Source of the DNA: Holdemania sp. Marseille-P2844
GTDB lineage: Bacteria; Bacillota_I; Bacilli_A; Erysipelotrichales; Erysipelotrichaceae
Length of the DNA stretch: 64,000 bases
Assembly (NCBI RefSeq): GCF_900120005.1
Contig: NZ_LT635452.1
Location: forward strand, 1 to 64,000
Reading direction: 5' to 3'
Shown here: positions 1 to 64,000 of the stretch, piece by piece
How the letters are laid out: the number at the start of each line of letters is the position of its first letter
How positions within the stretch are numbered: position 1 is the first letter of the stretch
Translations under genes and position numbers: made by a program
The notes under the pieces: generated by a model
Database searches by the model: none
The model's input: the letters and a program-made list of their open reading frames with translations, nothing else
Told to the model about the DNA's origin: nothing

Positions 1-317
1 GGCTTAGTCAATCCTTTAGAGTACTATCTAAGTTATTCGTGACAGCAATACATATGTAGCGCCGTATACGAGATCCGTACGTACGGTGCAATGGGAGGGG
101 CGAAATTTATTTTCCCTCTACCCTATTCGATCCGGCTTTGACGTCATGGCCTTGATCAGGGGCGTTCGCGATCTGAGATGTCCCATGCCAAAGATCCGGA
201 TTTTCCGACAGCCGGCGCTTCTGATTGCCGTGAGCTGTTGGAAATCGTGAAGAAAATCGGGTTTCTAACCATTCTTTTGCATTTTCAGCGCATAGTCCTC
301 CCTATTTTCGGCAATCC
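1..317. other. Upstream non-coding segment, no gene seen
   Basis: No convincing gene lies between the window edge and the first CDS. An in-frame extension of the lactate dehydrogenase frame runs back to an ATG at 178, but it has no ribosome-binding site and gives a leader unlike any LDH. A 12-bp perfect palindrome (CCGTACGTACGG) lies at 75-86. The first roughly 160 bases read unlike the following DNA and may belong to a neighbouring gene cut by the window edge. Confidence 0.4.
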
Positions 318-326
318 TGTTACAAT
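318..326 (+). promoter_or_regulatory. Extended -10 promoter of ldh
   Basis: TGTTACAAT at 318-326 is an extended -10 element (TGn followed by TACAAT). It lies 46 bp before the chosen ATG at 373, with a good ribosome-binding site (AAAGGAG) in between. No clear -35 box is seen, which is usual for extended -10 promoters. Confidence 0.5.
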
Positions 327-372
327 AAAGATAGAGAAGGGCAGAAGACCCTGGAAAAGGAGCGGAATTCTT

Positions 373-1323
373 ATGAAGGACAGAAAAATCGTCTTGGTCG
401 GCACAGGCTTCGTCGGAATGAGCATGGCTTATTCATTTCTAACAACAGGCGGAATTGATGAACTTGTCCTGGTGGACGTCGATGAGGAAAAAGCGATTGG
501 AGAAACCATGGATTTGCAGCACGGCTTACCTTATGCCCGCAATAAGCTGGTCATCAAAGCCGGCGGCTATGAAGAGTGCGCGGATGCGGAAATGGTCGTC
601 ATCACGGCCGGAACAGCCCAGAGGCCTGGCCAGACCCGTCTGGATATGACGGCGGTCAACACGAAAATCATGAAAAGCATTACAGAAAACATCATGGCTT
701 CCGGCTTCAACGGAATTCTGTTAATCGCGTCCAACCCGGTCGATCTGATGACCTATGTCGCTCAGCAGGTTTCCGGCCTGCCGAAAAACCGCGTCATCGG
801 CTCTGGAACCATTCTGGACACGGCCCGGCTGCGCTATTTAATGAGCGAATATCTGGGCATATCGACAAGCAACATCCACGCCTATATCATGGGCGAGCAT
901 GGGGATTCCAGTTTTGTGCCATGGACGCACGCCTACATCGGATGCAAAAATCTGCTGGAAATGCTCGATGAAAATCATCGCGACCTGCAGGATCTCAACG
1001 AGATCTATCATCAGGTTCAGCAGGCTGCCTACGAGATCATCAATCGTAAGAAATCCACCTATTACGGCATCGGCCTGTCTTTGAACCGGTTAGTCCGGGC
1101 AATTCTGGATGACGAGCACGTCATTCTGACCGTTTCCTGTTATCAGAATCAGGAATATGGCCAGGAAGGACTGTATATCGGCGTGCCGGCGATCATCACG
1201 CGTGCCGGCGTGGAAACGATCATCAAGCTGAAACTGAACGAAGTTGATCAGGGCAAATTCGACGCCAGCTGCGAAACGTTAAAAGAAATTATCAATTCGA
1301 CGATTACGCCGATCCTGGGCTGA
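373..1323 (+). CDS. ldh: L-lactate dehydrogenase
   Basis: NAD-dependent L-lactate dehydrogenase, interconverting pyruvate and L-lactate in the cytoplasm to recycle NADH during fermentation. The 316-residue length matches the family. Visible motifs are the N-terminal Rossmann glycine motif (VGTGFVG, about residues 8-14), the mobile-loop region AQRPGQTRLDM carrying the substrate-binding Gln and Arg, the SNPVD motif, and the active-site histidine in GEHGDSS. The start at 373 is chosen over the upstream ATG at 178 because it has an AAAGGAG ribosome-binding site about 10 bp away and begins directly with the Rossmann strand. It is monocistronic: its own promoter lies upstream and a hairpin terminator downstream. 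A malate dehydrogenase is less likely because the loop has Gln rather than Arg at the specificity position. Confidence 0.93.
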   Translation: MKDRKIVLVGTGFVGMSMAYSFLTTGGIDELVLVDVDEEKAIGETMDLQHGLPYARNKLVIKAGGYEECADAEMVVITAGTAQRPGQTRLDMTAVNTKIMKSITENIMASGFNGILLIASNPVDLMTYVAQQVSGLPKNRVIGSGTILDTARLRYLMSEYLGISTSNIHAYIMGEHGDSSFVPWTHAYIGCKNLLEMLDENHRDLQDLNEIYHQVQQAAYEIINRKKSTYYGIGLSLNRLVRAILDDEHVILTVSCYQNQEYGQEGLYIGVPAIITRAGVETIIKLKLNEVDQGKFDASCETLKEIINSTITPILG

Positions 1324-1378
1324 TCAACGAAGCCGCAGCGCGGTGAATTCAGACAAGAAAAAGTCAGCTGCAAAAAGA

Positions 1379-1413
1379 AAATATGGGAGCTACTGGCCCA
1401 TATTTCTTATTTT
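1379..1413 (+). terminator. Rho-independent terminator after ldh
   Basis: A 9-bp perfect stem (AATATGGG-type arm at 1379-1387, complementary arm at 1397-1405) with a 9-nt loop is followed by a T-rich stretch (CTTATTTT). Confidence 0.75.
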
Positions 1414-1498
1414 AACGGCATCGGCTTTGATATTTTAACAGGAAGGGCAGGGCTGTCAAAAGCACGACTTATCAATTCAAAACGAAGGGCGGGAGTAC

Positions 1499-2647
1499 AT
1501 GAAATCAGCGGTATTGGCAGGATTGAGAACTCGGGAAACGGATCAAAGCTGGGCGCAGAAACTGGATGAAGCGGCGCTGCTTTGTGAGGCTTGCGGGATT
1601 GAGGTCAAAGCGCGGCTGACGCAGAAAGCGCTGAAAGGACATCCGCGGACCTTGATCGGTTCGGGAAAAGCGGCGGAACTGAAGCAAAGCTGCGAAGCGC
1701 AGAGCGCGGAGGGCGCAGTGTTTGTCAACGAACTGACAGGGATTCAGACGCGGAATCTGGAACAGGAAATCGGCTTGCCGGTCATGGATCGCAGCGCGCT
1801 GATCCTGGAAATCTTTGCACGGCGTGCCCGCACGCGCCAGGCTCATCTGCAGGTGGAGGCAGCGCGGCTGGCCTATCAGCTGCCGCGCCTGATCGAAGGT
1901 CAGATCCATGCCGATCAGCAGCAGGGCGGGGGCGTCCGCAACCGCGGGGCTGGCGAAACCCGGCTGGAACGCTCACGCCGGACGATTGAAAAACAAATTC
2001 GGGATATCCGCGTGGAACTGGAGCAGCTGAAGCTTCAGCAAGCTGTCCAGAGCCGTCGGCGCCGTTTGAGCGGCTTGCCGCGGGTGTGTTTGATCGGTTA
2101 TTCCAACGCCGGGAAATCTTCGCTGATGAATGCGCTGTTGTCCGTGCGGTCTGTGGCGCCGGCAAAGCAGGTCGCAGCCGTCGATCAGCTGTTTGCGACG
2201 CTGGATTCCGCGACCCGAAGGATTAAGCTGGCAGGCCGGGCAGAGATTTTGCTCAGTGATACCGTCGGTTTTGTCCGCGATCTGCCGGATTTTCTGCTTG
2301 ATGCTTTTGAATCCACGCTGCAGGAAATTCAGGAAGCGGATCTCTTAATCGAAGTGATCGACGCTTCCGATCCGCAATGGGAGATTCAGCATGAAATTGT
2401 CACGCAGACGCTGCGCCGTCTGCATGCCCTGTCTATCGAACGGCTTACAGTTTACAACAAGGCGGATCAAATCCCGCAATGGGAACGGCAAGACGGCATT
2501 CTGTTGAGCTGTCTTACCGGTCAGGGTATGGATGCCTTGATCGGCGAACTGCTTGTCCGGCTGAATCTGAGCGCGTCGCTCAGCCCGGAAATAGGGGATG
2601 AATTTTCAGCGCAAGTAGGCTATAATGAGGACGAAAGAGGAGAGTAA
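1499..2647 (+). CDS. hflX: GTPase HflX
   Basis: Ribosome-associated GTPase of the HflX family (Obg-HflX superfamily), which binds the 50S subunit and splits stalled or stressed ribosomes. At 382 residues it is of usual family length. The N-terminal HflX domain (about 1-110) is followed by the basic helical linker with the conserved GAGET segment (about 150), then the G domain: G1 GYSNAGKS near residue 199, G3 DTVGF near 254 and G4 NKAD near 320. The ATG at 1499 is preceded by GGGAG. The next gene starts 3 bp after the stop and its ribosome-binding site lies inside the hflX end, so the two are probably cotranscribed. The C-terminal region after the G domain is short. Confidence 0.93.
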   Translation: MKSAVLAGLRTRETDQSWAQKLDEAALLCEACGIEVKARLTQKALKGHPRTLIGSGKAAELKQSCEAQSAEGAVFVNELTGIQTRNLEQEIGLPVMDRSALILEIFARRARTRQAHLQVEAARLAYQLPRLIEGQIHADQQQGGGVRNRGAGETRLERSRRTIEKQIRDIRVELEQLKLQQAVQSRRRRLSGLPRVCLIGYSNAGKSSLMNALLSVRSVAPAKQVAAVDQLFATLDSATRRIKLAGRAEILLSDTVGFVRDLPDFLLDAFESTLQEIQEADLLIEVIDASDPQWEIQHEIVTQTLRRLHALSIERLTVYNKADQIPQWERQDGILLSCLTGQGMDALIGELLVRLNLSASLSPEIGDEFSAQVGYNEDERGE

Positions 2648-2650
2648 ACC

Positions 2651-3712
2651 ATGGTGAATGAAAAAAAACTGGAAGCGTTAAAACAATATTTACAACAGTG
2701 CGTGGAAGAGGGCATCTTCCCGGGCTGCAACTGCGCCGTGATCACGAAGGATGACAAGTGGACATGCAGCGTCGGTTATAAACAATTAGTCCCGGAAAAA
2801 GAAGCGAATGGTCTGGACACGATCTACGATCTGGCGTCGATATCCAAGGTGCTCGTCACGACGACCTGCATTCTCAAGCTGATTGAGGAAGGCACGATCA
2901 CTTTGAAAACCAAGATTGCAGACATCCTGCCGCAGTTCGGCCAGAAAGAGCTGACGATCAAGGACTGCATTACCCATAGTTCAGGCTTGCCGGCAGATAT
3001 CAACGGCTATAAGCAGATGAAGGACGATGCGGAAATGATCGAAGCGGTGTGGAAGATGGAACTGGAATATCCAACCGGAACGCAGGTGAAATATTCCGAC
3101 GTCAACTTCATTCTGCTGGGCTTAGTCATCGCCAAGCTGAAGGGCAGTCTGGACGGCTATGCGAAGCAGGTCATGTTTGATCCGCTGGAAATGAGCGAAA
3201 CGGGTTACCGGCCGGACGCTTCCCTGCGTTCGCGCTGCTGTGCGGAAGAAGTGATGGAAAGCCGCGGCGGCGTAGTGCGGGGCGTCGTGCATGACGGCAA
3301 GGCGTTCAAGCTGGGCGGCGTCAGCGGCCATGCGGGCGTGTTCTCGACGCTGGAAGATATTTCGCATTATATCACTATGCTGCTCAACGACGGCGTTTAC
3401 AAGGGAAAGCGGTTTTTCAGCAAACGCACGATAGAATTGCTTCAGAAATGCCAGACCGTGGGATTGAACGAAAAACGCTCAATCGGCTGGGTGCTCTCCG
3501 ATCCGAATTATGCGTTGGGCGATTACGCCAGCGATGCCTGTCTGTATCACACCGGATTCTCCGGGCCCTCGATCATCGTCGATTTCAAATTGGGCATCGG
3601 CGTCGTGACGCTGACCAACCGTGTTCATCCGTCCCGTTCCAACACTAAAATCCTGACTGCCCGGAACAATATTCATAATCTGGCGCTGCAGGCGACCGAC
3701 GACATTTTGTGA
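2651..3712 (+). CDS. Serine beta-lactamase-like hydrolase
   Basis: Class C beta-lactamase/esterase-fold serine hydrolase (Beta-lactamase domain, PBP4*/EstB type), 353 residues, covering nearly the whole domain. The catalytic SxxK motif is SISK at about residues 63-66, the YxN-like motif is YSD near 148, and the third motif is HTG near 300, the form usual in esterase-like members. No signal peptide is visible, so it is probably cytoplasmic. The substrate cannot be told from sequence: peptide, ester and amide substrates are all known in the family. It follows hflX by 3 bp and is likely translated from the same mRNA. True beta-lactam resistance is unlikely given the missing signal peptide and the HTG rather than KTG motif. 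Confidence 0.85.
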   Translation: MVNEKKLEALKQYLQQCVEEGIFPGCNCAVITKDDKWTCSVGYKQLVPEKEANGLDTIYDLASISKVLVTTTCILKLIEEGTITLKTKIADILPQFGQKELTIKDCITHSSGLPADINGYKQMKDDAEMIEAVWKMELEYPTGTQVKYSDVNFILLGLVIAKLKGSLDGYAKQVMFDPLEMSETGYRPDASLRSRCCAEEVMESRGGVVRGVVHDGKAFKLGGVSGHAGVFSTLEDISHYITMLLNDGVYKGKRFFSKRTIELLQKCQTVGLNEKRSIGWVLSDPNYALGDYASDACLYHTGFSGPSIIVDFKLGIGVVTLTNRVHPSRSNTKILTARNNIHNLALQATDDIL

Positions 3713-3749
3713 TGTGATGTGAAAATCGCGCAGAGTTAAAAATTCACGG

Positions 3750-3755
3750 TATAAT
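3750..3755 (+). promoter_or_regulatory. -10 box upstream of membrane protein gene
   Basis: TATAAT lies 33 bp before the GTG start at 3788. No clear -35 element is seen at the expected distance. Confidence 0.45.
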
Positions 3756-3787
3756 AAGGATGTTGGAAAAAGAAAGGAAGCTCTTCT

Positions 3788-4273
3788 GTGAAATCAAAGG
3801 TGCTGAAAATTCGCAATCTGCCGCAAGAGATGCAGGTGCTCAACGAAGTCAAGGTCAAACCGATCGGATCCCTGTTGGCGTTGATGCTGGTTTCCGGAGT
3901 TTTCATCATTTCCGGATCTTCCATCGCGATTGTGGGTGTCGTCCTGCTTGCGATTTCTTCGTATGCCCTGATCGTGATGCCGGACCGGATTTTAATGCAG
4001 TTTACCGATGAGTTTCTGGTTCTTTACAATCGGAAAAATCGTGATGAATGTATGTTGATTTATTGGGAAGAAATTCTGCTTTGGCAATATCAGAAACATA
4101 ACAACGAAGATCAGCTGTGGCTGCAGCTGACCGACGGCCAGACGGAAACGATCGAATGCTTTAACCGCAATAAGATCGTACCGTATTTTAAAATCTATGC
4201 GAAAGGAAAAGAACGGCAGCTGAAGCCGGCGCGGCGCCGGCGCTCTGCTGTCAGTTCCCGGCAGAAAATATGA
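3788..4273 (+). CDS. Small membrane protein, unknown function
   Basis: Not assigned to a family with confidence. The 161-residue protein has two closely spaced hydrophobic helices at about residues 23-60 and then a roughly 100-residue soluble tail. The tail ends in a very basic stretch rich in Arg (around KPARRRRS). The fold pattern (short N-terminus, helical hairpin, beta-rich tail with WLQLTDGQ) resembles PH-like membrane proteins of Gram-positives. The start is a GTG with AGGAAG about 7 bp upstream. Its last 4 bp overlap the following glyoxalase gene (ATGA), so the two are translationally coupled. Confidence 0.7.
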   Translation: MKSKVLKIRNLPQEMQVLNEVKVKPIGSLLALMLVSGVFIISGSSIAIVGVVLLAISSYALIVMPDRILMQFTDEFLVLYNRKNRDECMLIYWEEILLWQYQKHNNEDQLWLQLTDGQTETIECFNRNKIVPYFKIYAKGKERQLKPARRRRSAVSSRQKI

Positions 4274-4641
4274 AATTTACGTTTAATCATTTTAACTTCA
4301 ACGTGCTGAACATGCAGCGCTCGCTGGAATTTTACGAAAAGGCGCTCGGCCTGCACATCGCGCGCCGGCATACGGCGGCGGACGGCAGCTTCCAGCTGAT
4401 CTATCTGGAGGATGACCTGGGGCATTTTCAGTTGGAATTGACGGAATTGAAAGACAGAAAAGAAAAATATGATTTGGGAGAAGGGGAGTTCCACCTCGCC
4501 TTCACAACGGATCACTTTGAAGAAGCCCATCGTGAACATCAGGAAATGGGCGTGATTTGCTTTGAAAATCCAGGCATGGGAATTTATTTTATTGAAGATC
4601 CGGATGGCTACTGGATCGAAATTGTACCGGCTAAAAGATAA
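4270..4641 (+). CDS. Glyoxalase I-like VOC-family protein
   Basis: Single-domain vicinal oxygen chelate protein of 123 residues, the size of bacterial glyoxalase I. The metal-ligand quartet of glyoxalase I can be aligned: His7, Glu56, His75 and Glu117, the last within the typical C-terminal motif (IEDPDGYWIEIVP). This supports lactoylglutathione lyase-type chemistry or a related methylglyoxal detoxification reaction. Members of the family with these ligands also have other substrates, so the substrate is not certain, and gut Bacillota often lack glutathione. It overlaps the upstream membrane-protein gene by 4 bp and is the last gene of that transcript; a long hairpin follows. Confidence 0.82.
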   Translation: MKFTFNHFNFNVLNMQRSLEFYEKALGLHIARRHTAADGSFQLIYLEDDLGHFQLELTELKDRKEKYDLGEGEFHLAFTTDHFEEAHREHQEMGVICFENPGMGIYFIEDPDGYWIEIVPAKR

Positions 4642-4644
4642 ACG

Positions 4645-4800
4645 TCTCTCTTTTAGCAACGTGGGGAAAACTCTGTTTCACGGGACGATTGAACCTCTGG
4701 AATAAAGATTGGACTTCGCCGTAAACCACAGAGAGAAAGACCGTTTTTTCGAAAGTCATCAGCGCCGTTAAGCGGATGATCGAAGAAAGCGGTCTTTTTT
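4645..4800 (+). terminator. Complex hairpin region ending in terminator
   Basis: This lies within a 356-bp gap between genes. An AAGACCG arm (about 4737-4743) pairs with CGGTCTT before a run of six T. The enclosed sequence folds again through TCGA/TCGA and TCATC/GATGA arms. Upstream, TCTCTCT (4645-4651) can pair with AGAGAGA (4730-4736), whose bases partly overlap the terminator arm, so two folds may compete. It could be simply the end of the VOC transcript, or a small structured RNA or attenuator. No known riboswitch consensus was recognised. The rest of the gap (4801-4969) holds nothing recognisable. Confidence 0.55.
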
Positions 4801-4969
4801 GTCCAGACAATTTAGAACGTTTAAAACGGCTTGAAATGCTAAAAGATTTTTGAAATTGCAAAGGATTAAAGAGGGGGAAACAGAAGAGCGGGAGGGCGCT
4901 GAACTTTTCTTTTCAGGCTGATCCGGAAGCGGAAACCGCCTGAGTTACCCGTAAGTAAGCGGAATGTGA

Positions 4970-4975
4970 TATAAT
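4970..4975 (+). promoter_or_regulatory. -10 box of the ArsR-family gene
   Basis: TATAAT at 4970-4975 is preceded by TGTGA. The promoter lies so close to the ATG at 4983 that translation from there would be leaderless, which supports the internal start at 4998. Confidence 0.5.
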
Positions 4976-4997
4976 AATTCCAATGGTGGTGAAGCGC

Positions 4998-5348
4998 ATG
5001 GAGAAGGAAGAACTGCAGGAAAAAATCGTCCATCCCGAAATCGTCGCGGAAGTGGAGAAAAAAATGCTCAGCGAAAGTGAATTTGAGGATCTGGCTTTAT
5101 TGTTCAAAATGTTTGCCGATCCGACCCGTTTAAAAGTACTGAAAGCCTTGTTTGAACGGGAAATGTGCGTGGGCGATCTGGCGGTGCTGCTCAAGATGAC
5201 GCATTCCGCAGTGTCGCATCAGCTGGCTTCGCTGAAGAAAACGCGGTTGGTCCGCAGCCGCAAGGATGGCAAAGTGGTGTACTACTCGCTGGATGACGAT
5301 CACATAGAAGAAATATTCCAGAAAGCTCTGGATCACGTTCGCGAATAA
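4998..5348 (+). CDS. ArsR/SmtB-family metal-sensing repressor
   Basis: Winged-helix repressor of the ArsR/SmtB family, which leaves DNA on binding metal. The protein is 116 residues from the ATG at 4998, chosen because GGTGGTG lies just upstream while the ATG at 4983 sits within 8 bp of the -10 box. The recognition helix region is MTHSAVSHQLASLKK. The C-terminal helix has the complete alpha-5 metal site of SmtB/CzrA: Asp100-x-His102 and, after ten residues, His113-x-x-Glu116. This predicts Zn(II)/Co(II) sensing rather than arsenic. The family's other site, a Cys pair, is absent; only one Cys is in CVGDL. The gene overlaps the next one by 1 bp (TAATG). No metal transporter is adjacent. Confidence 0.88.
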   Translation: MEKEELQEKIVHPEIVAEVEKKMLSESEFEDLALLFKMFADPTRLKVLKALFEREMCVGDLAVLLKMTHSAVSHQLASLKKTRLVRSRKDGKVVYYSLDDDHIEEIFQKALDHVRE

Positions 5349-5911
5349 TGAAGTGGGCAGCGATTGACTTCGAAACCGCGAATCCCTCGTCGATGAGCGC
5401 CTGCGCTGTGGGACTGACGGTGTTCGATGAGGGGGAGATGGTGTTCAGCGGGAGCTGGCTGATCCGGCCGCATCCTTACTACGACGAGTTCTATCCTTCA
5501 TTTATTGAGATTCATGGCATCACACCTGATCAGGTGGCGGACGCTCCCTTTTTTCCTAAGGTTTATGAGCAGCTGAAACCGTGGCTGGACGGCGGCGTGT
5601 TGTGCGCGCATAATGCCGGTTTTGATATGAAGGTGCTGGCCAGCTGCTGTTCGCTGTACCGGCTGGAGCTGCCGGATGCACCGTATTTCTGTACGGTGAA
5701 GTTAAGCCGTAAGGTTTATCCCTATCTGAAACATCACCGGCTCAACGACGTCTGCGATTATATGGGAATTCAGCTTGATCACCACGACGCCGGCAGCGAC
5801 GCCCGCGGCTGTGCGCTGATCGTTGCGAATACGATGAATCTGATGCAGATCTATGAGCCGCTAAAGCTGGCCGAGGCATGTCAGATTCCAGTTGCTAAAA
5901 TTCTCGATTAG
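5348..5911 (+). CDS. DEDDh 3'-5' exonuclease (DnaQ-like)
   Basis: Stand-alone exonuclease of the DnaQ/epsilon superfamily, 187 residues, one domain. The DEDDh catalytic residues are visible: Asp7 and Glu9 in AAIDFETAN, Asp93 in AHNAGFDMKVL, and His146 with Asp151 in the HHDAGSDA segment. It should remove nucleotides from 3' ends of DNA or RNA. Free-standing members of this group in Bacillota are usually annotated as DNA polymerase III epsilon-like; whether it acts in proofreading or repair is not known. It is translationally coupled to the upstream ArsR gene by the TAATG junction and closes the transcript, since a terminator begins at its stop codon. Confidence 0.88.
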   Translation: MKWAAIDFETANPSSMSACAVGLTVFDEGEMVFSGSWLIRPHPYYDEFYPSFIEIHGITPDQVADAPFFPKVYEQLKPWLDGGVLCAHNAGFDMKVLASCCSLYRLELPDAPYFCTVKLSRKVYPYLKHHRLNDVCDYMGIQLDHHDAGSDARGCALIVANTMNLMQIYEPLKLAEACQIPVAKILD

Positions 5912-5940
5912 TCTGTCTGAGCCTGGGGACAGACTTTTTT
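5911..5940 (+). terminator. Rho-independent terminator
   Basis: GTCTGTC at 5911-5917 pairs with GACAGAC at 5928-5934, followed by six T. The left arm begins in the stop codon of the exonuclease gene. Confidence 0.85.
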
Positions 5941-5993
5941 CATTGACCGCCGGATCTGTTGCCGCAGGAATTTTAGAGAAAGGTGAAAAATAA

Positions 5994-7193
5994 ATGGATT
6001 ATCCAAAACAAGCGCTGGGCTTTATGCTCAGACAAAACCGGCTTGACCAGAATCTGTCGCTGCGTTCCCTCGCTGAGCGGACAGGAATTTCGGCCATGTA
6101 TTTAAGCGATGTGGAAAACGGCGTGCAGCGGCCGGCAGAGTACACGCTGCGCAAGTTGTTCAGTGAATTGGCACTGCCCTATGATCCGGCATTGGTCTGG
6201 CTTCCGGATTTCAGTCTGGCGCCGCTTTATCAGGCGATTCTGGATTACCGAATGGACCGGCGCGACGTGGTCTTTGAAGATTTATGCAGGAAGCGCGAAA
6301 CTTTATCAGCCAGCTGTCATTATGCTCAGCTGCTGTTGGCGGAATGGATCGTCCGGATCAGCCGGGGTGAAAACCGGACTGGGGAAGTCTTTGCCTTGCG
6401 GGAGGTGCTGGAAAAGGCCGGTTCAGCTCTGACGCTTCAGGATCAACAATGGTATCGGCTTTACCGCGGCATTCATCATAAAGCCCTGGATGAGGTGGAA
6501 GCCGCGCAGTCGTGGTTGATCCGTGCTGAAGCTCTGGGGCAGGATGAAGGCGCGCAGGCGTTGATCCGCTACCATGAAGCCGACTGTCTGATGCGTCTGC
6601 AGCGGCCGCAAAGCGCGCTGTTGATGAATCAGCGGGCGCTGGATCAGTTTTCACGCAATGGCTATTTTGTCCGGGCAATCCATACCCGGATTCATCAGGC
6701 CGATCTGTTTTTAAATGATGAACCGGAAACTGCGCAGACGTTGGCGCTGCGGGTTCGTCAGGAAGCCGAGCGATTTCAATGCCCGGAAGTTCAGCTGATG
6801 GCTGAGGAACGCCTCGCCCTGGCAGCTTTGCTTCTGGATCAGCCGGAAGCAGCGCTGGCGCATGCCCAGGCTTGTGCGGCGGTGATTCATCGACCGCCGT
6901 TATTGATTGCCGGTGCGGTGGCCGCCTGGCTTTGTCATCAACAGGAAGCGTGTCTGTTCTTTTTAAGACGGATGAAGGAAGAAGTTGAGCGCAAGCATCA
7001 ATCAGACGCTACGCTGCGCTGGCTCACGGCGCTGATCAATGAGGACGCAAAGCAGCTCGTGGAGCTCAGCTTACAGCCTGATCCGCTGGCCGGAGTGCTG
7101 CAGAAAAAACTGGTGCAGCTGCGGTTTCAGGCATTGGTCAGATTGCAAGAGCACGATCTGGCCTGTCAGCTGATTCAGCAAGCGTGTCTGTAA
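5994..7193 (+). CDS. XRE-type regulator with TPR-like C-terminus
   Basis: A 399-residue protein with an N-terminal Cro/C1-type helix-turn-helix (about residues 8-62, with RSLAERTGISAMYLSDVENG as the two-helix core). A long alpha-helical C-terminus rich in Ala, Leu and Gln follows, with the spacing of tetratricopeptide repeats. The layout is that of Rgg/PlcR/RapR-like regulators, many of which bind short peptides, but no peptide gene is seen nearby. The ATG is preceded by GAAAGGTG. A second protein of nearly equal size and layout lies on the minus strand at 62196-63404. Targets are unknown; it stands alone after a terminator. Confidence 0.75.
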   Translation: MDYPKQALGFMLRQNRLDQNLSLRSLAERTGISAMYLSDVENGVQRPAEYTLRKLFSELALPYDPALVWLPDFSLAPLYQAILDYRMDRRDVVFEDLCRKRETLSASCHYAQLLLAEWIVRISRGENRTGEVFALREVLEKAGSALTLQDQQWYRLYRGIHHKALDEVEAAQSWLIRAEALGQDEGAQALIRYHEADCLMRLQRPQSALLMNQRALDQFSRNGYFVRAIHTRIHQADLFLNDEPETAQTLALRVRQEAERFQCPEVQLMAEERLALAALLLDQPEAALAHAQACAAVIHRPPLLIAGAVAAWLCHQQEACLFFLRRMKEEVERKHQSDATLRWLTALINEDAKQLVELSLQPDPLAGVLQKKLVQLRFQALVRLQEHDLACQLIQQACL

Positions 7194-7270
7194 GCTGACG
7201 CCGCCGGCTGGCTTTCCTTCCGGAACTTTGAAATAATGAACGCAGACGAATGGTCAGGGAGGGATACAGA

Positions 7271-8086
7271 ATGATTCGATGCGTCATGCTTGATCTGGAC
7301 GGGACGCTGCTGCGGAAGCAGGGCCAGAAAACCGCAGGGATCAGTGAGGAAAATGAGCTTGCTTTACAGCGCTGGCAGGATGCCGGCGGCTTGGCGGGGA
7401 TTGCGACCTCGCGTTCGGCCGGGTATATTCAAAATTACAGTTTACGAAGATGGGCCGCCGTCGTTGGCTGGAATGGAGCGGTAATCGAGGTGGGAAACAG
7501 CCGCCGGCTGCATCTTTTGCCAAAGCAGGATGAAAGTCAGCTGTGGAAAATTTCAGGGGGTGACCAACGGGAAAATCGGGTGGCCATGGTCACGCCGGAC
7601 AACGACTGGCTCGTTTACGATGAACAGTTGCCGCTGGTTCGCGAATATTGCGCAAATCCACGGGGCTGGATTCAGGATCATCGTCGAGTTCGTTTATGGG
7701 ATCCGCAGCGCCCTGATGCAAAGCTTGCCATGATTCTGGCGGTGTATCCTGATGCATTGGCGGCCCAGGCTGTGCGACTGCGGGTGTTGGCGGTGAACCG
7801 GGGGCTTAACGTCATTGAAACCAGTGCCCGCACCTTGATGATGGTCAGCGCGGGCGTGGATAAAGCCCGGGGAATTCTGGAGGCTTGCGGGGAATTGGGC
7901 TTACGGCGGGAAGAAGTGGCGGTGATCGGTGATGACCGCAACGATCTGCCGTGTTTCCAGACCTTTCCTTACAGCTTCTGTATGGCTGGGGCGGAACGTG
8001 AAATCCGCAAACAGGCCCGCTGGACCGTGGAATCGGCAGCGGAAGCGCTGTCGGTGATCCGGATGGAGAACCAGCATAGCCTCTGA
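7271..8086 (+). CDS. HAD-superfamily phosphatase (Cof-type)
   Basis: HAD hydrolase of the Cof/IIB group, 271 residues, dephosphorylating sugar phosphates or other small phosphates. Motif I is DLDGTL with the nucleophile Asp8 and acid/base Asp10; motif IV is GDDRNDLP near residue 220. The C2-type cap lies between. The start at 7271 is chosen because it has AGGGAGGG 7 bp upstream; the in-frame ATG at 7250 has no such site. The substrate cannot be inferred. Another Cof-type protein is encoded at 42079-42882, but the two differ in their caps. Confidence 0.85.
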   Translation: MIRCVMLDLDGTLLRKQGQKTAGISEENELALQRWQDAGGLAGIATSRSAGYIQNYSLRRWAAVVGWNGAVIEVGNSRRLHLLPKQDESQLWKISGGDQRENRVAMVTPDNDWLVYDEQLPLVREYCANPRGWIQDHRRVRLWDPQRPDAKLAMILAVYPDALAAQAVRLRVLAVNRGLNVIETSARTLMMVSAGVDKARGILEACGELGLRREEVAVIGDDRNDLPCFQTFPYSFCMAGAEREIRKQARWTVESAAEALSVIRMENQHSL

Positions 8087-8213
8087 GTCTGGCTTGCAGG
8101 CGGCGGAAGGAATCGTTTCGCGTTATTGCCATTATGCTCCCTTTGTTTTTGACTCTGTATTCTGTAAGCGGCACAGGACATTGCCGCTGCAGGCGAATTC
8201 TGTCAAATATCGC

Positions 8214-8242
8214 TTGTCTTCATCCCGCCGGACTCTTATAAT
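8214..8242 (+). promoter_or_regulatory. Sigma-A promoter of the FMN oxidase gene
   Basis: TTGTCT (8214-8219), a 17-bp spacer and TATAAT (8237-8242) form a near-consensus promoter 28 bp before the ATG at 8270. Confidence 0.8.
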
Positions 8243-8269
8243 GAAGAACAGGGAAAGGGGTTGGCAGAA

Positions 8270-9292
8270 ATGACCTTAGAAGAAATCATTCAGGAAGCAA
8301 AGAAAAAATCGCCGAAGTGTCGGGTTTGTCCGGTATGCAACGGCCTGGCCTGCAAGGGGGAAATCCCGGGCCTGGGCGGGAAAGGCAGCGGAAGCACGTT
8401 TATCCGCAATGTGGAAAAGTTAAAATCCGTACGGATTCAGATGGACGTGTTAGTGGAAAACAAAGAAATTGACACGACGTCAACGTTGTTCGGTAATACC
8501 GTGGCGCTGCCAGTGTATTGCGCGCCGGTGGCCGGAATTAAGAATAACTATGGCGCTGAGATGACGGAGGAAGAATACAACAAAGCGACGGTCGAAGGGT
8601 GTCTGGAAGCGGGAACGCTGGCCTTTACGGGCGATGGTATCGACATCGACAATCTGTTCGCCAAGCCGCTGCAGGCGGTGCTGGATCACGACGGCATGGG
8701 CATCCCGACGATCAAGCCGTGGTGCGAGGAAGGCGTGCAGGCGCGGATCGAGCGGTTCAAGGGACATCAGGTCTTCGCGTTAGCGACCGATGTCGACGCG
8801 GCCGGTTTGGTGCTGCTGCGCAAAGGAACGACGCCGGTGGTCAACAAGAGCGTGGCGGACTTGAAGAAAATGAAGGAAATGGCGGGCGGCATTCCGCTGA
8901 TCGTCAAGGGCGTGCTGACTGTGGAAGGGGCGCGCAAGTGTGTCGAAGCCGGAGCGGATGCGATCGTTGTCAGCAATCATGGCGGACGGGTGCTGGACGA
9001 CGCGTTAGCGACGATTGAAGTCCTGCCGGAAATTGCGGCTGCGGTTAAGGGTCAGATCACGATTCTGGTCGACGGCGGTTTCCGGTCAGGATTGGATGTG
9101 TTTAAAGCGCTGGCCCTGGGGGCAGACGGCGTGCTGATCGGCCGGCCGCTGGCCTTGGCCGCCGTTGGCGGCGGTAAAGAAGGCGTACGCTTAACGTTGG
9201 AGAAGATCCGCAGCGAGCTGCGCGAAACGATGATCATGTCGGGATGCAGCACGATTGCCGAGATTACCCGCAGTCATGTCCATGTTGATTAA
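8270..9292 (+). CDS. FMN-dependent alpha-hydroxy-acid oxidase-like enzyme
   Basis: TIM-barrel flavoprotein of the FMN-dependent alpha-hydroxy acid dehydrogenase family (relatives of lactate oxidase, glycolate oxidase, LldD). The catalytic His/Arg segment SNHGGRVLD contains His237, and the phosphate-binding DGGFRSG and GADGVLIGRP segments follow near the C-terminus. The 340-residue protein has an N-terminal cysteine cluster not found in the classical enzymes: Cys17-x2-Cys20-x2-Cys23-x4-Cys28. The ATG at 8270 is preferred to the TTG at 8261 because AAAGGGG is then correctly spaced. The substrate is probably a 2-hydroxy acid, but the electron acceptor in an anaerobe is unknown. It is alone in its transcript. 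Confidence 0.82.
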   Translation: MTLEEIIQEAKKKSPKCRVCPVCNGLACKGEIPGLGGKGSGSTFIRNVEKLKSVRIQMDVLVENKEIDTTSTLFGNTVALPVYCAPVAGIKNNYGAEMTEEEYNKATVEGCLEAGTLAFTGDGIDIDNLFAKPLQAVLDHDGMGIPTIKPWCEEGVQARIERFKGHQVFALATDVDAAGLVLLRKGTTPVVNKSVADLKKMKEMAGGIPLIVKGVLTVEGARKCVEAGADAIVVSNHGGRVLDDALATIEVLPEIAAAVKGQITILVDGGFRSGLDVFKALALGADGVLIGRPLALAAVGGGKEGVRLTLEKIRSELRETMIMSGCSTIAEITRSHVHVD

Positions 9293-9342
9293 GAAAACCC
9301 ATTAAATAATTTTCATAAAAGGCTGTAAAAAAGCCTCAAACT

Positions 9343-9394
9343 GACTTGTAAAGAATGATTAATGATTTACAAGTCTTTTCATTTTCGATATAAT
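9343..9394 (+). promoter_or_regulatory. 10-bp inverted repeat overlapping a promoter
   Basis: GACTTGTAAA (9343-9352) and TTTACAAGTC (9366-9375) are perfect inverted arms separated by 13 nt. The right arm contains TTTACA (9366-9371), which with a 17-bp spacer and TATAAT (9389-9394) makes a good promoter for the gene at 9419. The repeat may be an operator; alternatively, with the following T-rich tract it may end the upstream transcript. Confidence 0.65.
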
Positions 9395-9418
9395 ACTAAA
9401 GAGATAGGAGATTTATCA

Positions 9419-9811
9419 ATGGACAATTATGAAAACAATGCGTTCTTTTGGCAGAAGATAGATACTCTCGTATTTTCCAGTAAATTCGTTTTAAGTCGGA
9501 AAAAAGGAGAACAGCATCCGGAATATAAGAATTTGATCTATCCGGTGGACTACGGTCATTACGTCGATCTGGCGGCCGAATCGAACGAAGGGGGAATTGC
9601 AGTGTACCGCGGCAGCGAAAAATCCTCCATGGTCAAAACCGCGGTCGTGGCTGCGGATATCCTGCAGAAGGAAATTGAGGTAAAGCTGTTGGTCGGCTGC
9701 ACAAAAGCGGAAGAAGATCTGATCCTGCGGTTTCTGAATCAGACGGATTTCCAGAAAACGATTCTGATTCGCCGCGGCAACGAAATCCCGGAATGGGGCT
9801 TAACTGATTAA
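9419..9811 (+). CDS. Inorganic pyrophosphatase-like protein
   Basis: A 130-residue protein resembling a small member of the inorganic pyrophosphatase-like group: the segment GEQHPEYKNLIYPVDYGHY matches the start of the soluble family I fold, with the conserved YPVDYG strand. It is much shorter than a full family I enzyme (about 170-200), and the acidic metal-binding cluster DxxDxD is not obvious, so real pyrophosphatase activity is doubtful. The ATG at 9419 is chosen for GATAGGAG 9 bp upstream; the frame is open further upstream but that part overlaps the promoter. It is monocistronic, with its own promoter and terminator. Confidence 0.7.
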   Translation: MDNYENNAFFWQKIDTLVFSSKFVLSRKKGEQHPEYKNLIYPVDYGHYVDLAAESNEGGIAVYRGSEKSSMVKTAVVAADILQKEIEVKLLVGCTKAEEDLILRFLNQTDFQKTILIRRGNEIPEWGLTD

Positions 9812-9825
9812 TGAATGAAAAGAGG

Positions 9826-9848
9826 ACAGCGGTCGCTGTTTTTCTTTT
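9826..9848 (+). terminator. Rho-independent terminator
   Basis: ACAGC (9826-9830) pairs with GCTGT (9835-9839) around a 4-nt loop, followed by TTTTCTTTTT. Confidence 0.7.
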
Positions 9849-9933
9849 TGCCCGAAAAGGAAATCAAAAACGCCCGGAAGCGGACGCGAAAGAAACAAAG
9901 TGAAGCAGAATGCCGGCGGATTGGCTAAAGGAA

Positions 9934-10508
9934 CTAACCGCCGACAGGAAACCGGGTTGCGGGTGAATAAGGATAATCCACCGATGAACCGCGGATGTCA
10001 GCCAGCTTGTCCATGAAAACGCCGACGTCCTGACTGCTGGCATAATAAACAGATTCTTTGAAGTTTAACGTCTGATCTTTGATCGAGAATTTGTAGATGA
10101 TCAAAAGCGGCTGATGCTTGTATGTTTTCCCGGCTTCGCATAGTCGGTAGAGCTGTTGACCATTGAAGAGAATGACGCCTTCCGGATCCAGACTCGTTGG
10201 GACATAAAGGCCCGCGCTCTGATTGAAATCATCCTCTGCACCGGTCGGAGCTGGCGCAGGAAAGTCAGAATCTCAGCGGTTTCCTCATCCGTGGGCTGCC
10301 AGACAAGATGTAAAAAATCGTCGGGATATTCCTGCTGCAGGGCGTTGTTTTTGATTCCTGCGGTATAGCCGGTGAAATCATGCCTGGCAACATTTTCGCG
10401 AGTATAAGGCACAAAGGTCCAGGACAACAGAAAGACCAGAAACAGGGATAACGCAAGGAACGGCAGCGTTTTCCCGACAGCTTTTTGTATTCGTTTTTTC
10501 ATCTTCAT
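9934..10508 (-). pseudogene. Membrane-anchored protein, broken by a frameshift
   Basis: Reading from 10508, the first frame gives a basic N-terminus, one membrane segment (about residues 14-32) and a soluble part, running to about 10255. Beyond that point the same frame becomes nonsense and stops at 10101. A second frame is open and protein-like down to a TAG at 9934-9936, with segments such as PTSLDPEGVILFNGQQLYRL and KHQPLLIIYKFSIKDQTLNF. Joining the two frames near 10250-10262, where one base seems to be missing, gives about 190 residues: an exported or membrane-tethered single-pass protein of unknown function. It may be a true pseudogene or a sequencing error. The +strand ORFs here are shadows. 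Confidence 0.65.
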
Positions 10509-10740
10509 CCCACCCTGTATTCAGTTTATCATTTTTCAGCAAGCTAAAATAGCCTGCGGCGTCAGATTTCATCGCTGTGGAAAAGGGAAGGCCAGGATGG
10601 GGATGCTTTTTGGTCTGATCGCAAGAGGGCTGGTGAAAAAAGGGAAGGGGAAGAAATGAAAAAGCAATGAAACGAAAGGGGTTAGGAAAAAGTCAAGAAA
10701 TCGAAAGAAACAGGGGATAGTTTTTTAAACGGGCTTTTGA
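10509..10740. other. Intergenic gap between divergent genes
   Basis: Most of the roughly 300 bp between the frameshifted minus-strand gene and the lipoprotein gene shows only purine-rich, non-coding sequence. The promoter of the lipoprotein gene lies at its right end. Confidence 0.4.
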
Positions 10741-10746
10741 TATAAT
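10741..10746 (+). promoter_or_regulatory. -10 box of the DUF4358/MBOAT/DHHW operon
   Basis: TATAAT at 10741-10746, preceded by a T-rich stretch (TTTTTT at 10721-10726) rather than a clear -35 box. The first start codon is at 10814. Confidence 0.5.
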
Positions 10747-10813
10747 TCTCATACGATCCGGGGTATACCTGCGATCAACAAGGGGCATGCTAATGCCACG
10801 GAGGGATTTGAAA

Positions 10814-11359
10814 ATGAAAAAATTAATCATAGCTTGTGTAGCCGTCGGCTGTTTGATGCTGACGGGATGTTCGAAAAAGAATCCGCAGCCGTCGCCAACG
10901 CCGAGCGCGACGCCGTCGGCTGAACCGACGATGACGCCAAGTGCTTCGCCGGAAACCGCGGAAGGGTTAAAAGGCATTATGGAAGCGATTCGCCGCAACG
11001 ACGAATATCAGCTGCCGATGTCGATGGACGTCGATGATACGGTCTTAGTCGATATGTATGGCTTGTCGAGCGATCTGGTTAAGGATTACGCGATTTTCAT
11101 GCCGGCGATGAACGTGCATGCGACGGAAATCATTCTGGTCGAGGCGCAGGACGGCAAGCTGGACGAAGTCAGGAAAGCGCTGGACAAACGAATGGAAACT
11201 GTGGAACAAACCTGGTCGACCTATCTTCCGGAACAGTATGAGCTGGTTAAAAACCGCAAGACGCTGGAGGAAGGCAACGTGATCGCGATCGTCATCGCCG
11301 ATCAGGCCGACGCGATTCTGCAGGAGATTTCCGACAGCCTGAACGCGGCCGCGCAGTAA
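10814..11359 (+). CDS. DUF4358 lipoprotein
   Basis: Exported lipoprotein of 181 residues. The signal peptide ends in the lipobox LTGC with Cys19. A Pro/Ser/Thr-rich linker (about 22-50) then leads to a domain resembling DUF4358 (GIMEAIRRNDEYQLPMSMDV onward). The ATG at 10814 is chosen over the one at 10787 because GGAGGGA lies just before it and because it begins with MKKL. The function of DUF4358 is not established, but it is commonly found beside MBOAT and DHHW genes, as here: the MBOAT gene starts 1 bp after its stop. I infer a supporting role at the outer face of the membrane in polymer O-acetylation. Confidence 0.82.
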   Translation: MKKLIIACVAVGCLMLTGCSKKNPQPSPTPSATPSAEPTMTPSASPETAEGLKGIMEAIRRNDEYQLPMSMDVDDTVLVDMYGLSSDLVKDYAIFMPAMNVHATEIILVEAQDGKLDEVRKALDKRMETVEQTWSTYLPEQYELVKNRKTLEEGNVIAIVIADQADAILQEISDSLNAAAQ

Positions 11360-11360
11360 C

Positions 11361-12758
11361 ATGGTTTTCAGCAGTCTGCCATTTCTATTTGGTTATCTTC
11401 CTGTCGTGCTGGCGGTGCTTAAATTGGCGCCGCTGCATGCCAGGAATTTTTGTCTTTTTCTCGTTTCATTGATTTTTTACGGCTGGTCGGAGCCGGTCTA
11501 TATCGTAATCATGCTGATCTCCACCTTTGTCGACTATTACAACGGCCGGATGGTGGATAAGTATTGTGACGACCGGAGAAAAGCGAAGCGGTTTGTCTGG
11601 TTCTCGGTCATCTTTAATTTAAGTCTGTTAGGCTTTTTCAAATATGCTGATTTTTTCATTCACAATCTGCAGGCGCTGGGCTTGCCGCTCAGTCCGCTGC
11701 ACTTATCCCTGCCGGTGGGTATTTCCTTCTATACCTTTCAGACGATGTCCTATCCGATCGACGTGTACCGCAGGCAGGCGCCAGTCCAAAAGAGCGTCGT
11801 TTCCTTCGGCGCTTACGTGACGCTGTTTCCGCAGTTAATCGCCGGGCCGATCGTGCGCTACAAGGATATCGCTGAACAGCTGGATCACCGTCAGGAAACG
11901 GCGGATCAATTTGCCTTGGGCGTACAGCGGTTTGTCGCGGGTCTGGCCAAAAAAGTGCTGCTTGCCAATTCCATCGGCGCATTGTGGGATACGATCTCCG
12001 CACTGCCGGCCAGTGAGATGAGTGTGGCCGCGGCCTGGTTAGGCATCATCGCCTTCGCTTTCCAGATCTATTTCGATTTCAGCGGTTACAGCGACATGGC
12101 GATCGGTTTAGGCAAAATGCTGGGCTTTGAGTTTCTGGAAAACTTCAACTATCCATATATCTCCCGTTCGATTACAGAGTTCTGGCGGCGCTGGCATATA
12201 TCACTAAGCACATGGTTCCGCGATTATGTCTATATCCCTTTAGGCGGCAGCCGGCACGGCCGGGGAAAGCAGATTTGCAACCTGATGATCGTCTGGCTGC
12301 TGACGGGTTTCTGGCATGGCGCAAGCTGGAATTTCATGCTTTGGGGAATCTACTTCGGCGTGATTTTGATACTGGAAAAGTTTGTTCTCAAGCCGATCTT
12401 GGAGCGGCTTCCGAAAGTGCTTCAGCATGGCTACGCGCTGGTCCTGATTCTGTTAGGCTGGGTGCTGTTCGCCTTTACCGATCTGGATGCCGGGTTAGCC
12501 TATCTGAAGATGATGTTCGGCTGGGGGGCGGTGAGTCTGATCAACGCCCGGACGTTGTTCTATCTGCGGGACTACGGCTTGCTTTTGGTCATCATGATTC
12601 TGGCCAGCACGCCGCTGGGTCATCAGCTTTACGAAACGAAGATCCGCGGGCGTTGCTGGGAAGGCGTGATGCCGCTGTTGATCGGGGCGGGATTAATTCT
12701 CTGCACGGCGTATCTGGTCGACGCTTCGTACAATCCGTTCTTATATTTCCGGTTTTAG
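11361..12758 (+). CDS. MBOAT O-acyltransferase (AlgI/DltB-like)
   Basis: Polytopic membrane-bound O-acyltransferase, 465 residues, with about ten hydrophobic segments. The family signature WHGASWNFMLWG, containing the catalytic His, lies near residues 315-326, and the RSITEFWRRWHISLS segment precedes it. Its closest functional types are AlgI, PatA and DltB, which pass acyl groups across the membrane to a secreted acceptor. With the DHHW protein encoded downstream it likely acetylates an extracellular or cell-wall polysaccharide. The start codon follows the DUF4358 stop by 1 bp, so translation is coupled. Confidence 0.9.
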   Translation: MVFSSLPFLFGYLPVVLAVLKLAPLHARNFCLFLVSLIFYGWSEPVYIVIMLISTFVDYYNGRMVDKYCDDRRKAKRFVWFSVIFNLSLLGFFKYADFFIHNLQALGLPLSPLHLSLPVGISFYTFQTMSYPIDVYRRQAPVQKSVVSFGAYVTLFPQLIAGPIVRYKDIAEQLDHRQETADQFALGVQRFVAGLAKKVLLANSIGALWDTISALPASEMSVAAAWLGIIAFAFQIYFDFSGYSDMAIGLGKMLGFEFLENFNYPYISRSITEFWRRWHISLSTWFRDYVYIPLGGSRHGRGKQICNLMIVWLLTGFWHGASWNFMLWGIYFGVILILEKFVLKPILERLPKVLQHGYALVLILLGWVLFAFTDLDAGLAYLKMMFGWGAVSLINARTLFYLRDYGLLLVIMILASTPLGHQLYETKIRGRCWEGVMPLLIGAGLILCTAYLVDASYNPFLYFRF

Positions 12759-12774
12759 AAAGGAGAAAACAGTA

Positions 12775-13914
12775 ATGAAAAAAGGAACACGGACAGCGAT
12801 GATCGTTATTTTCTGTGGTTTTCTGGGCTGTTTCACAATTTTAAATCTGTTTTCTCCCCAGCGGACCTTCTCGGACGCGGAAAACCGGGTGCTGGCGCAG
12901 TTTCCCGAGTTCAGCTGGAAACGGTTTTTCTTTGATGATTACACGACGGATCTGGAGGAGTGGTTTACAGATCAGTTTATCGCCCGGGATCTGTGGATCG
13001 GCGTGAAAGCGGCAGGGGAGCGCGCACTGGGCAAAATAGAAAATCAAAATGTTTACTTTGGCAGCGAGGACTGGCTGATCGGCCAGGTGGATGTTTTGGA
13101 CAGGACACAAAGCACGAAGAACATCGCCAAGATCAACGCCTTTGCCGCACAGTCGGAGATTCCAATCAGCGTCATGCTGGTGCCGACCGCGGCGCTGATG
13201 GAAAAGGAGAATCTGCCGCCGGGAGCGTACAATACCGATCAGGACGTGTTGATCGACACGCTGGAAAGTCAGCTGACGGGCGTTCAAATTGTCGACGTCC
13301 GCGCCGCGCTGCAAGCCAGGAAAACACAGCTGAATGCGGATGAAACCTTGTATTTTAAAACCGACCATCACTGGACGGCGCAGGGGGCCTGGGCTGGCTA
13401 TGAAGCGTTGATGACGGCTTGGAATGAGGAACCGCTGAAGCCCGGCGAAGATTTCATCTATCAGCGAGCGGCCGAGGGGTTCAAGGGGACGCAGTATTCC
13501 CGCTCCGGAGCATTCTGGCATCCGGGCGATCCAATCTGGACGTGGACCTATACTTTTCCTTTCGACGTGCAGGTCGTTTATGATCAAAGCGGCGAAGCGC
13601 AGACTTCGCTGTTCAGCGATCAACGGTTGAATGAAAAAGACAAGTACATGACCTATCTTGACGGCAACCACGCTTTAGTTGAAATCGAAACCTCGAGCGC
13701 ATCCGCAGAGAAATTGCTCGTGATCAAGGATTCCTACGCGCATGTGCTGACGCCATATCTGGCGCCGCATTTCAGTCAGATCACGATGGCCGATCTGCGT
13801 TACTACCGGATGCCGATGTCGCAGCTGGCGGGGCAGATGGGGGCTGACCGGATCCTGATTCTTTACAGTGTGGATAACTTCTGTACGGATACCAATTTAA
13901 GTCTGTTGAAATAG
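12775..13914 (+). CDS. DHHW-family (AlgJ/AlgX-like) exported protein
   Basis: A 379-residue protein with one N-terminal membrane anchor (about 8-28) and an extracellular domain of the DHHW/SGNH-like group. The name-giving motif is visible as KTDHHWTAQGAW (Asp and two His near residue 198), and a KDSYAH segment near 316 fits the catalytic Ser block of this fold. AlgJ and AlgX relatives carry out the extracellular step of polysaccharide O-acetylation with an MBOAT partner. It lies 16 bp after the MBOAT gene with AAAGGAG before the ATG. It is the last gene of the three-gene operon. Confidence 0.85.
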   Translation: MKKGTRTAMIVIFCGFLGCFTILNLFSPQRTFSDAENRVLAQFPEFSWKRFFFDDYTTDLEEWFTDQFIARDLWIGVKAAGERALGKIENQNVYFGSEDWLIGQVDVLDRTQSTKNIAKINAFAAQSEIPISVMLVPTAALMEKENLPPGAYNTDQDVLIDTLESQLTGVQIVDVRAALQARKTQLNADETLYFKTDHHWTAQGAWAGYEALMTAWNEEPLKPGEDFIYQRAAEGFKGTQYSRSGAFWHPGDPIWTWTYTFPFDVQVVYDQSGEAQTSLFSDQRLNEKDKYMTYLDGNHALVEIETSSASAEKLLVIKDSYAHVLTPYLAPHFSQITMADLRYYRMPMSQLAGQMGADRILILYSVDNFCTDTNLSLLK

Positions 13915-14064
13915 GCAAACTTGCCCTGTGAGACATGGGGAATCAAGAAGCATACGAAAGGGAGTCAGGCCCATTTGGAGTCTGGCTTTCTTTTCAGGGA
14001 AATGGCTGTTCGTTTGACGGCGGCGATGGTAAAATAGAGGGAAGATCGGATAAAGGAGAACGCG

Positions 14065-14868
14065 ATGAAAAAGATCCTGCAGGTTTATGAAATGTTTACT
14101 TCGTATGACGGCACGACATTCGTTTACGCGCTGTCGTATTCGCTGTTATTGGCGCTCGCGCCGCTGACAGCGCTGCTGGTCGTGTTTTTCCGTCGTTCCC
14201 CAGAGGGTCTGGCAAGTATTCTTGATTTTGCCGAACAGTATATCCCGCAGGATCTGCTGAGTCCGTTCATTGATTTTTTCTTAGGCAATTCGCCGGTGGA
14301 ACTGATTCCGCTGATCTTTTTTATCGTCGTTTCTTTGTGGGTGGCGTCGCGGGCGATTTATTCCTTCCTGATGATTTCCGCTCATCTGGATGAAGTGGCG
14401 CTGCCGCAGTGGTTCATGCGCGGTGTATCGTTGGTCGATTTCGTTGTGCTGCTGGCCAGCCTGGGGCTGATGGTCTTCGTTCTCCAGCAATTTCCATTTA
14501 CCGGATTGCTGACGCAGATTGCCGTGTTGTTCGTGGGGTTCTGTATCTTTTACCGGCTGTTGTCGTTTCGTAATTACCAATGGCGCGCGGTGGCCCCGGG
14601 AGCTTTGTTTACGACGGTCTGCATGTCGGTGTTGGGTACGTTTTTCTTTTTTGTCATCAATCATTTCACCCATTACGAATCAATTTACGGCCCGTTGTCG
14701 TCCATGGTGATTTTGTTTCTGAGCGTCTATATCATCGCCTCGATCATCTATCTGGGGTTCTGCGTCAATCAGGTGTTTGTGGAAAAAGATATGGTTCAGC
14801 CGCTGAAGCATTATGTGACAGCGGTTAAAATTCTGGAAAAGATATTTCCGTTTTCATTATTAAAATAG
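14065..14868 (+). CDS. YihY/BrkB-family membrane protein
   Basis: Integral membrane protein of 267 residues with about six hydrophobic segments, matching the YihY/virulence factor BrkB family (UPF0761). The N-terminal part FVYALSYSLLLALAPLTALL and the later SIYGPLSSMVILFLSVYIIA segment are typical; the family is known as RNase BN by historical misassignment. Its function in Gram-positives is not settled. AAAGGAG precedes the ATG. rlmD follows after 15 bp, so the two are probably cotranscribed. Confidence 0.87.
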   Translation: MKKILQVYEMFTSYDGTTFVYALSYSLLLALAPLTALLVVFFRRSPEGLASILDFAEQYIPQDLLSPFIDFFLGNSPVELIPLIFFIVVSLWVASRAIYSFLMISAHLDEVALPQWFMRGVSLVDFVVLLASLGLMVFVLQQFPFTGLLTQIAVLFVGFCIFYRLLSFRNYQWRAVAPGALFTTVCMSVLGTFFFFVINHFTHYESIYGPLSSMVILFLSVYIIASIIYLGFCVNQVFVEKDMVQPLKHYVTAVKILEKIFPFSLLK

Positions 14869-14883
14869 AGGGAGGCTATCATT

Positions 14884-16239
14884 ATGGAGAAGCATCGAGA
14901 CCGCACCGTGACGGTGACGGCGAAAAAGATCGGGATCAACGGCGAGGGGATCGCTTATCTTGAAGGAAAGCCGGTGTTCGTCGATCAGCTGCTGCCGGGG
15001 GAGGCGGCCGAGATTGTTCTCCTCGACTCGCAGCCGCGGTATGCGAAAGGACAGGTTGTCAAAAGACTGAATGATAGTCCGCAGCGGGTAAAACCGCAGT
15101 GTCCGGTGCAGGGGCGCTGTTCGGGATGTCCATTCATGATTCTGAAACCGGAAGCCCAGCTGCAGGTAAAGCGGGAGCTGGTGCAGGAAGCGCTGATCAA
15201 GTATGCGGGCCTTCCCCGCGGTAAGGTGCAGCCGGTCATCGCCAGTCCGTCTGGATTGGGCTACCGCAATCAATGCAAGCTGCCGATCCGGGAAGAACGG
15301 GGCAGACTGGTGAACGGTCTGTTTGAAGAAGGAAGCAACCGCGTGATGCCGATCGCTCATTGTCTCATTCATGATCCGGATCTGGAAGCGTTGCGCAAGC
15401 AGGTTCTGGCGTTGGCCAATCAGTTCCGGCTCAAGGCGTATGATCCAAAAAGGGGAACAGGATTGCGCACGTTGGTATTGCGGGGATTTGACGGGCAGTA
15501 CCAGTGCGTGCTGGTGAGTGGGGAGGATTCCCTGCCTAAGGAGTTCATAGAAAAGCTCAAGGCGATTGAGGGGATGACCTGCATCATGCAGAATATCAAT
15601 CCGGATAAACGGACACGCCAGTTATTTTCCAATCGGTGGTTGCTGCTGGCAGGGGAAGACCGGCTGCCGGTGCAGTTCGGCGATGTGCGGCTGTCGCTTT
15701 CCTGCGCTTCTTTCTTTCAGCTGAACCGGCCGCAGGCATTGCAGATGATGCGGATGGCCGCGTCGCTGATCGAACCGTGCGATACGCTAGTCGAGGCCTA
15801 CAGCGGCGTCGGCGGCATTTCGCTGATGTTGAAAGAGAAGGCGAAAACGATCATCGGAATCGAGTTTGTTCCGGAAGCGGTGGAGAACGCGAAGGAAAAC
15901 GCCCGGCTGAATCAGGCGGAGAACGTGCGGTTTGTATGCGGCGATGCGGCGAAGGAAATGAAGAAGCTGATCCGCCGGACGAAAATTGACGCAGTTGTCG
16001 TCGATCCGCCGCGGACGGGACTGGACGGCGCGATGATCGAAAGTTTGCGGCAGTGTCAGCCAAAGCAGATTGTGTATATTTCCTGCAACCCGGCGACGCT
16101 GGGGAAAAACTTGAAGGAATTGATGGATTTGTATGAAGTGAAAACCGTGATTCCGTTTGACATGTTTCCCAACACGCCGCATGTAGAGACGGTGATTAAG
16201 ATGACATATTGTGGCAGTAAGAAGAAATTGAGAGGTTAG
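14884..16239 (+). CDS. rlmD: 23S rRNA m5U methyltransferase (RlmD/RlmCD type)
   Basis: SAM-dependent uracil-C5 methyltransferase acting on 23S rRNA, 451 residues. An N-terminal TRAM domain (about 8-65) is followed by the four cysteines of an iron-sulfur cluster: Cys73, Cys79, Cys82 and Cys160. The C-terminal methyltransferase domain has the SAM-binding segment EAYSGVGGISLML, the DPPRTGLD motif, and the catalytic Cys401 in SCNPATLGKN. In Bacillota one enzyme of this type often modifies both U747 and U1939, so which site is methylated cannot be told. It is the last gene of its transcript; AT-rich non-coding DNA follows. Confidence 0.92.
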   Translation: MEKHRDRTVTVTAKKIGINGEGIAYLEGKPVFVDQLLPGEAAEIVLLDSQPRYAKGQVVKRLNDSPQRVKPQCPVQGRCSGCPFMILKPEAQLQVKRELVQEALIKYAGLPRGKVQPVIASPSGLGYRNQCKLPIREERGRLVNGLFEEGSNRVMPIAHCLIHDPDLEALRKQVLALANQFRLKAYDPKRGTGLRTLVLRGFDGQYQCVLVSGEDSLPKEFIEKLKAIEGMTCIMQNINPDKRTRQLFSNRWLLLAGEDRLPVQFGDVRLSLSCASFFQLNRPQALQMMRMAASLIEPCDTLVEAYSGVGGISLMLKEKAKTIIGIEFVPEAVENAKENARLNQAENVRFVCGDAAKEMKKLIRRTKIDAVVVDPPRTGLDGAMIESLRQCQPKQIVYISCNPATLGKNLKELMDLYEVKTVIPFDMFPNTPHVETVIKMTYCGSKKKLRG

Positions 16240-16867
16240 GCCATAAGATGCTGTGGCAAGACTGGTTAGTGGAAAGTAATTGAGTAAGAATTTATAGCGA
16301 AGATTAAAATGAAATAAGCCTTTTGAAATCCCGATCACACTCTCAAGCCACATTGCGTGCGTTGTCTTGATGTTAAAAATACAGAAGTGGAAATACGGAA
16401 AAAGGCTTAATAAGCACTTTTTGAGAGTGGAAGCATGAATTTTTTTTGCTGAAGAGATGCGGTATAAGTCTGTTAGAAAACATATCAACGGTTAAAAACA
16501 TACAATGATGAATCGATGTTCTAAGATAAAGCGAAGGATCGTGTACTCATATCGAAAAAGCCAATAAAAGAAACAAGACACGGCAAAAGAATGGATATAG
16601 ACATTTATGTAATAAATTTTAAATTCGAATTTATTTTTACTGACAAAAATTGCAGAAGATTGAGATTTTTGCAAGCTTGGGAAGATGGGCATAATCCAGA
16701 TTCTAACGGAGTAATTCGAGACTGGAGAAATGAGGCAGGATTAATCGTTTTGGGATGGCGTAAACAACGCAGGCTGCATCAATGAAGAGTGAATCCAAAC
16801 TCCAAAATGGAATTGATCAGATTTATAATGTTTTACAAATACCGGAAGTTTGGAAGTGAGAAACAGG

Positions 16868-16905
16868 AACGATCCTAATCAGGATGATCGTTATTTCTTA
16901 TTTTT
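16868..16905 (+). terminator. Hairpin terminator in the AT-rich gap
   Basis: AACGATCCT (16868-16876) pairs with AGG...ATCGTT (to 16892) with a 3-nt bulge, followed by a T-rich tract (ATTTCTTATTTTT). Confidence 0.6.
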
Positions 16906-16973
16906 ATGCCATTCCTTTTGTTAGAAACCAGCCTGGAAATTTCTAAGAATCCCTTAAGAAAAGCCATTTTGCC

Positions 16974-17002
16974 TTGTAACTTAGTTTGAATTCGTGTACA
17001 AT
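16974..17002 (+). promoter_or_regulatory. Promoter of the small export protein gene
   Basis: TTGTAA (16974-16979), 17-bp spacer, TACAAT (16997-17002). Confidence 0.7.
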
Positions 17003-17042
17003 GGCAATGCTGTAAATAACGAAAAGAATTGGAGTGCTGAAT

Positions 17043-17525
17043 GTGTTAAAAAAATATTTTCTTGTCTTTCTGATATCCATGGTACCCCTGATTGAGCTGC
17101 GCGGCGCCATCCCATATTCTCAGGCGTTTGGCATGCCGCTGTGGTCCTCTTATATTGTTGCGATTGTCGGCAATATGATTCCTGTACCGTTTATCTATCT
17201 ATTTGCCCGGAAGGTTCTGATCTGGGGCGCGGATAAGCCGGTTATCGGCAAGTTCTTTACTTACTGTCTGGACAAAGGTGAAAAAGGCGGCAAAAAGCTT
17301 CAGGAAAAAGCTGGCCGCGGTCTGTTTGTTGCACTGCTGCTGTTCGTCGGCATCCCGCTGCCGGGCACCGGCGCCTGGACGGGAACGTTGGCGGCAAGCT
17401 TTCTGGACATGGATTTTAAGTCCAGTGTCTTAGCCGTGATGGGCGGCGTCTTACTGGCCGGCGTCATTATGGGCTTAGCCAGCGCAGGACTGTTTGGCGC
17501 ACTGAACCACTTTATCCTGGGATAA
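17043..17525 (+). CDS. COG2426-type small multidrug export protein
   Basis: A 160-residue integral membrane protein with about four hydrophobic segments, of the family annotated as putative small multi-drug export protein (COG2426). Typical segments are MVPLIELRGAIPYSQAFGMP near the N-terminus and FVGIPLPGTGAWTGTLAASF in the middle. The transport role is by annotation only; no substrate is known. The GTG at 17043 is taken as the start because TTGGAG lies 8 bp upstream; the frame also contains a GTG at 17034. It has its own promoter, and a structured RNA follows 1 bp after its stop. Confidence 0.8.
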   Translation: MLKKYFLVFLISMVPLIELRGAIPYSQAFGMPLWSSYIVAIVGNMIPVPFIYLFARKVLIWGADKPVIGKFFTYCLDKGEKGGKKLQEKAGRGLFVALLLFVGIPLPGTGAWTGTLAASFLDMDFKSSVLAVMGGVLLAGVIMGLASAGLFGALNHFILG

Positions 17526-17526
17526 T

Positions 17527-17660
17527 AAAACAGCGTCGCTTTGGAGCGGGATAGGCATGTCCCCTCTCAGGTAGAGAAGGCAAATAACCAACTCTGCCGG
17601 GGAGGTCTCATACCATAATGCTCGCATTCCAAAGTTCCGCTGTTTTAATTTGTTTTTTTC
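17527..17660 (+). ncRNA. Structured RNA ending in a T tract, family unknown
   Basis: A closing stem AAAACAGCG (17527-17535)/CGCTGTTTT (17638-17646) is perfect over 9 bp. Inside it CTTTGG (17539-17544) pairs with CCAAAG (17629-17634) and GCG with CGC. A long inner hairpin is formed by CCTCTC (17563-17568) with GGGAGG and GGTAGAG (17570-17576) with CTCTGCC (17592-17598), around a loop of about 15 nt. A T-rich tract (AATTTGTTTTTTT) follows, so the closing stem could also act as a terminator. No known riboswitch, 6S, SRP or tmRNA consensus was recognised. It may be a 3'-UTR element of the export gene or an independent small RNA. Confidence 0.6.
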
Positions 17661-17790
17661 GCCGGATCAAGAAAGCGCTGAGACCAAAGAACACCTGAAA
17701 AATTTCATAAAAGTAAGACAATGTTATTAGTAAAAATACTGGAATTATAATATAATTAATGAGAGATTAAAAATTCTGGGAGGCAGACGA

Positions 17791-18945
17791 ATGAATAGAA
17801 TTAAAATTCAGATGCTTGGCGGTTTTATCTTAAAAACAAACGACCAGACGATCGATCTTGTTGCGTTGCTGGGCAAGCAGACAGCGGCGTTTCTCGCCTG
17901 CCTTTGCCTCAATCACGGAACTCTGGTAACCAAAGAACGACTGATCGAATTGTTTTGGGAAGACTCCAAAAATCCCCTCAATGCCATGAAATTTACAGTC
18001 CACAGGCTGCGGAAATGTCTGGAGGAGCTAACGGTGACGGGAGCGGCCGATTGGATTGTGACGCAGCGGGGCGGTTACAGCTTTGCCTGTTCCGAGCTGA
18101 CGCTGGATATTGATGAGCTGAATAAACCGCTGGATCCTTTGACGATTGACTCCGATTATGCGCAAGCGCTGGCAGAATTATATCCGGGCGAGTTTCTGCC
18201 CGGCTTGGACCAGAGCTGGATCTATACCTATCGTGAGCAATACTGGCAGCTGTATCTGCAGCGGGTCCAGGCCGCAGCCCAGTCGCTGGCCGACCTTCAC
18301 CATGAAGCTCAGGCGGAAACCCTGCTGCTGAAAGCCCTCCAGCAGGATTTATATCAGGATCAACTCAATTACCTCTATCTGAAAATTCTTCTTGATCAAA
18401 AGAAATATGCCCGCGCCATTCAACATTATGAAAAGATTTCCGATTCTTTCTACAAGGAATTCGGAATGGAGTTTCAGGGGAAGAGTCAGTCGCTGGTTTA
18501 CTTCATTAAAGCGGATAACGAGGATAAGGAACTGACGCCGCTGGATTATCTGTCGGAACTGGAAGGAACCAGCGAGCCTGCGGCGTTCTATTGCGAGCGG
18601 CCGGTTTTTGCCAAGCTGGTCCAAAACAAACGTCTGGAAGCCCGGCGCAGCACGGCGCCGATCGTGCTGGTAATTACGCATCTGAAAGTCACGGACGCTG
18701 AATTGTCCGCGCAGGACTGCGGCGATCTGCTCAACCGCATCATCCGCTCCGGTTTGCGGGCTAATGACGTTTATACCCGCTTCAGCAAGACGCAGTTCGG
18801 AATTCTGATGACTGTAAAAGAAAAGAGCGATATTGCATTGGTGATGGATCGGCTGACCCGGCGGTTTTATAAAAAAATCGCGTCTTCCCGCTGCCGTCTC
18901 CATTATGACTTTGAGCTATTGAACGAGAAAACACCCGCAAATTGA
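17791..18945 (+). CDS. SARP/AfsR-type transcriptional activator
   Basis: A 384-residue regulator with an N-terminal OmpR-like winged helix (about residues 3-100; LVTKERLIELFWEDSKNPLN then MKFTVHRLRKCLEEL as the recognition part). A bacterial transcriptional activator (BTAD)-type helical domain follows (about 105-245, containing YAQALAELYPGEFLPGLDQS). The last 130 residues are less clear and may be a sensory or diguanylate-cyclase-like remnant. No receiver domain is present, so activity is probably set by ligand or protein contact. An A/T-rich promoter with TATAAT precedes it and AGGCAGACG lies before the ATG. Its targets are unknown; the exported-protein and pilus-like genes downstream are candidates by position only. 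Confidence 0.75.
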   Translation: MNRIKIQMLGGFILKTNDQTIDLVALLGKQTAAFLACLCLNHGTLVTKERLIELFWEDSKNPLNAMKFTVHRLRKCLEELTVTGAADWIVTQRGGYSFACSELTLDIDELNKPLDPLTIDSDYAQALAELYPGEFLPGLDQSWIYTYREQYWQLYLQRVQAAAQSLADLHHEAQAETLLLKALQQDLYQDQLNYLYLKILLDQKKYARAIQHYEKISDSFYKEFGMEFQGKSQSLVYFIKADNEDKELTPLDYLSELEGTSEPAAFYCERPVFAKLVQNKRLEARRSTAPIVLVITHLKVTDAELSAQDCGDLLNRIIRSGLRANDVYTRFSKTQFGILMTVKEKSDIALVMDRLTRRFYKKIASSRCRLHYDFELLNEKTPAN

Positions 18946-19038
18946 CACAAAGTAAAATAATTCTCTGAAAACCGCGTTATCTAACGGATTTCTAACCCAC
19001 TTCCCGCATAATAAAGAAAAAAGAAAGGGTGGCCTGCC

Positions 19039-19527
19039 GTGATGATGCACAGATTGTTGACTATGATGAGTTTTGCCGGATTCGAAAGCAGTTGCCTGGC
19101 GCTGCCATCAAACGGTTCAGGCATGCGCGGAATCCTTTTTACGTCTGTTTCTCATTCCAATCCGACATGGAACATCGGCTGGGGATGGCTGTTAGGCTGG
19201 GGCATTCTAGCCGTCGGACTGGCCGCGGTCCTGCGGGTGATGGTGAAGAAAGATAAGGTTGTGCTGAAATTGGGAAGCGTGGAAGAAAACCAGGACGGCA
19301 CGATGACGGTTGTCTGCACCGGCTATCAAAACAAGAAGCCGCTGCCGCTGGACTTATCCCATGTCCGTATTCACAAAGGCTCCGCCTTGATATTCCGGCA
19401 GTCGCTGACCAGCGATCTTGACGATGTTCAGCTGACGATCGTCCTGGATCCTCTGGCGGAATTAACCGTCGAAGTGGGCGAAGCCCGGCTTACCGTCAGT
19501 CAGAACCGACTGCGTGCAAATCGTTAG
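19039..19527 (+). CDS. Membrane-anchored protein, unknown function
   Basis: A 162-residue protein with one clear membrane segment (about 55-75, GWLLGWGILAVGLAAVLRV) followed by a basic stop-transfer and a beta-rich soluble domain of about 85 residues. No family was recognised. The GTG at 19039 with AAAGGG upstream is the likely start, though the ATGs directly after it are also possible. A terminator follows, so it is probably transcribed alone or with the SARP gene 93 bp upstream. Confidence 0.6.
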   Translation: MMMHRLLTMMSFAGFESSCLALPSNGSGMRGILFTSVSHSNPTWNIGWGWLLGWGILAVGLAAVLRVMVKKDKVVLKLGSVEENQDGTMTVVCTGYQNKKPLPLDLSHVRIHKGSALIFRQSLTSDLDDVQLTIVLDPLAELTVEVGEARLTVSQNRLRANR

Positions 19528-19545
19528 AATATCCGAACTTTTCAA

Positions 19546-19577
19546 CCGCATACGCCGTCGATATGCGGATTTTGTTT
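19546..19577 (+). terminator. Rho-independent terminator
   Basis: CCGCATA (19546-19552) pairs with TATGCGG (19562-19568), followed by ATTTTGTTTTT. Confidence 0.75.
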
Positions 19578-19607
19578 TTCTTCCATTCCACGCGCAAACT
19601 CCGCCGT

Positions 19608-19635
19608 TTGGGAAGGGGTTGGATTGTGCTATAAT
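19608..19635 (+). promoter_or_regulatory. Promoter of the transglutaminase/pilus-like operon
   Basis: TTGGGA (19608-19613), 16-bp spacer and TATAAT (19630-19635) with an upstream TGC extension. The ATG at 19634 overlaps the -10 box and cannot be the start; transcription should begin near 19642. Confidence 0.7.
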
Positions 19636-19663
19636 GAAACAGGAAAAAGGAGGAGTGCCGATT

Positions 19664-20566
19664 TTGAAAATACGCAGATGGCTCGTTTTGGCGTTACTGC
19701 TGTCGGCCTGCAGCTCCTCCGGCAAGCCTTCTTCAACGCAGGAATACCCGACGCCGATCGAGGAAACCCCCGCTCCCACCCTCGCGGGAATTCATCTTCC
19801 GGAAGCTTCCGGAAACGTGATTTTGGGCGACGATTTGATCCAGATTGACGCCAGTCACACCGATCAGGGCTACATTATGGTGAAAACCCTGCGTTTTGAT
19901 CATCGCCGCTTAAAGTTAAAAATCATCAAAGACGGTGAGGAATATCCCTATGATATTGATCAGGATGGAAATTACATCACCTACCCTCTGACCCTGGGCA
20001 GCGGACAATACGAAATCCGGGGGTATGAGAATATCGAAGGCTCAAGATATGCCGTCTTGTTCAAGCAGACGTTCGACGTCAGACTGAGTGAGGAGACCCT
20101 GCCGTTTCTTTATCCCAACCAGATTGTAAACTACTCGCCGCAGTCGGCGAGCGTTCTGAAATCGTTCGATTTGACGCAGGATTGCCGGACTGAGCTGGAA
20201 CGGGTGCTGACAATTTACAACTTTGTGGTCAAGCATGTCAGCTACGATTGGGACAAGGCCGAGGAAGTCAAAGATCAGTATGTCCTGCCGGTTGTCGACG
20301 ACACGCTGTCCCAGGGCAAAGGCATCTGTTTCGACTACGCCGCCCTGATGAGCACGATGCTGCGTGTCCAGCAGATTCCGACCCGCCTGATCACCGGCTA
20401 TGTCGACGAGGGTTACCATGCCTGGGTCGAGGTGTATGTCCGCGGGGCCGGCTGGATCAATCCGGAAATCTATTTTGAAAAAGAAACCTGGACGCGAATG
20501 GATCCGACCTACGCGTCAACGCAGATGAAATACACTGGACAGTATCAGGATAAATATCGCTATTAA
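19664..20566 (+). CDS. Transglutaminase-like lipoprotein
   Basis: Secreted lipoprotein of 300 residues with a transglutaminase-like/cysteine protease fold. The TTG at 19664 is chosen because AAGGAGG lies about 11 bp upstream and the promoter excludes earlier starts. The signal peptide ends at LLLSAC with Cys16. A beta-rich N-terminal domain precedes the catalytic core, whose triad is visible: Cys222 in GKGICFDYA, His252 in YHAWVEV and Asp280 in MDPTY. Such proteins cleave or crosslink peptide or isopeptide bonds, or act as non-catalytic binders. The pilus-like operon begins 13 bp after its stop, so the two are probably cotranscribed; a role in processing surface proteins is inference. Confidence 0.82.
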   Translation: MKIRRWLVLALLLSACSSSGKPSSTQEYPTPIEETPAPTLAGIHLPEASGNVILGDDLIQIDASHTDQGYIMVKTLRFDHRRLKLKIIKDGEEYPYDIDQDGNYITYPLTLGSGQYEIRGYENIEGSRYAVLFKQTFDVRLSEETLPFLYPNQIVNYSPQSASVLKSFDLTQDCRTELERVLTIYNFVVKHVSYDWDKAEEVKDQYVLPVVDDTLSQGKGICFDYAALMSTMLRVQQIPTRLITGYVDEGYHAWVEVYVRGAGWINPEIYFEKETWTRMDPTYASTQMKYTGQYQDKYRY

Positions 20567-20579
20567 AGGGGGAAAAAAC

Positions 20580-21614
20580 ATGAAAAAAATCTCCGGGAAT
20601 GAATGCGCGCTGTTGTGCCAGCAGCTGGCGATGATGATCAGCTCGGGCTTATCGGCAGAAGACGGATTAGGTGTGGTGGCGAACGATCAGCCAGACGTCG
20701 GTCTGCATGACGCGCTGTTAAAAATCAAAAATGAAATAGAGCTGGGCGAAACGTTGGCGGACAGTCTAAAACGGACGGAAGCGTTTGACTCCTACATGGT
20801 CCGGATGGTGCGGATCGGGGAACAGACCGGCTATCTGGATCAGGTGCTGGAAGCGCTGGCGCAGTATTATCAGCGCATGGAAAAGATCCGGATTAATTTG
20901 AAGAACGCGCTGACTTACCCGCTGATCCTTCTGATCATGGTGATGGTCGTCGTTGGCGTGATCTTATTTAAGGTGCTGCCGGTCTTTGATGAAGTGCTGC
21001 GCAATCTCGGTATTTCGCTGCCGGTATCGGCACAGGTGCTGATGCGGGCAGGGTCAGGCTTAATCATCGCGGCAGCGGTGATTTCCGGGCTGGCCTTGAT
21101 CGGTGCGGCGGTGATTGCCATACGCCATTTTCGCAATCCGCAGCTGTCGTTGACGGCGCTGTTTGCCCGTGTTCCGCTGATCAGCGGTGTGTGCCGCGAG
21201 CTGTCGCTGGCGCAGGCGGCGTTCGCGTTGTCCTTGTTTACCCGCAGCGGTGTAGAGATCAGCGAAGCGCTGCAGGGATTGGAAACGCTGATCGAGCATC
21301 CGGGAGTGCAAAAACAGATTCGCGCCTGTATGCAGAAAATGGACGAGGGCGAAAACTTCGACCGGGCCTTGCTGGATTGTGGATTGTTTAAAGAAGCTTA
21401 TGCCCGGATGATCGGCATCGGCCTGCGGGCTGGGCGGGGCGATGAGATGATCGCGCAGGTAGCCGAGCGCTATGACGACGATACCGAAACCGCCGTAAAC
21501 CAGTTCTTAAATACGATCGAACCGCTGATGATCGTGCTGCTTTCGGTGATCGTCGGGGCGATTCTGCTTTCCGTGATGCTGCCGCTGATGAACATCATGT
21601 CCAGCATTGGGTAA
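20580..21614 (+). CDS. PilC/GspF-like inner-membrane platform protein
   Basis: Type II secretion/type IV pilus platform protein of the GspF/PilC/ComGB family, 344 residues, with the two repeated T2SF halves. Membrane segments lie near residues 115-140, 157-180 and 312-340 (PLMIVLLSVIVGAILLSVML), and MVRIGEQTGYLDQVLEALAQ is a typical first-half segment. It would hold the pseudopilus base and contact the ATPase encoded five genes downstream. GGGGG precedes the ATG. The protein is slightly shorter than PilC of Gram-negatives, as usual in Bacillota. Confidence 0.88.
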   Translation: MKKISGNECALLCQQLAMMISSGLSAEDGLGVVANDQPDVGLHDALLKIKNEIELGETLADSLKRTEAFDSYMVRMVRIGEQTGYLDQVLEALAQYYQRMEKIRINLKNALTYPLILLIMVMVVVGVILFKVLPVFDEVLRNLGISLPVSAQVLMRAGSGLIIAAAVISGLALIGAAVIAIRHFRNPQLSLTALFARVPLISGVCRELSLAQAAFALSLFTRSGVEISEALQGLETLIEHPGVQKQIRACMQKMDEGENFDRALLDCGLFKEAYARMIGIGLRAGRGDEMIAQVAERYDDDTETAVNQFLNTIEPLMIVLLSVIVGAILLSVMLPLMNIMSSIG

Positions 21615-21618
21615 CCCG

Positions 21619-21927
21619 ATGAAGAAGCTGGGAAAAATCACAGCCATTATTCTGATCTTCGCGGCGCTTTTCTGGGGGATCGTTCGTTCTCTGAACCAGA
21701 CCTCGGGACAGATCCGGAATGAAGAAGCGCAGCTGATCGAGCAGCGGATCGAACAGGCGGCGGTGCTGTGCTATGCGTTGGAGGGAAGTTATCCTGAGGA
21801 CGTGAGTTATCTGGAACAAAACTATGGAGTCGTCATCGACCATGGGAAATACAATGTGTTTTATCAATCGCTCGGCTCCAATATGAAGCCGGACGTCGCG
21901 GTTTACCGGAAGGGGGCGGCGCGATGA
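21619..21927 (+). CDS. Small pilin-like membrane protein
   Basis: A 102-residue protein with one N-terminal membrane helix (about 6-24) and a short soluble domain. The layout and the YALEGSYPEDVSYLEQNYG segment resemble minor pseudopilins, in which a helix is followed by a Tyr-Pro loop. No canonical Gly|Phe prepilin cleavage motif is present. The ATG at 21619 lies 4 bp after the upstream stop. It overlaps the next gene by 4 bp (ATGA). Confidence 0.7.
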   Translation: MKKLGKITAIILIFAALFWGIVRSLNQTSGQIRNEEAQLIEQRIEQAAVLCYALEGSYPEDVSYLEQNYGVVIDHGKYNVFYQSLGSNMKPDVAVYRKGAAR

Positions 21928-22388
21928 AGCGGTCTGTGACGGAAATGGTCTTTATGCTTCTGTTATTGACGTTGTTTGTCGGCTGTTCGTTTGTGACGAT
22001 CGAGCGGTGCGCTTCCTTTTATCAGCGGATGCTGCGGGAACAGCGGCAGGATGACCAGGTGCAGCTGCCCTATCTGGTGTTGTTCAATCGGCTGCAGGGC
22101 GTCCGCGGCGATCAGGTGCGCGTGCAGCGGATCGGAGATCAGGAGTGTCTCATGATCCGGGAAGAAATTGACGGACGGACGTATGAAACGGTGTTCTATG
22201 TTCAGGAGGGTCAGCTGATGGAACTGCTGATGGGCGCCAACAGGCCGCTGGATTTGAGCGCCGGGGAGAAATTGGCGGCTTCGGCGCCGATTCGCTTTGA
22301 GCTGCAGGGATCGTCGCTGCAGGTGCAATGGCAGGGCGAATCGGGAATCGCCACGCTGAGCCTTGAGCTGAAGGAGGATGCGGAATGA
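21924..22388 (+). CDS. DUF4860-like pilus-operon membrane protein
   Basis: A 154-residue protein with an N-terminal membrane helix (about 8-28; TEMVFMLLLLTLFVGC) preceded by a Glu, as in pilins, but lacking the usual Gly cleavage site. The soluble part (GDQECLMIREEIDGRTYETV) matches what is annotated as DUF4860 in Bacillota pilus-like loci. That assignment is from memory of the family and is moderately certain. Four-bp overlaps at both ends show tight translational coupling. Confidence 0.7.
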   Translation: MKRSVTEMVFMLLLLTLFVGCSFVTIERCASFYQRMLREQRQDDQVQLPYLVLFNRLQGVRGDQVRVQRIGDQECLMIREEIDGRTYETVFYVQEGQLMELLMGANRPLDLSAGEKLAASAPIRFELQGSSLQVQWQGESGIATLSLELKEDAE

Positions 22389-22801
22389 AAATACGACAGC
22401 GTTCCAGCTCGTTTTATTTCCTCAGCGAGCTGTTGTTTGTGATTCTCTGCTTTGCCCTGGGTTCTGTGCTGTGCGTACGCTTGTTCGCGCTGGCCAGCGC
22501 CAGGCATCATTTAGCGCTGGATCAGAATCAGGCGCTGCGGTTGGCCCAGCCGCTGGCCGAACAGCTGCGGACTCATTCCGATGTATCACTGACCACGCTG
22601 TGGCCGCAGCAATGTGAACCCGAGGCCTGTCTGTGGCAGAGCGACGAGAGTGGAAAACTGCAGGAAAACGGCGTTTATCAGATTGAAATTGAACGATCGG
22701 TCCACAATGAAGAAAAAGCCGCCGTCCTGCGTGTCGTGCGGGTGAAGGATGGCCGGATTCTGGTGGAAATCGGTCCGATCACAGGAGGCGGGAAGTCATG
22801 A
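22385..22801 (+). CDS. Pilin-like membrane protein, unknown
   Basis: A 138-residue protein with a membrane helix at about 13-33 (LSELLFVILCFALGSVLCVR), Glu at its start, and a helical continuation (about 38-60) like the long N-terminal helix of pseudopilins. A beta-rich C-terminal domain follows. No known family recognised. It overlaps both neighbours by 4 bp. Confidence 0.65.
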   Translation: MKIRQRSSSFYFLSELLFVILCFALGSVLCVRLFALASARHHLALDQNQALRLAQPLAEQLRTHSDVSLTTLWPQQCEPEACLWQSDESGKLQENGVYQIEIERSVHNEEKAAVLRVVRVKDGRILVEIGPITGGGKS

Positions 22802-23004
22802 GTCATCGTCAGGAAACCCAAACCGCGGTGCATATCGGCACGGGGATCGCACCGTTATTGATGTTATTCTGCCTGTTGTGCATGACAACCTTCGCGGTAT
22901 TGTCCTATGTTCAGGCTAACGCGCAGCTGCAGCTGAGCGATAAAGCGATCAGCCGGGTGCAGGCGCATTACAGTGAAACGAAAATGGAAAAGGAGGAACG
23001 CTGA
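22798..23004 (+). CDS. Short single-pass membrane protein of pilus operon
   Basis: A 68-residue protein with one membrane helix (about 18-40) and a short charged C-terminal tail. The size and position recall small minor pseudopilins or assembly factors, but no motif supports a specific role. Its ATG overlaps the upstream stop by 4 bp and its stop overlaps the ATPase start by 1 bp (TGATG), so it is part of the same coupled unit. Confidence 0.65.
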   Translation: MSHRQETQTAVHIGTGIAPLLMLFCLLCMTTFAVLSYVQANAQLQLSDKAISRVQAHYSETKMEKEER

Positions 23005-24077
23005 TGGACTGTCCAACGATATTGCGGCAGGCGGTCGACCGCCGGGCTTCGGATATTTTTATTGTCGCCGGGACACCGCTGACGATAAAAATTAACGGTG
23101 AAATGATTCAGCTGGATGATCAGCGGCTGACGCCGGCGATGACCGAAGCGTTGATTCAGGAAATTTTTAAATTGAGCCAGAATCGGACGATGGACCGGCT
23201 GCATCAGACGGGCGAGGATGATTTTTCCTTTTCGCTTTCCCAGATGGGGCGCTTCCGCGTCAATGTTTATCGTCAGCGCGGATCGTTAGCGGCGGTGCTG
23301 CGGGTCGTGCGGTTCGTTTTGCCGGATGCGAATGAGCTGCATATCGGACCGGAAATCCTGGCGTTTTCCGAATTGAAAAAGGGGCTGGTGCTGATTACCG
23401 GGGCGGCCGGCAGCGGCAAATCCACGACGCTGGCCTGTCTGATCGACGCAATCAACCATAGCCGAAGCGGGCATATCATCACGATTGAGGATCCGATTGA
23501 AGTGCTCCACCGGCATCAGAAAAGCATTGTCAGCCAGCGTGAAATTGGTCAGGATACGCCCGATTATATCCACGCTCTGACCGCGGCGCTGCGGGAAGCG
23601 CCGGATGTGATTCTGGTCGGGGAAATGCGCGAACTGGAAACGATGCAGACGGTGTTGTCAGCGGCGGAAACAGGGCATCTGGTCTTTTCCTCGCTGCACA
23701 CAACCGGCGCGGCGAATACGATCAACCGGATTATTGACGTGTTCCCGGCCGAGAAGCAGCAACAGATCCGCGTGCAGCTGTCGATGGTGCTGCAGGCGAT
23801 CGTGTCCCAGCAGCTGATTCCGGCGGTTGGGGGCGGCTTGATACCGGCCTTTGAGATCATGAAGGTCAACAATGCCGTCCAGACGCAGATTCGCGAGAAT
23901 AAGATCCATCAGATCGACAACACGATTCAGGCTAACGCCCGGGAGGGCATGATCACGATGGACGCCAGTCTGTTGAATTTGTTGAAGGCCGGCCGGATCA
24001 CAAAGGAGACCGCGTTATTGGCCTGTACGGATCCGGATTTAATGCGCAAACGCCTGACGGCGGCCAATATGGGGTAA
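23004..24077 (+). CDS. PilT-type secretion/pilus ATPase
   Basis: Hexameric ATPase of the GspE/PilT superfamily, 357 residues. Walker A is GAAGSGKS (Lys139), the Walker B region is VILVGEMRE near residue 206, and the HTTGAANTINRIIDVFP segment with QIRVQLSMVLQAIVSQQLIP follows PilT rather than PilB. The AIRNLIRE-like C-terminal block is present as QTQIRENKIHQI. PilT enzymes power pilus retraction; in loci with only one ATPase it may do both steps or drive secretion. It is the last gene of the operon; a hairpin terminator follows. Confidence 0.88.
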   Translation: MDCPTILRQAVDRRASDIFIVAGTPLTIKINGEMIQLDDQRLTPAMTEALIQEIFKLSQNRTMDRLHQTGEDDFSFSLSQMGRFRVNVYRQRGSLAAVLRVVRFVLPDANELHIGPEILAFSELKKGLVLITGAAGSGKSTTLACLIDAINHSRSGHIITIEDPIEVLHRHQKSIVSQREIGQDTPDYIHALTAALREAPDVILVGEMRELETMQTVLSAAETGHLVFSSLHTTGAANTINRIIDVFPAEKQQQIRVQLSMVLQAIVSQQLIPAVGGGLIPAFEIMKVNNAVQTQIRENKIHQIDNTIQANAREGMITMDASLLNLLKAGRITKETALLACTDPDLMRKRLTAANMG

Positions 24078-24166
24078 GCTGGTTGAAGGGAAAATAAAAG
24101 GAAGAAACTTGCTGAAATCAACAAAAATCAGAGACATGAGAATCAGACGATTCCCTGGAGAACGGG

Positions 24167-24202
24167 CGATCCGCTAAAAAAACGCGGATCGTTTCTTGTT
24201 TT
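24167..24202 (+). terminator. Rho-independent terminator after pilus-like operon
   Basis: CGATCCGC (24167-24174) pairs with GCGGATCG (24184-24191), followed by TTTCTTGTTTT. The rest of the 313-bp gap (24078-24390) holds only this and the next promoter. Confidence 0.8.
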
Positions 24203-24353
24203 ATCCCGTGACGCTAGCTTCATTTCCAGCTTTAAACAGCACGATGGGTTTTCAGTATCCTTGATGATTTCATCTTCTTTCATTTCTTTCAGCAAGTTAT
24301 TTCAGAATTCTGGTATTTTTGCCGCTTAATCAATTTAAAAAAACGTTCGATTC

Positions 24354-24362
24354 TGCTACAAT
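24354..24362 (+). promoter_or_regulatory. Extended -10 promoter of the ATP-grasp cluster
   Basis: TGCTACAAT at 24354-24362; no clear -35 box. The ATG follows at 24391. Confidence 0.55.
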
Positions 24363-24390
24363 GAAACTTGAACAAAGGTGGGGAATATCC

Positions 24391-25581
24391 ATGAATTTTA
24401 TTTTTATATCGCCGAACTTTCCCAAGACGTATTGGAACTTTTGCCGTTGTCTGAAACAGAACGGCGTCCGTGTGCTGGGAATCGGGGATGCTCCATACGA
24501 GCAGCTTGAAGACAACCTCAAGCAGAACTTACAGGAATACTACAAAGTTTCAAGTCTGGAAAACTATGAAGAGGTGTACAAAGCCTGCGCTTTTTTTGCG
24601 TTCCGCTATGGCAAGATCGACTGGATCGAATCCAACAACGAATACTGGTTGATGCAGGACGCCCGGCTGCGCACGGATTTCAACGTAACCAGCGGCGTGC
24701 GCAACGAGGCGATTTCCTTCATTAAATACAAGAGCCAGATGAAGGCGCTGTATGAAAAGGCCGGAGTCCGCACGGCACGCTGGCATCTGGTGTCCGAGCG
24801 GGAAGCCGGACTGGCATTTGTCGCGCAGACGGGTTATCCGGTTGTCGTCAAACCGGATAACGGCGTGGGCGCCAACGCGACCTACAAGCTGGAAAACCAA
24901 GCGCAGCTGCATGAATTCTACGATCATCTGCCGGAAACGCAGTACATCATGGAAGAATACGTGCCGGGCTCGATTGAATCCTATGACGGCATCGCCAACC
25001 GCGAGCGCGAGCCGATCTTTGAGACGTCGCATGTGTTTCCGCGGCCGATCATGGAAATCGTCAATCATGAGGAGGACATCTATTATTATTCCGTGCGCCA
25101 AATCCCGGAAGATCTCAAGGATGCCGGACGGCGCGTGATCGCCGCCTTCCCGACCCAGAGCCGGTTTTTTCATTGCGAGTTTTTCCGCCTGACTGAAGAT
25201 AAGGAAGGACTGGGCAAGCGGGGCGATCTGATCGGCCTGGAAGTCAACATGCGTCCGCCGGGAGGCTATACCCCGGATATGATGAACTATGCCAACGATA
25301 TCGACGTCTATAAAATCTGGGCGAACATGGTCGCGTATGATCATGGGTATTTCGATCCTTCGCACCGGCCGTATTATTGCGTTTATACGGGCCGCCGTCA
25401 CCGTCTGGCTTACCGTCATACTCTCGCTGAGGTGCATGAGCGCTACGGCAGCGCGATCGTGATGGCGGAAACGATGCCGGAGGTCTTAGCCCCGGCGATG
25501 GGCAACGACATGATCACCGCTCGTTTCGCGGATGTTGACGACATGATGGAATTCGTCAGCTTTACCATGACCAAGGAGTAG
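24391..25581 (+). CDS. ATP-grasp ligase, paralog 1
   Basis: ATP-grasp enzyme of 396 residues, of the kind annotated as carboxylate-amine ligase. It should activate a carboxylate as acyl phosphate and join it to an amine or similar nucleophile. The nucleotide-binding lysines lie in YPVVVKPDNGVGAN and QYIMEEYVPGS; the metal-binding Glu/Asn are in GLEVNMRPPGGYTPDM. The N-terminal pre-ATP-grasp domain begins MNFIFISPNFP. The ATG at 24391 has AGGTGGGG upstream. It shares long identical segments with the protein at 27258 (for example KIDWIESNNEYWL), so they are recent paralogs within one cluster. The substrates are unknown. Confidence 0.82.
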   Translation: MNFIFISPNFPKTYWNFCRCLKQNGVRVLGIGDAPYEQLEDNLKQNLQEYYKVSSLENYEEVYKACAFFAFRYGKIDWIESNNEYWLMQDARLRTDFNVTSGVRNEAISFIKYKSQMKALYEKAGVRTARWHLVSEREAGLAFVAQTGYPVVVKPDNGVGANATYKLENQAQLHEFYDHLPETQYIMEEYVPGSIESYDGIANREREPIFETSHVFPRPIMEIVNHEEDIYYYSVRQIPEDLKDAGRRVIAAFPTQSRFFHCEFFRLTEDKEGLGKRGDLIGLEVNMRPPGGYTPDMMNYANDIDVYKIWANMVAYDHGYFDPSHRPYYCVYTGRRHRLAYRHTLAEVHERYGSAIVMAETMPEVLAPAMGNDMITARFADVDDMMEFVSFTMTKE

Positions 25582-25586
25582 AAAAC

Positions 25587-26342
25587 ATGCATACAGCGTA
25601 TTATAACGAATACAGTTATCATCTTGACCGGATGATGGAATTCAAGGTTTACGGTCATGCCGGACGGCCCTGTCTGGTATTTCCGGCGCAGAGCGGCCGG
25701 TTCTATGATTTTGAAAATTTCGGGATGGTCGGGGCCGTGCAGGATCTGCTTGAACAGGGCCGGCTGCAGCTGTTTACCTGCGACAGCATCGACTGGGAGA
25801 CCTGGGCGGCCTTCGACCGCGAATGCCGCGGCCGGATCGAGCGCCACGAGGCTTATGCCCGCTATATTGTGGAAGAGCTGGCGCCGCGGATCCTCGAGAT
25901 TAACCAGTGGTCCAACGACGGCCGGCGGGCCGGCGGGATTCTGACGACCGGCTGCAGTCTGGGGGCGCTTCACGCTGTGAATTTCATGTTCCGCTGGCCG
26001 GATCTGTTCAACGGCACGATCGGCTTAAGCGGCATTTATTCCAGTAAGTGGTACTTCGGCGGCTACATGGACGATCTGGTTTACAACAACTCCACGATCG
26101 ACTATCTCGATCAGATGCCGGCTGATCATCCGTATGTGGAAAAATACCGGCATTGCGACATCGTGCTGTGCTGCGGTCAGGGCGATTGGGAACAGGAAGC
26201 TCAGCAGGACACCCGCCGGATGCAGGAACTGTTAGGCTATAAAAATATCCCGGCCTGGATCGATTACTGGGGCGGCGACGCGGTTCACGACTGGCCGTGG
26301 TGGCGCAAACAGTTCCCGTATTTTATCAGCCGTCTTTGTTAA
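25587..26342 (+). CDS. Esterase-fold alpha/beta hydrolase 1
   Basis: A 251-residue protein of the putative esterase (esterase D/enterochelin esterase-like) group. The nucleophile elbow is GCSLGALH, with the Ser near residue 133; the catalytic His is probably in DAVHDWPWW near the C-terminus. No signal peptide, so it acts in the cytoplasm. The 5-bp gap to the ATP-grasp gene indicates cotranscription. A hydrolase beside a ligase suggests that it splits, transfers or edits the product made by the ligase; this is inference. Confidence 0.8.
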   Translation: MHTAYYNEYSYHLDRMMEFKVYGHAGRPCLVFPAQSGRFYDFENFGMVGAVQDLLEQGRLQLFTCDSIDWETWAAFDRECRGRIERHEAYARYIVEELAPRILEINQWSNDGRRAGGILTTGCSLGALHAVNFMFRWPDLFNGTIGLSGIYSSKWYFGGYMDDLVYNNSTIDYLDQMPADHPYVEKYRHCDIVLCCGQGDWEQEAQQDTRRMQELLGYKNIPAWIDYWGGDAVHDWPWWRKQFPYFISRLC

Positions 26343-26358
26343 ATACTTCAGAATCTGA

Positions 26359-26382
26359 CCGCCGGGCTGTGTCCGGCGGTTT
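26359..26382 (+). terminator. Hairpin inside the ATP-grasp cluster
   Basis: CCGCCGG (26359-26365) pairs with CCGGCGG (26373-26379), followed by TTTCTGATTCTTT. It probably gives partial termination after the first two genes. Confidence 0.6.
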
Positions 26383-26408
26383 CTGATTCTTTCCCTCGGT
26401 TTTCAGAC

Positions 26409-26437
26409 TTGCGCTCGGACTGAAAATTCACTACAAT
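26409..26437 (+). promoter_or_regulatory. Second promoter of the ATP-grasp cluster
   Basis: TTGCGC (26409-26414), 17-bp spacer, TACAAT (26432-26437). Confidence 0.6.
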
Positions 26438-26484
26438 GAAAATGTCAGGCTGGGAATTCCCGGCTAGAAAAGAGGATCACAGAG

Positions 26485-27261
26485 ATGCTTATTCAACAGG
26501 AAACATGGATTACGCCGCTGGACGAAGCGCGGACGCTCCATCTGTATATTCCCGACGGACTGACGCCGGGCCAAAAGGTACCGGTGCTGTATATGTTTGA
26601 CGGTCACAATCTGTTTGTCGACGAGGAAGCGACCTATGGCAAAAGCTGGGGATTGAAGGATTACCTCGAGCTAACCCGGCTGCCATTAGTCGTCGTCGGT
26701 CTTGAATGCAACCATGAAGGCAATCGCCGGCTGTGGGAGTTTTCACCTTACGATTTCGCCGATCCCGTCTGGGGCGAGGTACAGGGACAGGGCGAGCTGC
26801 TGCTGGACTGGATGAGCGGCGAGTTAAAAGAATGGGTAGACGAGAACCTGCCGGTGCTGACCGATCGGGAGCATACGTTTATCGGCGGCAGCTCGATGGG
26901 TGGTCTGATGGCCTTGTACGCCGGCGGCCGCTACAGCTCGGTTTACAGCCGGGCTGCCTGCCTGTCGCCGTATCTGGGATTGGTCATGGAGCCATTGTGC
27001 GAGGATCTTGACGAAGCCTGGATTGAGGAAGACACGCAGTTTTATATCAGCTGGGGCGGCCTGGAAACCGGCACCCAGGAAGAACTGGCGCAGGTCACGA
27101 CCGACAACCTGACGATCCAGCGGATTTTAGAGGATAAAGCGTCGGTATATCTGCATTGCTACCCGGAAGGGACGCATTGCGAGGCGTGCTGGGAAGAAGA
27201 AACACCGGTCTGGATGGAAGAATTAGGCATCCTGCAGCGGTGTTGGGAGGAAACAGAATGA
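26485..27261 (+). CDS. Esterase-fold alpha/beta hydrolase 2
   Basis: A 258-residue putative esterase with the nucleophile motif GGSSMGGLMALYAGG (Ser near residue 137) and an N-terminal beta-rich lead (LHLYIPDG...VLYMFDGHNLF) typical of enterochelin-esterase/tributyrin-esterase relatives. The C-terminal GTHCEACWEEE segment may supply the catalytic His. It is not a close copy of hydrolase 1. The stop overlaps the ATG of the second ATP-grasp gene (ATGA), so the two are translationally coupled. Substrate unknown. Confidence 0.8.
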   Translation: MLIQQETWITPLDEARTLHLYIPDGLTPGQKVPVLYMFDGHNLFVDEEATYGKSWGLKDYLELTRLPLVVVGLECNHEGNRRLWEFSPYDFADPVWGEVQGQGELLLDWMSGELKEWVDENLPVLTDREHTFIGGSSMGGLMALYAGGRYSSVYSRAACLSPYLGLVMEPLCEDLDEAWIEEDTQFYISWGGLETGTQEELAQVTTDNLTIQRILEDKASVYLHCYPEGTHCEACWEEETPVWMEELGILQRCWEETE

Positions 27262-28439
27262 TAAATTTCGTATTGATCTCACCGCATTTCCCATCCAATT
27301 ACTGGCTGTTTGCACGGGCTTTGAAAAATCGCGGCGTGCGCGTGCTGGGGATTGTCGACACCCCGGTGGAATCCTTGCCGGAAACACTGCGGGCAGTGCT
27401 GGACGATGTGGTCTGCGTCTATTCGATGACCGATCGGGACGCGATGATCCGGACCTGCGGTTATTTCACATGGAAGTACGGCAAGATCGACTGGATCGAA
27501 TCGAATAACGAATACTGGCTGAATCTGGACGCCGAGCTGCGCGAGCTGTTTCACGTCACGACCGGCATGTTTCCCAAGCAGCTTCACGTCTGTCAGCACA
27601 AGTCGCTGATGAAGGCAAAATATGCCGAAGCGGGTGTGCCGGCTGCGCGCTGGCTGATCAGTGAGGATAAAGCCGAGATCCGCGAGTTTGCCAAAAAGGT
27701 GAACTATTCCTTAGTCGCCAAGCCGGACCGCGGCGTCGGGGCGAGCGACACGATGCGGATCCACAACGCGGAGGAGCTCGAGCAGATGTTAAAAACGATG
27801 CACTCCGGAATGATCGTCGAGGAATTTGTCCACGGCACGGTCTGCACGTTCGATGGGATTATCAACAACCAGGGCAAGGTCGTCTTTGCGACCAGTCATG
27901 TCTACCTCGGTTCAGTCATGGATTCGGTCAACGAGAAGCAGCCGATCGGCTGTTATTCGCTGAAAACGGTGCCGGACGATCTGCGCAGCGCAGGCGAGCG
28001 GACATTGCAGGCCTTCGGCGTGCGCGACCGGTTTTTCCACCTGGAATTCTTCCGTCTGGACTGCGATCAGGAGGGGCTGGGACGGCAGGGCGACATCATC
28101 GGCCTGGAAGTCAATATGCGCCCGCCGGGAGGATTTCTGCCGGACATGATCGACTATGCCAACGATATCGACATCTATCAGATCTGGGCCGATACCCTGA
28201 TCGATCACGAGCCTTGCTACAACCCGGAACGCCCGTATTCCAGCGTGTTTGTCGGACGGCGTAAGGAACAAGCGTATCAGCATTCGATGGAATGGATCAT
28301 CGAACGGTATCAAGGCGCGATCATCCAGCGGATCGCGATGGATCCAGCGCTGGCGGAAGCGATGGGCGACGAAGTTCTGATCGCCCGGTTCCCGACTGAG
28401 CAGCAGGTGTTTGATTTCTATGCTGACTGCGTCCGCTAA
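27258..28439 (+). CDS. ATP-grasp ligase, paralog 2
   Basis: A 393-residue ATP-grasp protein, paralogous to the one at 24391: same N-terminal strand (MINFVLISPHFP), same KIDWIESNNEYWL segment, ATP-binding SLVAKPDRGVGASDTM, metal-site segment GLEVNMRPPGGFLPDM and the following YANDIDIYQIWA. The ATG at 27258 overlaps the hydrolase stop by 4 bp; the longer frame to 27156 is only the shadow of that gene. Two such ligases each coupled to a hydrolase suggest two steps of one pathway, or two substrates; which amide or ester is made is unknown. Confidence 0.82.
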   Translation: MINFVLISPHFPSNYWLFARALKNRGVRVLGIVDTPVESLPETLRAVLDDVVCVYSMTDRDAMIRTCGYFTWKYGKIDWIESNNEYWLNLDAELRELFHVTTGMFPKQLHVCQHKSLMKAKYAEAGVPAARWLISEDKAEIREFAKKVNYSLVAKPDRGVGASDTMRIHNAEELEQMLKTMHSGMIVEEFVHGTVCTFDGIINNQGKVVFATSHVYLGSVMDSVNEKQPIGCYSLKTVPDDLRSAGERTLQAFGVRDRFFHLEFFRLDCDQEGLGRQGDIIGLEVNMRPPGGFLPDMIDYANDIDIYQIWADTLIDHEPCYNPERPYSSVFVGRRKEQAYQHSMEWIIERYQGAIIQRIAMDPALAEAMGDEVLIARFPTEQQVFDFYADCVR

Positions 28440-28557
28440 GTTAAAGCGAACGCTTGCGATCAAAGAAAAAGCAAAGATTTCCTGATCATTGCATAAGGCT
28501 TCGGCCTGTCAGGAAGTCGGTTGAGTGAAAGCAATAGTAAAAAGCGAGGAGAAGATC

Positions 28558-29841
28558 ATGACGATTCAATGGAATGAAGAAGCGCAGCGCTTAAGCGAGC
28601 TTTGCATCAATCTGCGCCGTCAGCTGCACCGCCATCCGGAATTAAGCTCACACGAGGAACAGACGGTCGCACTGATCGATCAGTTCTTACAAGCGCAGGG
28701 CATCCGCACGCAGATCGTTGAGCACGGTGGGGTGCTGGGGTGGATCGAGGGCGGCAAGCCGGGCCGGACCGTCATGTTAAGGGCGGATATCGACGCGCTG
28801 CCGATCCAGGAAGAAAAGACCAACGGCGGCGGATCGCAGAAAGCGTGCGTCAGCGAGATCCCCGGCGTCCAGCATGCCTGCGGCCACGACGGTCATACCG
28901 CGATGTTATTGACGGCGGCCAAGCTGCTTCAGGCACACCGGGAGGCTCTGGAAGGCACGGTACTGTTGTGTTTTGAACGCGGCGAAGAAGCGACGATGAA
29001 TATTTATCATCTCATGAAGGCGTTGGAAAAAGCGGGCATCGAACCGGACAGCGTGTTTGGTCTGCATGTTTCCCCGCATACTCCGGCCGGGACGCTGCAA
29101 ATTCAGGCCGGGCCGCTGATGGCGGGGATGTTTTCCTTCCATGTGCGGCTGCAGGGACGCGGCGGGCATGGCTCCCGCCCGGATTTGTGCGTCAATCCGA
29201 TTGATTGTTATGCGGCGATCGGTCAGGCGCTGAACGCGCTGCGGATGCGCACGGTCAGTCCGTTTGAGCCGCTGACGATTTCCACGGGTCTGGTTCAATC
29301 CGGAACGAAATCCAACATTCTGCCGGATACCTGCGTATTTAAGGGCACGGTGCGGTTTTATAACCGGGAAGTGGGACTGGCGTTTCAGGCCAAGCTGCGC
29401 CATGTTGTCGAACACATCGCCGAAGCCTACGACTGCACGGCAAGTTTTGATAAGCTGAACGCGCCGGGCTTCCCGCTGAACAATGACGCGGACTACGCGA
29501 AAACCGCGGCCGAGGTCTGCGGCGAAATGTTGGGAAAAGAAGCGGTAATCCAGGCCGAGCCGTGGATGGGCACGGACAGCTTCCCGCTGTATTTGCAGCG
29601 GATGCCGGGAGTTTACGCCTTCTTAGGCATGCGCAATGAGGAAAAAGGCATCATTGCCGACGTGCATACCAGCCGGCATGATCTGGACGAAAGCGTACTG
29701 TGGAAAGGGGCAGCCGCGCACGCGGCCTGCGCCGAGGCGTTCTTAAAGCAAGCGCGGCCGCAGGCATGGAAGCCGAACCCGCTCGATCTGGACACGCTGT
29801 TTGAGCAGGCGGGCTATCTGTTTCCGGAAGGCCGGGAATGA
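28558..29841 (+). CDS. M20-family amidohydrolase/deacylase
   Basis: Metallo-amidohydrolase of peptidase family M20D (relatives of N-acyl-L-amino acid amidohydrolase, hippuricase, indole-acetyl-amino acid hydrolase), 427 residues. The metal-binding segment HACGHDGHTAM contains Cys108 and His110, with the catalytic ERGEEATM later; the C-terminal DVHTSRHDLDE segment is typical of this family. The ATG at 28558 has GAGGAGAAG upstream. It likely removes an acyl group from an amino acid or small peptide. It follows the ATP-grasp cluster by 118 bp, so it may cleave or recycle the amide formed there. It overlaps the next gene by 4 bp. Confidence 0.87.
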   Translation: MTIQWNEEAQRLSELCINLRRQLHRHPELSSHEEQTVALIDQFLQAQGIRTQIVEHGGVLGWIEGGKPGRTVMLRADIDALPIQEEKTNGGGSQKACVSEIPGVQHACGHDGHTAMLLTAAKLLQAHREALEGTVLLCFERGEEATMNIYHLMKALEKAGIEPDSVFGLHVSPHTPAGTLQIQAGPLMAGMFSFHVRLQGRGGHGSRPDLCVNPIDCYAAIGQALNALRMRTVSPFEPLTISTGLVQSGTKSNILPDTCVFKGTVRFYNREVGLAFQAKLRHVVEHIAEAYDCTASFDKLNAPGFPLNNDADYAKTAAEVCGEMLGKEAVIQAEPWMGTDSFPLYLQRMPGVYAFLGMRNEEKGIIADVHTSRHDLDESVLWKGAAAHAACAEAFLKQARPQAWKPNPLDLDTLFEQAGYLFPEGRE

Positions 29842-30728
29842 TGCCCTTGCGGATTGATGTCCCCTGGCTGCGGTTTTCCATCCCGGCACAAGCCGAAGGC
29901 CAGACGATCGCGGAATTGCTTGCGCCGTGGGGATGTTCCAAGGCTGCGCGCTACAAGCTGGAAATTGAACGAAAAATTACGTTGAATGGTCAGCCGGTTC
30001 GACAGCGTGCGAAGGTAAAGGTCGGCGACGAGCTGGCGCTGAAGGTGTTTCAGCAGGAGGAGCCGGATTTTGTTCCGTGGACAATCCCGATCAGGATTTT
30101 GTATGAAGACGAGCTGATCTTGGCGGTGTCCAAGCCGGCCGGCATGATCGTCCATCCGGATGATAAAGGGAAGACCGGCACACTGGCCAACGCGGTGGCA
30201 GCGTATTATCTGCAAACCGGCCAGCATTGCACTGTCCGGCCGATTCACCGGCTGGACGAAGGCACCAGCGGGATCGTGCTTTTCAGCAAGTGTCCGTTCT
30301 TTCAGCCGAAGCTGGATCAGGCTTTGGCCCAGAAGCAGATCGCCCGCACGTATCTGGCGGTGGTCAGCGGCGTCATGAAGCCGAAGGACAGATTGACGCT
30401 TGATAAACCGATCGGCCGTGACCGGCATAACGCGAAGGCCTATCGGATTTCCCCGACCGGCAAGCCGGCGGTGACCCATGTCGAAGTGCTGCGCTGCCGG
30501 CAGAAGGAGAAACAGACGCTGGTCCGCTGTCAGCTGGAAACCGGACGCACACATCAAATCCGCGTCCATCTGGCGTCAATTCAGCGGCCGGTCGTCAACG
30601 ACCCGCTGTATAATCCCCGGCCGGTTCAGGGCCGGATGAAACTGCACGCGTGGAAATGCGCCTGGACAGATCTTGTCAGCGGCCGGCGGGTGGAAATCAC
30701 GGATGAGCCGGAAAATGAATTTTGGTAA
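29838..30728 (+). CDS. RluA-family pseudouridine synthase
   Basis: Pseudouridine synthase of 296 residues acting on rRNA or tRNA. An S4-like domain lies at about 20-75, followed by the catalytic domain with the RluA signature HRLDEGTSGIVLFSK, whose Asp is the catalytic residue. The VKAK/RTHQIRVHLA block (about 230) is also present. It belongs to the RluD/YhcT-type group; the exact site cannot be told. Coupled to the M20 gene by ATGA; a terminator follows. Confidence 0.88.
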   Translation: MMPLRIDVPWLRFSIPAQAEGQTIAELLAPWGCSKAARYKLEIERKITLNGQPVRQRAKVKVGDELALKVFQQEEPDFVPWTIPIRILYEDELILAVSKPAGMIVHPDDKGKTGTLANAVAAYYLQTGQHCTVRPIHRLDEGTSGIVLFSKCPFFQPKLDQALAQKQIARTYLAVVSGVMKPKDRLTLDKPIGRDRHNAKAYRISPTGKPAVTHVEVLRCRQKEKQTLVRCQLETGRTHQIRVHLASIQRPVVNDPLYNPRPVQGRMKLHAWKCAWTDLVSGRRVEITDEPENEFW

Positions 30729-30765
30729 TTCTGTCCTGCTTATTTTACAATCTTAAAAAATTAAG

Positions 30766-30801
30766 AAATGCTGGAATCAATGCGATTTTCAGCATTTTTA
30801 T
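30766..30801 (+). terminator. Rho-independent terminator
   Basis: AAATGCTG (30766-30773) pairs with CAGCATTT (30790-30797), followed by TTATT. Confidence 0.7.
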
Positions 30802-30814
30802 TACGTTTATGCTT

Positions 30815-30820
30815 TATAAT
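30815..30820 (+). promoter_or_regulatory. -10 box of the MerR gene
   Basis: TATAAT at 30815-30820, about 45 bp before the chosen ATG at 30865; -35 element unclear. Confidence 0.5.
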
Positions 30821-30864
30821 GAAATCAACAAAATTAAAAAGAGGAAAGAGTGCAGGTGGCATAC

Positions 30865-31656
30865 ATGAAGGTCAATGAGTTTGCCCGTCAGCTGGGGATT
30901 GTCAGCAGTAAGGTTCGTTATTATGACCGGATGGGCTTGATTCAGGGAGAACGGCAGGATAACAATTACCGGAATTTTACACCGCAGGACGCCCTGAATA
31001 TTTATCATGCGCAGATGCTGCGCAGCTTTGACATGAGCATTCAGGAATCGCTGAACGCGAAAAATGAGGAGTTGGAAGCGATTGATCAATGGGTCGGCGC
31101 ACACGCTGAGTCACTGGAAGAACAAATCCGCTGGCAGGAAATTAAACTGCTGCGGTTAAAGGAAATGCAGGCCTATTTTCAGATGATCAAAGAGGGACGG
31201 GAACGCGTGGCTCCACTGTTTCGTGACAACAGCTATAATGTCTGGAATTTTGGAACTGGGGCCGTCAGGACTCCGGGGGTGCAGAAGGCCGTTGAGATTC
31301 TGTCTGAGAATATGCCCTTCTCCTACATTGCGATCAAAATCGGCGTGCAGAGCGTGATCAAGGAGCGTCGGCCGCTGGACGTCAGTATCGGCCTGGGTAT
31401 TCTGGAACGCAATAAAAAGAAGCTGAATCTGAAACTTCCTGCCGAAGTGGAACGAAAAGAAGGCGGCGAGATTCTGCAGTACATGTTGGAGGTTTCCGAT
31501 CCGTTTCAGCTCACCTGCCAGGATCTAAAACCGCTGCTGGACGAATGTCGGCGGCGCGGGAAACCGATCTGTACGGATATAATCGGCCGGATTTATTTAA
31601 GTTACATGAGAAACGGCGTTTTTGTTCATGGAATCGGTTTGGCGGGTGAAATATAA
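30865..31656 (+). CDS. MerR-family regulator
   Basis: MerR-type regulator of 263 residues. The N-terminal winged HTH reads MKVNEFARQLGIVSSKVRYY and DRMGLIQGE, then a coiled-coil dimerisation helix (about 80-115) and a roughly 140-residue effector-binding C-terminus without recognised family. The ATG at 30865 begins in the canonical MerR pattern and has AGGTGG upstream; a GTG at 30850 in the same frame is possible. It most likely controls the flavoprotein gene at 31896, whose promoter has a 19-bp spacer with a dyad. The large C-terminus suggests a small organic ligand rather than a metal. Confidence 0.8.
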   Translation: MKVNEFARQLGIVSSKVRYYDRMGLIQGERQDNNYRNFTPQDALNIYHAQMLRSFDMSIQESLNAKNEELEAIDQWVGAHAESLEEQIRWQEIKLLRLKEMQAYFQMIKEGRERVAPLFRDNSYNVWNFGTGAVRTPGVQKAVEILSENMPFSYIAIKIGVQSVIKERRPLDVSIGLGILERNKKKLNLKLPAEVERKEGGEILQYMLEVSDPFQLTCQDLKPLLDECRRRGKPICTDIIGRIYLSYMRNGVFVHGIGLAGEI

Positions 31657-31778
31657 GCGGAGAAAGATGAGGTCATCTTTCCCAACGTCAAACGTCTTCG
31701 AGAACCTTGACGAAGAAGACTGCATATACGCCGAAAAGTCGCCGGGATAAACCTGAAAACCAGACTATTTTGCCGGTA

Positions 31779-31805
31779 AACGGATCTTACGAGGGATCCG
31801 TTTTC
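31779..31805 (+). terminator. Hairpin terminator after the MerR gene
   Basis: AACGGATC (31779-31786) pairs with GATCCGTT (31795-31802), followed by TTC. It separates the regulator from the flavoprotein promoter. Confidence 0.6.
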
Positions 31806-31835
31806 ATGTGTTCTGTTTGTTCGTTCACAAACTTG

Positions 31836-31866
31836 TTGACCTGTAAGCGGCTAACAGGTTTATAAT
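31836..31866 (+). promoter_or_regulatory. MerR-type promoter with 19-bp spacer and dyad
   Basis: TTGACC (31836-31841), a 19-bp spacer and TATAAT (31861-31866). The dyad CCTGTAAGCGGCTAACAGG (31840-31858) fills the spacer, matching except at its central and two flanking positions. An over-long 19-bp spacer carrying a dyad is the hallmark of promoters activated by MerR proteins by DNA untwisting. The MerR gene just upstream is the obvious candidate. Confidence 0.75.
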
Positions 31867-31895
31867 GTTTACGATTCATAACAGGAGGGAAAGTC

Positions 31896-33977
31896 ATGAA
31901 GAAATTTTGTCTTTCTGTGATTCTGGCTCTGGCGATGACGATGAGTCTGACCGGCTGTTCACAGACACCAAAACAGGAACCGGCGAAAACCGGGGACACG
32001 ATGTCCGGGGTGTTCACAGGCACATCAACGGGCATGCAGGGACCGGTCAGCGTCCAGCTGACAGTGGAAGAAGGAAAGATCACCAAGGCCGAAGTGACAG
32101 AATGTCATGAAACCGCAGGTCTGTCCGATGTGGCGCTGGAACGCATTCCATCACAGATCGTTGAACATCAGACCTTTGATTTAGACACCGTTACCGGTGC
32201 GACGCTTTGCAGCAACGCATTGATGCGGGCGGCTGAAGAGGCGGCGACCAACGCCGGCATGGATCTCAGCGCGTTGAAGGCAAACGCTTATCACGCGGCA
32301 GCGGGCGAGGCGGAAACATTATCTGCGGACGTCGTCGTTGTCGGCGGCGGCGGAGCGGGCCTGAGTGCTTCGATCGCGGCAGCGCAGGAAGGCTCAAAGG
32401 TCATCCTGATTGAAAAAAGCTCGTTCCTGGGCGGCGATACAATGATGGCCGGCGGCGCGTTCAACGCGGTTGACCCGGAAGCGCAGGCGGAACGCGTTTT
32501 ATCGGAAGCACAGAAAAATACGCTGGATTCCTATCTGGCGCTGTCGACAACCGACGCGGATCTGCATCTGGATCAATTCCCGGAATGGGCGGAAGTCCTG
32601 ACCACGCTGCAGAGCGATATTCAGGCTTTCTATAAGGCGAATGCCGGCAAGACGGCAGGCAAGGATATGCCGGGCTTCGATTCAATTTCTTTGCACATGT
32701 GGCATATTTATACGGGCGGACTGCGGCAGATGAACGACGGCCGCTGGATCGCTTCGAACATTGATCTGGCCCGCACCTTAGCGGAAAGCGCGCTGAATTC
32801 TTATGACTGGGCGGGTTCAATCGGCGTTGGCACAGCTTCTCACGCAGGCGCCGGGGATTCGCTGTACACCGTATTAGGCGCAATGTGGCCGAGAACCCAT
32901 GCTTACACCGCAGGTCTGCCGTTAATTCAGGTACTGCAGAGCGCGGCTGAAAAAGAAGGCGTAACCATTTATACGGAAACTGCGGCGAAGTCGTTGATCG
33001 TCGATGACAACGGCCGCGTTACCGGCGTTAAGGCTGAAAAAGCCGACGGTACGGAAGTCACATTAGAAGCGGGACACGGCGTTGTGCTGGCCAGCGGCGG
33101 TTATTGCGCAAATCCGGCGATGGTCAAGCAGTATGATGAATACTGGGGCGATGATCTGACCGACCGCACCTTGACGACCAATGTCGGCACCAACACTGGC
33201 GACGGCATCGTCATGGCGATGGAAATCGGCGCGGATACGACGGGTCTGGGTGTTTCCCAGCTGATGCCTTCCTCTTCCCCGATCAAGGGCACAATGACCG
33301 ACGGCATCTGGGCTGACGCTTCAGAACAGATCTGGATCAACGGTCAGGGTGAACGCTTTGTCGACGAATACGCGGAACGTGACGTTCTGGCGAAGGCTTC
33401 GCTGACGCTGGATAACGGCATCTTCTATATCATTTATGCCGGCAGCGGCCTGAAGGAAGCCGACGGTCTGTGCAAGGGTGCTTCACTGGAAGAAGGGCTG
33501 TTCGGCACGACTGTTCAGTCGATGGTCGACAACGGTCATGTCTGGTATGGTTCGACCTTAGCGGAACTGGCGGAAGCGTCCAAGACCGCAGCGGGCGGCG
33601 CGACTCCGGCATTTACGGAAGAACAGCTGCGCACGGTCATTGAAAAATACAACAGCTATGTTGAAAATCAGAGCGATCCGGATTTCGGCAAGGAAGTCCT
33701 GGCCGGCGCGATCGATCTGGAAGCGATCGAGAACGATCCGAACGTCGGTATCGTCATCTCACCGCGGAAGGCTTCGCTGCACCACACGATGGGCGGCGTG
33801 GTCATCAACACCTCGGCGGAAGTCTTGAACGCGGAAGGCCAGCCGATCGAAGGCTTATGGGCAGCCGGCGAAGTCACCGGCGGTATCCATGCGGGCAACC
33901 GTCTGGGCGGCAACGCGATCGCCGATATCTTCACCTTCGGTATGATTGCCGGTCAGAACGCGGGCAAGGCTCAGTAA
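31896..33977 (+). CDS. Exported FMN-binding/FAD flavoprotein reductase (lipoprotein)
   Basis: Extracytoplasmic reductase related to fumarate and urocanate reductases, 693 residues. Order: lipoprotein signal with Cys21 (SLTGC), an FMN_bind domain (about 45-120) with the canonical flavinylation motif DTVTGATLCS, whose last Ser106 should carry covalent FMN, then a FAD-binding domain starting VVVVGGGGAGLSAS near 146. The C-terminal LHHTMGGVVIN and RLGGNAIADIF blocks are typical of the fumarate-reductase flavoprotein family. It likely uses an external organic compound as electron acceptor; the compound is not known. Covalent FMN needs an ApbE enzyme, not found in this window. Promoter and MerR regulator lie directly upstream. 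Confidence 0.85.
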   Translation: MKKFCLSVILALAMTMSLTGCSQTPKQEPAKTGDTMSGVFTGTSTGMQGPVSVQLTVEEGKITKAEVTECHETAGLSDVALERIPSQIVEHQTFDLDTVTGATLCSNALMRAAEEAATNAGMDLSALKANAYHAAAGEAETLSADVVVVGGGGAGLSASIAAAQEGSKVILIEKSSFLGGDTMMAGGAFNAVDPEAQAERVLSEAQKNTLDSYLALSTTDADLHLDQFPEWAEVLTTLQSDIQAFYKANAGKTAGKDMPGFDSISLHMWHIYTGGLRQMNDGRWIASNIDLARTLAESALNSYDWAGSIGVGTASHAGAGDSLYTVLGAMWPRTHAYTAGLPLIQVLQSAAEKEGVTIYTETAAKSLIVDDNGRVTGVKAEKADGTEVTLEAGHGVVLASGGYCANPAMVKQYDEYWGDDLTDRTLTTNVGTNTGDGIVMAMEIGADTTGLGVSQLMPSSSPIKGTMTDGIWADASEQIWINGQGERFVDEYAERDVLAKASLTLDNGIFYIIYAGSGLKEADGLCKGASLEEGLFGTTVQSMVDNGHVWYGSTLAELAEASKTAAGGATPAFTEEQLRTVIEKYNSYVENQSDPDFGKEVLAGAIDLEAIENDPNVGIVISPRKASLHHTMGGVVINTSAEVLNAEGQPIEGLWAAGEVTGGIHAGNRLGGNAIADIFTFGMIAGQNAGKAQ

Positions 33978-33992
33978 CTTTTTTCTCCCATG

Positions 33993-34025
33993 AAGCTCTC
34001 TGGAATTCTTCCGGGGAGCTTTTTA
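33993..34025 (+). terminator. Hairpin terminator
   Basis: AAGCTCTC (33993-34000) pairs with GGGAGCTT around 34014-34021, followed by TTTTATT. Confidence 0.6.
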
Positions 34026-34109
34026 TTCAAGGTTCAGGCTGAAGCCTTTAGCGAGGGGCAGGAAATGGGATTACTTAAAGAAGTTTGATCTGATGAAACT
34101 ATTTTCAAG

Positions 34110-34137
34110 TTGTCTGAAAATAAAAATGCGCTATAAT
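34110..34137 (+). promoter_or_regulatory. Promoter of the amidohydrolase gene
   Basis: TTGTCT (34110-34115), 16-bp spacer, TATAAT (34132-34137). Confidence 0.7.
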
Positions 34138-34171
34138 GAAAGATAAGAAAACAAATGAGGGGGAGTAATCA

Positions 34172-35350
34172 ATGAAAAAATTCTGGATTCATGCCGGAAC
34201 GCTGATCGACGGCACTGGCGCTGAACCAAAAAAGAACCAGGCCATCTGCGTTGAAAACGGACGGATTGCCGCGATCGAAGATTTCCACGGGAAGAACGAG
34301 GAAGAATGGGTGGATTTAAGCGAAATGACCGTCATGCCGGGCATGATCAACTGTCATGTTCACTCTTTGTCTCCAGTGGGCATCAGCGATGAGGAAGAAA
34401 ACGCGCTGACGACCATGGAAAAAGCCTGGTGGGGGATGAAGAACGCACACGATTATATCGACAGCGGCGTGACGTTTGTCCGTTCGCTGGGGTCTGAACA
34501 ATATTACGATCTGGAAATGAAAAAATGCATCGAAGAAGGAAAAGTCGTTGGACCGCACATGGCCTGTGCCGGCCGGGTGATTACGATGACCGGCGGCCAT
34601 GGCTGGAAAAGCGGACTGGAATCCGACGGCGCAGACGAATGCCGCAAGCATGCCCGCGAGCTGTTGAAGCACGGCGTGGATCTGATCAAGATCATGGCGA
34701 CCGGCGGCGTAATGACCCCGGGTGTGGAACCGGGCAGTGCGCAGCTGACGATGGAAGAAATGAAGGCGGCGATCGACGAGGCGCACAAGGCTGACCGCAA
34801 AACCGCGACGCATGCCCAGGGCACCCAGGGAATCAAGAATGCCCTGCACGCCGGCATCGACTCCATCGAGCATGGCATTTTCCTGGATGATGAATGCATC
34901 GACTGGATGGTCGAACATGGAACATACCTGGTTCCAACGTTAGCCGCGCCGCGCTGCATTCTGGACGCCGGTGTGGAAAAAGGCATGAAGGATTATGTTT
35001 TGCGCAAAGCGAATCTGGTTGTCGACGCGCATATTGAAAGCTTTAAGAAAGCCTATCAGCGTGGTGTGAAGATCGCGATGGGCACGGATGCCGGCACGCC
35101 TTATAACTTCCATAACAATTCGGCGTTTGAGCTGGAACTGATGGTGGCCAACGGGATGAAGCCGATGGATGCGATCGTGGCTTCTACGCGCAACGGGGCC
35201 GACTGCATCGGCGTGCTGAAGGACTACGGCACGATTGAAGCAGGAAAAGTCGCGGATATCATCGCGATAGAAGGCGATCCGCTGCAGGATATTTCCTGTG
35301 TCCGCAAGGTCCGCACTGTTTATAAAACGGGTGAAAAGCTGAAAGGCTGA
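34172..35350 (+). CDS. Metal-dependent amidohydrolase
   Basis: Amidohydrolase-superfamily enzyme of 392 residues, of the imidazolonepropionase/prolidase-like group (COG1228). Metal ligands are seen in NCHVHS (His62, His64), the lysine region DLIKIMATGG, the His of KTATHAQGTQGI and the Asp of MGTDAGTP. It likely opens a cyclic amide or cleaves a dipeptide-like amide; the substrate is not known. It has its own promoter but sits between two reductase genes, so a role in the same substrate pathway is possible. An imidazole-type substrate would fit a urocanate-reductase-like neighbour, but no motif proves it. Confidence 0.8.
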   Translation: MKKFWIHAGTLIDGTGAEPKKNQAICVENGRIAAIEDFHGKNEEEWVDLSEMTVMPGMINCHVHSLSPVGISDEEENALTTMEKAWWGMKNAHDYIDSGVTFVRSLGSEQYYDLEMKKCIEEGKVVGPHMACAGRVITMTGGHGWKSGLESDGADECRKHARELLKHGVDLIKIMATGGVMTPGVEPGSAQLTMEEMKAAIDEAHKADRKTATHAQGTQGIKNALHAGIDSIEHGIFLDDECIDWMVEHGTYLVPTLAAPRCILDAGVEKGMKDYVLRKANLVVDAHIESFKKAYQRGVKIAMGTDAGTPYNFHNNSAFELELMVANGMKPMDAIVASTRNGADCIGVLKDYGTIEAGKVADIIAIEGDPLQDISCVRKVRTVYKTGEKLKG

Positions 35351-35449
35351 AAACGGTGCTGTCTTGGATAATAAAAACAGCCGCGCTGATCGGATTGAAA
35401 AGTCTGATCAACGCGGTTTTCTTTTGGATAGGAAGTTTTATAAAAACGT

Positions 35450-36325
35450 TTAAAGGTGAAGCACTTCTGTTTCGGCAACCTGCCGGACAAAGCGTAAAAA
35501 TTCTCGGACGGCCGGACTGGGATTCTTGGCATAATGGAACCCATAGGCCAGCGAATAATTCCAGTCGCAGGGAATCGTCACCAGATCAGGATGGATATCC
35601 TTCCAGCACAACGGCGTCTGCAAGCAATCCTGCCGGACAATGCAGCGGCTGAAAACGGAGAGATCATAGCGCGGCACCTCGACGACGTGAACGCCGAGCG
35701 CTTTGGCTTCCTGCTGAAGACGATCCAGTTCATCGGACATGTGGGAACGGATCGTGACCAGTGTATAAGGCCGCATGTCCGCAAGCGTTAAACACGTTTT
35801 GGCCGCTAACGGATGATCCCGCGCGACCGCAACGGCGATCGGGACACGAAACAAATTCAGGAAGCTGCGGCCGCGCTGCCAGGGTTCGCCATCATCAATT
35901 CCTTCTATAAGATCGGCTTTGTATGCTTCCGTATTCAACGCAAGGTCAAGAAGTTCAACGGGGATCTGATCGGATACTTCCTTTTGAAACCGCGTCCACA
36001 GCGGATAAAAAACACGGCATTTCATCAACAGACTTGTGCCGATCGTAATTTTCTGCTGATCCTGGCGATGAATCAGGATCAGATTTTCCTCAATTTCCCG
36101 GCAGGTCTGAATCAGCGGCCCGGCTTGTTGAAAAAGATAGTCGCCGGCCGGGGTGAGCTGAGTTCCGTGGCGTGTCCGCTTGAACAAAGTCACCTGAAGC
36201 TCCTGTTCCAGATTGTTGATCTGCTGAATCACGGCGCTGGGCGTGATGTAGAGCTTCTCGGCTGCTTTGGAAAAACTGCCGTTTTCGGCAACCTGAATAA
36301 ACGTTGCCAGCTGATGATTAAGCAT
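35450..36325 (-). CDS. LysR-family transcriptional regulator
   Basis: LysR-type regulator of 291 residues. The N-terminal winged HTH (about 1-60; FIQVAENGSFSKAAEKLYIT then PSAVIQQINNLEQELQVTLF) is typical, followed by the two-lobed periplasmic-binding-like effector domain to the end. It is transcribed divergently from the TAT-exported flavoprotein gene at 36468, with a 142-bp shared control region, the usual arrangement of a LysR regulator and its target. The inducer is unknown. Confidence 0.9.
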   Translation of the reverse strand: MLNHQLATFIQVAENGSFSKAAEKLYITPSAVIQQINNLEQELQVTLFKRTRHGTQLTPAGDYLFQQAGPLIQTCREIEENLILIHRQDQQKITIGTSLLMKCRVFYPLWTRFQKEVSDQIPVELLDLALNTEAYKADLIEGIDDGEPWQRGRSFLNLFRVPIAVAVARDHPLAAKTCLTLADMRPYTLVTIRSHMSDELDRLQQEAKALGVHVVEVPRYDLSVFSRCIVRQDCLQTPLCWKDIHPDLVTIPCDWNYSLAYGFHYAKNPSPAVREFLRFVRQVAETEVLHL

Positions 36326-36365
36326 CCTTGATTCCTCCCGTTTCAGTATCGAAATCTTTTGATCT

Positions 36366-36436
36366 TGTTATAAGGTTTTCCTACAAACCATCATAAGGAA
36401 TTCAGACTTCTTTTGCAAGTTGTTATGTGAAATAAT
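36366..36436. promoter_or_regulatory. Divergent control region of LysR and flavoprotein
   Basis: Two ATAAGG copies (36370-36375 and 36393-36398, 23 bp apart) and an imperfect dyad (ATAAGG-TTTT-CCTA, about 36370-36383) are candidate LysR-binding sites. An AATAAT -10-like box for the plus-strand gene lies at 36431-36436. The region is only 142 bp and holds no gene. Confidence 0.5.
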
Positions 36437-36467
36437 GAACACAACGAGAGAAAAGGGAGGAAAAAAC

Positions 36468-38456
36468 ATGAGTTCTAAGAACATAACCCGCCGGGATTTC
36501 CTGAAGGGCGCGGCGGCAGGCGCGCTCGGCCTGGCGGCTGTCAGCCTGAGCGGATGTGCTGTTAACGACGCTCCGGCCGCAAGCAAGGGAATCTATACGC
36601 CGGGGACGTATTCCGCAAGCGTCAAAGGTTATTCCAGCTATATTCAGGTAGAGATGACATTCACAGCGGATAAGATTACCGATTGTACTATCGCTGCTGA
36701 CGGAGAAACGGAATCGATCGGAAAGGCGGCAGCGGACGAGCTGGCAAAACTGATCGTCGAGAAACAATCCGTGGATGTGGAAACAGCCGCGACGGCGGAT
36801 ATCACCATTCCGGCGATTAAGAAAGCGGTTGGCAACTGTATCGCCCAGGCTCAGGGGCTGGCCGCCGCTCTGAATGAAAACACAGACAGCGATTTTGAAG
36901 ACTGGCTGGGTGAAGCTCCGGAGATCGCGGATTCGCAGATTACTTCCACATTGGATACCAGCCTGTTGATCATCGGCGCGGGCAACGGCGGGATGATGGC
37001 CGCGGCGACCGCGGCGGACGCCAAGATGGATTTCATCCTGTGCGAACAGAATGAAACGCTCGGCGATACGCGGCACTGGATCGGTGCGCTGGACACCGAA
37101 GCGATGAAAAAGGCCGGGGTCACGGTGCAGAAAGATCGGCTGTTGAATGAAATCGCCCGCTACGCTTCCTATAAGTGCGATATGGATGTCATCAAAATGT
37201 GGATGAACAACAGCGCAGAGATGATCCGTTATCTGGAAAGCCTGGGGTTAAGCGCGTCGGTCAACATCGCGCATGAGAATCATGTCGGCGGCAACCATAT
37301 GGAATACTATGTACCGTCGATCTGGCATACAATCAGCGCGCCGGAGGGCAGCGAATTCGCTGGAGCGATGGGCTGTGAGCGCAATCGCTTTCTGGAGAAG
37401 CATATTCAGGATTTAGGCTATCAGGTAAATTATTCGATGACACTCGTACGGCTGAATCAGAATGAAAGCGGCAAAGTCACCGGAGCGATCTTCACCGACG
37501 CAAAGGGGGCCTATGTAAAAATCAATGCTGAAAACGTCATCCTGGCGACCGGCGGATATCCGGGCAATCCGAAAATGGTGAAAGCGCTGGCGCCAATTGT
37601 CAACGAATGCGTCACCGCCAACAGCTACTATGGTCCGGATACCGGCATGGGCATCCGCGCCGGGATCTGGGCTGGCGCGAAGATGGACACGACCGACGCG
37701 CCGATGATCTTTGACCGTGGTTTGGTCGCGCCGGGCGTCAAGGCCGGTTATGTCGATGATGGGCAGGGCAACCTCGCTTTCCCAGGCACGGTCTATCAGT
37801 TTAACCCGGGCACGCAGCCGCATTTAAAGGTCAATAAAGAAGGCTTCCGGTTCGCAAATGAATCCTGCCCGTATGATTTTCTGAATTACGCGGCATCTTT
37901 ACAAACCGACGGTGTGTATGCGGCGATTATGGACGCCAATATCACCGACGCAATCCTGGCCTACGATCAATACGGCTGTGCTCAGATCTCCGTCAATATT
38001 GCAAAGAACGACGGAATTGTGCCGATGATCGAAAGCTATGTCGAACAGGGCCTGGTCTTCAAAGCGGATACGATTGAGGAACTGGCGGAGAAGCTGGGAA
38101 TTCCGGCGGATAATCTGAAAGCGACAGTCGAGCGGTACAATGAATTGTGCGCGAAGGGCGTCGATGAGGATTTTGGCAAAGAGGCGTACCGGATGCGGCC
38201 GATCGCGGCCGCGCCGTATTACGGCTGCTTCCTGGGCGGCAGTCTGCTGACCACCTGCGAAGGCCTGCGAATCAACCGCAAGTGTCAGGTTTATGATACG
38301 AACCATCAAATTATTGAAGGCTTGTATTCAATCGGCGATTGCTCAGGCAGCTTCTTTGCGGGCAATTATCCGGAATACTTCGTCGGCGTTGCGGTCGGCC
38401 GCACGATGACGCAGGGCCGGGTTGCCGTGAAGACGATCCTCGGCGAAGAATTGTAA
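36468..38456 (+). CDS. TAT-exported flavoprotein reductase (FAD; FMN-like domain)
   Basis: A 662-residue relative of the reductase at 31896 but exported by the Tat pathway as a lipoprotein: twin-arginine motif TRRDFLKG (Arg8, Arg9) and lipobox SLSGC (Cys30). An FMN_bind-like domain (about 38-125) follows, in which the flavinylation motif is lost: DVETAATADI replaces D-x-x-T-G-A-T-x-x-S/T, with Ile where the FMN-bearing Ser/Thr should be. The FAD domain starts SLLIIGAGNGGMMAAAT near 163. The HHTMGG block is not present in the C-terminal half, which instead has GCFLGGSLLTTCEGLRIN; a different substrate or electron path is likely. Divergent LysR gene; terminator downstream. The ATG at 36468 has GGGAGG upstream. 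Confidence 0.82.
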   Translation: MSSKNITRRDFLKGAAAGALGLAAVSLSGCAVNDAPAASKGIYTPGTYSASVKGYSSYIQVEMTFTADKITDCTIAADGETESIGKAAADELAKLIVEKQSVDVETAATADITIPAIKKAVGNCIAQAQGLAAALNENTDSDFEDWLGEAPEIADSQITSTLDTSLLIIGAGNGGMMAAATAADAKMDFILCEQNETLGDTRHWIGALDTEAMKKAGVTVQKDRLLNEIARYASYKCDMDVIKMWMNNSAEMIRYLESLGLSASVNIAHENHVGGNHMEYYVPSIWHTISAPEGSEFAGAMGCERNRFLEKHIQDLGYQVNYSMTLVRLNQNESGKVTGAIFTDAKGAYVKINAENVILATGGYPGNPKMVKALAPIVNECVTANSYYGPDTGMGIRAGIWAGAKMDTTDAPMIFDRGLVAPGVKAGYVDDGQGNLAFPGTVYQFNPGTQPHLKVNKEGFRFANESCPYDFLNYAASLQTDGVYAAIMDANITDAILAYDQYGCAQISVNIAKNDGIVPMIESYVEQGLVFKADTIEELAEKLGIPADNLKATVERYNELCAKGVDEDFGKEAYRMRPIAAAPYYGCFLGGSLLTTCEGLRINRKCQVYDTNHQIIEGLYSIGDCSGSFFAGNYPEYFVGVAVGRTMTQGRVAVKTILGEEL

Positions 38457-38476
38457 GCTGAATCGGAAAAAGGAAA

Positions 38477-38521
38477 AGAATCAGGATTTCTGCTTTGCAA
38501 GCTGAACCTGATTCTTTTTTC
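38477..38521 (+). terminator. Rho-independent terminator
   Basis: AGAATCAGG (38477-38485) pairs with CCTGATTCT (38507-38515), followed by six T. Confidence 0.85.
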
Positions 38522-38586
38522 GCTGAGAAAAAAAGTGGGGATCAACCACTTGTCTGGGAAAGAAAAAGAAAAAAACATCAATTCCA

Positions 38587-38664
38587 TCATTTTTGTGTTC
38601 ATATCTGGAGAAAATTCGCTCATTTTTGTGTAATTGAGAATGAGAAAATCGCTATTTTTTGTGT
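38587..38664. repeat. Three direct repeats, exact 33-nt period
   Basis: TCATTTTTGTGT at 38587-38598 and 38620-38631, and TATTTTTTGTGT at 38653-38664: start-to-start distances are 33 and 33 nt, about three helical turns. Units 2 and 3 are preceded by AAAATTCGC and AAAATCGC. They lie directly upstream of the promoter of the ATPase gene and look like binding sites on one DNA face. Confidence 0.7.
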
Positions 38665-38696
38665 TGCAAACCATGGATAAATCCCTCAAAATTATG

Positions 38697-38702
38697 TATA
38701 AT
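38697..38702 (+). promoter_or_regulatory. -10 box of the DUF4143 ATPase gene
   Basis: TATAAT at 38697-38702, followed by GGGAGG before the ATG at 38723. The -35 region overlaps the last repeat's flank. Confidence 0.55.
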
Positions 38703-38722
38703 CTTAATAAGGGAGGTGCGCT

Positions 38723-40063
38723 ATGCTTTATTTAAAGAGGAAAATCGACGACTATCTGATAGCGTGGAAAGAAGAGGCTGATCATAAACCACTGATTGTA
38801 AAAGGACCGCGGCAAGTGGGAAAGACGGAGTCCATTCTGCGGTTTGCCAAGGCAGCGTATGAAAGTGTTGTAGTCATTAATTTTGTTGAGGAACCTAAAT
38901 ATCGCTTAATCACAGAGGATGGATATAAACCATCAGAGATTATTAAGAATATTTCGAGAATGGATCCGTCAAAACGTTTTATTCCTGGGAAAACTTTGAT
39001 TTTTTTTGATGAGCTGCAAGCGCATCCTGATATTGCTACTGCATTAAAATTTTTTAAGATTGACGGGCGTTTCGACGTTATCTGCAGCGGTTCTTTATTG
39101 GGAATTAACTATAAGCAAATTGAAAGCAACAGTGTAGGATATAAAACGGATTACACCTTATTTTCATTGGATTTTGAAGAATTTTTATGGGCTAAAGGAT
39201 ATTCTGAATCCATCGCAGAGGAATTGCTGAACCACCTTATCAATCAAAAACCATTTAATTTAATTGAAATGGAAACGTATAGCAGCTTGTTCCTTGACTT
39301 TTGCATTTTAGGCGGAATGCCTGCGGTAGTGCGGACTTATGTTGAAAGAGGAACGTTTGAAGGAACACTGGATCTTCAGCGGCAGCTCATTGAAGACTAT
39401 AAGGAAGACATTCGGAAATATGCCGTCGGTCTGGACCAGACGCGAATATTAAATGTTTTCAACCATATTCCTTCCCAATTAGCAAAAGAAAATAAAAAAT
39501 TTCAATTATCTAAAGTTGAACGAGGCGCCCGGTTTAAAGACTACCGTGGATGCATTGAATGGCTTTGTGATTCAGGAATCGTTAATTGTTGTACCTGTCT
39601 GCAATTTCCTGAACTTCCATTAAAGGGGAATAGCGACGATAGTAAATTTAAGCTTTATTTTGCGGATACTGGACTGTTAATCGGCATGCTGGACGATGAA
39701 TCCCAGGAAGATTTGCGGGTGAATAAGAATTTAGGTGTATATAAAGGCGCACTTTATGAGAATATTGTTGCGGAAGCACTGACCAAATGTTCGATTCCTC
39801 TTTATTATTATCGTCGGGAAGACTCTACATTAGAACAGGATTTCTTTGTCCGCACGCAGCATAGTTTGCTTCCATTAGAAGTCAAGGCAAAGCACGGAAC
39901 AGCGAAATCATTACGGACGCTGATCATCTCTGACCGGTATCCTGATATCCGCTATGGTTTAAAGCTTAGTGCTGGAAACATCGGGGTCAGCGATCAAATT
40001 TACAGCTTTCCTTATTTCTGTGCGTTTTTGTTGAAACGATTTTTAAGACAAGCTGAATTTTGA
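38723..40063 (+). CDS. AAA-family ATPase with DUF4143 domain
   Basis: A 446-residue ATP-binding protein of the AAA_14/DUF4143 group. Walker A is GPRQVGKTES (Lys34), Walker B-like LIFFDELQ near residue 97, and the C-terminal DUF4143 part contains FKLYFADTGLLIG and a PLEVKAK segment like the end of a PD-(D/E)xK fold. Function is not established; members are common, mobile and often sporadic in gut bacteria. The gene is more AT-rich than its neighbours, which suggests transfer. It is alone, preceded by the 33-nt repeats, and ends at a bidirectional terminator. Confidence 0.85.
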   Translation: MLYLKRKIDDYLIAWKEEADHKPLIVKGPRQVGKTESILRFAKAAYESVVVINFVEEPKYRLITEDGYKPSEIIKNISRMDPSKRFIPGKTLIFFDELQAHPDIATALKFFKIDGRFDVICSGSLLGINYKQIESNSVGYKTDYTLFSLDFEEFLWAKGYSESIAEELLNHLINQKPFNLIEMETYSSLFLDFCILGGMPAVVRTYVERGTFEGTLDLQRQLIEDYKEDIRKYAVGLDQTRILNVFNHIPSQLAKENKKFQLSKVERGARFKDYRGCIEWLCDSGIVNCCTCLQFPELPLKGNSDDSKFKLYFADTGLLIGMLDDESQEDLRVNKNLGVYKGALYENIVAEALTKCSIPLYYYRREDSTLEQDFFVRTQHSLLPLEVKAKHGTAKSLRTLIISDRYPDIRYGLKLSAGNIGVSDQIYSFPYFCAFLLKRFLRQAEF

Positions 40064-40110
40064 AGCTAGGGCAAAGACCTTGTTTCTTTTAGCATAATAT
40101 AAGGATTAAG

Positions 40111-40136
40111 AAAAGACCGCGAAGCTGCGGTCTTTT
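40111..40136. terminator. Bidirectional terminator between convergent genes
   Basis: AAAAGACCGC (40111-40120) and GCGGTCTTTT (40127-40136) form a perfect 10-bp stem with a 6-nt loop. T runs on both strands serve both the ATPase gene and the minus-strand gene ending at 40138. Confidence 0.85.
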
Positions 40137-40137
40137 A

Positions 40138-40338
40138 TCAGAGATCCAGTTTGATCCCTTCATCCAGGTTTTCCGGCCGGGGGGAGCCGTTTTTCTTTCT
40201 CTGTTTGACGCATTCCGTCAACAGATATTCAATCTGTCCGTTTAAAGATCGGAAATCATCTTCGGCCCAGGCTGCGATCTGTGCATAGAGCTTACTGGAA
40301 ATCCGCAGCGGAACCTGCTTCTTTTCCTGATCTGCCAC
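40138..40338 (-). CDS. Ribbon-helix-helix (Arc-like) protein
   Basis: A 66-residue protein with the basic-strand/helix-helix pattern of ribbon-helix-helix regulators: QVPLRISSKLYAQIAAWAED then SLNGQIEYLLTECVKQ. Short Arc-type proteins of this kind are often found next to SPFH genes in Bacillota. Its start overlaps the SPFH stop by 1 bp, so the two are cotranslated. It may bind DNA to regulate the pair or serve another adaptor role. Confidence 0.78.
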   Translation of the reverse strand: MADQEKKQVPLRISSKLYAQIAAWAEDDFRSLNGQIEYLLTECVKQRKKNGSPRPENLDEGIKLDL

Positions 40339-41348
40339 TAATATAAGCTTCCTGAATTGACGATCGGCTGCGCGTCTTTATTGCCGCACAGGACGACGAG
40401 CAGATTGGATACCATGGCGGCTTTTCGTTCTTCATCCAGCTCGACCATGCCCCCTTCGTTCAGTTTGTTCAGCGCCATTTCCACCATGCCGACGGCGCCG
40501 TCGACGATCATCTTGCGGGCGTCGATAATCGCGGAAGCCTGCTGCCGCTGAAGCATAACGGCGGCGATTTCCGGAGCGTAGGCCAGATAGGTGATCCGGG
40601 CTTCCAGAATTTCCAAGCCCGCGTCCTGAACCCGGTTTTGGATTTCTTTGCGGATTCGGCTGGCTACGATTTCACTGGAACCGCGCAGCGAGCCTTCATC
40701 CGGTTCGCCATCGCCCGTCGTATCGACATTCTGAGCGACGTCGTAAGGATACAGCCGCACGATATCACGCAGCGCGGCGTCGCACTGCAGCGACAGGAAT
40801 TCCTTATAGTTATCTACCGCGAAGACCGCTTTGGCCGTATCGTTAACGCGCCAGATGACGGCGATTCCGATTTCCACCGGATTGCCCAGGCAGTCGTTGA
40901 TTTTCTGCTTGTTGTTATTTAACGTCATCACTTTCAGCGAGATTTTCTTTGTCGGCACAACCTGATTCTGCGTGCCGTTATTCGTCGTGATCGTCCGTTC
41001 TGAGGAATTGACGTCGCCGCTCTGCCGCAGTGTTGTCCGGCTGGCCGGGTTCACCGCGGATACAAACGGATTCACATAGTAAATTCCTTCTTCTTTTAAC
41101 GTTCCGACATATTTGCCAAACAGCGTCAGCACCAACGCTTCCTGCGGCTTCAGCACTTTAACGCCCATGCACGGAATCCATCCTAAAGTCAGCCAGACCA
41201 TGGAAATGGCGATCAGTATGCCGCCCAGCGTATTGGTTTCAACCAGGCTGATGCCAACGATCAAGGCGACGACCGATAAGGCAAACGCAGCGACCAGCAG
41301 CATCAGCGGCATTAACCCTTTCCTGGCGTTTAAAATTTTTTCTTCCAT
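40338..41348 (-). CDS. SPFH/Band-7 membrane protein
   Basis: A 336-residue stomatin/prohibitin-type protein. Two hydrophobic segments near residues 14-36 and 42-60 anchor it; the SPFH domain follows (KVLKPQEALVLTLFGKYVGT to about 270), and a coiled-coil-like tail with REVA-type Ala/Gln-rich segments ends it. SPFH proteins form large membrane-microdomain rings. The typical partner here is the ribbon-helix-helix protein encoded next. GGAGG lies 9 bp before the ATG on the minus strand. Confidence 0.87.
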   Translation of the reverse strand: MEEKILNARKGLMPLMLLVAAFALSVVALIVGISLVETNTLGGILIAISMVWLTLGWIPCMGVKVLKPQEALVLTLFGKYVGTLKEEGIYYVNPFVSAVNPASRTTLRQSGDVNSSERTITTNNGTQNQVVPTKKISLKVMTLNNNKQKINDCLGNPVEIGIAVIWRVNDTAKAVFAVDNYKEFLSLQCDAALRDIVRLYPYDVAQNVDTTGDGEPDEGSLRGSSEIVASRIRKEIQNRVQDAGLEILEARITYLAYAPEIAAVMLQRQQASAIIDARKMIVDGAVGMVEMALNKLNEGGMVELDEERKAAMVSNLLVVLCGNKDAQPIVNSGSLY

Positions 41349-41368
41349 CTTTCACGACCTCCTCTTGA

Positions 41369-41404
41369 TGATATCATTTTGATATCATTTCAATTTCTTG
41401 TCAA
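41369..41404 (-). promoter_or_regulatory. Tandem TGATATCA palindromes with -35 box
   Basis: Two TGATATCA palindromes at 41369-41376 and 41380-41387, spaced by 11 bp (one turn), lie between the start codon of the SPFH gene and a minus-strand TTGACA (41399-41404). They are candidate operator half-sites. The -10 box is not clear. Confidence 0.55.
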
Positions 41405-41644
41405 GTGTTTTCGTCAAGCAGCGAAAAAATCTTCCGAAATTCAAAATCCAATTATCCTTTTGTGGTAAGGAGAGGCCGCGGAATAACTCAGCACCGTCGA
41501 TCCGACTTCTATGATTTGTTTTCCTTACGTGCAGGATTGATCGACAATCGTGGATTGTTGCCGCTTATCTTCTGACTTCAATCTAAAACCACGGAATAAA
41601 ATGGGAACTTGAAAGAATAAAAGATCGTTATCAAAGAATAAAGA

Positions 41645-41691
41645 ATTGTTCTTTCTTCGCCGATATTGTTCTTTTATTCTGTATATTGTTC
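41645..41691. repeat. Three ATTGTTC repeats, exact 20-nt period
   Basis: ATTGTTC at 41645, 41665 and 41685; the first two extend to ATTGTTCTTT. Upstream, AGAATAAAAG (about 41614-41624) is the reverse complement of CTTTTATTCT between copies 2 and 3, so a hairpin is also possible. Exact period of 20 nt, about two helical turns. Function unknown. Confidence 0.65.
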
Positions 41692-41754
41692 CTCTTCCAG
41701 TTTTTCTGTTTATTTGAAAAAGATGAAGACGCAGTCTGACGAATATGAAAAAAA

Positions 41755-41784
41755 GATAAACCTTGCTTTCGCAATGCGTTTATC
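41755..41784 (-). terminator. Terminator of the minus-strand HAD/DUF4177 pair
   Basis: GATAAAC (41755-41761) pairs with GTTTATC (41778-41784), with inner TTGC/GCAA. On the minus strand a run of seven T follows. Confidence 0.75.
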
Positions 41785-41883
41785 CTTTTCTTCGTTAGAG
41801 CGTTCGGCAGCTCCGCAGGACAATCCGTCCGGGAGCTTCCCTGCTTTTAAAATCTTTGCATACAGAATTCTTTGTCTTTCAGA

Positions 41884-42069
41884 TTAACGCGGCAGCGGGT
41901 ACCGATCCGGATCCAGCGGCCGCTGCAGCGTGACAAGGTAGCCACGCTGAAACAGATCGCTGCTGTAACCGGCGGCAGCCACCTGCCAGCCTTTTCGTCC
42001 CCATTGGTTCAATTCTTCTTCCGCTTTGTCTAAATCATCGAAGACCAGAATCTTAAATTCCCACTGCAT
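41884..42069 (-). CDS. DUF4177 small protein
   Basis: A 61-residue protein matching the DUF4177 pattern: an N-terminal WEFKILVFDDLDKAEEELNQ strand-helix and the GRKGWQVAAAGYSSD segment. Small stand-alone proteins of this type are common in Bacillota and have no known function. It lies 9 bp after the HAD gene and probably shares its transcript. Confidence 0.75.
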   Translation of the reverse strand: MQWEFKILVFDDLDKAEEELNQWGRKGWQVAAAGYSSDLFQRGYLVTLQRPLDPDRYPLPR

Positions 42070-42078
42070 AGCTGTGCG

Positions 42079-42882
42079 CTAGGCGATGACGCCGAAATGC
42101 CGCAAGGCTTTGGCCACACCGTCTTCATCAACGGAAGGCGCGATGTAATCCGCCGCCGCTTTGACGTTATCCTTCGCGTTGGCTACCGCGACGCCGACGC
42201 CGGCCTTGACCAACATCGGGATATCGTTCTCCCCATCGCCGAAGGCCATGGTTTCCGCCCAGGAAATGCCCAGACGCTTCAGAACGGATTCGATTGTGGT
42301 CGTCTTATCGTTGCCGGTGCTGTAAATATCATAGCCCTGCGGATAACTCCAGGTAAAGGTCAGCTCCGGGAACTGATCGGTAATCGATTCGACCTTCGCT
42401 TCATCACCAATGATAAACAGCCCCATCGGCAGGCCGTGCGTCTTCTGATAATTCTGTTCGGCCGTATCGTCGATCAACAAATTCCCGACGTCCTTTCCTT
42501 TCAGATAACCCCAGTGGAATTGATGGAAGTGCGACTGGCAGACGACCGATTCGTCAAACTTATAGCCGACGCCCAATTCCAGCTCGTCGCACAGCTTGTT
42601 CAGGCGGATCATTGTGTCTTCCTGAATTTCATGCTTTTCAATAATTCCCTTGCCGGTTTCAATCAGACACTGCCCGTTGATCGTGACGTAATAATCCGGT
42701 TTCAGCGTGTCGTGGACGTCCTGCTGAATGAAGTAATAAGCCCGGCCGGTGGCGATCAACAGCTTGATCCCCTGACGCTGCGCCTGATGCAGCGCTTCGA
42801 CGCCCGCAGGCCGGATCGTTTCCGAGCCGCGGGCGATCAGGGTACCGTCGATATCCAGAATCAACATTTTTACATTTTCCAT
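42079..42882 (-). CDS. HAD-superfamily phosphatase (Cof-type)
   Basis: Cof-type HAD phosphatase of 267 residues. Motif I is DIDGTL (Asp10, Asp12), motif II is the LLIATGRAYYF segment, and motif IV is GDGENDIPML, the complete set for an active enzyme. The C2B cap sits in the middle. It likely dephosphorylates sugar phosphates or flavin or pyridoxal intermediates; the substrate cannot be inferred. It is the first gene of a two-gene minus-strand unit. Confidence 0.87.
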   Translation of the reverse strand: MENVKMLILDIDGTLIARGSETIRPAGVEALHQAQRQGIKLLIATGRAYYFIQQDVHDTLKPDYYVTINGQCLIETGKGIIEKHEIQEDTMIRLNKLCDELELGVGYKFDESVVCQSHFHQFHWGYLKGKDVGNLLIDDTAEQNYQKTHGLPMGLFIIGDEAKVESITDQFPELTFTWSYPQGYDIYSTGNDKTTTIESVLKRLGISWAETMAFGDGENDIPMLVKAGVGVAVANAKDNVKAAADYIAPSVDEDGVAKALRHFGVIA

Positions 42883-43204
42883 AATTGTTTTTGTACTCTC
42901 CTCTGTCAGTTATCATACCGTGATTTTCATCGGGTGAAAAGAGCTTTTGAAGATTTTATTCGTAAAAATTAGACATTGGATGAAATAATGTTTCAATGTT
43001 TCAACGCGTGATCCCGACCGGCGGATGACAGCCCGGAGAAATCCTTGGATTTTCTTTTATGAGGGGGCAGGACTGCAATTACGGATGTTCTTATAGCGTT
43101 TGAGAGGCTACGGGAAACGGACAGCGTATCGGGGATGCGGCAGGGAAATCAGTCGTGAAAGAATTAATTAACTGTAAGGGCTTTCATTTTTGTTCCGCTT
43201 CTTC

Positions 43205-43235
43205 TATAATGGAATTAACTTGGTCTGACCAGTTA
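43205..43235 (+). promoter_or_regulatory. lct promoter with FadR/GntR-like operator
   Basis: TATAAT (43205-43210) lies 17 bp after a weak TTTCAT. The operator-like palindrome TGGTC-T-GACCA (43221-43231) sits over the expected transcription start, with a partial AACT/AGTT extension. TGGTCNGACCA is the core bound by FadR-subfamily GntR proteins, so the first gene of the operon is likely autorepressed. The rest of the 363-bp gap (42883-43204) holds no gene. Confidence 0.75.
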
Positions 43236-43245
43236 GGGGTGAACT

Positions 43246-43923
43246 ATGGAAAATCAGGAAAAGAATTCGCAGATGATCGTCGACGATGTGATCGGTCAGA
43301 TCGGCAGCGGACGGCTGAAAATCAGCGAAGCTCTGCCCTCGGAGCGGGAGATGACGCAGCTCTATCACGTCAGCCGCAGCTGCGTGCGGGAAGCGATGCA
43401 GGTGCTGGCGCTGTTAGGCATCGTGCGGATCCGTCCGAAGGAAAAGACCCGCGTCCAGGCCTTTCAAATCGAACCATTCATCCAGCGGATTTCCCCGCTG
43501 TTGTTCGCACAGATGGGCTGTGAACAGGACATCGCCCAGTTTCGCTTAGCCGTTGAGATCAAAGCGGCGCAGCTGGCGGCTGAAAAAGGGGCGGATGAAG
43601 GACTGATGGAGCTGGTGGCGGCGATGCGAAGGTGCGAGGATGAAGCGCAGGCAGCGCAGCTGGATCTGCAATTCCACAAGGCGTTGGTGCACAACAGCGG
43701 CAACAGCCTGCTGAAAATTGCGCTGGACAGCGTCGGCAGTCTGATGGAATATTCCGTCGCGCATAACCGCCGGCAGATATCCACGCACAGCTCGCTGGCG
43801 ATTCTGATCGACCAGCACGAACAGCTGACCCGGACGATCGCGGCCAGACAGACGGAAAAAGCGGCGGAGCTGATGAAACGGCATCTGCGGCTGGAAGAAA
43901 ACAGGGAGGAAATAGAGAAGTGA
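43246..43923 (+). CDS. GntR/FadR-family regulator (LctA-like)
   Basis: A 225-residue FadR-type GntR regulator. The N-terminal winged HTH (about 8-72; ISEALPSEREMTQLYHVSRS) is followed by an all-helical FCD effector domain with the His-containing LDLQFHKALVHNSGN metal-binding segment near residue 150. It is the first gene of an operon with etfB, etfA and lctD and likely senses lactate, as LldR/LctA regulators do. It overlaps etfB by 4 bp (GTGA). Confidence 0.87.
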   Translation: MENQEKNSQMIVDDVIGQIGSGRLKISEALPSEREMTQLYHVSRSCVREAMQVLALLGIVRIRPKEKTRVQAFQIEPFIQRISPLLFAQMGCEQDIAQFRLAVEIKAAQLAAEKGADEGLMELVAAMRRCEDEAQAAQLDLQFHKALVHNSGNSLLKIALDSVGSLMEYSVAHNRRQISTHSSLAILIDQHEQLTRTIAARQTEKAAELMKRHLRLEENREEIEK

Positions 43924-44723
43924 ACATTGTCGTATGCGTAAAACAGGTTCCGGCGACGCAGAAGGTCGAAGTCGATCCGGTTACCGGCGTCTTAAAGCGG
44001 GACGGTATTGAAACGAAGATGAATCCATATGATCTGTACGCGATGGAAACTGCGCTGCAGATCAGAAAGAAAACCGGTGCGAAGATCCATGTGATCACGA
44101 TGGGGCCGCCGGCTGCCAAAGCGGTACTGCAGGAAGCATTCGCGCTGGGCGCCGACGAGGGCTGGCTGTTGACGGACCGGAAGTTTGCCGGGGCCGACGT
44201 GTTGGCGACCTCGTATACGATCGCCTCTGGAATCCGCCAGATCGATCATGTCGATCTGATTCTGTGCGGCAAGCAGACGACCGACGGCGACACGGCTCAG
44301 GTTGGACCGGAAATGGCCGAGGTGCTGGGAATTCCGCATATCAGCTGGGTTACGGAGCTGATCGACGCCGACGATCAGGCCTTGATTGTTAAGCAGGATC
44401 TGACCGAGGTTGAAGCGGTGGCCCGGATTCCTTATCCATGCCTGATCACGGTGGAAAAAGGAATTTTCCAGCCGAATCTGCCGTCCTATAAACGCGCGAA
44501 GGAAGCCGCGGACAACCCGATTCACACGCTGAGCGCGGCGCAGTGCCGGACCTTGGATCCATCCCGAATCGGTCTGTCAGGCTCGCCGACCCAGGTCGAG
44601 CGGATTTTCACGCCGACCCATGATGTGAAGACGATGCGGCTGGACGGGCCGGAAGCGGAAAGCGCGGCCAAGCTGGTCGCAATCCTGAAAGAAGATAAAA
44701 TGTGGGAGGAGGAAAACGCATGA
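43920..44723 (+). CDS. etfB: Electron transfer flavoprotein beta subunit (LctB)
   Basis: EtfB of 267 residues, beginning with the family pattern MNIVVCVKQVPATQKVEVDP. The LCGKQTTDGDTAQVGPEMAE segment (about 117-136) is the flavin/AMP-binding region diagnostic of EtfB. In the Lct complex (bifurcating lactate dehydrogenase) EtfAB passes electrons from lactate oxidation to NAD+, driven by ferredoxin. The start is a GTG with GGGAGG upstream, coupled to the GntR gene; its stop overlaps the etfA start by 4 bp. Confidence 0.92.
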   Translation: MNIVVCVKQVPATQKVEVDPVTGVLKRDGIETKMNPYDLYAMETALQIRKKTGAKIHVITMGPPAAKAVLQEAFALGADEGWLLTDRKFAGADVLATSYTIASGIRQIDHVDLILCGKQTTDGDTAQVGPEMAEVLGIPHISWVTELIDADDQALIVKQDLTEVEAVARIPYPCLITVEKGIFQPNLPSYKRAKEAADNPIHTLSAAQCRTLDPSRIGLSGSPTQVERIFTPTHDVKTMRLDGPEAESAAKLVAILKEDKMWEEENA

Positions 44724-45919
44724 GCGGCTTAGTGATTGATCCTAAAAAATGTACGCGCTGCGGTTTATGCATCACTCAATGTCCGTTTAACGCCATGGCG
44801 ATGGTCGACGGTCAGGTTCAGATCAACGCCGCCTGCAAGATGTGCCGGATGTGTCTGCGCAACTGTCCAAGTCAGGCGATCAGCGAACAGGTGGACGCGC
44901 CGCAGCCGCAGATCGACAAATCCCAATGGCATGATATTCTCGTCTACGTTGAACACAGCGACGGCCGGATTCATCCGGTGACGCTGGAATTGATCGGGAA
45001 GGCGCACGAGCTGGCCCGGGTTATCGGGCAACAGGTCAACTGTCTGATGATCGGCGATCACATTGAACAGGCGGCGGATTCCCTGCTGGATTATGGCGTC
45101 GCCAACGTCTATCTCTATGAAGATGCGCGGCTCCAGTATTTCCGTGCGGATAATTATACCGAAGTGTTTGAGGACTGCATTCAGCGCAGTCATCCGGCGG
45201 TTGTTCTGGTCGGTGCAACGGTCAGCGGACGTTCGCTCGCTCCGCGCACCGCGGCCCGCTTCCGCACCGGCTTAACGGCCGACTGTACGGTTCTGGAAAT
45301 GCGGGAGAATACCGATCTGGTGCAGATCCGGCCTGCTTTCGGCGGCAACATCATGGCTCAGATTCTGAACACCAATCATCGTCCGCAGTTTGCGACGGTG
45401 CGCTATAAAGTGATGGATCCGGCGGTGAAGCAGGCCCGGATCGGAAAGGTGGTGTCCTGTCCGATCGATCCGGCCAAGCTGGATTCCAAGATTGAATGGC
45501 TGAAAATTGAAAACAAGGAACAGGAGGTCAGCATTTCCGACGCTGAAGTGCTCGTCGCTGTCGGACGGGGCGTTAAGGATGAAAAGACGCTGGCGCTGAT
45601 CGAAGCATTAGCGCAGAAGCTGCATGCCCAGATGGCCTGCAGCCGGCCGGTTGTGGAAAGCGGGCGCTACGACGTCCGCCGTCAGATCGGTTTGTCCGGA
45701 CGAACGGTGAAGCCGAAGCTGATCCTGACCTTCGGCATCAGCGGAGCGATCCAGTTTACCGCCGGGATGAAGGGGGCGGAGAAAATCATCGCCGTCAACA
45801 CCGATCCGCAGGCTCCGATCTTTGATCTGGCGCATGTCGCGGTCGTCGGCGACGCCGGGCAAATCGCTGAAAATATGCTTAAAGAAATGGAGGGAGAGAC
45901 CGTATGTTCCGCAAACTAG
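44720..45919 (+). CDS. etfA: EtfA with N-terminal ferredoxin domain (LctC)
   Basis: EtfA of 399 residues with two [4Fe-4S] motifs at its N-terminus: CTRCGLCITQCP (Cys11, 14, 17, 21) and CKMCRMCLRNCP. The ferredoxin-EtfA fusion is characteristic of the bifurcating Lct and Car/Bcd-type complexes. The FAD-binding C-terminal domain has LSGRTVKPKLILTFGISGAI and the final HVAVVGDAGQ. The ATG at 44720 overlaps etfB; the longer in-frame start at 44702 lies inside etfB. It overlaps the following lctD by 16 bp. Confidence 0.92.
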   Translation: MSGLVIDPKKCTRCGLCITQCPFNAMAMVDGQVQINAACKMCRMCLRNCPSQAISEQVDAPQPQIDKSQWHDILVYVEHSDGRIHPVTLELIGKAHELARVIGQQVNCLMIGDHIEQAADSLLDYGVANVYLYEDARLQYFRADNYTEVFEDCIQRSHPAVVLVGATVSGRSLAPRTAARFRTGLTADCTVLEMRENTDLVQIRPAFGGNIMAQILNTNHRPQFATVRYKVMDPAVKQARIGKVVSCPIDPAKLDSKIEWLKIENKEQEVSISDAEVLVAVGRGVKDEKTLALIEALAQKLHAQMACSRPVVESGRYDVRRQIGLSGRTVKPKLILTFGISGAIQFTAGMKGAEKIIAVNTDPQAPIFDLAHVAVVGDAGQIAENMLKEMEGETVCSAN

Positions 45920-47301
45920 AAACCCGGGATATCGAAGCGCTGAGCGCGATCACCGGACGGGATTATGTCAGTGTCCGTGATGAAATTCATCCCGATTATA
46001 CGCATGACGAAATGACCCACTACGGCTGTTTTGACCCGGAGCTGGTCATCCAGCCGGGCTGCACGGAGGAAGTTTCACAGATTCTGGCCTATGCCGATCA
46101 AGAACATCTGCCGGTTACGACCCGCGGCGCGGGCACCGGTTTATGCGGGGGCTGCGTGCCGATTTACGGCGGCATCGTGCTGTCGATGATGCGCATGAAC
46201 AAGATTCTGGAAATTGACGAACAGACGATGAACGCCGTGCTGCAGCCGGGCGTGCTGCTGATGGAAATCATTGAGGAAGCAGCGAATCATAATCTGTTGT
46301 ACGCGCCGGATCCAGGCGAAAAGAGCGCGTCGGTCGGCGGCAACGTCATGACCAACGCCGGCGGCATGCGGGCGGTGAAATACGGCGTGACCCGTGATTA
46401 TGTGCGCGGCCTGGAAGTCGTGCTGGCGGACGGCAGTGTGCTGACGCTGGGCGGCAAGACCTCCAAGAACAGCTCCGGCTATTCCTTAAAGGACCTGATC
46501 GTCGGTTCCGAAGGCACGCTGGCCGTCGTCACGAAGATCACGATGAAGCTGCTGCCGAAGCCGCGCGCGATGACCTCGCTGTTGATTCCGTTTACGACGC
46601 TGAAGGACGCGCTGACGCTGGTGCCGAAAATCATGCGGCTGCCAGCGGTGGCGACGACGATTGAATTCATGGAAAAGGAAGTCATTCAGGACGCTCAGGA
46701 TTACCTCGGCAAGGACTTCCCGAACAAGGAATTCAACGCTTACCTGATCGTTTCTTACAGCGCCAACACGCCGGAAGAAATGCAGGCGATGATCCACGAC
46801 TGCGCCGAGCTGGCCTTGCAGGAAGGGGCGGAGGACGTCTTCATCTCCGATACCGAAGAACGCCAGAGCAGCATCTGGGATGCCCGCGGCGCGTTTCTGG
46901 AAGCGATTAAGAACTCAACGACGCAGATGGACGAATGCGACGTCGTCGTGGATATCGACAAGGTCGCCGACTTCTGTCAGTTTGCCCGCGATCTCTCAAT
47001 TCAGGAAAACATCCGTATCCGCAGCTTCGGTCATGCCGGCGACGGCAACCTGCATATCTATGTGCTGAAAGATGCGCTGTCGGAAGAAGAATGGCAGAAG
47101 AAGGTCGTGCGCTGCATGGACGCGCTGTACGCGAAAGCCGCGGCGATGAAGGGCCAGGTTTCCGGCGAACACGGCATCGGTCATGCCAAGCGCGACTATC
47201 TGAAACAGTCGCTGGATCCGGAACAGATCGAGCTGATGAAACGAATCAAGGCCGCCTTTGACCCGAACGGAATTCTCAATCCGGGCAAAGTCATCGGCTG
47301 A
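45904..47301 (+). CDS. lctD: FAD-linked lactate dehydrogenase (LctD)
   Basis: FAD-binding oxidase of the GlcD/D-LDH family (PCMH fold), 465 residues. The N-terminal FAD domain includes TRGAGTGLCGGCVP (about 75-88) and GGNVMTNAGGMRAVKYGVTR; the C-terminal FAD-oxidase domain ends with SGEHGIGHAKRDYL. Together with EtfAB in one operon this is the bifurcating lactate dehydrogenase known from Acetobacterium woodii (LctBCD), coupling lactate + NAD+ oxidation to reduced ferredoxin use. No permease or racemase gene is adjacent here. Confidence 0.9.
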   Translation: MFRKLETRDIEALSAITGRDYVSVRDEIHPDYTHDEMTHYGCFDPELVIQPGCTEEVSQILAYADQEHLPVTTRGAGTGLCGGCVPIYGGIVLSMMRMNKILEIDEQTMNAVLQPGVLLMEIIEEAANHNLLYAPDPGEKSASVGGNVMTNAGGMRAVKYGVTRDYVRGLEVVLADGSVLTLGGKTSKNSSGYSLKDLIVGSEGTLAVVTKITMKLLPKPRAMTSLLIPFTTLKDALTLVPKIMRLPAVATTIEFMEKEVIQDAQDYLGKDFPNKEFNAYLIVSYSANTPEEMQAMIHDCAELALQEGAEDVFISDTEERQSSIWDARGAFLEAIKNSTTQMDECDVVVDIDKVADFCQFARDLSIQENIRIRSFGHAGDGNLHIYVLKDALSEEEWQKKVVRCMDALYAKAAAMKGQVSGEHGIGHAKRDYLKQSLDPEQIELMKRIKAAFDPNGILNPGKVIG

Positions 47302-47392
47302 GAAACAGCGAAAAGCGCTGCTCAGCAGCCCCGGCGGTACTCTCTTTCAACCTGAATCCGCAATGAAGGAAAATCAGACCCGGCTTTAAATC

Positions 47393-47421
47393 AAGACCCT
47401 GGAATACCCCGGGGTCTTTTT
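47393..47421 (+). terminator. Terminator of the lct operon
   Basis: AAGACCC (47393-47399) pairs with GGGTCTT (47412-47418), followed by a T run. It lies about 90 bp after lctD. Confidence 0.75.
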
Positions 47422-47536
47422 ATGTTCGGAGTTTTGTTTTTCACTCAGGAAAAACAAGCAAAAACAAGCGGATTGTCTGAAAAAGCGTTGACCTGTCCCC
47501 TGGGGACTGTGTTATGCTCACAGCGAGGTGAGCGGA

Positions 47537-48145
47537 ATGCTGCTGAAAGAAGTCATGCAAAAGAGCGGGCTGACCCGCAAACAAATTGAAATACTTCAAC
47601 AGAAGGGATTGATTCATCCGACCCGGGAAGAAAACGGATACCGCAATTATACCGAGCAGGATCTGAAAATGCTGAAGCAGGTCAACTTTCTTAAGAAATT
47701 TGAGTTTACGCTGAACGAGTGCCATGCCCTGTTGATCGAAGGCGACGCAGCCGTACTGGATCAGAAACGGGAACAGCTGCTGTCCCAACGCTACCGGCTG
47801 GATACCGCGCTGCAGTATCTGGATCATCTCAAGGATCCCGATACCCAGCAGATCGAGCTGGAATCGGTGGAACAAACGTTTGATCTCTACGATCAGATCA
47901 GCGCTGGTCAGCGCGGGCAGAAAATCATCCAGATGGAAAATGAAATCGTCAAAGCGCAGATATCGTTTAATAGTTTAATCGAATACACGATCGGCATCGG
48001 TTTTTCGATGACGGCGATACTGCCCCGGCTGAATCAACGCCTGACGGTTTTGATCGTGACTATGCTGCTGGTGCAGGGAATGAAGTCGTCGACGCGGTTC
48101 CGCTGGCTGATCCTGCGGGTCGGTCAGTTTTTAAGAATTATTTAG
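47537..48145 (+). CDS. MerR-family regulator with C-terminal hydrophobic tail
   Basis: A 202-residue MerR-type protein. The HTH is MLLKEVMQKSGLTRKQIEIL followed by GLIHPTREENGYRNY; a coiled coil lies near 75-110. The last 55 residues contain a hydrophobic stretch (VLIVTMLLVQGM region), so it may be membrane-associated. The ATG at 47537 is chosen over the GTG at 47528 for GAGGTG 6 bp upstream. Target unknown; the MacAB-like operon starts 400 bp downstream after a terminator. Confidence 0.75.
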   Translation: MLLKEVMQKSGLTRKQIEILQQKGLIHPTREENGYRNYTEQDLKMLKQVNFLKKFEFTLNECHALLIEGDAAVLDQKREQLLSQRYRLDTALQYLDHLKDPDTQQIELESVEQTFDLYDQISAGQRGQKIIQMENEIVKAQISFNSLIEYTIGIGFSMTAILPRLNQRLTVLIVTMLLVQGMKSSTRFRWLILRVGQFLRII

Positions 48146-48410
48146 CGCAGAGTGAACGCGGAGAGGGCCGCTGAAACTCCGCGTTTTTTTTAGAATGGGA
48201 ATGTGACAAAATCGTTAGTTCCCTGCAAGCCAGATCCATGGTGAAGAGAAGCCGCAGCGCGTACAATGAACAAGGAAAGTCAGTGAATCAGTGGAAAAAA
48301 ACGCTTGCTTTCTGTGAAAATCAGAATATAATATGACTCAAGAAAGAAAAATAAGAAAAAAAAGAAATGGGAGGCAAGATAAAAAAGATCAGAATTTTTA
48401 AGGGAAAGGA
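48146..48410. other. Gap upstream of the ABC efflux operon
   Basis: Together with the promoter region this makes a 406-bp gap. It contains the terminator at 48156-48191 and, further on, purine- and A-rich sequence without any gene. Confidence 0.4.
48156..48191 (+). terminator. Rho-independent terminator
   Basis: ACGCGGAG (48156-48163) pairs with CTCCGCGT (48177-48184), followed by a run of eight T. Confidence 0.85.
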
Positions 48411-48456
48411 TTGACAAATTCAACGATGTGTATTATTGTATTACTGTTCTAATACA
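48411..48456 (+). promoter_or_regulatory. Promoter and palindrome of the MacAB-like operon
   Basis: A consensus TTGACA lies at 48411-48416. About 20 bp downstream is the perfect 7-bp inverted repeat TGTATTACTGTTCTAATACA (48437-48456), probably overlapping the -10/start region and a candidate repressor site. A second TATAAT lies at 48511-48516, nearer the ATG at 48552. Confidence 0.6.
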
Positions 48457-48551
48457 AAAATCTTATGAAGTTCTTTAGGAATCCTTTCGATGGGTTTAAG
48501 CCTTGGACTTTATAATGAAAAACGATTTACGCATGACAGGGAGGGAAGTTC

Positions 48552-49250
48552 ATGTCCGAAGCTTTAATCGAGATCAGAGATCTCTGTAAAATATACAATC
48601 CGGGCGAGGTGGAGGTCCGCGCGCTGGATCATGTCAGTCTGACGATCAACCGCGGCGAACTGGTTGCGATCATCGGACAGTCGGGTTCCGGCAAATCCAC
48701 GCTGATGAATCAGCTGGGCTGTCTGGATGTTCCGACTTCCGGTGATTATTTCCTGAGCGGTCAGAACGTCGCCAAGCTCAGCGATAACGAATTATCGGAT
48801 ATCCGTAACCGGGAGATCGGCTTTATTTTTCAGGGATTCAACTTAATTCCCAATCTGACAGCTGTGGAGAATGTCGAGGTTCCGCTGATTTACCGCGGGA
48901 TCGGCAAGCGTGAACGGCGTCAGCTGGCGATATCGTCGCTGGAAAAGGTCGGACTGGGTCACCGGCTTGATCACAAGCCGTCGCAGATGTCCGGCGGTCA
49001 GCAGCAGCGCGTTGCGATTGCGCGGGCCATCGCCGCCGCTCCGCCGTTGATTCTGGCGGACGAACCGACCGGCAACCTGGATTCCGCGTCAAGCAAGGAA
49101 ATCCTGCAAATTTTAAAACAGATGCACGCCAGCGGGCGCACGGTCATCCTGATTACGCATGACAACGAGATCGCCGCGCAGGCCAGGCGGATCATTCATA
49201 TCCGCGACGGAAAGATTGATTCCGATACACTCAACGAGGGAGGAAAATAA
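48552..49250 (+). CDS. MacB-type ABC transporter ATPase
   Basis: ABC ATPase of 232 residues, LolD/MacB subfamily. Walker A GQSGSGKS (Lys near 45), Q-loop region, signature [14 protein letters not shown] and Walker [14 protein letters not shown] are all present. With the adaptor and permease encoded next it forms a three-part export system for peptides, lipids or drugs. In Gram-positives this trio lacks an outer-membrane partner. AGGGAGG lies before the ATG. Confidence 0.92.
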
Positions 49251-49252
49251 CG

Positions 49253-50962
49253 ATGGACGAAAAGCAAGTGGAACTGATTGAAGTTGAAACGCTGAAACCG
49301 GAAAAGAAACCGGAGAAAAAGAAACAAAAACGGAAATTGACGATGCCGAAGAAGAAAACATTCATTCTCGGCGCGGTTGGACTGTTAGTCCTGTATATCG
49401 TCGTTTCCAATCTGACGCGCAAGCCCCCGCTGCCTGCCGTCGCGGTGACGCCGGTGACGCGGGGCAATATTGAACAGACGCTGGATACCAGCGGTCTGGT
49501 TTCCTCCTTATCGGAGAAGACGTATTTTTCGCCGGTCAGCGCCAACATCGCAAAGCTTCCGGTCGCGGTCGGCGATAATGTCAGCGCAGGCGATCTGATC
49601 GTCGGCTACGATCTGGATTCGATTCAGGAACAGGTGCAGAAAGCCAATCTGGAGCTGACGGCCGCCCGCAGCGGATATCACGACAGTCTGAACAAAAGCA
49701 ACGAAAAGGCCGACGAATACAGCCAGGCCAAGCACGACGCTGAAAAGCTTTATGCCGAGGCTAACGATCTGCGCAGCAAGGTGGCCGGACTGAAGGATCA
49801 GCTGGCCCAGGCGCAGAAGGAACAAGCCGGGCAGGAAGCCAACAATGCGGTCAACCAGCAGAAAATTGCCGAGCTGCAGAAGGAAGCGGCTGATCTGGAA
49901 ACGGAGCAAGCCCAGCTGGAGCCGCAGATCGCCGAGAAGCAGCGGCAGATTGCCGAGAAACAGGAAAAGCTGGATGCGCTTGTCAATCAGCCGGAAACGG
50001 ATTCTTCAGCCAGTCCTGCGCCGACTGAGGATCACAGCGCTGAAATTGAGCGGCTGAAACAGGAAATCAGTACACTGCAGAGTGAACTGGACGCGTTGAA
50101 CAAGACGCAGGCCGATAACGATCAGCGTCAGAAACAGATTGCCGACGAGATCCAGCAGCTTCAAAGCGCCGGCGGCGCGGCGGCGGCCAAGGTCGTCCAG
50201 CTGCAGGCCGATCTGGAAAAAGCGTCGACGGAATTAAGTCAGAAGGAAGCGGAACTGGCCAAGCGGGAGAGCGTCCGCGATTCCGCGCAGGCTTCGATTC
50301 TGTCTGATGAAATGAAAACGCAGCTGCAGGCGAACACAAACCTGAGCGAGCTGGCCGCGATGAGCACCAACGAATTGCTGCAGCTGGCCCGCGCCGGCAT
50401 CAAGGCGGAATTCTCCGGCATCGTCACCAAGGTCAACACCAAGGAAGGCGCCGCGACCGCCGAAGGCACAGAGCTGATTACTGTCGCTTCCAACCGCGAG
50501 GTTATGGTTGAAATTTCAATCACGAAATACGACCTGGAAAAAATCGCAGTCGGACAAAAAGCAGAAATTACTTTAGCCGGTCATCAATACACCGGCACAG
50601 TTGAAAAAATCAGCAGGGTGGCCGAGACTAACGCTCAGGGCACGCCGGTGATTCATGCCCAGGTTCGTTTCGACAATCCGGACGACAACATCTTCTTGGG
50701 CGTGGAAGCCAAGGTTTCCGTCAACACCGCGAAAGCGGAGAACACGCTGCTGGTACCGGTGGAAGCGATCAATACCGACCGTCAGGGCAGCTTCGTCTAC
50801 GCTGTGGAAAACGGGCTGTTGATCCACAAAGCAGTTGAGACAGGCGTGACTTCCGACGCCGCCGCGGAAATCAAATCCGGCCTCAGCGAAGGTGATCTGA
50901 TCGTGCTGAGCGCCGCCGCAGGACTGCAGGAGGGAATGCAGGTTACGCCTGTCCAGCAGTAA
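49253..50962 (+). CDS. HlyD/RND-type adaptor with long coiled coil
   Basis: Membrane-fusion (HlyD/RND) adaptor of 569 residues. A short cytoplasmic lysine-rich part, one membrane helix (about residues 38-55), a lipoyl-like half (about 65-115), a long coiled coil with many Gln/Glu/Ala heptads (about 118-380), the second lipoyl half and a beta-barrel plus C-terminal domain. The coiled coil is unusually long compared with MacA (about 370 residues in total). It would link the MacB permease to an extracellular partner or substrate. It starts 2 bp after the ATPase stop. Confidence 0.87.
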   Translation: MDEKQVELIEVETLKPEKKPEKKKQKRKLTMPKKKTFILGAVGLLVLYIVVSNLTRKPPLPAVAVTPVTRGNIEQTLDTSGLVSSLSEKTYFSPVSANIAKLPVAVGDNVSAGDLIVGYDLDSIQEQVQKANLELTAARSGYHDSLNKSNEKADEYSQAKHDAEKLYAEANDLRSKVAGLKDQLAQAQKEQAGQEANNAVNQQKIAELQKEAADLETEQAQLEPQIAEKQRQIAEKQEKLDALVNQPETDSSASPAPTEDHSAEIERLKQEISTLQSELDALNKTQADNDQRQKQIADEIQQLQSAGGAAAAKVVQLQADLEKASTELSQKEAELAKRESVRDSAQASILSDEMKTQLQANTNLSELAAMSTNELLQLARAGIKAEFSGIVTKVNTKEGAATAEGTELITVASNREVMVEISITKYDLEKIAVGQKAEITLAGHQYTGTVEKISRVAETNAQGTPVIHAQVRFDNPDDNIFLGVEAKVSVNTAKAENTLLVPVEAINTDRQGSFVYAVENGLLIHKAVETGVTSDAAAEIKSGLSEGDLIVLSAAAGLQEGMQVTPVQQ

Positions 50963-50974
50963 AGGAGGCCGCAG

Positions 50975-52192
50975 ATGACGCAGCTATTTGAATATATAAA
51001 GATGGCGGTCAAGAATATCCGGGCCAACAAGGGCCGGTCGATTCTGACGATGCTGGGCATTATTATCGGCATCTCCTCCGTTATCATGATTATGGCGATC
51101 GGCAACGGCGCCAAGGGAACGATCAGCGACGAACTCAACAGTATCGCCGGGGGTCAGATCTATATTTACGCAAGTCAGAACTACACCGCCGGGGAACCGG
51201 TGGCGATTACGGAGAAAGACATCGACACGATCAAAACGAAGATCGACCATATCAAGGGTGTGACCCCGACGCTGGGCGCCTGGGGCAGCGCGCTGACGCA
51301 GAAAGGAACCTTTGATTTGTCGATCAGCGGCGGCAATCCGGATCTGGGCGCGATGTCAGTGCAGCCGATGCTGCACGGCCGTTATTTTGATCAGTCAGAT
51401 TTTGAAGGCGGCCGCCTGGTCGGCGTGATCGGCGAGTCGGATGCCAAAAAGCTGTTTGGGACGGCGGATATCGTCGGCATGGCGATCGAAGCCTCGATCA
51501 TGAACGTCACCAAGGATATCCGGATCATCGGCGTACGCAAGGACGTCGAGGGCACCTTTGTATCCTCAACCTATGAAGGTGCGCCCATCTCGATGGAAAT
51601 GCCCCATACCGCGCTGCAGGCGTTTGATATCGGTACGGAGGATTTCGGAAGCATTTACATTATTTCCGAGGGCAACGAATATTCCGCAGCCGTCGCCCAA
51701 TCGGCGCTGAGCCTGCTTGACAGCCGTCATCAGACTCAGGGCAAGGGCGCGTTTCTGATGCAGGAATTCAATGAACAGATGGGGCAGATCAACGAAGTGC
51801 TGAACATGATCACGACGTTCATCTCCTTTGTCGCGGCGATCAGTCTTTTAGTCGGCGGGATCGGCGTTATGAACATCATGTTGGTATCCGTCACGGAAAG
51901 AACCCGGGAGATCGGCATCCGCAAAGGTCTGGGCGCGCGGACAAGCTCGATCCTGTGGCAGTTTCTGGCTGAATCGGCGATCATCACGGCGATCGGCGGC
52001 ATCATCGGGATTGTTTTGGGAATCGGCGGGGCAGAGCTGTTGTGCCTGGTGATGCCGCTGACTCCGCGCATCAGCCTGTCCACAATCCTGATCGCGACGC
52101 TGTTCTCCTCGGCCATTGGGATTTTCTTCGGAATCATGCCGGCCCGCAAAGCGGCGAATCTTTCGCCGATTGAAGCGCTCCGCCGCGATTAA
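50975..52192 (+). CDS. MacB/FtsX-type ABC permease
   Basis: ABC permease of 405 residues with the MacB_PCD and FtsX layout: an N-terminal membrane helix (about 22-45) after the NIRANKGRSILTMLGIIIGI segment, a large extracellular domain (about 55-270) and three C-terminal helices (near 275-300, 325-355 and 365-390). The loop GVMNIMLVSVTERTREIGIR is a family signature. It is the membrane part of the export system encoded upstream; the operon appears to end here, since the next gene has its own promoter. Confidence 0.9.
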   Translation: MTQLFEYIKMAVKNIRANKGRSILTMLGIIIGISSVIMIMAIGNGAKGTISDELNSIAGGQIYIYASQNYTAGEPVAITEKDIDTIKTKIDHIKGVTPTLGAWGSALTQKGTFDLSISGGNPDLGAMSVQPMLHGRYFDQSDFEGGRLVGVIGESDAKKLFGTADIVGMAIEASIMNVTKDIRIIGVRKDVEGTFVSSTYEGAPISMEMPHTALQAFDIGTEDFGSIYIISEGNEYSAAVAQSALSLLDSRHQTQGKGAFLMQEFNEQMGQINEVLNMITTFISFVAAISLLVGGIGVMNIMLVSVTERTREIGIRKGLGARTSSILWQFLAESAIITAIGGIIGIVLGIGGAELLCLVMPLTPRISLSTILIATLFSSAIGIFFGIMPARKAANLSPIEALRRD

Positions 52193-52357
52193 CGAAAATC
52201 GCTGCGCTTGGTTTCTCAAGGAAAATCAACCGCGAATAATTCTCAAACCGGAACGGAAGGCTTTATGCCGGCAGCTCCGGTTTTTCTTCGGGCGCTTCAA
52301 GGAGAGCGGGCAGAGTCTGTCAATTTCCTTAAAAAGGGCAGCTGTGAAGTTTCGGCA

Positions 52358-52366
52358 TGGTATAAT
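52358..52366 (+). promoter_or_regulatory. Extended -10 promoter
   Basis: TGGTATAAT (52358-52366), extended -10. Transcription should start near 52373, so the start codon must lie downstream. Confidence 0.6.
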
Positions 52367-52390
52367 AAAAAAAGAAATGGGGGAATCGGA

Positions 52391-53275
52391 TTGAATGACA
52401 CTTTAGCGCAGCTGAATCACCGGCGGGAAAGGATCATGGCGGTAACCTTGCTGGGCTACACCCTGATGGTGCTGGGAGTTCTTCTGTTATTTTCCAGCGT
52501 TTCTTTCGGAATATTGACCGGGATTGTCGGGGGCGGTTTGATTCTGGCGATCAACCTGACAGAAAAGCCGAAGTATGTCCGGGCGTATAAAAATCAGATC
52601 GTGCTGGCGGTATTACGGGAAATGTTTGAGGATGTTCATTTAAATCTCGACGCCGGGTTTAATCAGGAATGGGTTGAGGACGCTCATTTCATCCCGACGG
52701 GCAATCGTTTCTTCAGCGATGATCAGATATCGGGCAGCTGCCGCGGCTGTCTGTTCCGCCGCAGCGATGTTCTCACTCAGCAGGTGACGCATACCGGAAA
52801 AACAACAACCGTTACGACCTTGTTTGAAGGACCGTGGATGGTGTTTGAATTCCCGAAAAGCTTTGGGCATTATCTGCTGGTGCGGGAAAAAGAATTTCTG
52901 TCTAATGGCAAGCCGGGCGGCTGGTTCAGTGGTTTGAAAACCGAACGTATCGCCATGGAAAGCGAAGAATTCAATGAGAAGTTTGAGGTCTATGCTGAGG
53001 ATGAACATGAAGCGTTTTACCTGCTGACACCGCAGTTTATGGAAAAACTGGAACAGGCGGAACGTGAAATCGCCGGCCGGATGTATTATGGTTTTTTCGA
53101 TCATGAATTCCACGTGGCGGTGGATAACCGGCAGAACAGCTTTGAGCCGCCGGTATTTACGCCGATCACCCCGGCGCAGCTGGAAGAGATCCGGACGGAA
53201 GCACGGTTAGTGTGCGAGCTGATCGATCTGCTTCACCTCGCGGACAGAGAAGGTGGGCAACGGCCAAAGCCTTAA
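52391..53275 (+). CDS. DUF3137 membrane protein
   Basis: A 294-residue protein with two adjacent membrane helices near residues 18-52 and a soluble domain of DUF3137 type (FFSDDQISGSCRGC, LFEGPWMVFEFPKSF, the final region with VAVDNRQNSFEPP). The TTG at 52391 is taken as start: AATGGGGG lies 7 bp upstream and the promoter rules out the longer frame from 52208. The DUF3137 and LemA genes are commonly adjacent, as here, and their joint role is unknown. Confidence 0.78.
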   Translation: MNDTLAQLNHRRERIMAVTLLGYTLMVLGVLLLFSSVSFGILTGIVGGGLILAINLTEKPKYVRAYKNQIVLAVLREMFEDVHLNLDAGFNQEWVEDAHFIPTGNRFFSDDQISGSCRGCLFRRSDVLTQQVTHTGKTTTVTTLFEGPWMVFEFPKSFGHYLLVREKEFLSNGKPGGWFSGLKTERIAMESEEFNEKFEVYAEDEHEAFYLLTPQFMEKLEQAEREIAGRMYYGFFDHEFHVAVDNRQNSFEPPVFTPITPAQLEEIRTEARLVCELIDLLHLADREGGQRPKP

Positions 53276-53351
53276 GCTCAAATTGTTACAAAACAAGCGG
53301 ATTTCATTTCATAAATTACAGAAATAAACCAGATAAGAAAGGCGGGGAGGA

Positions 53352-53885
53352 ATGATGACGATTTTGTTGATCGGGGCGATCGCATTGATCGTATATGGCA
53401 TACTTCTTTACAATCAATTAGTCAGGTGTCGGATTAAATGTGAAGAAGCGCTGTCGGGAATTGACGTCGCATTGGTCAAACGCTATGATACGCTGACCAA
53501 TATTCAGGAAACGGTGAAAGGGTATGTCAAGCATGAACAGACGACGCTGGTCGAATTGACGAGACTGCGCGCGACGATGACGCTGGCGGAAAAAGCAGAG
53601 CTGGCGGATCAGTATGCTCAGGCTCAGAAACGGCTGATGATGTTGGCGGAAGGCTATCCGCAGCTGCAGGCGTCCGCGAATTTTCTGCAGCTGCAGGAAA
53701 CGATCGCTGATGTTGAGGAACACCTGCAGGCAGCTCGTCGGGCGTATAACGCCAATGTGGCGCGGTACAACGAGAAGCTTCAGATGTTTCCGTCCAGTCT
53801 GATCGCCGGCCTGATTCATGCGGAAGCCAAAGCCTTTTTCCAGGCCGAGCTGGATCAGCGTGATAATGTGAATGTTTCATTTTAA
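53352..53885 (+). CDS. lemA: LemA-family protein
   Basis: LemA-family protein of 177 residues: an N-terminal membrane helix (about 2-20), then helical bundle segments, with the family pattern YNQLVRCRIKCEEALSGIDV and ALVKRYDTLTNIQETVKGYV near the start (usual: N-x-LV...A-x-x-x-IDVQLKRR-x-D). It follows the DUF3137 gene by 76 bp with GGGGAGG before the ATG. LemA proteins are membrane-linked, N-out, of unclear function. Confidence 0.85.
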   Translation: MMTILLIGAIALIVYGILLYNQLVRCRIKCEEALSGIDVALVKRYDTLTNIQETVKGYVKHEQTTLVELTRLRATMTLAEKAELADQYAQAQKRLMMLAEGYPQLQASANFLQLQETIADVEEHLQAARRAYNANVARYNEKLQMFPSSLIAGLIHAEAKAFFQAELDQRDNVNVSF

Positions 53886-53904
53886 AGGAAAAAAGCAATC
53901 GGAG

Positions 53905-53932
53905 AGCTGTAGCACAAACGTTACAGCTTTTT
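53905..53932 (+). terminator. Hairpin terminator after lemA
   Basis: AGCTGTA (53905-53911) pairs with TACAGCT (53922-53928), followed by TTTT. Confidence 0.7.
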
Positions 53933-54101
53933 AAATAGAAAGAAGAGCACAAAAGATCGGAAAAGGAAATTGAAAACAAAACGGTATTGAGTTATAATGA
54001 GCTTAGAAAGATTAACTCAAAAAAGTATTTTTACAAATTTCAATTCTTTTAGGGGGCTTTTCCTGATTTTCCGCAATATTAATATTAGGAGGCTTCTGAA
54101 T

Positions 54102-55187
54102 ATGAAACAAAATAACTTACTTCTCAACATTTCCGATCAACAATTACAGCAGGCGGGACTGACCCGCGCTCAGGCTAGAAAAAGTCTGGCCGCTCTTGAT
54201 TATCGGGATAACGACGTGTTCCGTCATGTGATGAACGCGGAGAATCCGGTTTCCCGAAAGATTCTGACGATGTATCTCTCGGATTTGCTTCATCGGCGGA
54301 TTGTGTGGATAGGATCGGAAGCGACAGAACCGGTGAAGGCAAACTTCCGGGAGAAAGGGGTCCGCTACGACGTCATGGTGAGGATCCGGGATGATCAGGG
54401 AAAGCCGATGCTGGTAAATTTAGAAATGCAGAATTATCGGATGGCGGAATCGTTATCGCTGCGGTCGCAGGGCTATGCTTCACGGATGGTTTCCGATCAA
54501 ATTGAAGTGGGCGGCAGCTTTGATTTTATTCCTGTGCTTCAGATCATGATTACCAAGCGGATGCCGGAGATGAAAGCGAGTCGTGAATACCTGCATTACC
54601 ACCGGTATACCAATGAAAAAACAAGCAAACGGATGCCGAAGGAACGCTGCCGGACGCTTTGGATCGAGATGGAAAAAACACAGGCGTTGGAGAGGATTCC
54701 GACAGAACAATGGCGGATTTCAGACAAGATCACATATATGCTTCGATACAGCCGGGATCCGAAAAAGCAGAAGATCATTCATGAATTGATAGAGAAAGAG
54801 GAGGTTATTCGAATGATGGAAGAAAAGCGGATGGATTTTTTAAAGGATACCAGTTATGCGATCGCCAAGATGCGGATGAAATATGACGAGATGGATGAGA
54901 AGACGGTGTATAAAAAAGGCATAAAAAAAGGGATGCGGAAAGGTGTAAAGAAAGGCGTGAAACAAGGGAAAATATCCTTGTTGAAGGAGTTACTGCGGCA
55001 GAAATGGGAATTAACGGAAAGCGATGAGAAAGTCTTAGATGATTTAAACGAAGCGAAAGTGAATCAGATCGTCCAAGTTTTGAATAGAATAAATACCTCG
55101 GAAGACCTCCATCATCAGCTTAAAAAACTTTCTGATTCAAAGCATGAAGCTGAGAACATAACTCAGCTGTTCTATACTCATGACTAA
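54102..55187 (+). CDS. Rpn-like PD-(D/E)xK nuclease/transposase-type protein
   Basis: A 361-residue protein of the Rpn family of recombination-promoting nucleases (PD-(D/E)xK family transposase annotation). The nuclease core is RYDVMVRI...LVNLEMQNY, with the Asp and Glu-x-Gln of the active site near residues 84-108. The second half is charged and helical, ending in KKGIKKGMRKGVKKGVKQGK, a repeat-like basic run. The ATG at 54102 has TAGGAGG upstream; the frame is open back to 53997 but AT-rich non-coding sequence is included there. The gene is more AT-rich than neighbours, consistent with transfer. Confidence 0.82.
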   Translation: MKQNNLLLNISDQQLQQAGLTRAQARKSLAALDYRDNDVFRHVMNAENPVSRKILTMYLSDLLHRRIVWIGSEATEPVKANFREKGVRYDVMVRIRDDQGKPMLVNLEMQNYRMAESLSLRSQGYASRMVSDQIEVGGSFDFIPVLQIMITKRMPEMKASREYLHYHRYTNEKTSKRMPKERCRTLWIEMEKTQALERIPTEQWRISDKITYMLRYSRDPKKQKIIHELIEKEEVIRMMEEKRMDFLKDTSYAIAKMRMKYDEMDEKTVYKKGIKKGMRKGVKKGVKQGKISLLKELLRQKWELTESDEKVLDDLNEAKVNQIVQVLNRINTSEDLHHQLKKLSDSKHEAENITQLFYTHD

Positions 55188-55330
55188 GTGGATCTGGACT
55201 TCGAAGGATCGGATTCAGGATAACGTGAAGTTGGGAAAAAGTTCGTTAGAGTCAAATCATGGAGATGAAAATGGAAAGGATAGAATCGGATGACGAGCAG
55301 GAGTCACAACTCACAATTCCAACTATGAAA

Positions 55331-55362
55331 AACCCCCTCGATTCGAAGATCAGAGAGGGTTT
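55331..55362 (-). terminator. Terminator of the minus-strand FemAB/isomerase operon
   Basis: AACCC and CTC pair with GAG and GGGTT (55331-55361) with single bulges. On the minus strand five T follow. The rest of the 219-bp gap (55188-55406) shows nothing recognisable. Confidence 0.55.
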
Positions 55363-55406
55363 AAGAAACTGATTTTAAGCTGTGGTGGAATATCAGGGAC
55401 ACTTTT

Positions 55407-56171
55407 TTAAAGACAGACGCTGTGCGATAACCATTTTTGCAGAGCTACCATATCCTGGCGGAACTGCGCCGGCTGATCCTCTTTGACAAATTCCAGAATC
55501 AGCGGAATTTCGCGGGGAATGAAAGTCAGCCAGTGCTTCCAGGCTGCTTCCTGAGCTGCGAGCGGCAGCCGCGTGTTGTCGGGCAACCAGCTGAACACAT
55601 GGACGCGCGTCAGCCAGGGCAGGATCGCCTCTAATTCCCGACTGTTTTCTTCCACGGTGAGCTCGGGATTAGGCTGCCAGTAGGTCTTGCAATTTGAGCG
55701 GTTAACGGCCTTAAGCAGCTTCACGGCGGAAGCGCTGTTATCCGTCAGCGATTTGCGATGATATTCAAACGCGACGTCTATCTCAACTTTGGCCGCCAGT
55801 TCGCAGCATCGCTGCGTTTCCGCAACAGCCCGCTGGAAAAAATCGTCGTCGGCTTGCGCGGAGGCTGTGCGCCCGGCCCAGATCCGCACACACGGCGCTC
55901 CCAGCTTAACGGCCGTATCAAGATAAGCCTGAAAATCAATGTCCGGATTAAGACCTTGATTCAGTTTGTAATAACTGCCATAAGAGAACACCGCCAGCTG
56001 GTTTTGACGGCAGGCTTCCGCAGCTCTGGCTGCCAGATCCAGCCGATTTGCGGGCACGTGGACGTCGCTGCCCCATTCGATTCCGGTACAGCCGGTTTCC
56101 CTAGCCAGCGTGATGATCTGATCGGCGGTCAGCTGACGGAAGGTGACTGAGGTCAGCCCGACCGGCCTCAT
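55407..56171 (-). CDS. Sugar phosphate isomerase/epimerase-like TIM-barrel protein
   Basis: A 254-residue TIM-barrel protein of the xylose-isomerase-like (AP endonuclease 2) superfamily. Typical segments are GLTSVTFRQLTADQIITLAR at the start, CTGIEWGSDVHVP, and VAFEYHRKSLTDN with metal-ligand-like Glu and His near residue 137. Such proteins act as sugar epimerases, isomerases or dehydratases; the substrate is not known. It is the last gene of a three-gene unit with FemAB proteins and overlaps the previous one by 4 bp, so a role linked to cell-wall sugars is possible but not shown. Confidence 0.78.
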   Translation of the reverse strand: MRPVGLTSVTFRQLTADQIITLARETGCTGIEWGSDVHVPANRLDLAARAAEACRQNQLAVFSYGSYYKLNQGLNPDIDFQAYLDTAVKLGAPCVRIWAGRTASAQADDDFFQRAVAETQRCCELAAKVEIDVAFEYHRKSLTDNSASAVKLLKAVNRSNCKTYWQPNPELTVEENSRELEAILPWLTRVHVFSWLPDNTRLPLAAQEAAWKHWLTFIPREIPLILEFVKEDQPAQFRQDMVALQKWLSHSVCL

Positions 56172-57400
56172 GAATGCTTCTCCTGTTTGCCATACCGCAG
56201 CGAGATGAGCTTGCGTTTTACCCGACGGCGGAAGCGATCCGCCTTTTTCCAGCGGGCAGTGCGCGCCGGCTTGCGGATATAGTCGAATTCGCCGATCCGT
56301 TCCGTATAAACGGAACCAAACGAACGCTTGTAATCATACAATCCATAATGCGGATCAGACTTGTCCGTCACTCCGGAGAATCCGCACATGTCGTAATGCA
56401 GGACGCCGTGGTTTTTCATGTCTTCGACGGCGAACCGGTGCAGGTTATCCACGGCCTTGATAAAGTTGAAATCCTTGTGGTTATAGGTGTAAAGATCCCA
56501 GGATTGCGCGCCGAATCGCAGGAACAATCCGGCGGCAATCGCCGGATTTGCGCCGTATTGCGCTTTTAGCGCAGCGGCTTTTTCTTTTTCTTTTAACTTG
56601 GACTGCAGCGCTTCGGGGTCTTTGTGATATTTACCGCTGTCAATTTCCTGCTGGATACCGTTGATCATCTGATCAAGGTCAATTTCAGTGACATACAGTA
56701 CGGCGTGATCGCCAAAGGCATCCAACAGCGCTTCAAAGAAGGACTGCGGATGCGGCTTAAAGCCCTGAATCTGGGAAAGCTGCCGTTCAAATTCGCACAG
56801 CTGCGGCAAATCGTCTTTGGTACCTAAGCGGGTTGTCACGCCGATCACGGCATGCCGGCGCAGACTGTTCTGGCGCGCCTTGGAAAAATGCCTGACGATT
56901 TCTTCGATGGAAGGCGTCAGGTCGATAATCAGCGTGTAGCGGTTGACCCAGCTGCCATTGTAGGCATAGCCGTATCCCTTATGCACAAACCCCAGCGATG
57001 TCAGCAGTGCTGTTATTACTTCGTGATTTTCACCGCCTTCGATCGGATTGCCCTTGATATCCCGCTCCATCCGCAAGACGTTCGGATCCACCCGCAGAAA
57101 GTCCACTTTGGCGTTTTCCGCCAGCTGAATCAATCCCCGCAGGCATTGTTCGCACAGTTGGGGATCGTCATAATTCAGGCAAGGTCCCCAGGGAACATAA
57201 TAGTAGTGAATACCTGGCGACTTCCGCTCCAGAATCATCGCTGTGCCTTTCAGCTGTGCCTGCTCGTAGAAGCCGATAAAATGCGGCTGATCCTGCTTCT
57301 GCAGCTTCGCCCACAGCGAAGTTTTCATGTAATGTCCGTAGGGATGAGCGCTGACAAAGGCGTCCAGCTGCACATCTGAAATTTGTTTACAGGTGATCAA
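56168..57400 (-). CDS. FemAB-type peptidyltransferase 1
   Basis: FemX/FemAB-family aminoacyltransferase of 410 residues that adds amino acids from aminoacyl-tRNA to the lysine or diamino-acid side chain of lipid II. The two GNAT-like halves are visible, with VPWGPCLNYDDPQLC in the first and DLYTYNHKDFNFIKAVDNLHR in the second. A charged helical arm (about residues 240-285) lies between them. The TTG at 57400 is the start: AAGGAGGG lies 7 bp before it and its TTGA overlaps the upstream stop by 4 bp. The longer frame from an ATG at 57421 has no site. Confidence 0.85.
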   Translation of the reverse strand: MITCKQISDVQLDAFVSAHPYGHYMKTSLWAKLQKQDQPHFIGFYEQAQLKGTAMILERKSPGIHYYYVPWGPCLNYDDPQLCEQCLRGLIQLAENAKVDFLRVDPNVLRMERDIKGNPIEGGENHEVITALLTSLGFVHKGYGYAYNGSWVNRYTLIIDLTPSIEEIVRHFSKARQNSLRRHAVIGVTTRLGTKDDLPQLCEFERQLSQIQGFKPHPQSFFEALLDAFGDHAVLYVTEIDLDQMINGIQQEIDSGKYHKDPEALQSKLKEKEKAAALKAQYGANPAIAAGLFLRFGAQSWDLYTYNHKDFNFIKAVDNLHRFAVEDMKNHGVLHYDMCGFSGVTDKSDPHYGLYDYKRSFGSVYTERIGEFDYIRKPARTARWKKADRFRRRVKRKLISLRYGKQEKHS

Positions 57401-58632
57401 TGCGATTCCCTCCTTAACCATTGCCGGCGTAATTCCTTAACCTTGGGCAAAAGCTGGGTCCAGATCGGATACAGCAGCGGCTTGCATGGCAGACTGAATT
57501 CGCCGAGATAGACGTCGATTTCAGGTGAAAACGACGACTTGAAGATGAACAGCCCGTCGTCCAGCGTGCCTTCCACGCCGCCGAAGTTAAACCGCGTGCA
57601 GCCTTGTTCAAAGGCCCATTGAATGCCGCGGCAGCGCAGTGCGTAAGCAGCCAGATAGCGGCGGTATTTCTCGTTTAAGCCGGAATACAACAGCTCGCAG
57701 GTCGTGCCGTCGTGAACTAACAACAACGCACTGACCAAAATGTCGCGGCCGTCTTCCTGAGCCTGCTGGCGCAGCCTGAGCTTTTCAGCGTCGAGATCGG
57801 CAATTTGTTTTTCCAGCTGTACGCGTTTTTTATTCGCTTTTTCGTCCAGCTCGTTTCGATGCTGACAAAGACCGCGTTGCTTTTCTTCGACCAGTGCCAG
57901 CGCATGATCATAATCCAGATGAGCGGCCAGAATGCAGGCATGATCGCCGAAGTTTTCCATGATCGTGCGGAAATAATCCTCATTGCGCAGGTGGATATTT
58001 TTACGCTGTTCCGTATATTTGATCATTTCGGCTAATTCGTGGACATGCTCAATCCCCCAAATTTCGATCTGAATGCCTTTGGCAAAACTGTTATGAATTT
58101 TCTCACGGGTCTTCTTCGGAAAGCAGGCTTCCCAGTTTTCCTGATGGGAAAAGCAAAGCTGAAAGCGCGGCTGCACCGTTTCGCTGATCAGCTTCGTATA
58201 GCCCGCAAAATGGGTTTTTGCCTTCGCCAGCTGTTGCGGAATCGGACTGCGGGCGTTCCAGGCGGCTTCTTTTTGATCCAAGTCAAAGCTGCCGATGATG
58301 AGATAGGGATCAAATTTGCATTCCACCGCACCCTGCTTCGCGCAGAAACGCCGGATCGCAGTTAAGAAGAACGCAGTCTGTTGGGGATCATCGTAGTCCA
58401 TGATCGGTCCGCGGGGAATATAGGCCAGCTTCATGCCCAGCGGCAGTTTGCGGAACAGAATCATCGCTGCTCCGCACAGCTGCCCGTCGCAGGTCATGCC
58501 GACAAATTTTGAAGTCCATTCCTTCTTGACGTTGGCCCAGGCTTCAGTCTGATATATATTATTGCATCGGCTGGCACGGGTGAAATCGTCCAGCTGCTTC
58601 CCTGTAATTGACTCGCAAAACTGCAAATTCAT
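57397..58632 (-). CDS. FemAB-type peptidyltransferase 2
   Basis: FemAB-family protein of 411 residues, a paralog of the one at 56168: the N-terminal pattern (TRASRCNNIYQTEAWANVKK) and the RGPIMDYDDPQ segment match it. A coiled helical arm rich in Lys/Glu/Gln lies near 245-290, as in FemX/MurM. It would add the first or second cross-bridge residue; two proteins suggest a two-residue bridge. GGAGG lies before the ATG at 58632. It is the first gene of the unit. Confidence 0.87.
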   Translation of the reverse strand: MNLQFCESITGKQLDDFTRASRCNNIYQTEAWANVKKEWTSKFVGMTCDGQLCGAAMILFRKLPLGMKLAYIPRGPIMDYDDPQQTAFFLTAIRRFCAKQGAVECKFDPYLIIGSFDLDQKEAAWNARSPIPQQLAKAKTHFAGYTKLISETVQPRFQLCFSHQENWEACFPKKTREKIHNSFAKGIQIEIWGIEHVHELAEMIKYTEQRKNIHLRNEDYFRTIMENFGDHACILAAHLDYDHALALVEEKQRGLCQHRNELDEKANKKRVQLEKQIADLDAEKLRLRQQAQEDGRDILVSALLLVHDGTTCELLYSGLNEKYRRYLAAYALRCRGIQWAFEQGCTRFNFGGVEGTLDDGLFIFKSSFSPEIDVYLGEFSLPCKPLLYPIWTQLLPKVKELRRQWLRRESH

Positions 58633-58655
58633 AATGAGTTCGCCTCCAATGCTTT

Positions 58656-58664
58656 ATTATAGCA
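58656..58664 (-). promoter_or_regulatory. Extended -10 promoter of the FemAB operon
   Basis: On the minus strand TGCTATAAT occurs (complement of 58656-58664), about 25 bp before the ATG at 58632. Confidence 0.55.
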
Positions 58665-58791
58665 TACCCGCCCTTAACTTTCTCCAGTCGTTTTAAAATC
58701 CCGGCCAGGATCCATCCTGATCAGGGGAGAAAAAGGGAAAAAGGGGAGGCTGCAGGATGTTCCTTTTTTGACATTTTCAGTAAAAAAAGGG

Positions 58792-58820
58792 TTGCGGTTT
58801 TTAAGGATCAATGGTAATAT
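58792..58820 (+). promoter_or_regulatory. Promoter of tRNA-Val
   Basis: TTGCGG (58792-58797), 17-bp spacer, TAATAT (58815-58820) with TGG before it. It ends 11 bp before the tRNA. Confidence 0.65.
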
Positions 58821-58831
58821 ATTAAAGCACC

Positions 58832-58907
58832 GGACGCTTAGCTCAGTTGGGAGAGCACTTCCTTGACGTGGAAGGGGTCAGGGGTTCGAGTCCCTTAGCG
58901 TCCACCA
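58832..58907 (+). tRNA. trnV: tRNA-Val (GAC anticodon)
   Basis: A 76-nt cloverleaf. The acceptor arm GGACGCT (58832-58838) pairs with AGCGTCC (58897-58903); the anticodon stem CTTCC/GGAAG encloses loop TTGACGT with GAC at 58865-58867; the T-loop GGTTCGAGTCC is canonical. CCA is encoded (58905-58907). Confidence 0.96.
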
Positions 58908-58920
58908 TGATTAATCAGTA

Positions 58921-58946
58921 AAGCTGTCATCAAGACAGCTTTTTTC
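58921..58946 (+). terminator. Rho-independent terminator after tRNA-Val
   Basis: AAGCTGTC (58921-58928) pairs with GACAGCTT (58934-58941), followed by a T run. Confidence 0.85.
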
Positions 58947-59083
58947 GTCTTTCTCCTTTCCCTTTCTCCGCTTGAGGAAACCGTGCCGTGAGCGACACAG
59001 CCGGCATAAGGAAGAGACAGGAAGACCCAAGTGCTTAAAACCGGAGGGTTTCAGGATGTTGATTTTAATAAACAATCTTGTGA

Positions 59084-59089
59084 TATAAT
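59084..59089 (+). promoter_or_regulatory. -10 box of the MerR/flavoprotein pair
   Basis: TATAAT at 59084-59089 with TTGTGA before it; a possible TTGATT -35 is at 59059-59064 with a 19-bp spacer, so autoregulation by MerR is possible. The ATG is at 59139. Confidence 0.55.
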
Positions 59090-59138
59090 ACACATAAAGC
59101 TTGTTTTGGAAATAAAGGAAAAAAACTGTGGAGGGAGT

Positions 59139-59996
59139 ATGGCTTACAAGATTGGAGAAGTTGCGAAACTTTTGGGAATTTCTTCTGAAACCGTCCGTTA
59201 TTATGAGCGGGAAGGCGTGATTCAATCGCAGAAAATTGATCAGGGAAGCGGCTACCGGTACTATGAAGCGCTGGATATCAATGCTTTGATGCGGGTTCGG
59301 ATGTACCGTAATTATGGTTTTACCTTACAGGAAGCGAAGGAAATGTTGAACTTTTGCACCTTGGAGGACATCGCTAAACGATTGGAGGATAAAAAGCGGG
59401 AGCTGCAGGCGGCGGTGGATTGGAACAAACGGCTGTTGGCGTGCGCTGATCGGATGATTAACATTCATCGCTCCGCTTCGGAGATGCTTTGGAAATGCCA
59501 GATTGAAGAAAGTCCCGCGATGTACCGGTTTTGTTATCAGATTCAGGATCAGCTGATCGGTGATCCTGAAATACAAAAGCGCGTCCAGACATGGACGGAA
59601 AAGATGCCGGTTGTGATGCCAACGCCTTTATTTGCGAAGGACGATATTCTTGCAGGGAATAAGAACTTTGCGTTAGGGCTGTGCGTTATGGAGGAAGACG
59701 CTGATTTTCTGCGTTTGGATCCTCAGGCGAGGGGGATGGAATACGTTCCTTCCCAACGATGTATTTATACGGCAATTTCTGCTCAGGCTGGCGAACTGCT
59801 GCACTGCGGTTTATTTCAGCATGTTCTGCAATACATGGACGCACATCAGCTGGAATTGGCCGGCGACGCAATCGGACGCACGGTTTCCACGCTTCATCGA
59901 AGTACGACACAGGAGCGGATTCATCAGGTCTGGCTGCCCTTTTCAAAGAAAACATCAGATTTCAGCAGCGGGGGATTGACTCTAAAGGCCCTTTAA
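59139..59996 (+). CDS. MerR-family regulator
   Basis: A 285-residue MerR regulator. The N-terminal HTH is MAYKIGEVAKLLGISSETVR and YYEREGVIQSQKID, a coiled-coil helix lies at about 85-115, and a GyrI-like effector-binding C-terminus follows. The ATG at 59139 has GGAGGGA upstream. Its 3' end overlaps a MerR-type promoter (59976-60006) for the flavoprotein gene at 60048, so it likely activates that gene. The larger size suggests an organic effector. Confidence 0.82.
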   Translation: MAYKIGEVAKLLGISSETVRYYEREGVIQSQKIDQGSGYRYYEALDINALMRVRMYRNYGFTLQEAKEMLNFCTLEDIAKRLEDKKRELQAAVDWNKRLLACADRMINIHRSASEMLWKCQIEESPAMYRFCYQIQDQLIGDPEIQKRVQTWTEKMPVVMPTPLFAKDDILAGNKNFALGLCVMEEDADFLRLDPQARGMEYVPSQRCIYTAISAQAGELLHCGLFQHVLQYMDAHQLELAGDAIGRTVSTLHRSTTQERIHQVWLPFSKKTSDFSSGGLTLKAL

Positions 59997-60006
59997 CGTG
60001 TACTCT
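59976..60006 (+). promoter_or_regulatory. MerR-type promoter with 19-bp spacer and dyad
   Basis: TTGACT (59976-59981), a 19-bp spacer and a weak -10 TACTCT (60001-60006). The perfect dyad TAAAGG-C-CCTTTA (59983-59995) lies in the spacer. It overlaps the last codons of the MerR gene. The layout is typical of a MerR-activated promoter. Confidence 0.7.
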
Positions 60007-60047
60007 GATAGCAGGGAAAGATAACGCTTTCACACAGGGAGGGTAAG

Positions 60048-61997
60048 ATGAGAAAATCAAATCTTAAGAGAATCGTTGTTTTGTTTCTCAGCGTGCTGCT
60101 GGCAGTTGGACTGACCGGCTGCACAGCGGCACCGAGCAATAATCCGAAGGGAACGGATGTCGGCTACACGTCCGGCACCTACACAGGGACAGGCGCCGGG
60201 CGCAATGGCGAGCTGAAAGTCGAGGTCACATTCACAGACAAAGAAATTACGAAAATCGAAGTCATTGAACATTCGGAAACCGAAGGAATTTCCGACTTGC
60301 CGCTGCAGCGGATTCCGGAAGAAATCGTGAAGAATCAGTCGCTGGCAGTCGATGCCGTTGCGACAGCGACCTTGACCAGCAACGCGATCATCGAAGCGGT
60401 CGCTGATGCAGTTACCCAGGCCGGCGGGGACGCGGAAGCACTGAAAAATGTGAAAGTCGAAGAGGAAACAGCCGGAGATTTAGTCCAGCGGGAAGCGGAC
60501 GTCATCGTTTTAGGCGGCGGCGGAGCCGGTGTTGCGGCTGCGTACGCGGCGGCTGAAAATGGTGCATCGGTTATCGTTGTGGAAAAAACGGCGGCTCTGG
60601 GCGGCAATACGATGCGTTCCGGCGGCTATTTCAATGCGGTTGTTCCTGAAAATCAACAGACGCAGGTCATGACGGCAGGGCAGATCAAATCGGTTGAGGA
60701 ATACTGCACGATGGAGCCGAAGGATGACATAATGAAGAACTGGCAGGAAAAACTGACCGCGGAATTTGACGAGTATAAGAAGTCTGGCGCGGAACATTTG
60801 TTTGATTCAGTCTATTTGCATATGCTTCAGACCTATGTCGACGGTGATTATGTCGGCAATCCGGTACTGATTCAGTCAATGTGCGAAAAAGCGCCGCAGA
60901 CCTATGCCTGGATGCGGGATATGGGCTTTGACTGGAAACCGAAGTCAATCGTGATCGTTGGTTCGTTATGGCCGCGTGCGAACATGTCTCAAACCTATAA
61001 AAGCGGCATCGGTTTTATCGAAGTGCTGAAAAATGATGCGGAAAAGAAAAATTTCCCGATCGAATATGATCTGGAAGTCAGGGCTGAGGAATTGATTATG
61101 GAAGACGGCCGGGTGATCGGCGTCCGCGCGGTGTCCGCAAATGGAACACCTTATGAATACAAGGCCGGCAAAGGGGTTGTTCTGGCAACCGGAGGGTTTG
61201 GCGCGAATGTGGAAATGCGCGTGAAGTATAACAGCATCTGGGCTGATTTGGGGCCGACGGTTCCGACGACCAACAGTCCGGCGATTACTGGCGACGGGAT
61301 TGTGATGGCGCAGGCTGTGGGCGCGAATCTGGTCGGTATGGATAAGATTCAGCTTTTGATCGCCGATCCGAAGACTGGCGAAACTTCAACCAATGTCGGC
61401 GATACGACGAGTATGTATGTCAATCAGGAAGGGCATCGGTTTGTTAACGAGTCAGAACGCCGCGACGTTTTATGCGCTTCAACGTTGGAACAGACCAACG
61501 GGATGATGTATATTATCAGCAGCTATCAAAACAGCCGTTTAGATGAGAACTATGTCAATACCTACGGCATTCATGTCGATGATTTGATCGAACGCGGAGC
61601 GGTTTACAAGGCGGATACGATTGAGGAATTGGCGGAACAGATCGGGATGGATCCCGCAACCCTGCGGAAAACGGTCGATGATTACAACGCCGCGATCGAC
61701 GCGGGCTATGATGAGCTGACCGGCCGTACAGTCTTTAACGAAACCGCAAAGATCGAAGATCACGGGCCTTACTTCGCCAATCCGCGGACGCCGGCGGTCC
61801 ATCACACGATGGGCGGGGTGGAAGTTGACGTTGACGCGCACGTCTTAGACGCCAGCGGAAACCAGATTCCGGGCTTCTATGCGGCGGGTGAAGTGACCGG
61901 CGGTTTCCATGGCGGCAACCGTTTGGGCGGCAACGCAATTTCCGAAGCGATCACGACGGGCCGAGTGGCAGGCAACAGCGTCGTATTGGATCAATAA
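60048..61997 (+). CDS. Exported FMN-binding/FAD flavoprotein reductase (lipoprotein) 2
   Basis: A 649-residue paralog of the protein at 31896: lipoprotein signal with Cys25 (GLTGC), an FMN_bind domain (about 40-125) and a FAD domain beginning VIVLGGGGAGVAAAYAAAE near 152. The C-terminal HHTMGGVEVDVDAH and GGFHGGNRLGGNAISEAI blocks are present. The flavinylation motif is degenerate: DAVATATLTS has Thr in place of the usual Gly, while the last Ser111 is kept; covalent FMN is uncertain. The protein should reduce an extracellular organic acceptor. GGGAGGG lies before the ATG. It follows a MerR gene with a MerR-type promoter. Confidence 0.85.
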   Translation: MRKSNLKRIVVLFLSVLLAVGLTGCTAAPSNNPKGTDVGYTSGTYTGTGAGRNGELKVEVTFTDKEITKIEVIEHSETEGISDLPLQRIPEEIVKNQSLAVDAVATATLTSNAIIEAVADAVTQAGGDAEALKNVKVEEETAGDLVQREADVIVLGGGGAGVAAAYAAAENGASVIVVEKTAALGGNTMRSGGYFNAVVPENQQTQVMTAGQIKSVEEYCTMEPKDDIMKNWQEKLTAEFDEYKKSGAEHLFDSVYLHMLQTYVDGDYVGNPVLIQSMCEKAPQTYAWMRDMGFDWKPKSIVIVGSLWPRANMSQTYKSGIGFIEVLKNDAEKKNFPIEYDLEVRAEELIMEDGRVIGVRAVSANGTPYEYKAGKGVVLATGGFGANVEMRVKYNSIWADLGPTVPTTNSPAITGDGIVMAQAVGANLVGMDKIQLLIADPKTGETSTNVGDTTSMYVNQEGHRFVNESERRDVLCASTLEQTNGMMYIISSYQNSRLDENYVNTYGIHVDDLIERGAVYKADTIEELAEQIGMDPATLRKTVDDYNAAIDAGYDELTGRTVFNETAKIEDHGPYFANPRTPAVHHTMGGVEVDVDAHVLDASGNQIPGFYAAGEVTGGFHGGNRLGGNAISEAITTGRVAGNSVVLDQ

Positions 61998-62007
61998 GCG
62001 GAAATCC

Positions 62008-62031
62008 CGAAATTTGTTTAAACAAATTTCG
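62008..62031. repeat. 24-bp perfect palindrome
   Basis: The arm CGAAATTTGTTT (62008-62019) is followed directly by its exact reverse complement (62020-62031), 24 bp in total, starting 10 bp after the flavoprotein stop. No T tract follows, so it is not an ordinary terminator. It may be an operator, a recombination site or a transcript-end stem. Confidence 0.7.
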
Positions 62032-62082
62032 TGTAAATTCAAATAAGTGTACTCAAGAATAGAACAAAAGAATAACCGGAAC

Positions 62083-62110
62083 AAAGGGCGCATTGATCAA
62101 TGCGCTCTTT
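62083..62110. terminator. Bidirectional terminator between convergent genes
   Basis: The 18-bp palindrome GCGCATTGATCAATGCGC (62088-62105) is extended by AAAG/CTTT, with T-rich flanks on the plus strand (CTCTTTT) and weaker ones on the minus strand. Confidence 0.65.
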
Positions 62111-62195
62111 TGGCTGATATTGGGATAACCTTTCGCCGGCTCAGGCTTATGCTGAAATGAGTGCGGCTACGATGCAGGATATTCAGTATTCCTTA

Positions 62196-63404
62196 TTATT
62201 CCCATCCCTGCAGAAGCTCGGCAAGCCGCTGCAGGCACTGACTTTTTTTCACATATTTGTGCTTTTCGTCATAGTAATTGATCAAAAGCGTCAGATAGAA
62301 ACGTTTCTGATTCAGATCAAGACAGCTTCGGCCATGTTTTAACAAGGTGATCAACAGCTTATCCCGATGTGGATCCTGATCGCCGACAGCATTCATGACT
62401 CGCATCAGATCCTGAAACGGCTGAGAGCGAAATTCCTTCGCCGACGCCAAACGTTTCATGCTTGCGATATTCCCGGTTTTATAATGCAGAAAACATCGCA
62501 GAAAATCCATTTCATCATTCGAATCGGAAACATCGGCGAAACGCGAAAGAAACGCACCGGCTTTTTCGTAGTGCCGATGGTTAACACAGCACCAGCAAAG
62601 CGTACAGAGAATGGCGGAACGCATTTCGGGCGTCAGATTCAACATTTTGCTTTCCAGAATTGACGTCAATATTGCGGCTGGCCGATCAAACTCCTGCAGG
62701 GAGAGAATCGCCGCGCTTTGAATATGACAAAAGATAAGAAACGGATAACAGTTTGCCTGCGTAAACAGGCGGGAAGCCGCGTCGCAATGTTCGCGGGCAA
62801 GCAAGATTTTCCCTTTTTTTGAATAAAGAAGGGAAGTGTAGTAATGCCCCAATGCGCCCATCAGAGAAGTTGGATTGCGTTTCAGGCATTGCTTGAAATG
62901 TGTTTCTGCTTCCGATAAATCCTGCTTTAGCGCGCTGATCCCGCAGACAAGCTCAAACAGGGCGCTTTGCGCCTCATCAAAGCGATCCTGCACGCTGATT
63001 AACAGGTGCTTCTGCTGAATCATCTGGCGCAGGTTTTTCGTCATGAGTGCATAAACAAAAAAGGCCAGATGATAATCGAGGGCCAGAGGCGAATTGAGAT
63101 ACCGTTTCCGGATTCGGCGTAAAGCCGGCGCCTGTTTCTGCGCCGCCTCCAAATCCAGAAGCAATGCATTGCGGACAAAATGTTCCAACTTTTGCTTCGC
63201 CGGGATCAGCCAGGCTTGATCTGTCGTATAATCCAAATCCAGCGCTTTCGCCAGCAGCTGCAGAATCTGCGGATCTGGCTGTGCTTTTCCTGTTTCAATC
63301 TGACTTAAATAGCTGGCGGAAATGTGGCATTGATATGCCAGAGCCGTCAGTTTTATCGCTTGGTCCATCCGATTGATCCGAATGATAGTTCCGGGAATTT
63401 GCAT
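62196..63404 (-). CDS. XRE-type regulator with TPR-like C-terminus
   Basis: A 402-residue protein with an N-terminal XRE HTH (about residues 5-60; LTALAYQCHISASYLSQIET) followed by a long helical C-terminus with TPR-like periodicity. The layout equals that of the regulator at 5994-7193, though the sequence is only weakly similar, so both may belong to a PlcR/Rgg-like family. The divergent DNA contains a promoter but no clear peptide gene. Confidence 0.72.
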   Translation of the reverse strand: MQIPGTIIRINRMDQAIKLTALAYQCHISASYLSQIETGKAQPDPQILQLLAKALDLDYTTDQAWLIPAKQKLEHFVRNALLLDLEAAQKQAPALRRIRKRYLNSPLALDYHLAFFVYALMTKNLRQMIQQKHLLISVQDRFDEAQSALFELVCGISALKQDLSEAETHFKQCLKRNPTSLMGALGHYYTSLLYSKKGKILLAREHCDAASRLFTQANCYPFLIFCHIQSAAILSLQEFDRPAAILTSILESKMLNLTPEMRSAILCTLCWCCVNHRHYEKAGAFLSRFADVSDSNDEMDFLRCFLHYKTGNIASMKRLASAKEFRSQPFQDLMRVMNAVGDQDPHRDKLLITLLKHGRSCLDLNQKRFYLTLLINYYDEKHKYVKKSQCLQRLAELLQGWE

Positions 63405-63494
63405 GTAAATTCAGCTCTCTTTCCTTTTTAAAACGCCATTTTCAATGAACCTTTGACGCTGATTTTTAACGGTAATTTAATGAACAGCTTCAGG

Positions 63495-63522
63495 TTGCGG
63501 TTCACTCTCAGTCCCGTATAAT
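63495..63522 (+). promoter_or_regulatory. Plus-strand promoter without an evident gene
   Basis: TTGCGG (63495-63500), 16-bp spacer, TATAAT (63517-63522). It reads away from the XRE regulator at 63404. No convincing CDS follows in the next 250 bp. Confidence 0.5.
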
Positions 63523-63772
63523 GAAATCGGCGGCCGGCGGGGAGCGATAAAAGGAAAGCAAAAGGTAAAAATTCAGAAAATTTCATTACCCTCAAAGCTT
63601 TGACCCATTTTATCAGAGCTTAACGATGGAAATGAACGGATTGGAAGAAAGCAAAAGCAGCGTACAGGTTGGAACCGGCAAGGCAGAAATAAAAACCAGT
63701 GCGGGCAGCACGGTTGGAAAAGTTCGGACTGACAGGGGTGAAATGTCAGCGTGATGAAGCGGGAGAAAAGCG

Positions 63773-64000
63773 TTACTGTTTTTTCTTTTCGTAAGCTTCG
63801 TAGACGGCCAGTTTTTCTTTTGTGGCGGCAATGACTTCCGTCAGATTTTCAAGAATGGTCTGTTCGCGGAACAACAGTTCCGTCATTTCCAGCCGATCCT
63901 CCTCGCCGTAACCGCCATATTTTAAATCGTTGGTCAGATTTTCGATCGACCGTTCTTTTTTGCCGACCTGTTTGGAGATCAGGCTTAGAAAATCAGCGAG
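63773..64000 (-). CDS. C-terminal part of a gene cut by the window edge
   Basis: The minus-strand frame is open from the window edge to a TAA at 63773-63775, giving 75 residues. The segment is charged and helical (KKERSIENLTNDLKYGGYGE, REQTILENLTEVIAATKEKL) and ends in a Lys-rich tail, so it looks like a coiled-coil C-terminus. The family is not recognised; the rest of the gene lies beyond 64000. Confidence 0.6.
   Translation of the reverse strand, partial: LADFLSLISKQVGKKERSIENLTNDLKYGGYGEEDRLEMTELLFREQTILENLTEVIAATKEKLAVYEAYEKKKQ

Follow-up and report, generated by a model that had tools for sequence, protein, structure and literature searches.

Type IV filament machines are described, in PMC10191384 and PMC6668835, as assemblies of peptidase-cut pilins, an extension ATPase and a platform protein. 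The monoderm competence (ComG) pilus resembles the locus reported here, which encodes a transglutaminase-like lipoprotein (TGM), a PilC/GspF platform (PilCx), four single-helix proteins (S1, S2, S3 and S4) and a PilT-type ATPase (PilTx), in this order: each is a small operon that combines a GspF-type platform with a single ATPase and several small subunits of pilin type, and S3 and S4 resemble ComGE and ComGG, respectively. In contrast to the ComG pilus, the operon has neither a ComGA-type ATPase nor a cleavable ComGC-type major pilin but a PilT instead, it adds a lipoprotein enzyme, and no peptidase was found in three carrier genomes. Likewise, the GspI-J-K (XcpVWX) tip of the T2SS pseudopilus is mirrored by the GspJ fold of S2, the GspI-like S3 and the GspK-like S4, which is devoid of Glu5, although S1-S4 display no cleavage signal and the motor is of the PilT and not of the GspE type. 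The Firmicutes type IVa pilus, such as that encoded by contig C14 of the Holdemania genome, shares with the operon PilC and PilT homologues and the type IV pilin fold of S1, whereas the operon is devoid of PilB, peptidase and GFTLIE-type pilins and PilTx belongs to a separate clade. In C. bolteae and others, the tad-like 'no prepilin' loci carry tadA, tadC and tadV according to PMC3244431, and for this reason were ruled out as equivalents of the operon.

In the literature searched, which in part comprised the ten best-ranked of 438 and of 792 papers and included few subscription papers and no supplementary files, we found no description of this operon, no function assigned to it and no paper on DUF4860, the family of S2, and the operon seems to represent a type of cell-envelope motor not described so far. 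Within the window (the whole stretch of 64,000 nucleotides of Holdemania sp. that was analysed), it occupies positions 19664-24077 and consists of seven open frames, none of which has internal stops (Table 1). Gaps of 13 bp and 4 bp separate the lipoprotein from the PilC gene and the PilC from the S1 gene, respectively, with the start of S1 set at the ATG at 21619, while the S1/S2, S2/S3 and S3/S4 junctions are ATGA overlaps of 4 bp each and S4 and PilT overlap by 1 bp. The frames and their family matches confirm the set of components proposed in a preliminary description, and its observation that neither PilB nor a prepilin peptidase is encoded at the operon also holds, as PilB, A24 peptidase and the N-methylation motif are all absent from the window operon.

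Table 1. Features of the operon and its upstream region, in window coordinates.
Feature	Position	Strand	Basis
Winged-helix/BTAD (SARP-like) regulator	17791..18945	+	PF00486 7.6e-08; PF03704 2.2e-04
Sigma-70-like promoter match, 5' of lipoprotein gene	19608..19635	+	TTGGGA-16-TATAAT, TG before second hexamer
TGM lipoprotein, TTG start, lipobox Cys16, Cys222-His252-Asp280 triad	19664..20566	+	PF01841 1.2e-23
PilCx, PilC/GspF platform, 344 aa	20580..21614	+	PF00482 9.2e-48
S1, type IV pilin fold (predicted), without cleavage motif	21619..21927	+	AlphaFold, VIA-align
S2, DUF4860, GspJ-type minor pseudopilin fold (predicted)	21924..22388	+	PF16152, AlphaFold, VIA-align
S3, GspI/ComGE/PilV-like, invariant Glu15 (pilin Glu5 position)	22385..22801	+	Alignment, NCBIfam ComGE
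S4, GspK/ComGG-like, invariant Gly16, no Glu5, 68 aa in window	22798..23004	+	Alignment, ComGG_2, PilX_N
PilTx, PilT-type ATPase	23004..24077	+	TIGR01420, motifs, tree

The arrangement is highly conserved. With the lipoprotein as the sole query, 592 GTDB relatives were retrieved; of the 80 best, 72 loci hold all seven genes complete and in the same order, and the remaining eight are either cut by contig ends (seven) or devoid of the ATPase (one). The order PilC-S1-S2-S3-S4-PilT is kept in all 20 DUF4860 loci, the window counted, 18 of which also have the lipoprotein upstream (L054 and L055 do not), and on the basis of these two counts we conclude that the cluster is not a product of chance. 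Exceptions were found in one locus where no PilTx adjoins S4 (L142) and in a genome with two PilBs (G028), where PilTx stands alone without the surrounding operon. Hosts of the operon include Erysipelotrichales, Lachnospiraceae and Oscillospiraceae, and gut genera among them are, by their database names, Holdemania, Dorea, Enterocloster, Holdemanella and Blautia.

PilCx scores 161.8 bits against the T2SSF family PF00482 (cut-off 25.2), as expected for a GspF/PilC platform, and lacks the first ~57 residues of GspF, the TIGR02120 match beginning at profile position 58. PilTx reaches 415.7 bits against TIGR01420 (PilT/PilU, cut-off 319.1), and the family consensus of 73 aligned sequences, across which the catalytic motifs are conserved, displays Walker A, Walker B, the Asp box, the His box and an AIRNMIRE-type motif; in the tree PilTx forms a clade of its own (84 of 84, support 0.855) inside PilT and beside the PilT of type IV pili. 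The curated cut-off and the catalytic motifs thus assign PilTx to PilT/PilU at the level of sequence, and a putative role in powering retraction is suggested by this family membership. The lipoprotein scores 83.9 bits against PF01841 (Transglut_core, cut-off 23) and its residues Cys16, Cys222, His252 and Asp280 are invariant in 18 of 18 aligned sequences, so that by core domain and Cys-His-Asp triad it belongs to the transglutaminase-like superfamily, whose members may also be proteases or inactive. It matches the transglutaminase-like enzymes of known structure 3isr and 6g49 in sequence across the core domain, but differs from them in constituting its own family, in an added N-terminal region and in its fixed linkage to PilC-PilT genes. 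The surface transglutaminase put forward earlier corresponds, as a transglutaminase-like lipoprotein, to a nearly constant part of the operon.

The relation of the small proteins to pilins, previously left open, is supported by computation for all four, which resemble a pilin (S1), GspJ (S2), GspI (S3) and GspK (S4). S1 and S2 show a pilin fold in their predicted structures, while S3 and S4 are placed by weaker sequence matches. The AlphaFold model of S1 has a pLDDT of 92.3, and the ten best rows in VIA-align are type IV pilins with Z falling from 8.4 to 4.0, although below the top few the margin over unrelated rows, the first of which stands at 3.7, is thin. For S2 (pLDDT 90.7) the ten best rows are structure entries containing GspJ/XcpW/EpsJ or the pilin-like TTHA1219, at Z 8.1-9.1, and the following row drops to 5.5. 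Both fold assignments derive from this second look by VIA-align, as Foldseek returned no match at E<=0.001 for either protein. In the window S2 scores 48.3 bits against PF16152 (DUF4860, gathering cut-off 25), and all 66 family members match DUF4860 at E<=0.1 (best 7e-34). ComGE of NCBIfam is matched by seven of 66 S3 members (best 8.6e-07), ComGG_2 by 20 of 66 S4 members (best 2.1e-04) and PilX_N by one of the 66 (8.4e-04), while the Pfam and NCBIfam families listed for members of S1 include no convincing pilin. A sequence search of the PDB gave nothing meaningful for S1, S2 and S4; for S3, six of the eight best rows are named pilins, only at E 0.18-1.5.

None of the four proteins has a recognisable prepilin-peptidase motif. 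A search of the whole Holdemania genome for N_methyl at E<=10 gave ten places, none of them on the window operon, and neither N_methyl nor TIGR02532, the prepilin motif of NCBIfam, is among the families listed (up to 25 per scan) for the 66-member alignments of S1-S4, whereas in the same genome TIGR02532 is listed for five of eight ORFs from the loci for comG and the type IV pilus, four of them over the cut-off. A class III signal peptide, with Gly/Ala at -1 and Glu at +5, was likewise not found: Glu15 of S3 is present in 65 of 65 aligned members (one of the 66 has a gap there), yet Gly at -1 occurs in only 15 of the 65 and is not conserved, while S4 has Gly16 in 66 of 66 and no Glu5. The absence of the usual cleavage motif noted in the preliminary description is thus borne out.

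On this basis we lean, with some reserve, towards the operon being a self-contained relative of type IV filaments that dispenses with both prepilin peptidase and PilB-type extension ATPase, probably a PilT-powered machine of unprocessed pilin-like subunits. The earlier proposal of a reduced machine driven by PilT alone, with a putative role in secretion or adhesion, is upheld in part, as PilTx is the only dedicated motor and no other such system was found in three of 30 further carriers; the set of PilB, peptidase and pilins that was named there as a refutation is, however, present in Holdemania itself, where other contigs encode PilB, another PilT, an A24 peptidase and prepilins as well as comG. 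In the three carriers mentioned (G449, G450 and G453), all of them MAGs and possibly incomplete, PilTx is the only PF00437 ATPase and PilCx the only T2SSF gene found, with no A24 peptidase at E<=0.01 and no N_methyl prepilin over the family cut-off; because the comG genes share one locus, these negatives count as roughly two independent observations, one for comG and one for the peptidase. In the isolate Anaerotignum neopropionicum DSM 3847 (G432), PilTx is accompanied by two ATPases read as Tad-type, with neither ComGA nor PilB detected and no N_methyl match. Both the N_methyl and the A24 searches can miss members, since a Pseudobutyrivibrio genome (G446) with a ComGA-like ATPase and a peptidase gave no N_methyl match over the cut-off, and no A24 match was obtained in a one-contig genome (G009) that has both PilB and ComGA.

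The operon might instead be an accessory module of an ordinary type IV or competence pilus, retracted by PilTx, with PilCx as an alternative platform and S1-S4 as tip or adaptor subunits supplied in trans, which we consider unlikely. A type IV pilus locus and comG both occur in Holdemania, but the pilus locus (contig C14) has its own PilT, and the operon brings its own platform and pilin set. Full-length PilB is present in 10 of 20 carriers vs 3 of 33 non-carriers among the relatives (33 of 40 searched; Fisher p 0.002, uncorrected for kinship), while nine of the 20 gave no PilB match and one (G018) has a contig-edge fragment of unclear type. An orphan PilTx in the two-PilB genome and the finding, read from scores and frame lengths, of PilTx as the only PilT beside PilB in five of the 30 further carriers (G433, G438, G440, G441 and G445) also favor such a module, against which stand the three carriers showing no other such system and the one that seems to have Tad only. 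As the ComGA-like ATPase is nearly ubiquitous (19 of 20 carriers, 30 of 33 non-carriers), co-occurrence with comG is uninformative on partnership and was dropped as a test of it.

Less probable still is a true, if unusual, retractile pseudopilus, in which a shared or unrecognised peptidase would process some of the subunits (S3 and S4), and PilTx would power extension as well as retraction in the manner of the single ATPases of Tad systems. The Tad ATPase CpaF reportedly performs both movements. PilT promotes extension of MSHA pili, according to PMC9815625. Eighteen of the 20 carriers of the first set have an A24 peptidase, and 27 of the 30 further carriers have one together with another PF00437 ATPase, so that sharing is possible. 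The Glu5 position of S3, its occasional Gly at -1 and the Gly before the helix of S4 point in the same direction, but no such signal is seen in S1 or S2, and in the three lineages without a detected peptidase S3 carries Pro (L136, L147) or Gln (L149) at -1 while the Gly of S4 is kept, so that this Gly does not necessarily mark a point of cleavage. A functionless cluster, whether decaying or brought together by chance, for which only the short S4 of four Holdemania genomes (68-69 aa) could speak, was rejected as highly improbable, since several orders share the conserved gene order and have the catalytic residues intact.

Returning to the self-contained machine, we hypothesize that S1-S4 would remain a fixed, membrane-anchored assembly similar to the priming or tip complex of a pseudopilus, on which a PilTx hexamer might act through PilCx, producing a short stroke, in or out, with no filament growth. 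Outside, the lipoprotein may be the effector, cross-linking, cleaving or capturing a molecule which the stroke would pull in or push out through the wall. More tentatively, and with rather less confidence than in the self-contained reading as such, the operon may represent a branch of its own within the type IV filament superfamily, common among gut Bacillota, whose pilin-type subunits would stay uncleaved and constitute a permanent complex in the membrane. PilT alone would move this complex without building a filament, and the surface enzyme of transglutaminase-like type would be coupled to it. If true, this PilT-only branch would break the textbook rule that prepilin peptidase and extension ATPase are indispensable in the superfamily. 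A conserved machine devoid of both would reveal how far the engine can be pared down, and would allow the direction in which PilT works and its mechanical role to be tested in isolation. DUF4860 gains a fold and a genomic setting.

The regulator gene upstream of the operon belongs to the same picture. A homologue lies within the fetched flank of 34 of 99 operon loci vs one of 66 other loci, and this single exception (L096) is itself an operon locus. The predicted promoter between the regulator and the lipoprotein gene, from a consensus scan only, has 10 of 12 consensus matches, in a region with six sites vs a shuffle mean of 3.3.

The seven reading frames of the operon, which encode a transglutaminase-like lipoprotein (TGM), a PilC/GspF platform (PilCx), four small single-helix proteins (S1 to S4, S2 being DUF4860, PF16152) and a PilT-type ATPase (PilTx), are free of internal stops, and the last five genes overlap at their junctions by 4, 4, 4 and 1 bp. 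Open frames, family matches and junctions thus bear out the gene content and overlap-joined layout of the preliminary description; a promoter consensus match just 5' of the operon is weak evidence when taken alone. DUF4860 was found in 20 of the 60 genomes searched, the window's own counted, and the 19 other loci all have the platform gene, the small ORFs (four in each) and PilTx in identical order, some of the small ORFs being assigned by position because of their low similarity. TGM precedes the platform in 17 of these 19 loci (18 of 20 with the window), being missing upstream in L054 and L055, and its Cys-His-Asp triad is invariant in 18/18. A query of GTDB genomes with TGM alone yielded at least 592 encoded relatives; among the best 80 loci, several from genomes of the first set (e.g. 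L107/L052, L108/L048, L122/L047, L143/L042), all seven genes are complete and collinear in 72, seven are interrupted by contig ends, and in one (L142) a LysR-type gene, recognized by eye, takes the expected place of PilTx after S4. Hosts of these 80 loci include Holdemania, Faecalicoccus, Holdemanella, Dielma, Dorea, Enterocloster, Extibacter, Intestinibacillus, Anaerotignum and Acetobacterium. The nearest named locus is that of H. filiformis DSM 12042 (lipoprotein identity 92%). In a class-wide sample TGM matched at E<=1e-30 in 12 of 395 genomes (partially in G292), so the family is patchy within that class.

Coordinates of the operon and of features discussed with it
Feature	Source	Position	Strand
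Winged-helix/BTAD regulator	window	17791-18945	
Small ORF between regulator and lipoprotein genes	window	19039-19527	
Operon, in the order TGM, PilCx, S1, S2, S3, S4, PilTx	window	19664-24077	+
Two ATP-grasp-like genes around two esterase-like genes, directly 3' of operon	window	24319-28439	
LysR-type gene after S4	L142	7468-8457	
Second, weak TGM-like ORF near operon, on the opposite strand	L173	10695-11813	-
Orphan PilTx-clade gene without operon	L199 (G028)	6206-7273	-

The small proteins are pilin relatives. The preliminary description had proposed predicting their structures, and S1 and S2, once folded (pLDDT 92.3 and 90.7), gave pilin-type matches in VIA-align, none of which ranked significant in Foldseek. 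The ten best rows for S1 are all type IV pilins, from PilA4 of Thermus (Z 8.4, rmsd 2.9, 97 aligned) down to Z 4.0, the first unrelated row standing at 3.7; those for S2 are entries containing GspJ, XcpW or EpsJ, or the type IV-like pilin TTHA1219 (Z 8.1-9.1), followed by a helix-only match at Z 5.5. The profile list of S3 is led by NCBIfam ComGE (7/66 members, best 8.6e-07), PilV, XpsI and GspI, and a Glu aligns with pilin Glu5 in all 65 aligned members, the 66th being gapped there. S4 matched ComGG_2 in 20 of 66 members (best 2.1e-04) and PilX_N in one; it is 68-69 aa long in all four Holdemania genomes, and carries a Gly before the helix in 66/66 without a Glu at +5. A review describes the minor-pilin tip complex as capped by a subunit lacking Glu5 (PMC10191384), a role that S4 fits. 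The prepilin motif TIGR02532 was absent among the best 25 families listed for each of S1 to S4, and residue -1 of S3 is Gly in just 15 of 65 members, in agreement with the cleavage motif having been described as lacking. Among eight control ORFs taken from this genome's comG and type IV pilus loci, some of them not certain genes, TIGR02532 was listed for five and passed the cut-off for four.

PilTx passes the PilT/PilU model in profile scans, and 73 sequences conserve its Walker A, Asp box, Walker B Glu and His box. The motif AIRNLIRE is a hallmark of PilT, and the family consensus AIRNMIRE (AVQTQIRE in the window) corresponds to it. In a tree of 119 ATPases, PilTx forms a single clade (84/84, support 0.855) beside that of type IV pilus PilT (11/11, 0.856), both together at 0.99; the remaining sequences are ATPases of PilB and ComGA type encoded in genomes of relatives. 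The genome with the orphan PilTx gene (G028) has two PilB. A Dorea genome without PilB (G442, locus L172) has two PilT-size ATPases, with scores of 152.8 and 150.8, and possibly two operon copies.

The absence of PilB and peptidase noted in the preliminary description holds for the operon but not for the genome, as contig C14 of Holdemania encodes PilB, PilT, prepilins and an A24 peptidase, and contig C12 has comG. A further secretion-type ATPase, read as Tad/VirB11-like, lies on contig C10 (L010). In the first set of 20 carriers, with classes assigned from score and frame length, full-length PilB is present in ten and partial PilB in one (G046); eight have, besides PilTx, only a ComGA-like ATPase, sometimes accompanied by a Tad-like one; G018 has a contig-edge ATPase fragment. 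The search for A24 peptidase was positive in 18 of the 20. One of the two negatives, the one-contig genome G009 (locus L050), encodes PilB, ComGA-like, PilT and PilTx yet gave no A24 match at E<=0.01, so the peptidase search can miss. In 30 further carriers picked from the 80 GTDB loci, PilB occurs in 14, a ComGA-like ATPase without PilB in 12 (split in G439), and only two apparent Tad-type ATPases besides PilTx in Anaerotignum neopropionicum DSM 3847. The other three (G449, L147; G450, L149; G453, L136) have no secretion ATPase except PilTx, and these alone among the 30 gave no A24 match; they are MAGs, and incompleteness is a caveat on these absences, which count as about two independent ones, the comG genes lying in one locus. 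Both absences falling in the same three genomes is the prediction of a stand-alone machine, and there the idea of a reduced machine with PilT as its only motor is supported. T2SSF and N_methyl searches covered eight of the 30 carriers: in these three the single T2SSF gene is the operon's own, and no N_methyl prepilin exceeded the cut-off (one weak match, E 0.48, in G453). Likewise, none did so in A. neopropionicum and G446; the latter has a ComGA-like ATPase and peptidase, so this search is not fully sensitive. At position -1 of S3, G453 and G449 have Pro and G450 has Gln, while the Gly of S4 is retained in all three, so that this Gly probably does more than mark a cleavage site.

Against complete independence, full-length PilB is commoner in carriers (10/20) than in relatives without a DUF4860 match (3/33, with 33 of 40 non-carriers searched; p 0.002, kinship ignored), the orphan-PilTx genome being one of those three, and PilTx is the only PilT beside a PilB in 5 of 30 carriers. 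In some hosts, therefore, PilTx may work for ordinary pili as well; this is not required in Holdemania, whose pilus locus encodes a separate PilT.

As set out in a 2019 superfamily survey, the generic model comprises an ATPase, a platform and a major pilin, and does not require the peptidase, as it may be shared (PMC6668835); in a 2011 survey of Gram-positive bacteria, every pil operon included is reported to have motif-bearing pilins (PMC3244431). With no extension ATPase, peptidase or class III signal, the operon falls by defining tests outside type IV pili, Com pili and T2SS; it may still work like part of such a system, and it has a fair chance of meriting a separate class. In known systems, according to the review cited above (PMC10191384), assembly requires prior cleavage of the prepilin signal, and the mature N-terminus pairs with the neighbour's Glu5. 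Without cleavage S1 to S4 most likely stay anchored in the membrane, as a complex akin to the pseudopilus priming complex. We infer that PilTx, via PilCx, would rock or pull this complex rather than depolymerise a fibre, and that the lipoprotein at its outer end would act on a molecule either captured or exported.

Among families flanking the GTDB loci, the winged-helix/BTAD regulator is the commonest (22 of 79 loci with usable flanks). In both sets it accompanies 34 of 99 loci, with at least three genomes counted twice, versus 1 of 66 other fetched loci, mostly short (268 kb vs 1346 kb in all), that one being itself an operon locus. It lies downstream on the same strand in 12 of the 34 (seven within 30 bp), upstream on the same strand in 11, upstream on the opposite strand in 10 and downstream on the opposite strand in one. 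The small ORF beside it had no family match in Pfam/NCBIfam-type profile scans of the window; H. filiformis has a corresponding ORF (L107 U1). In the cluster 3' of the operon the first ATP-grasp-like gene was called from weak NCBIfam matches, the second and both esterase-like genes by eye, and its first three genes also lie 3' of the operon in H. filiformis (L107).
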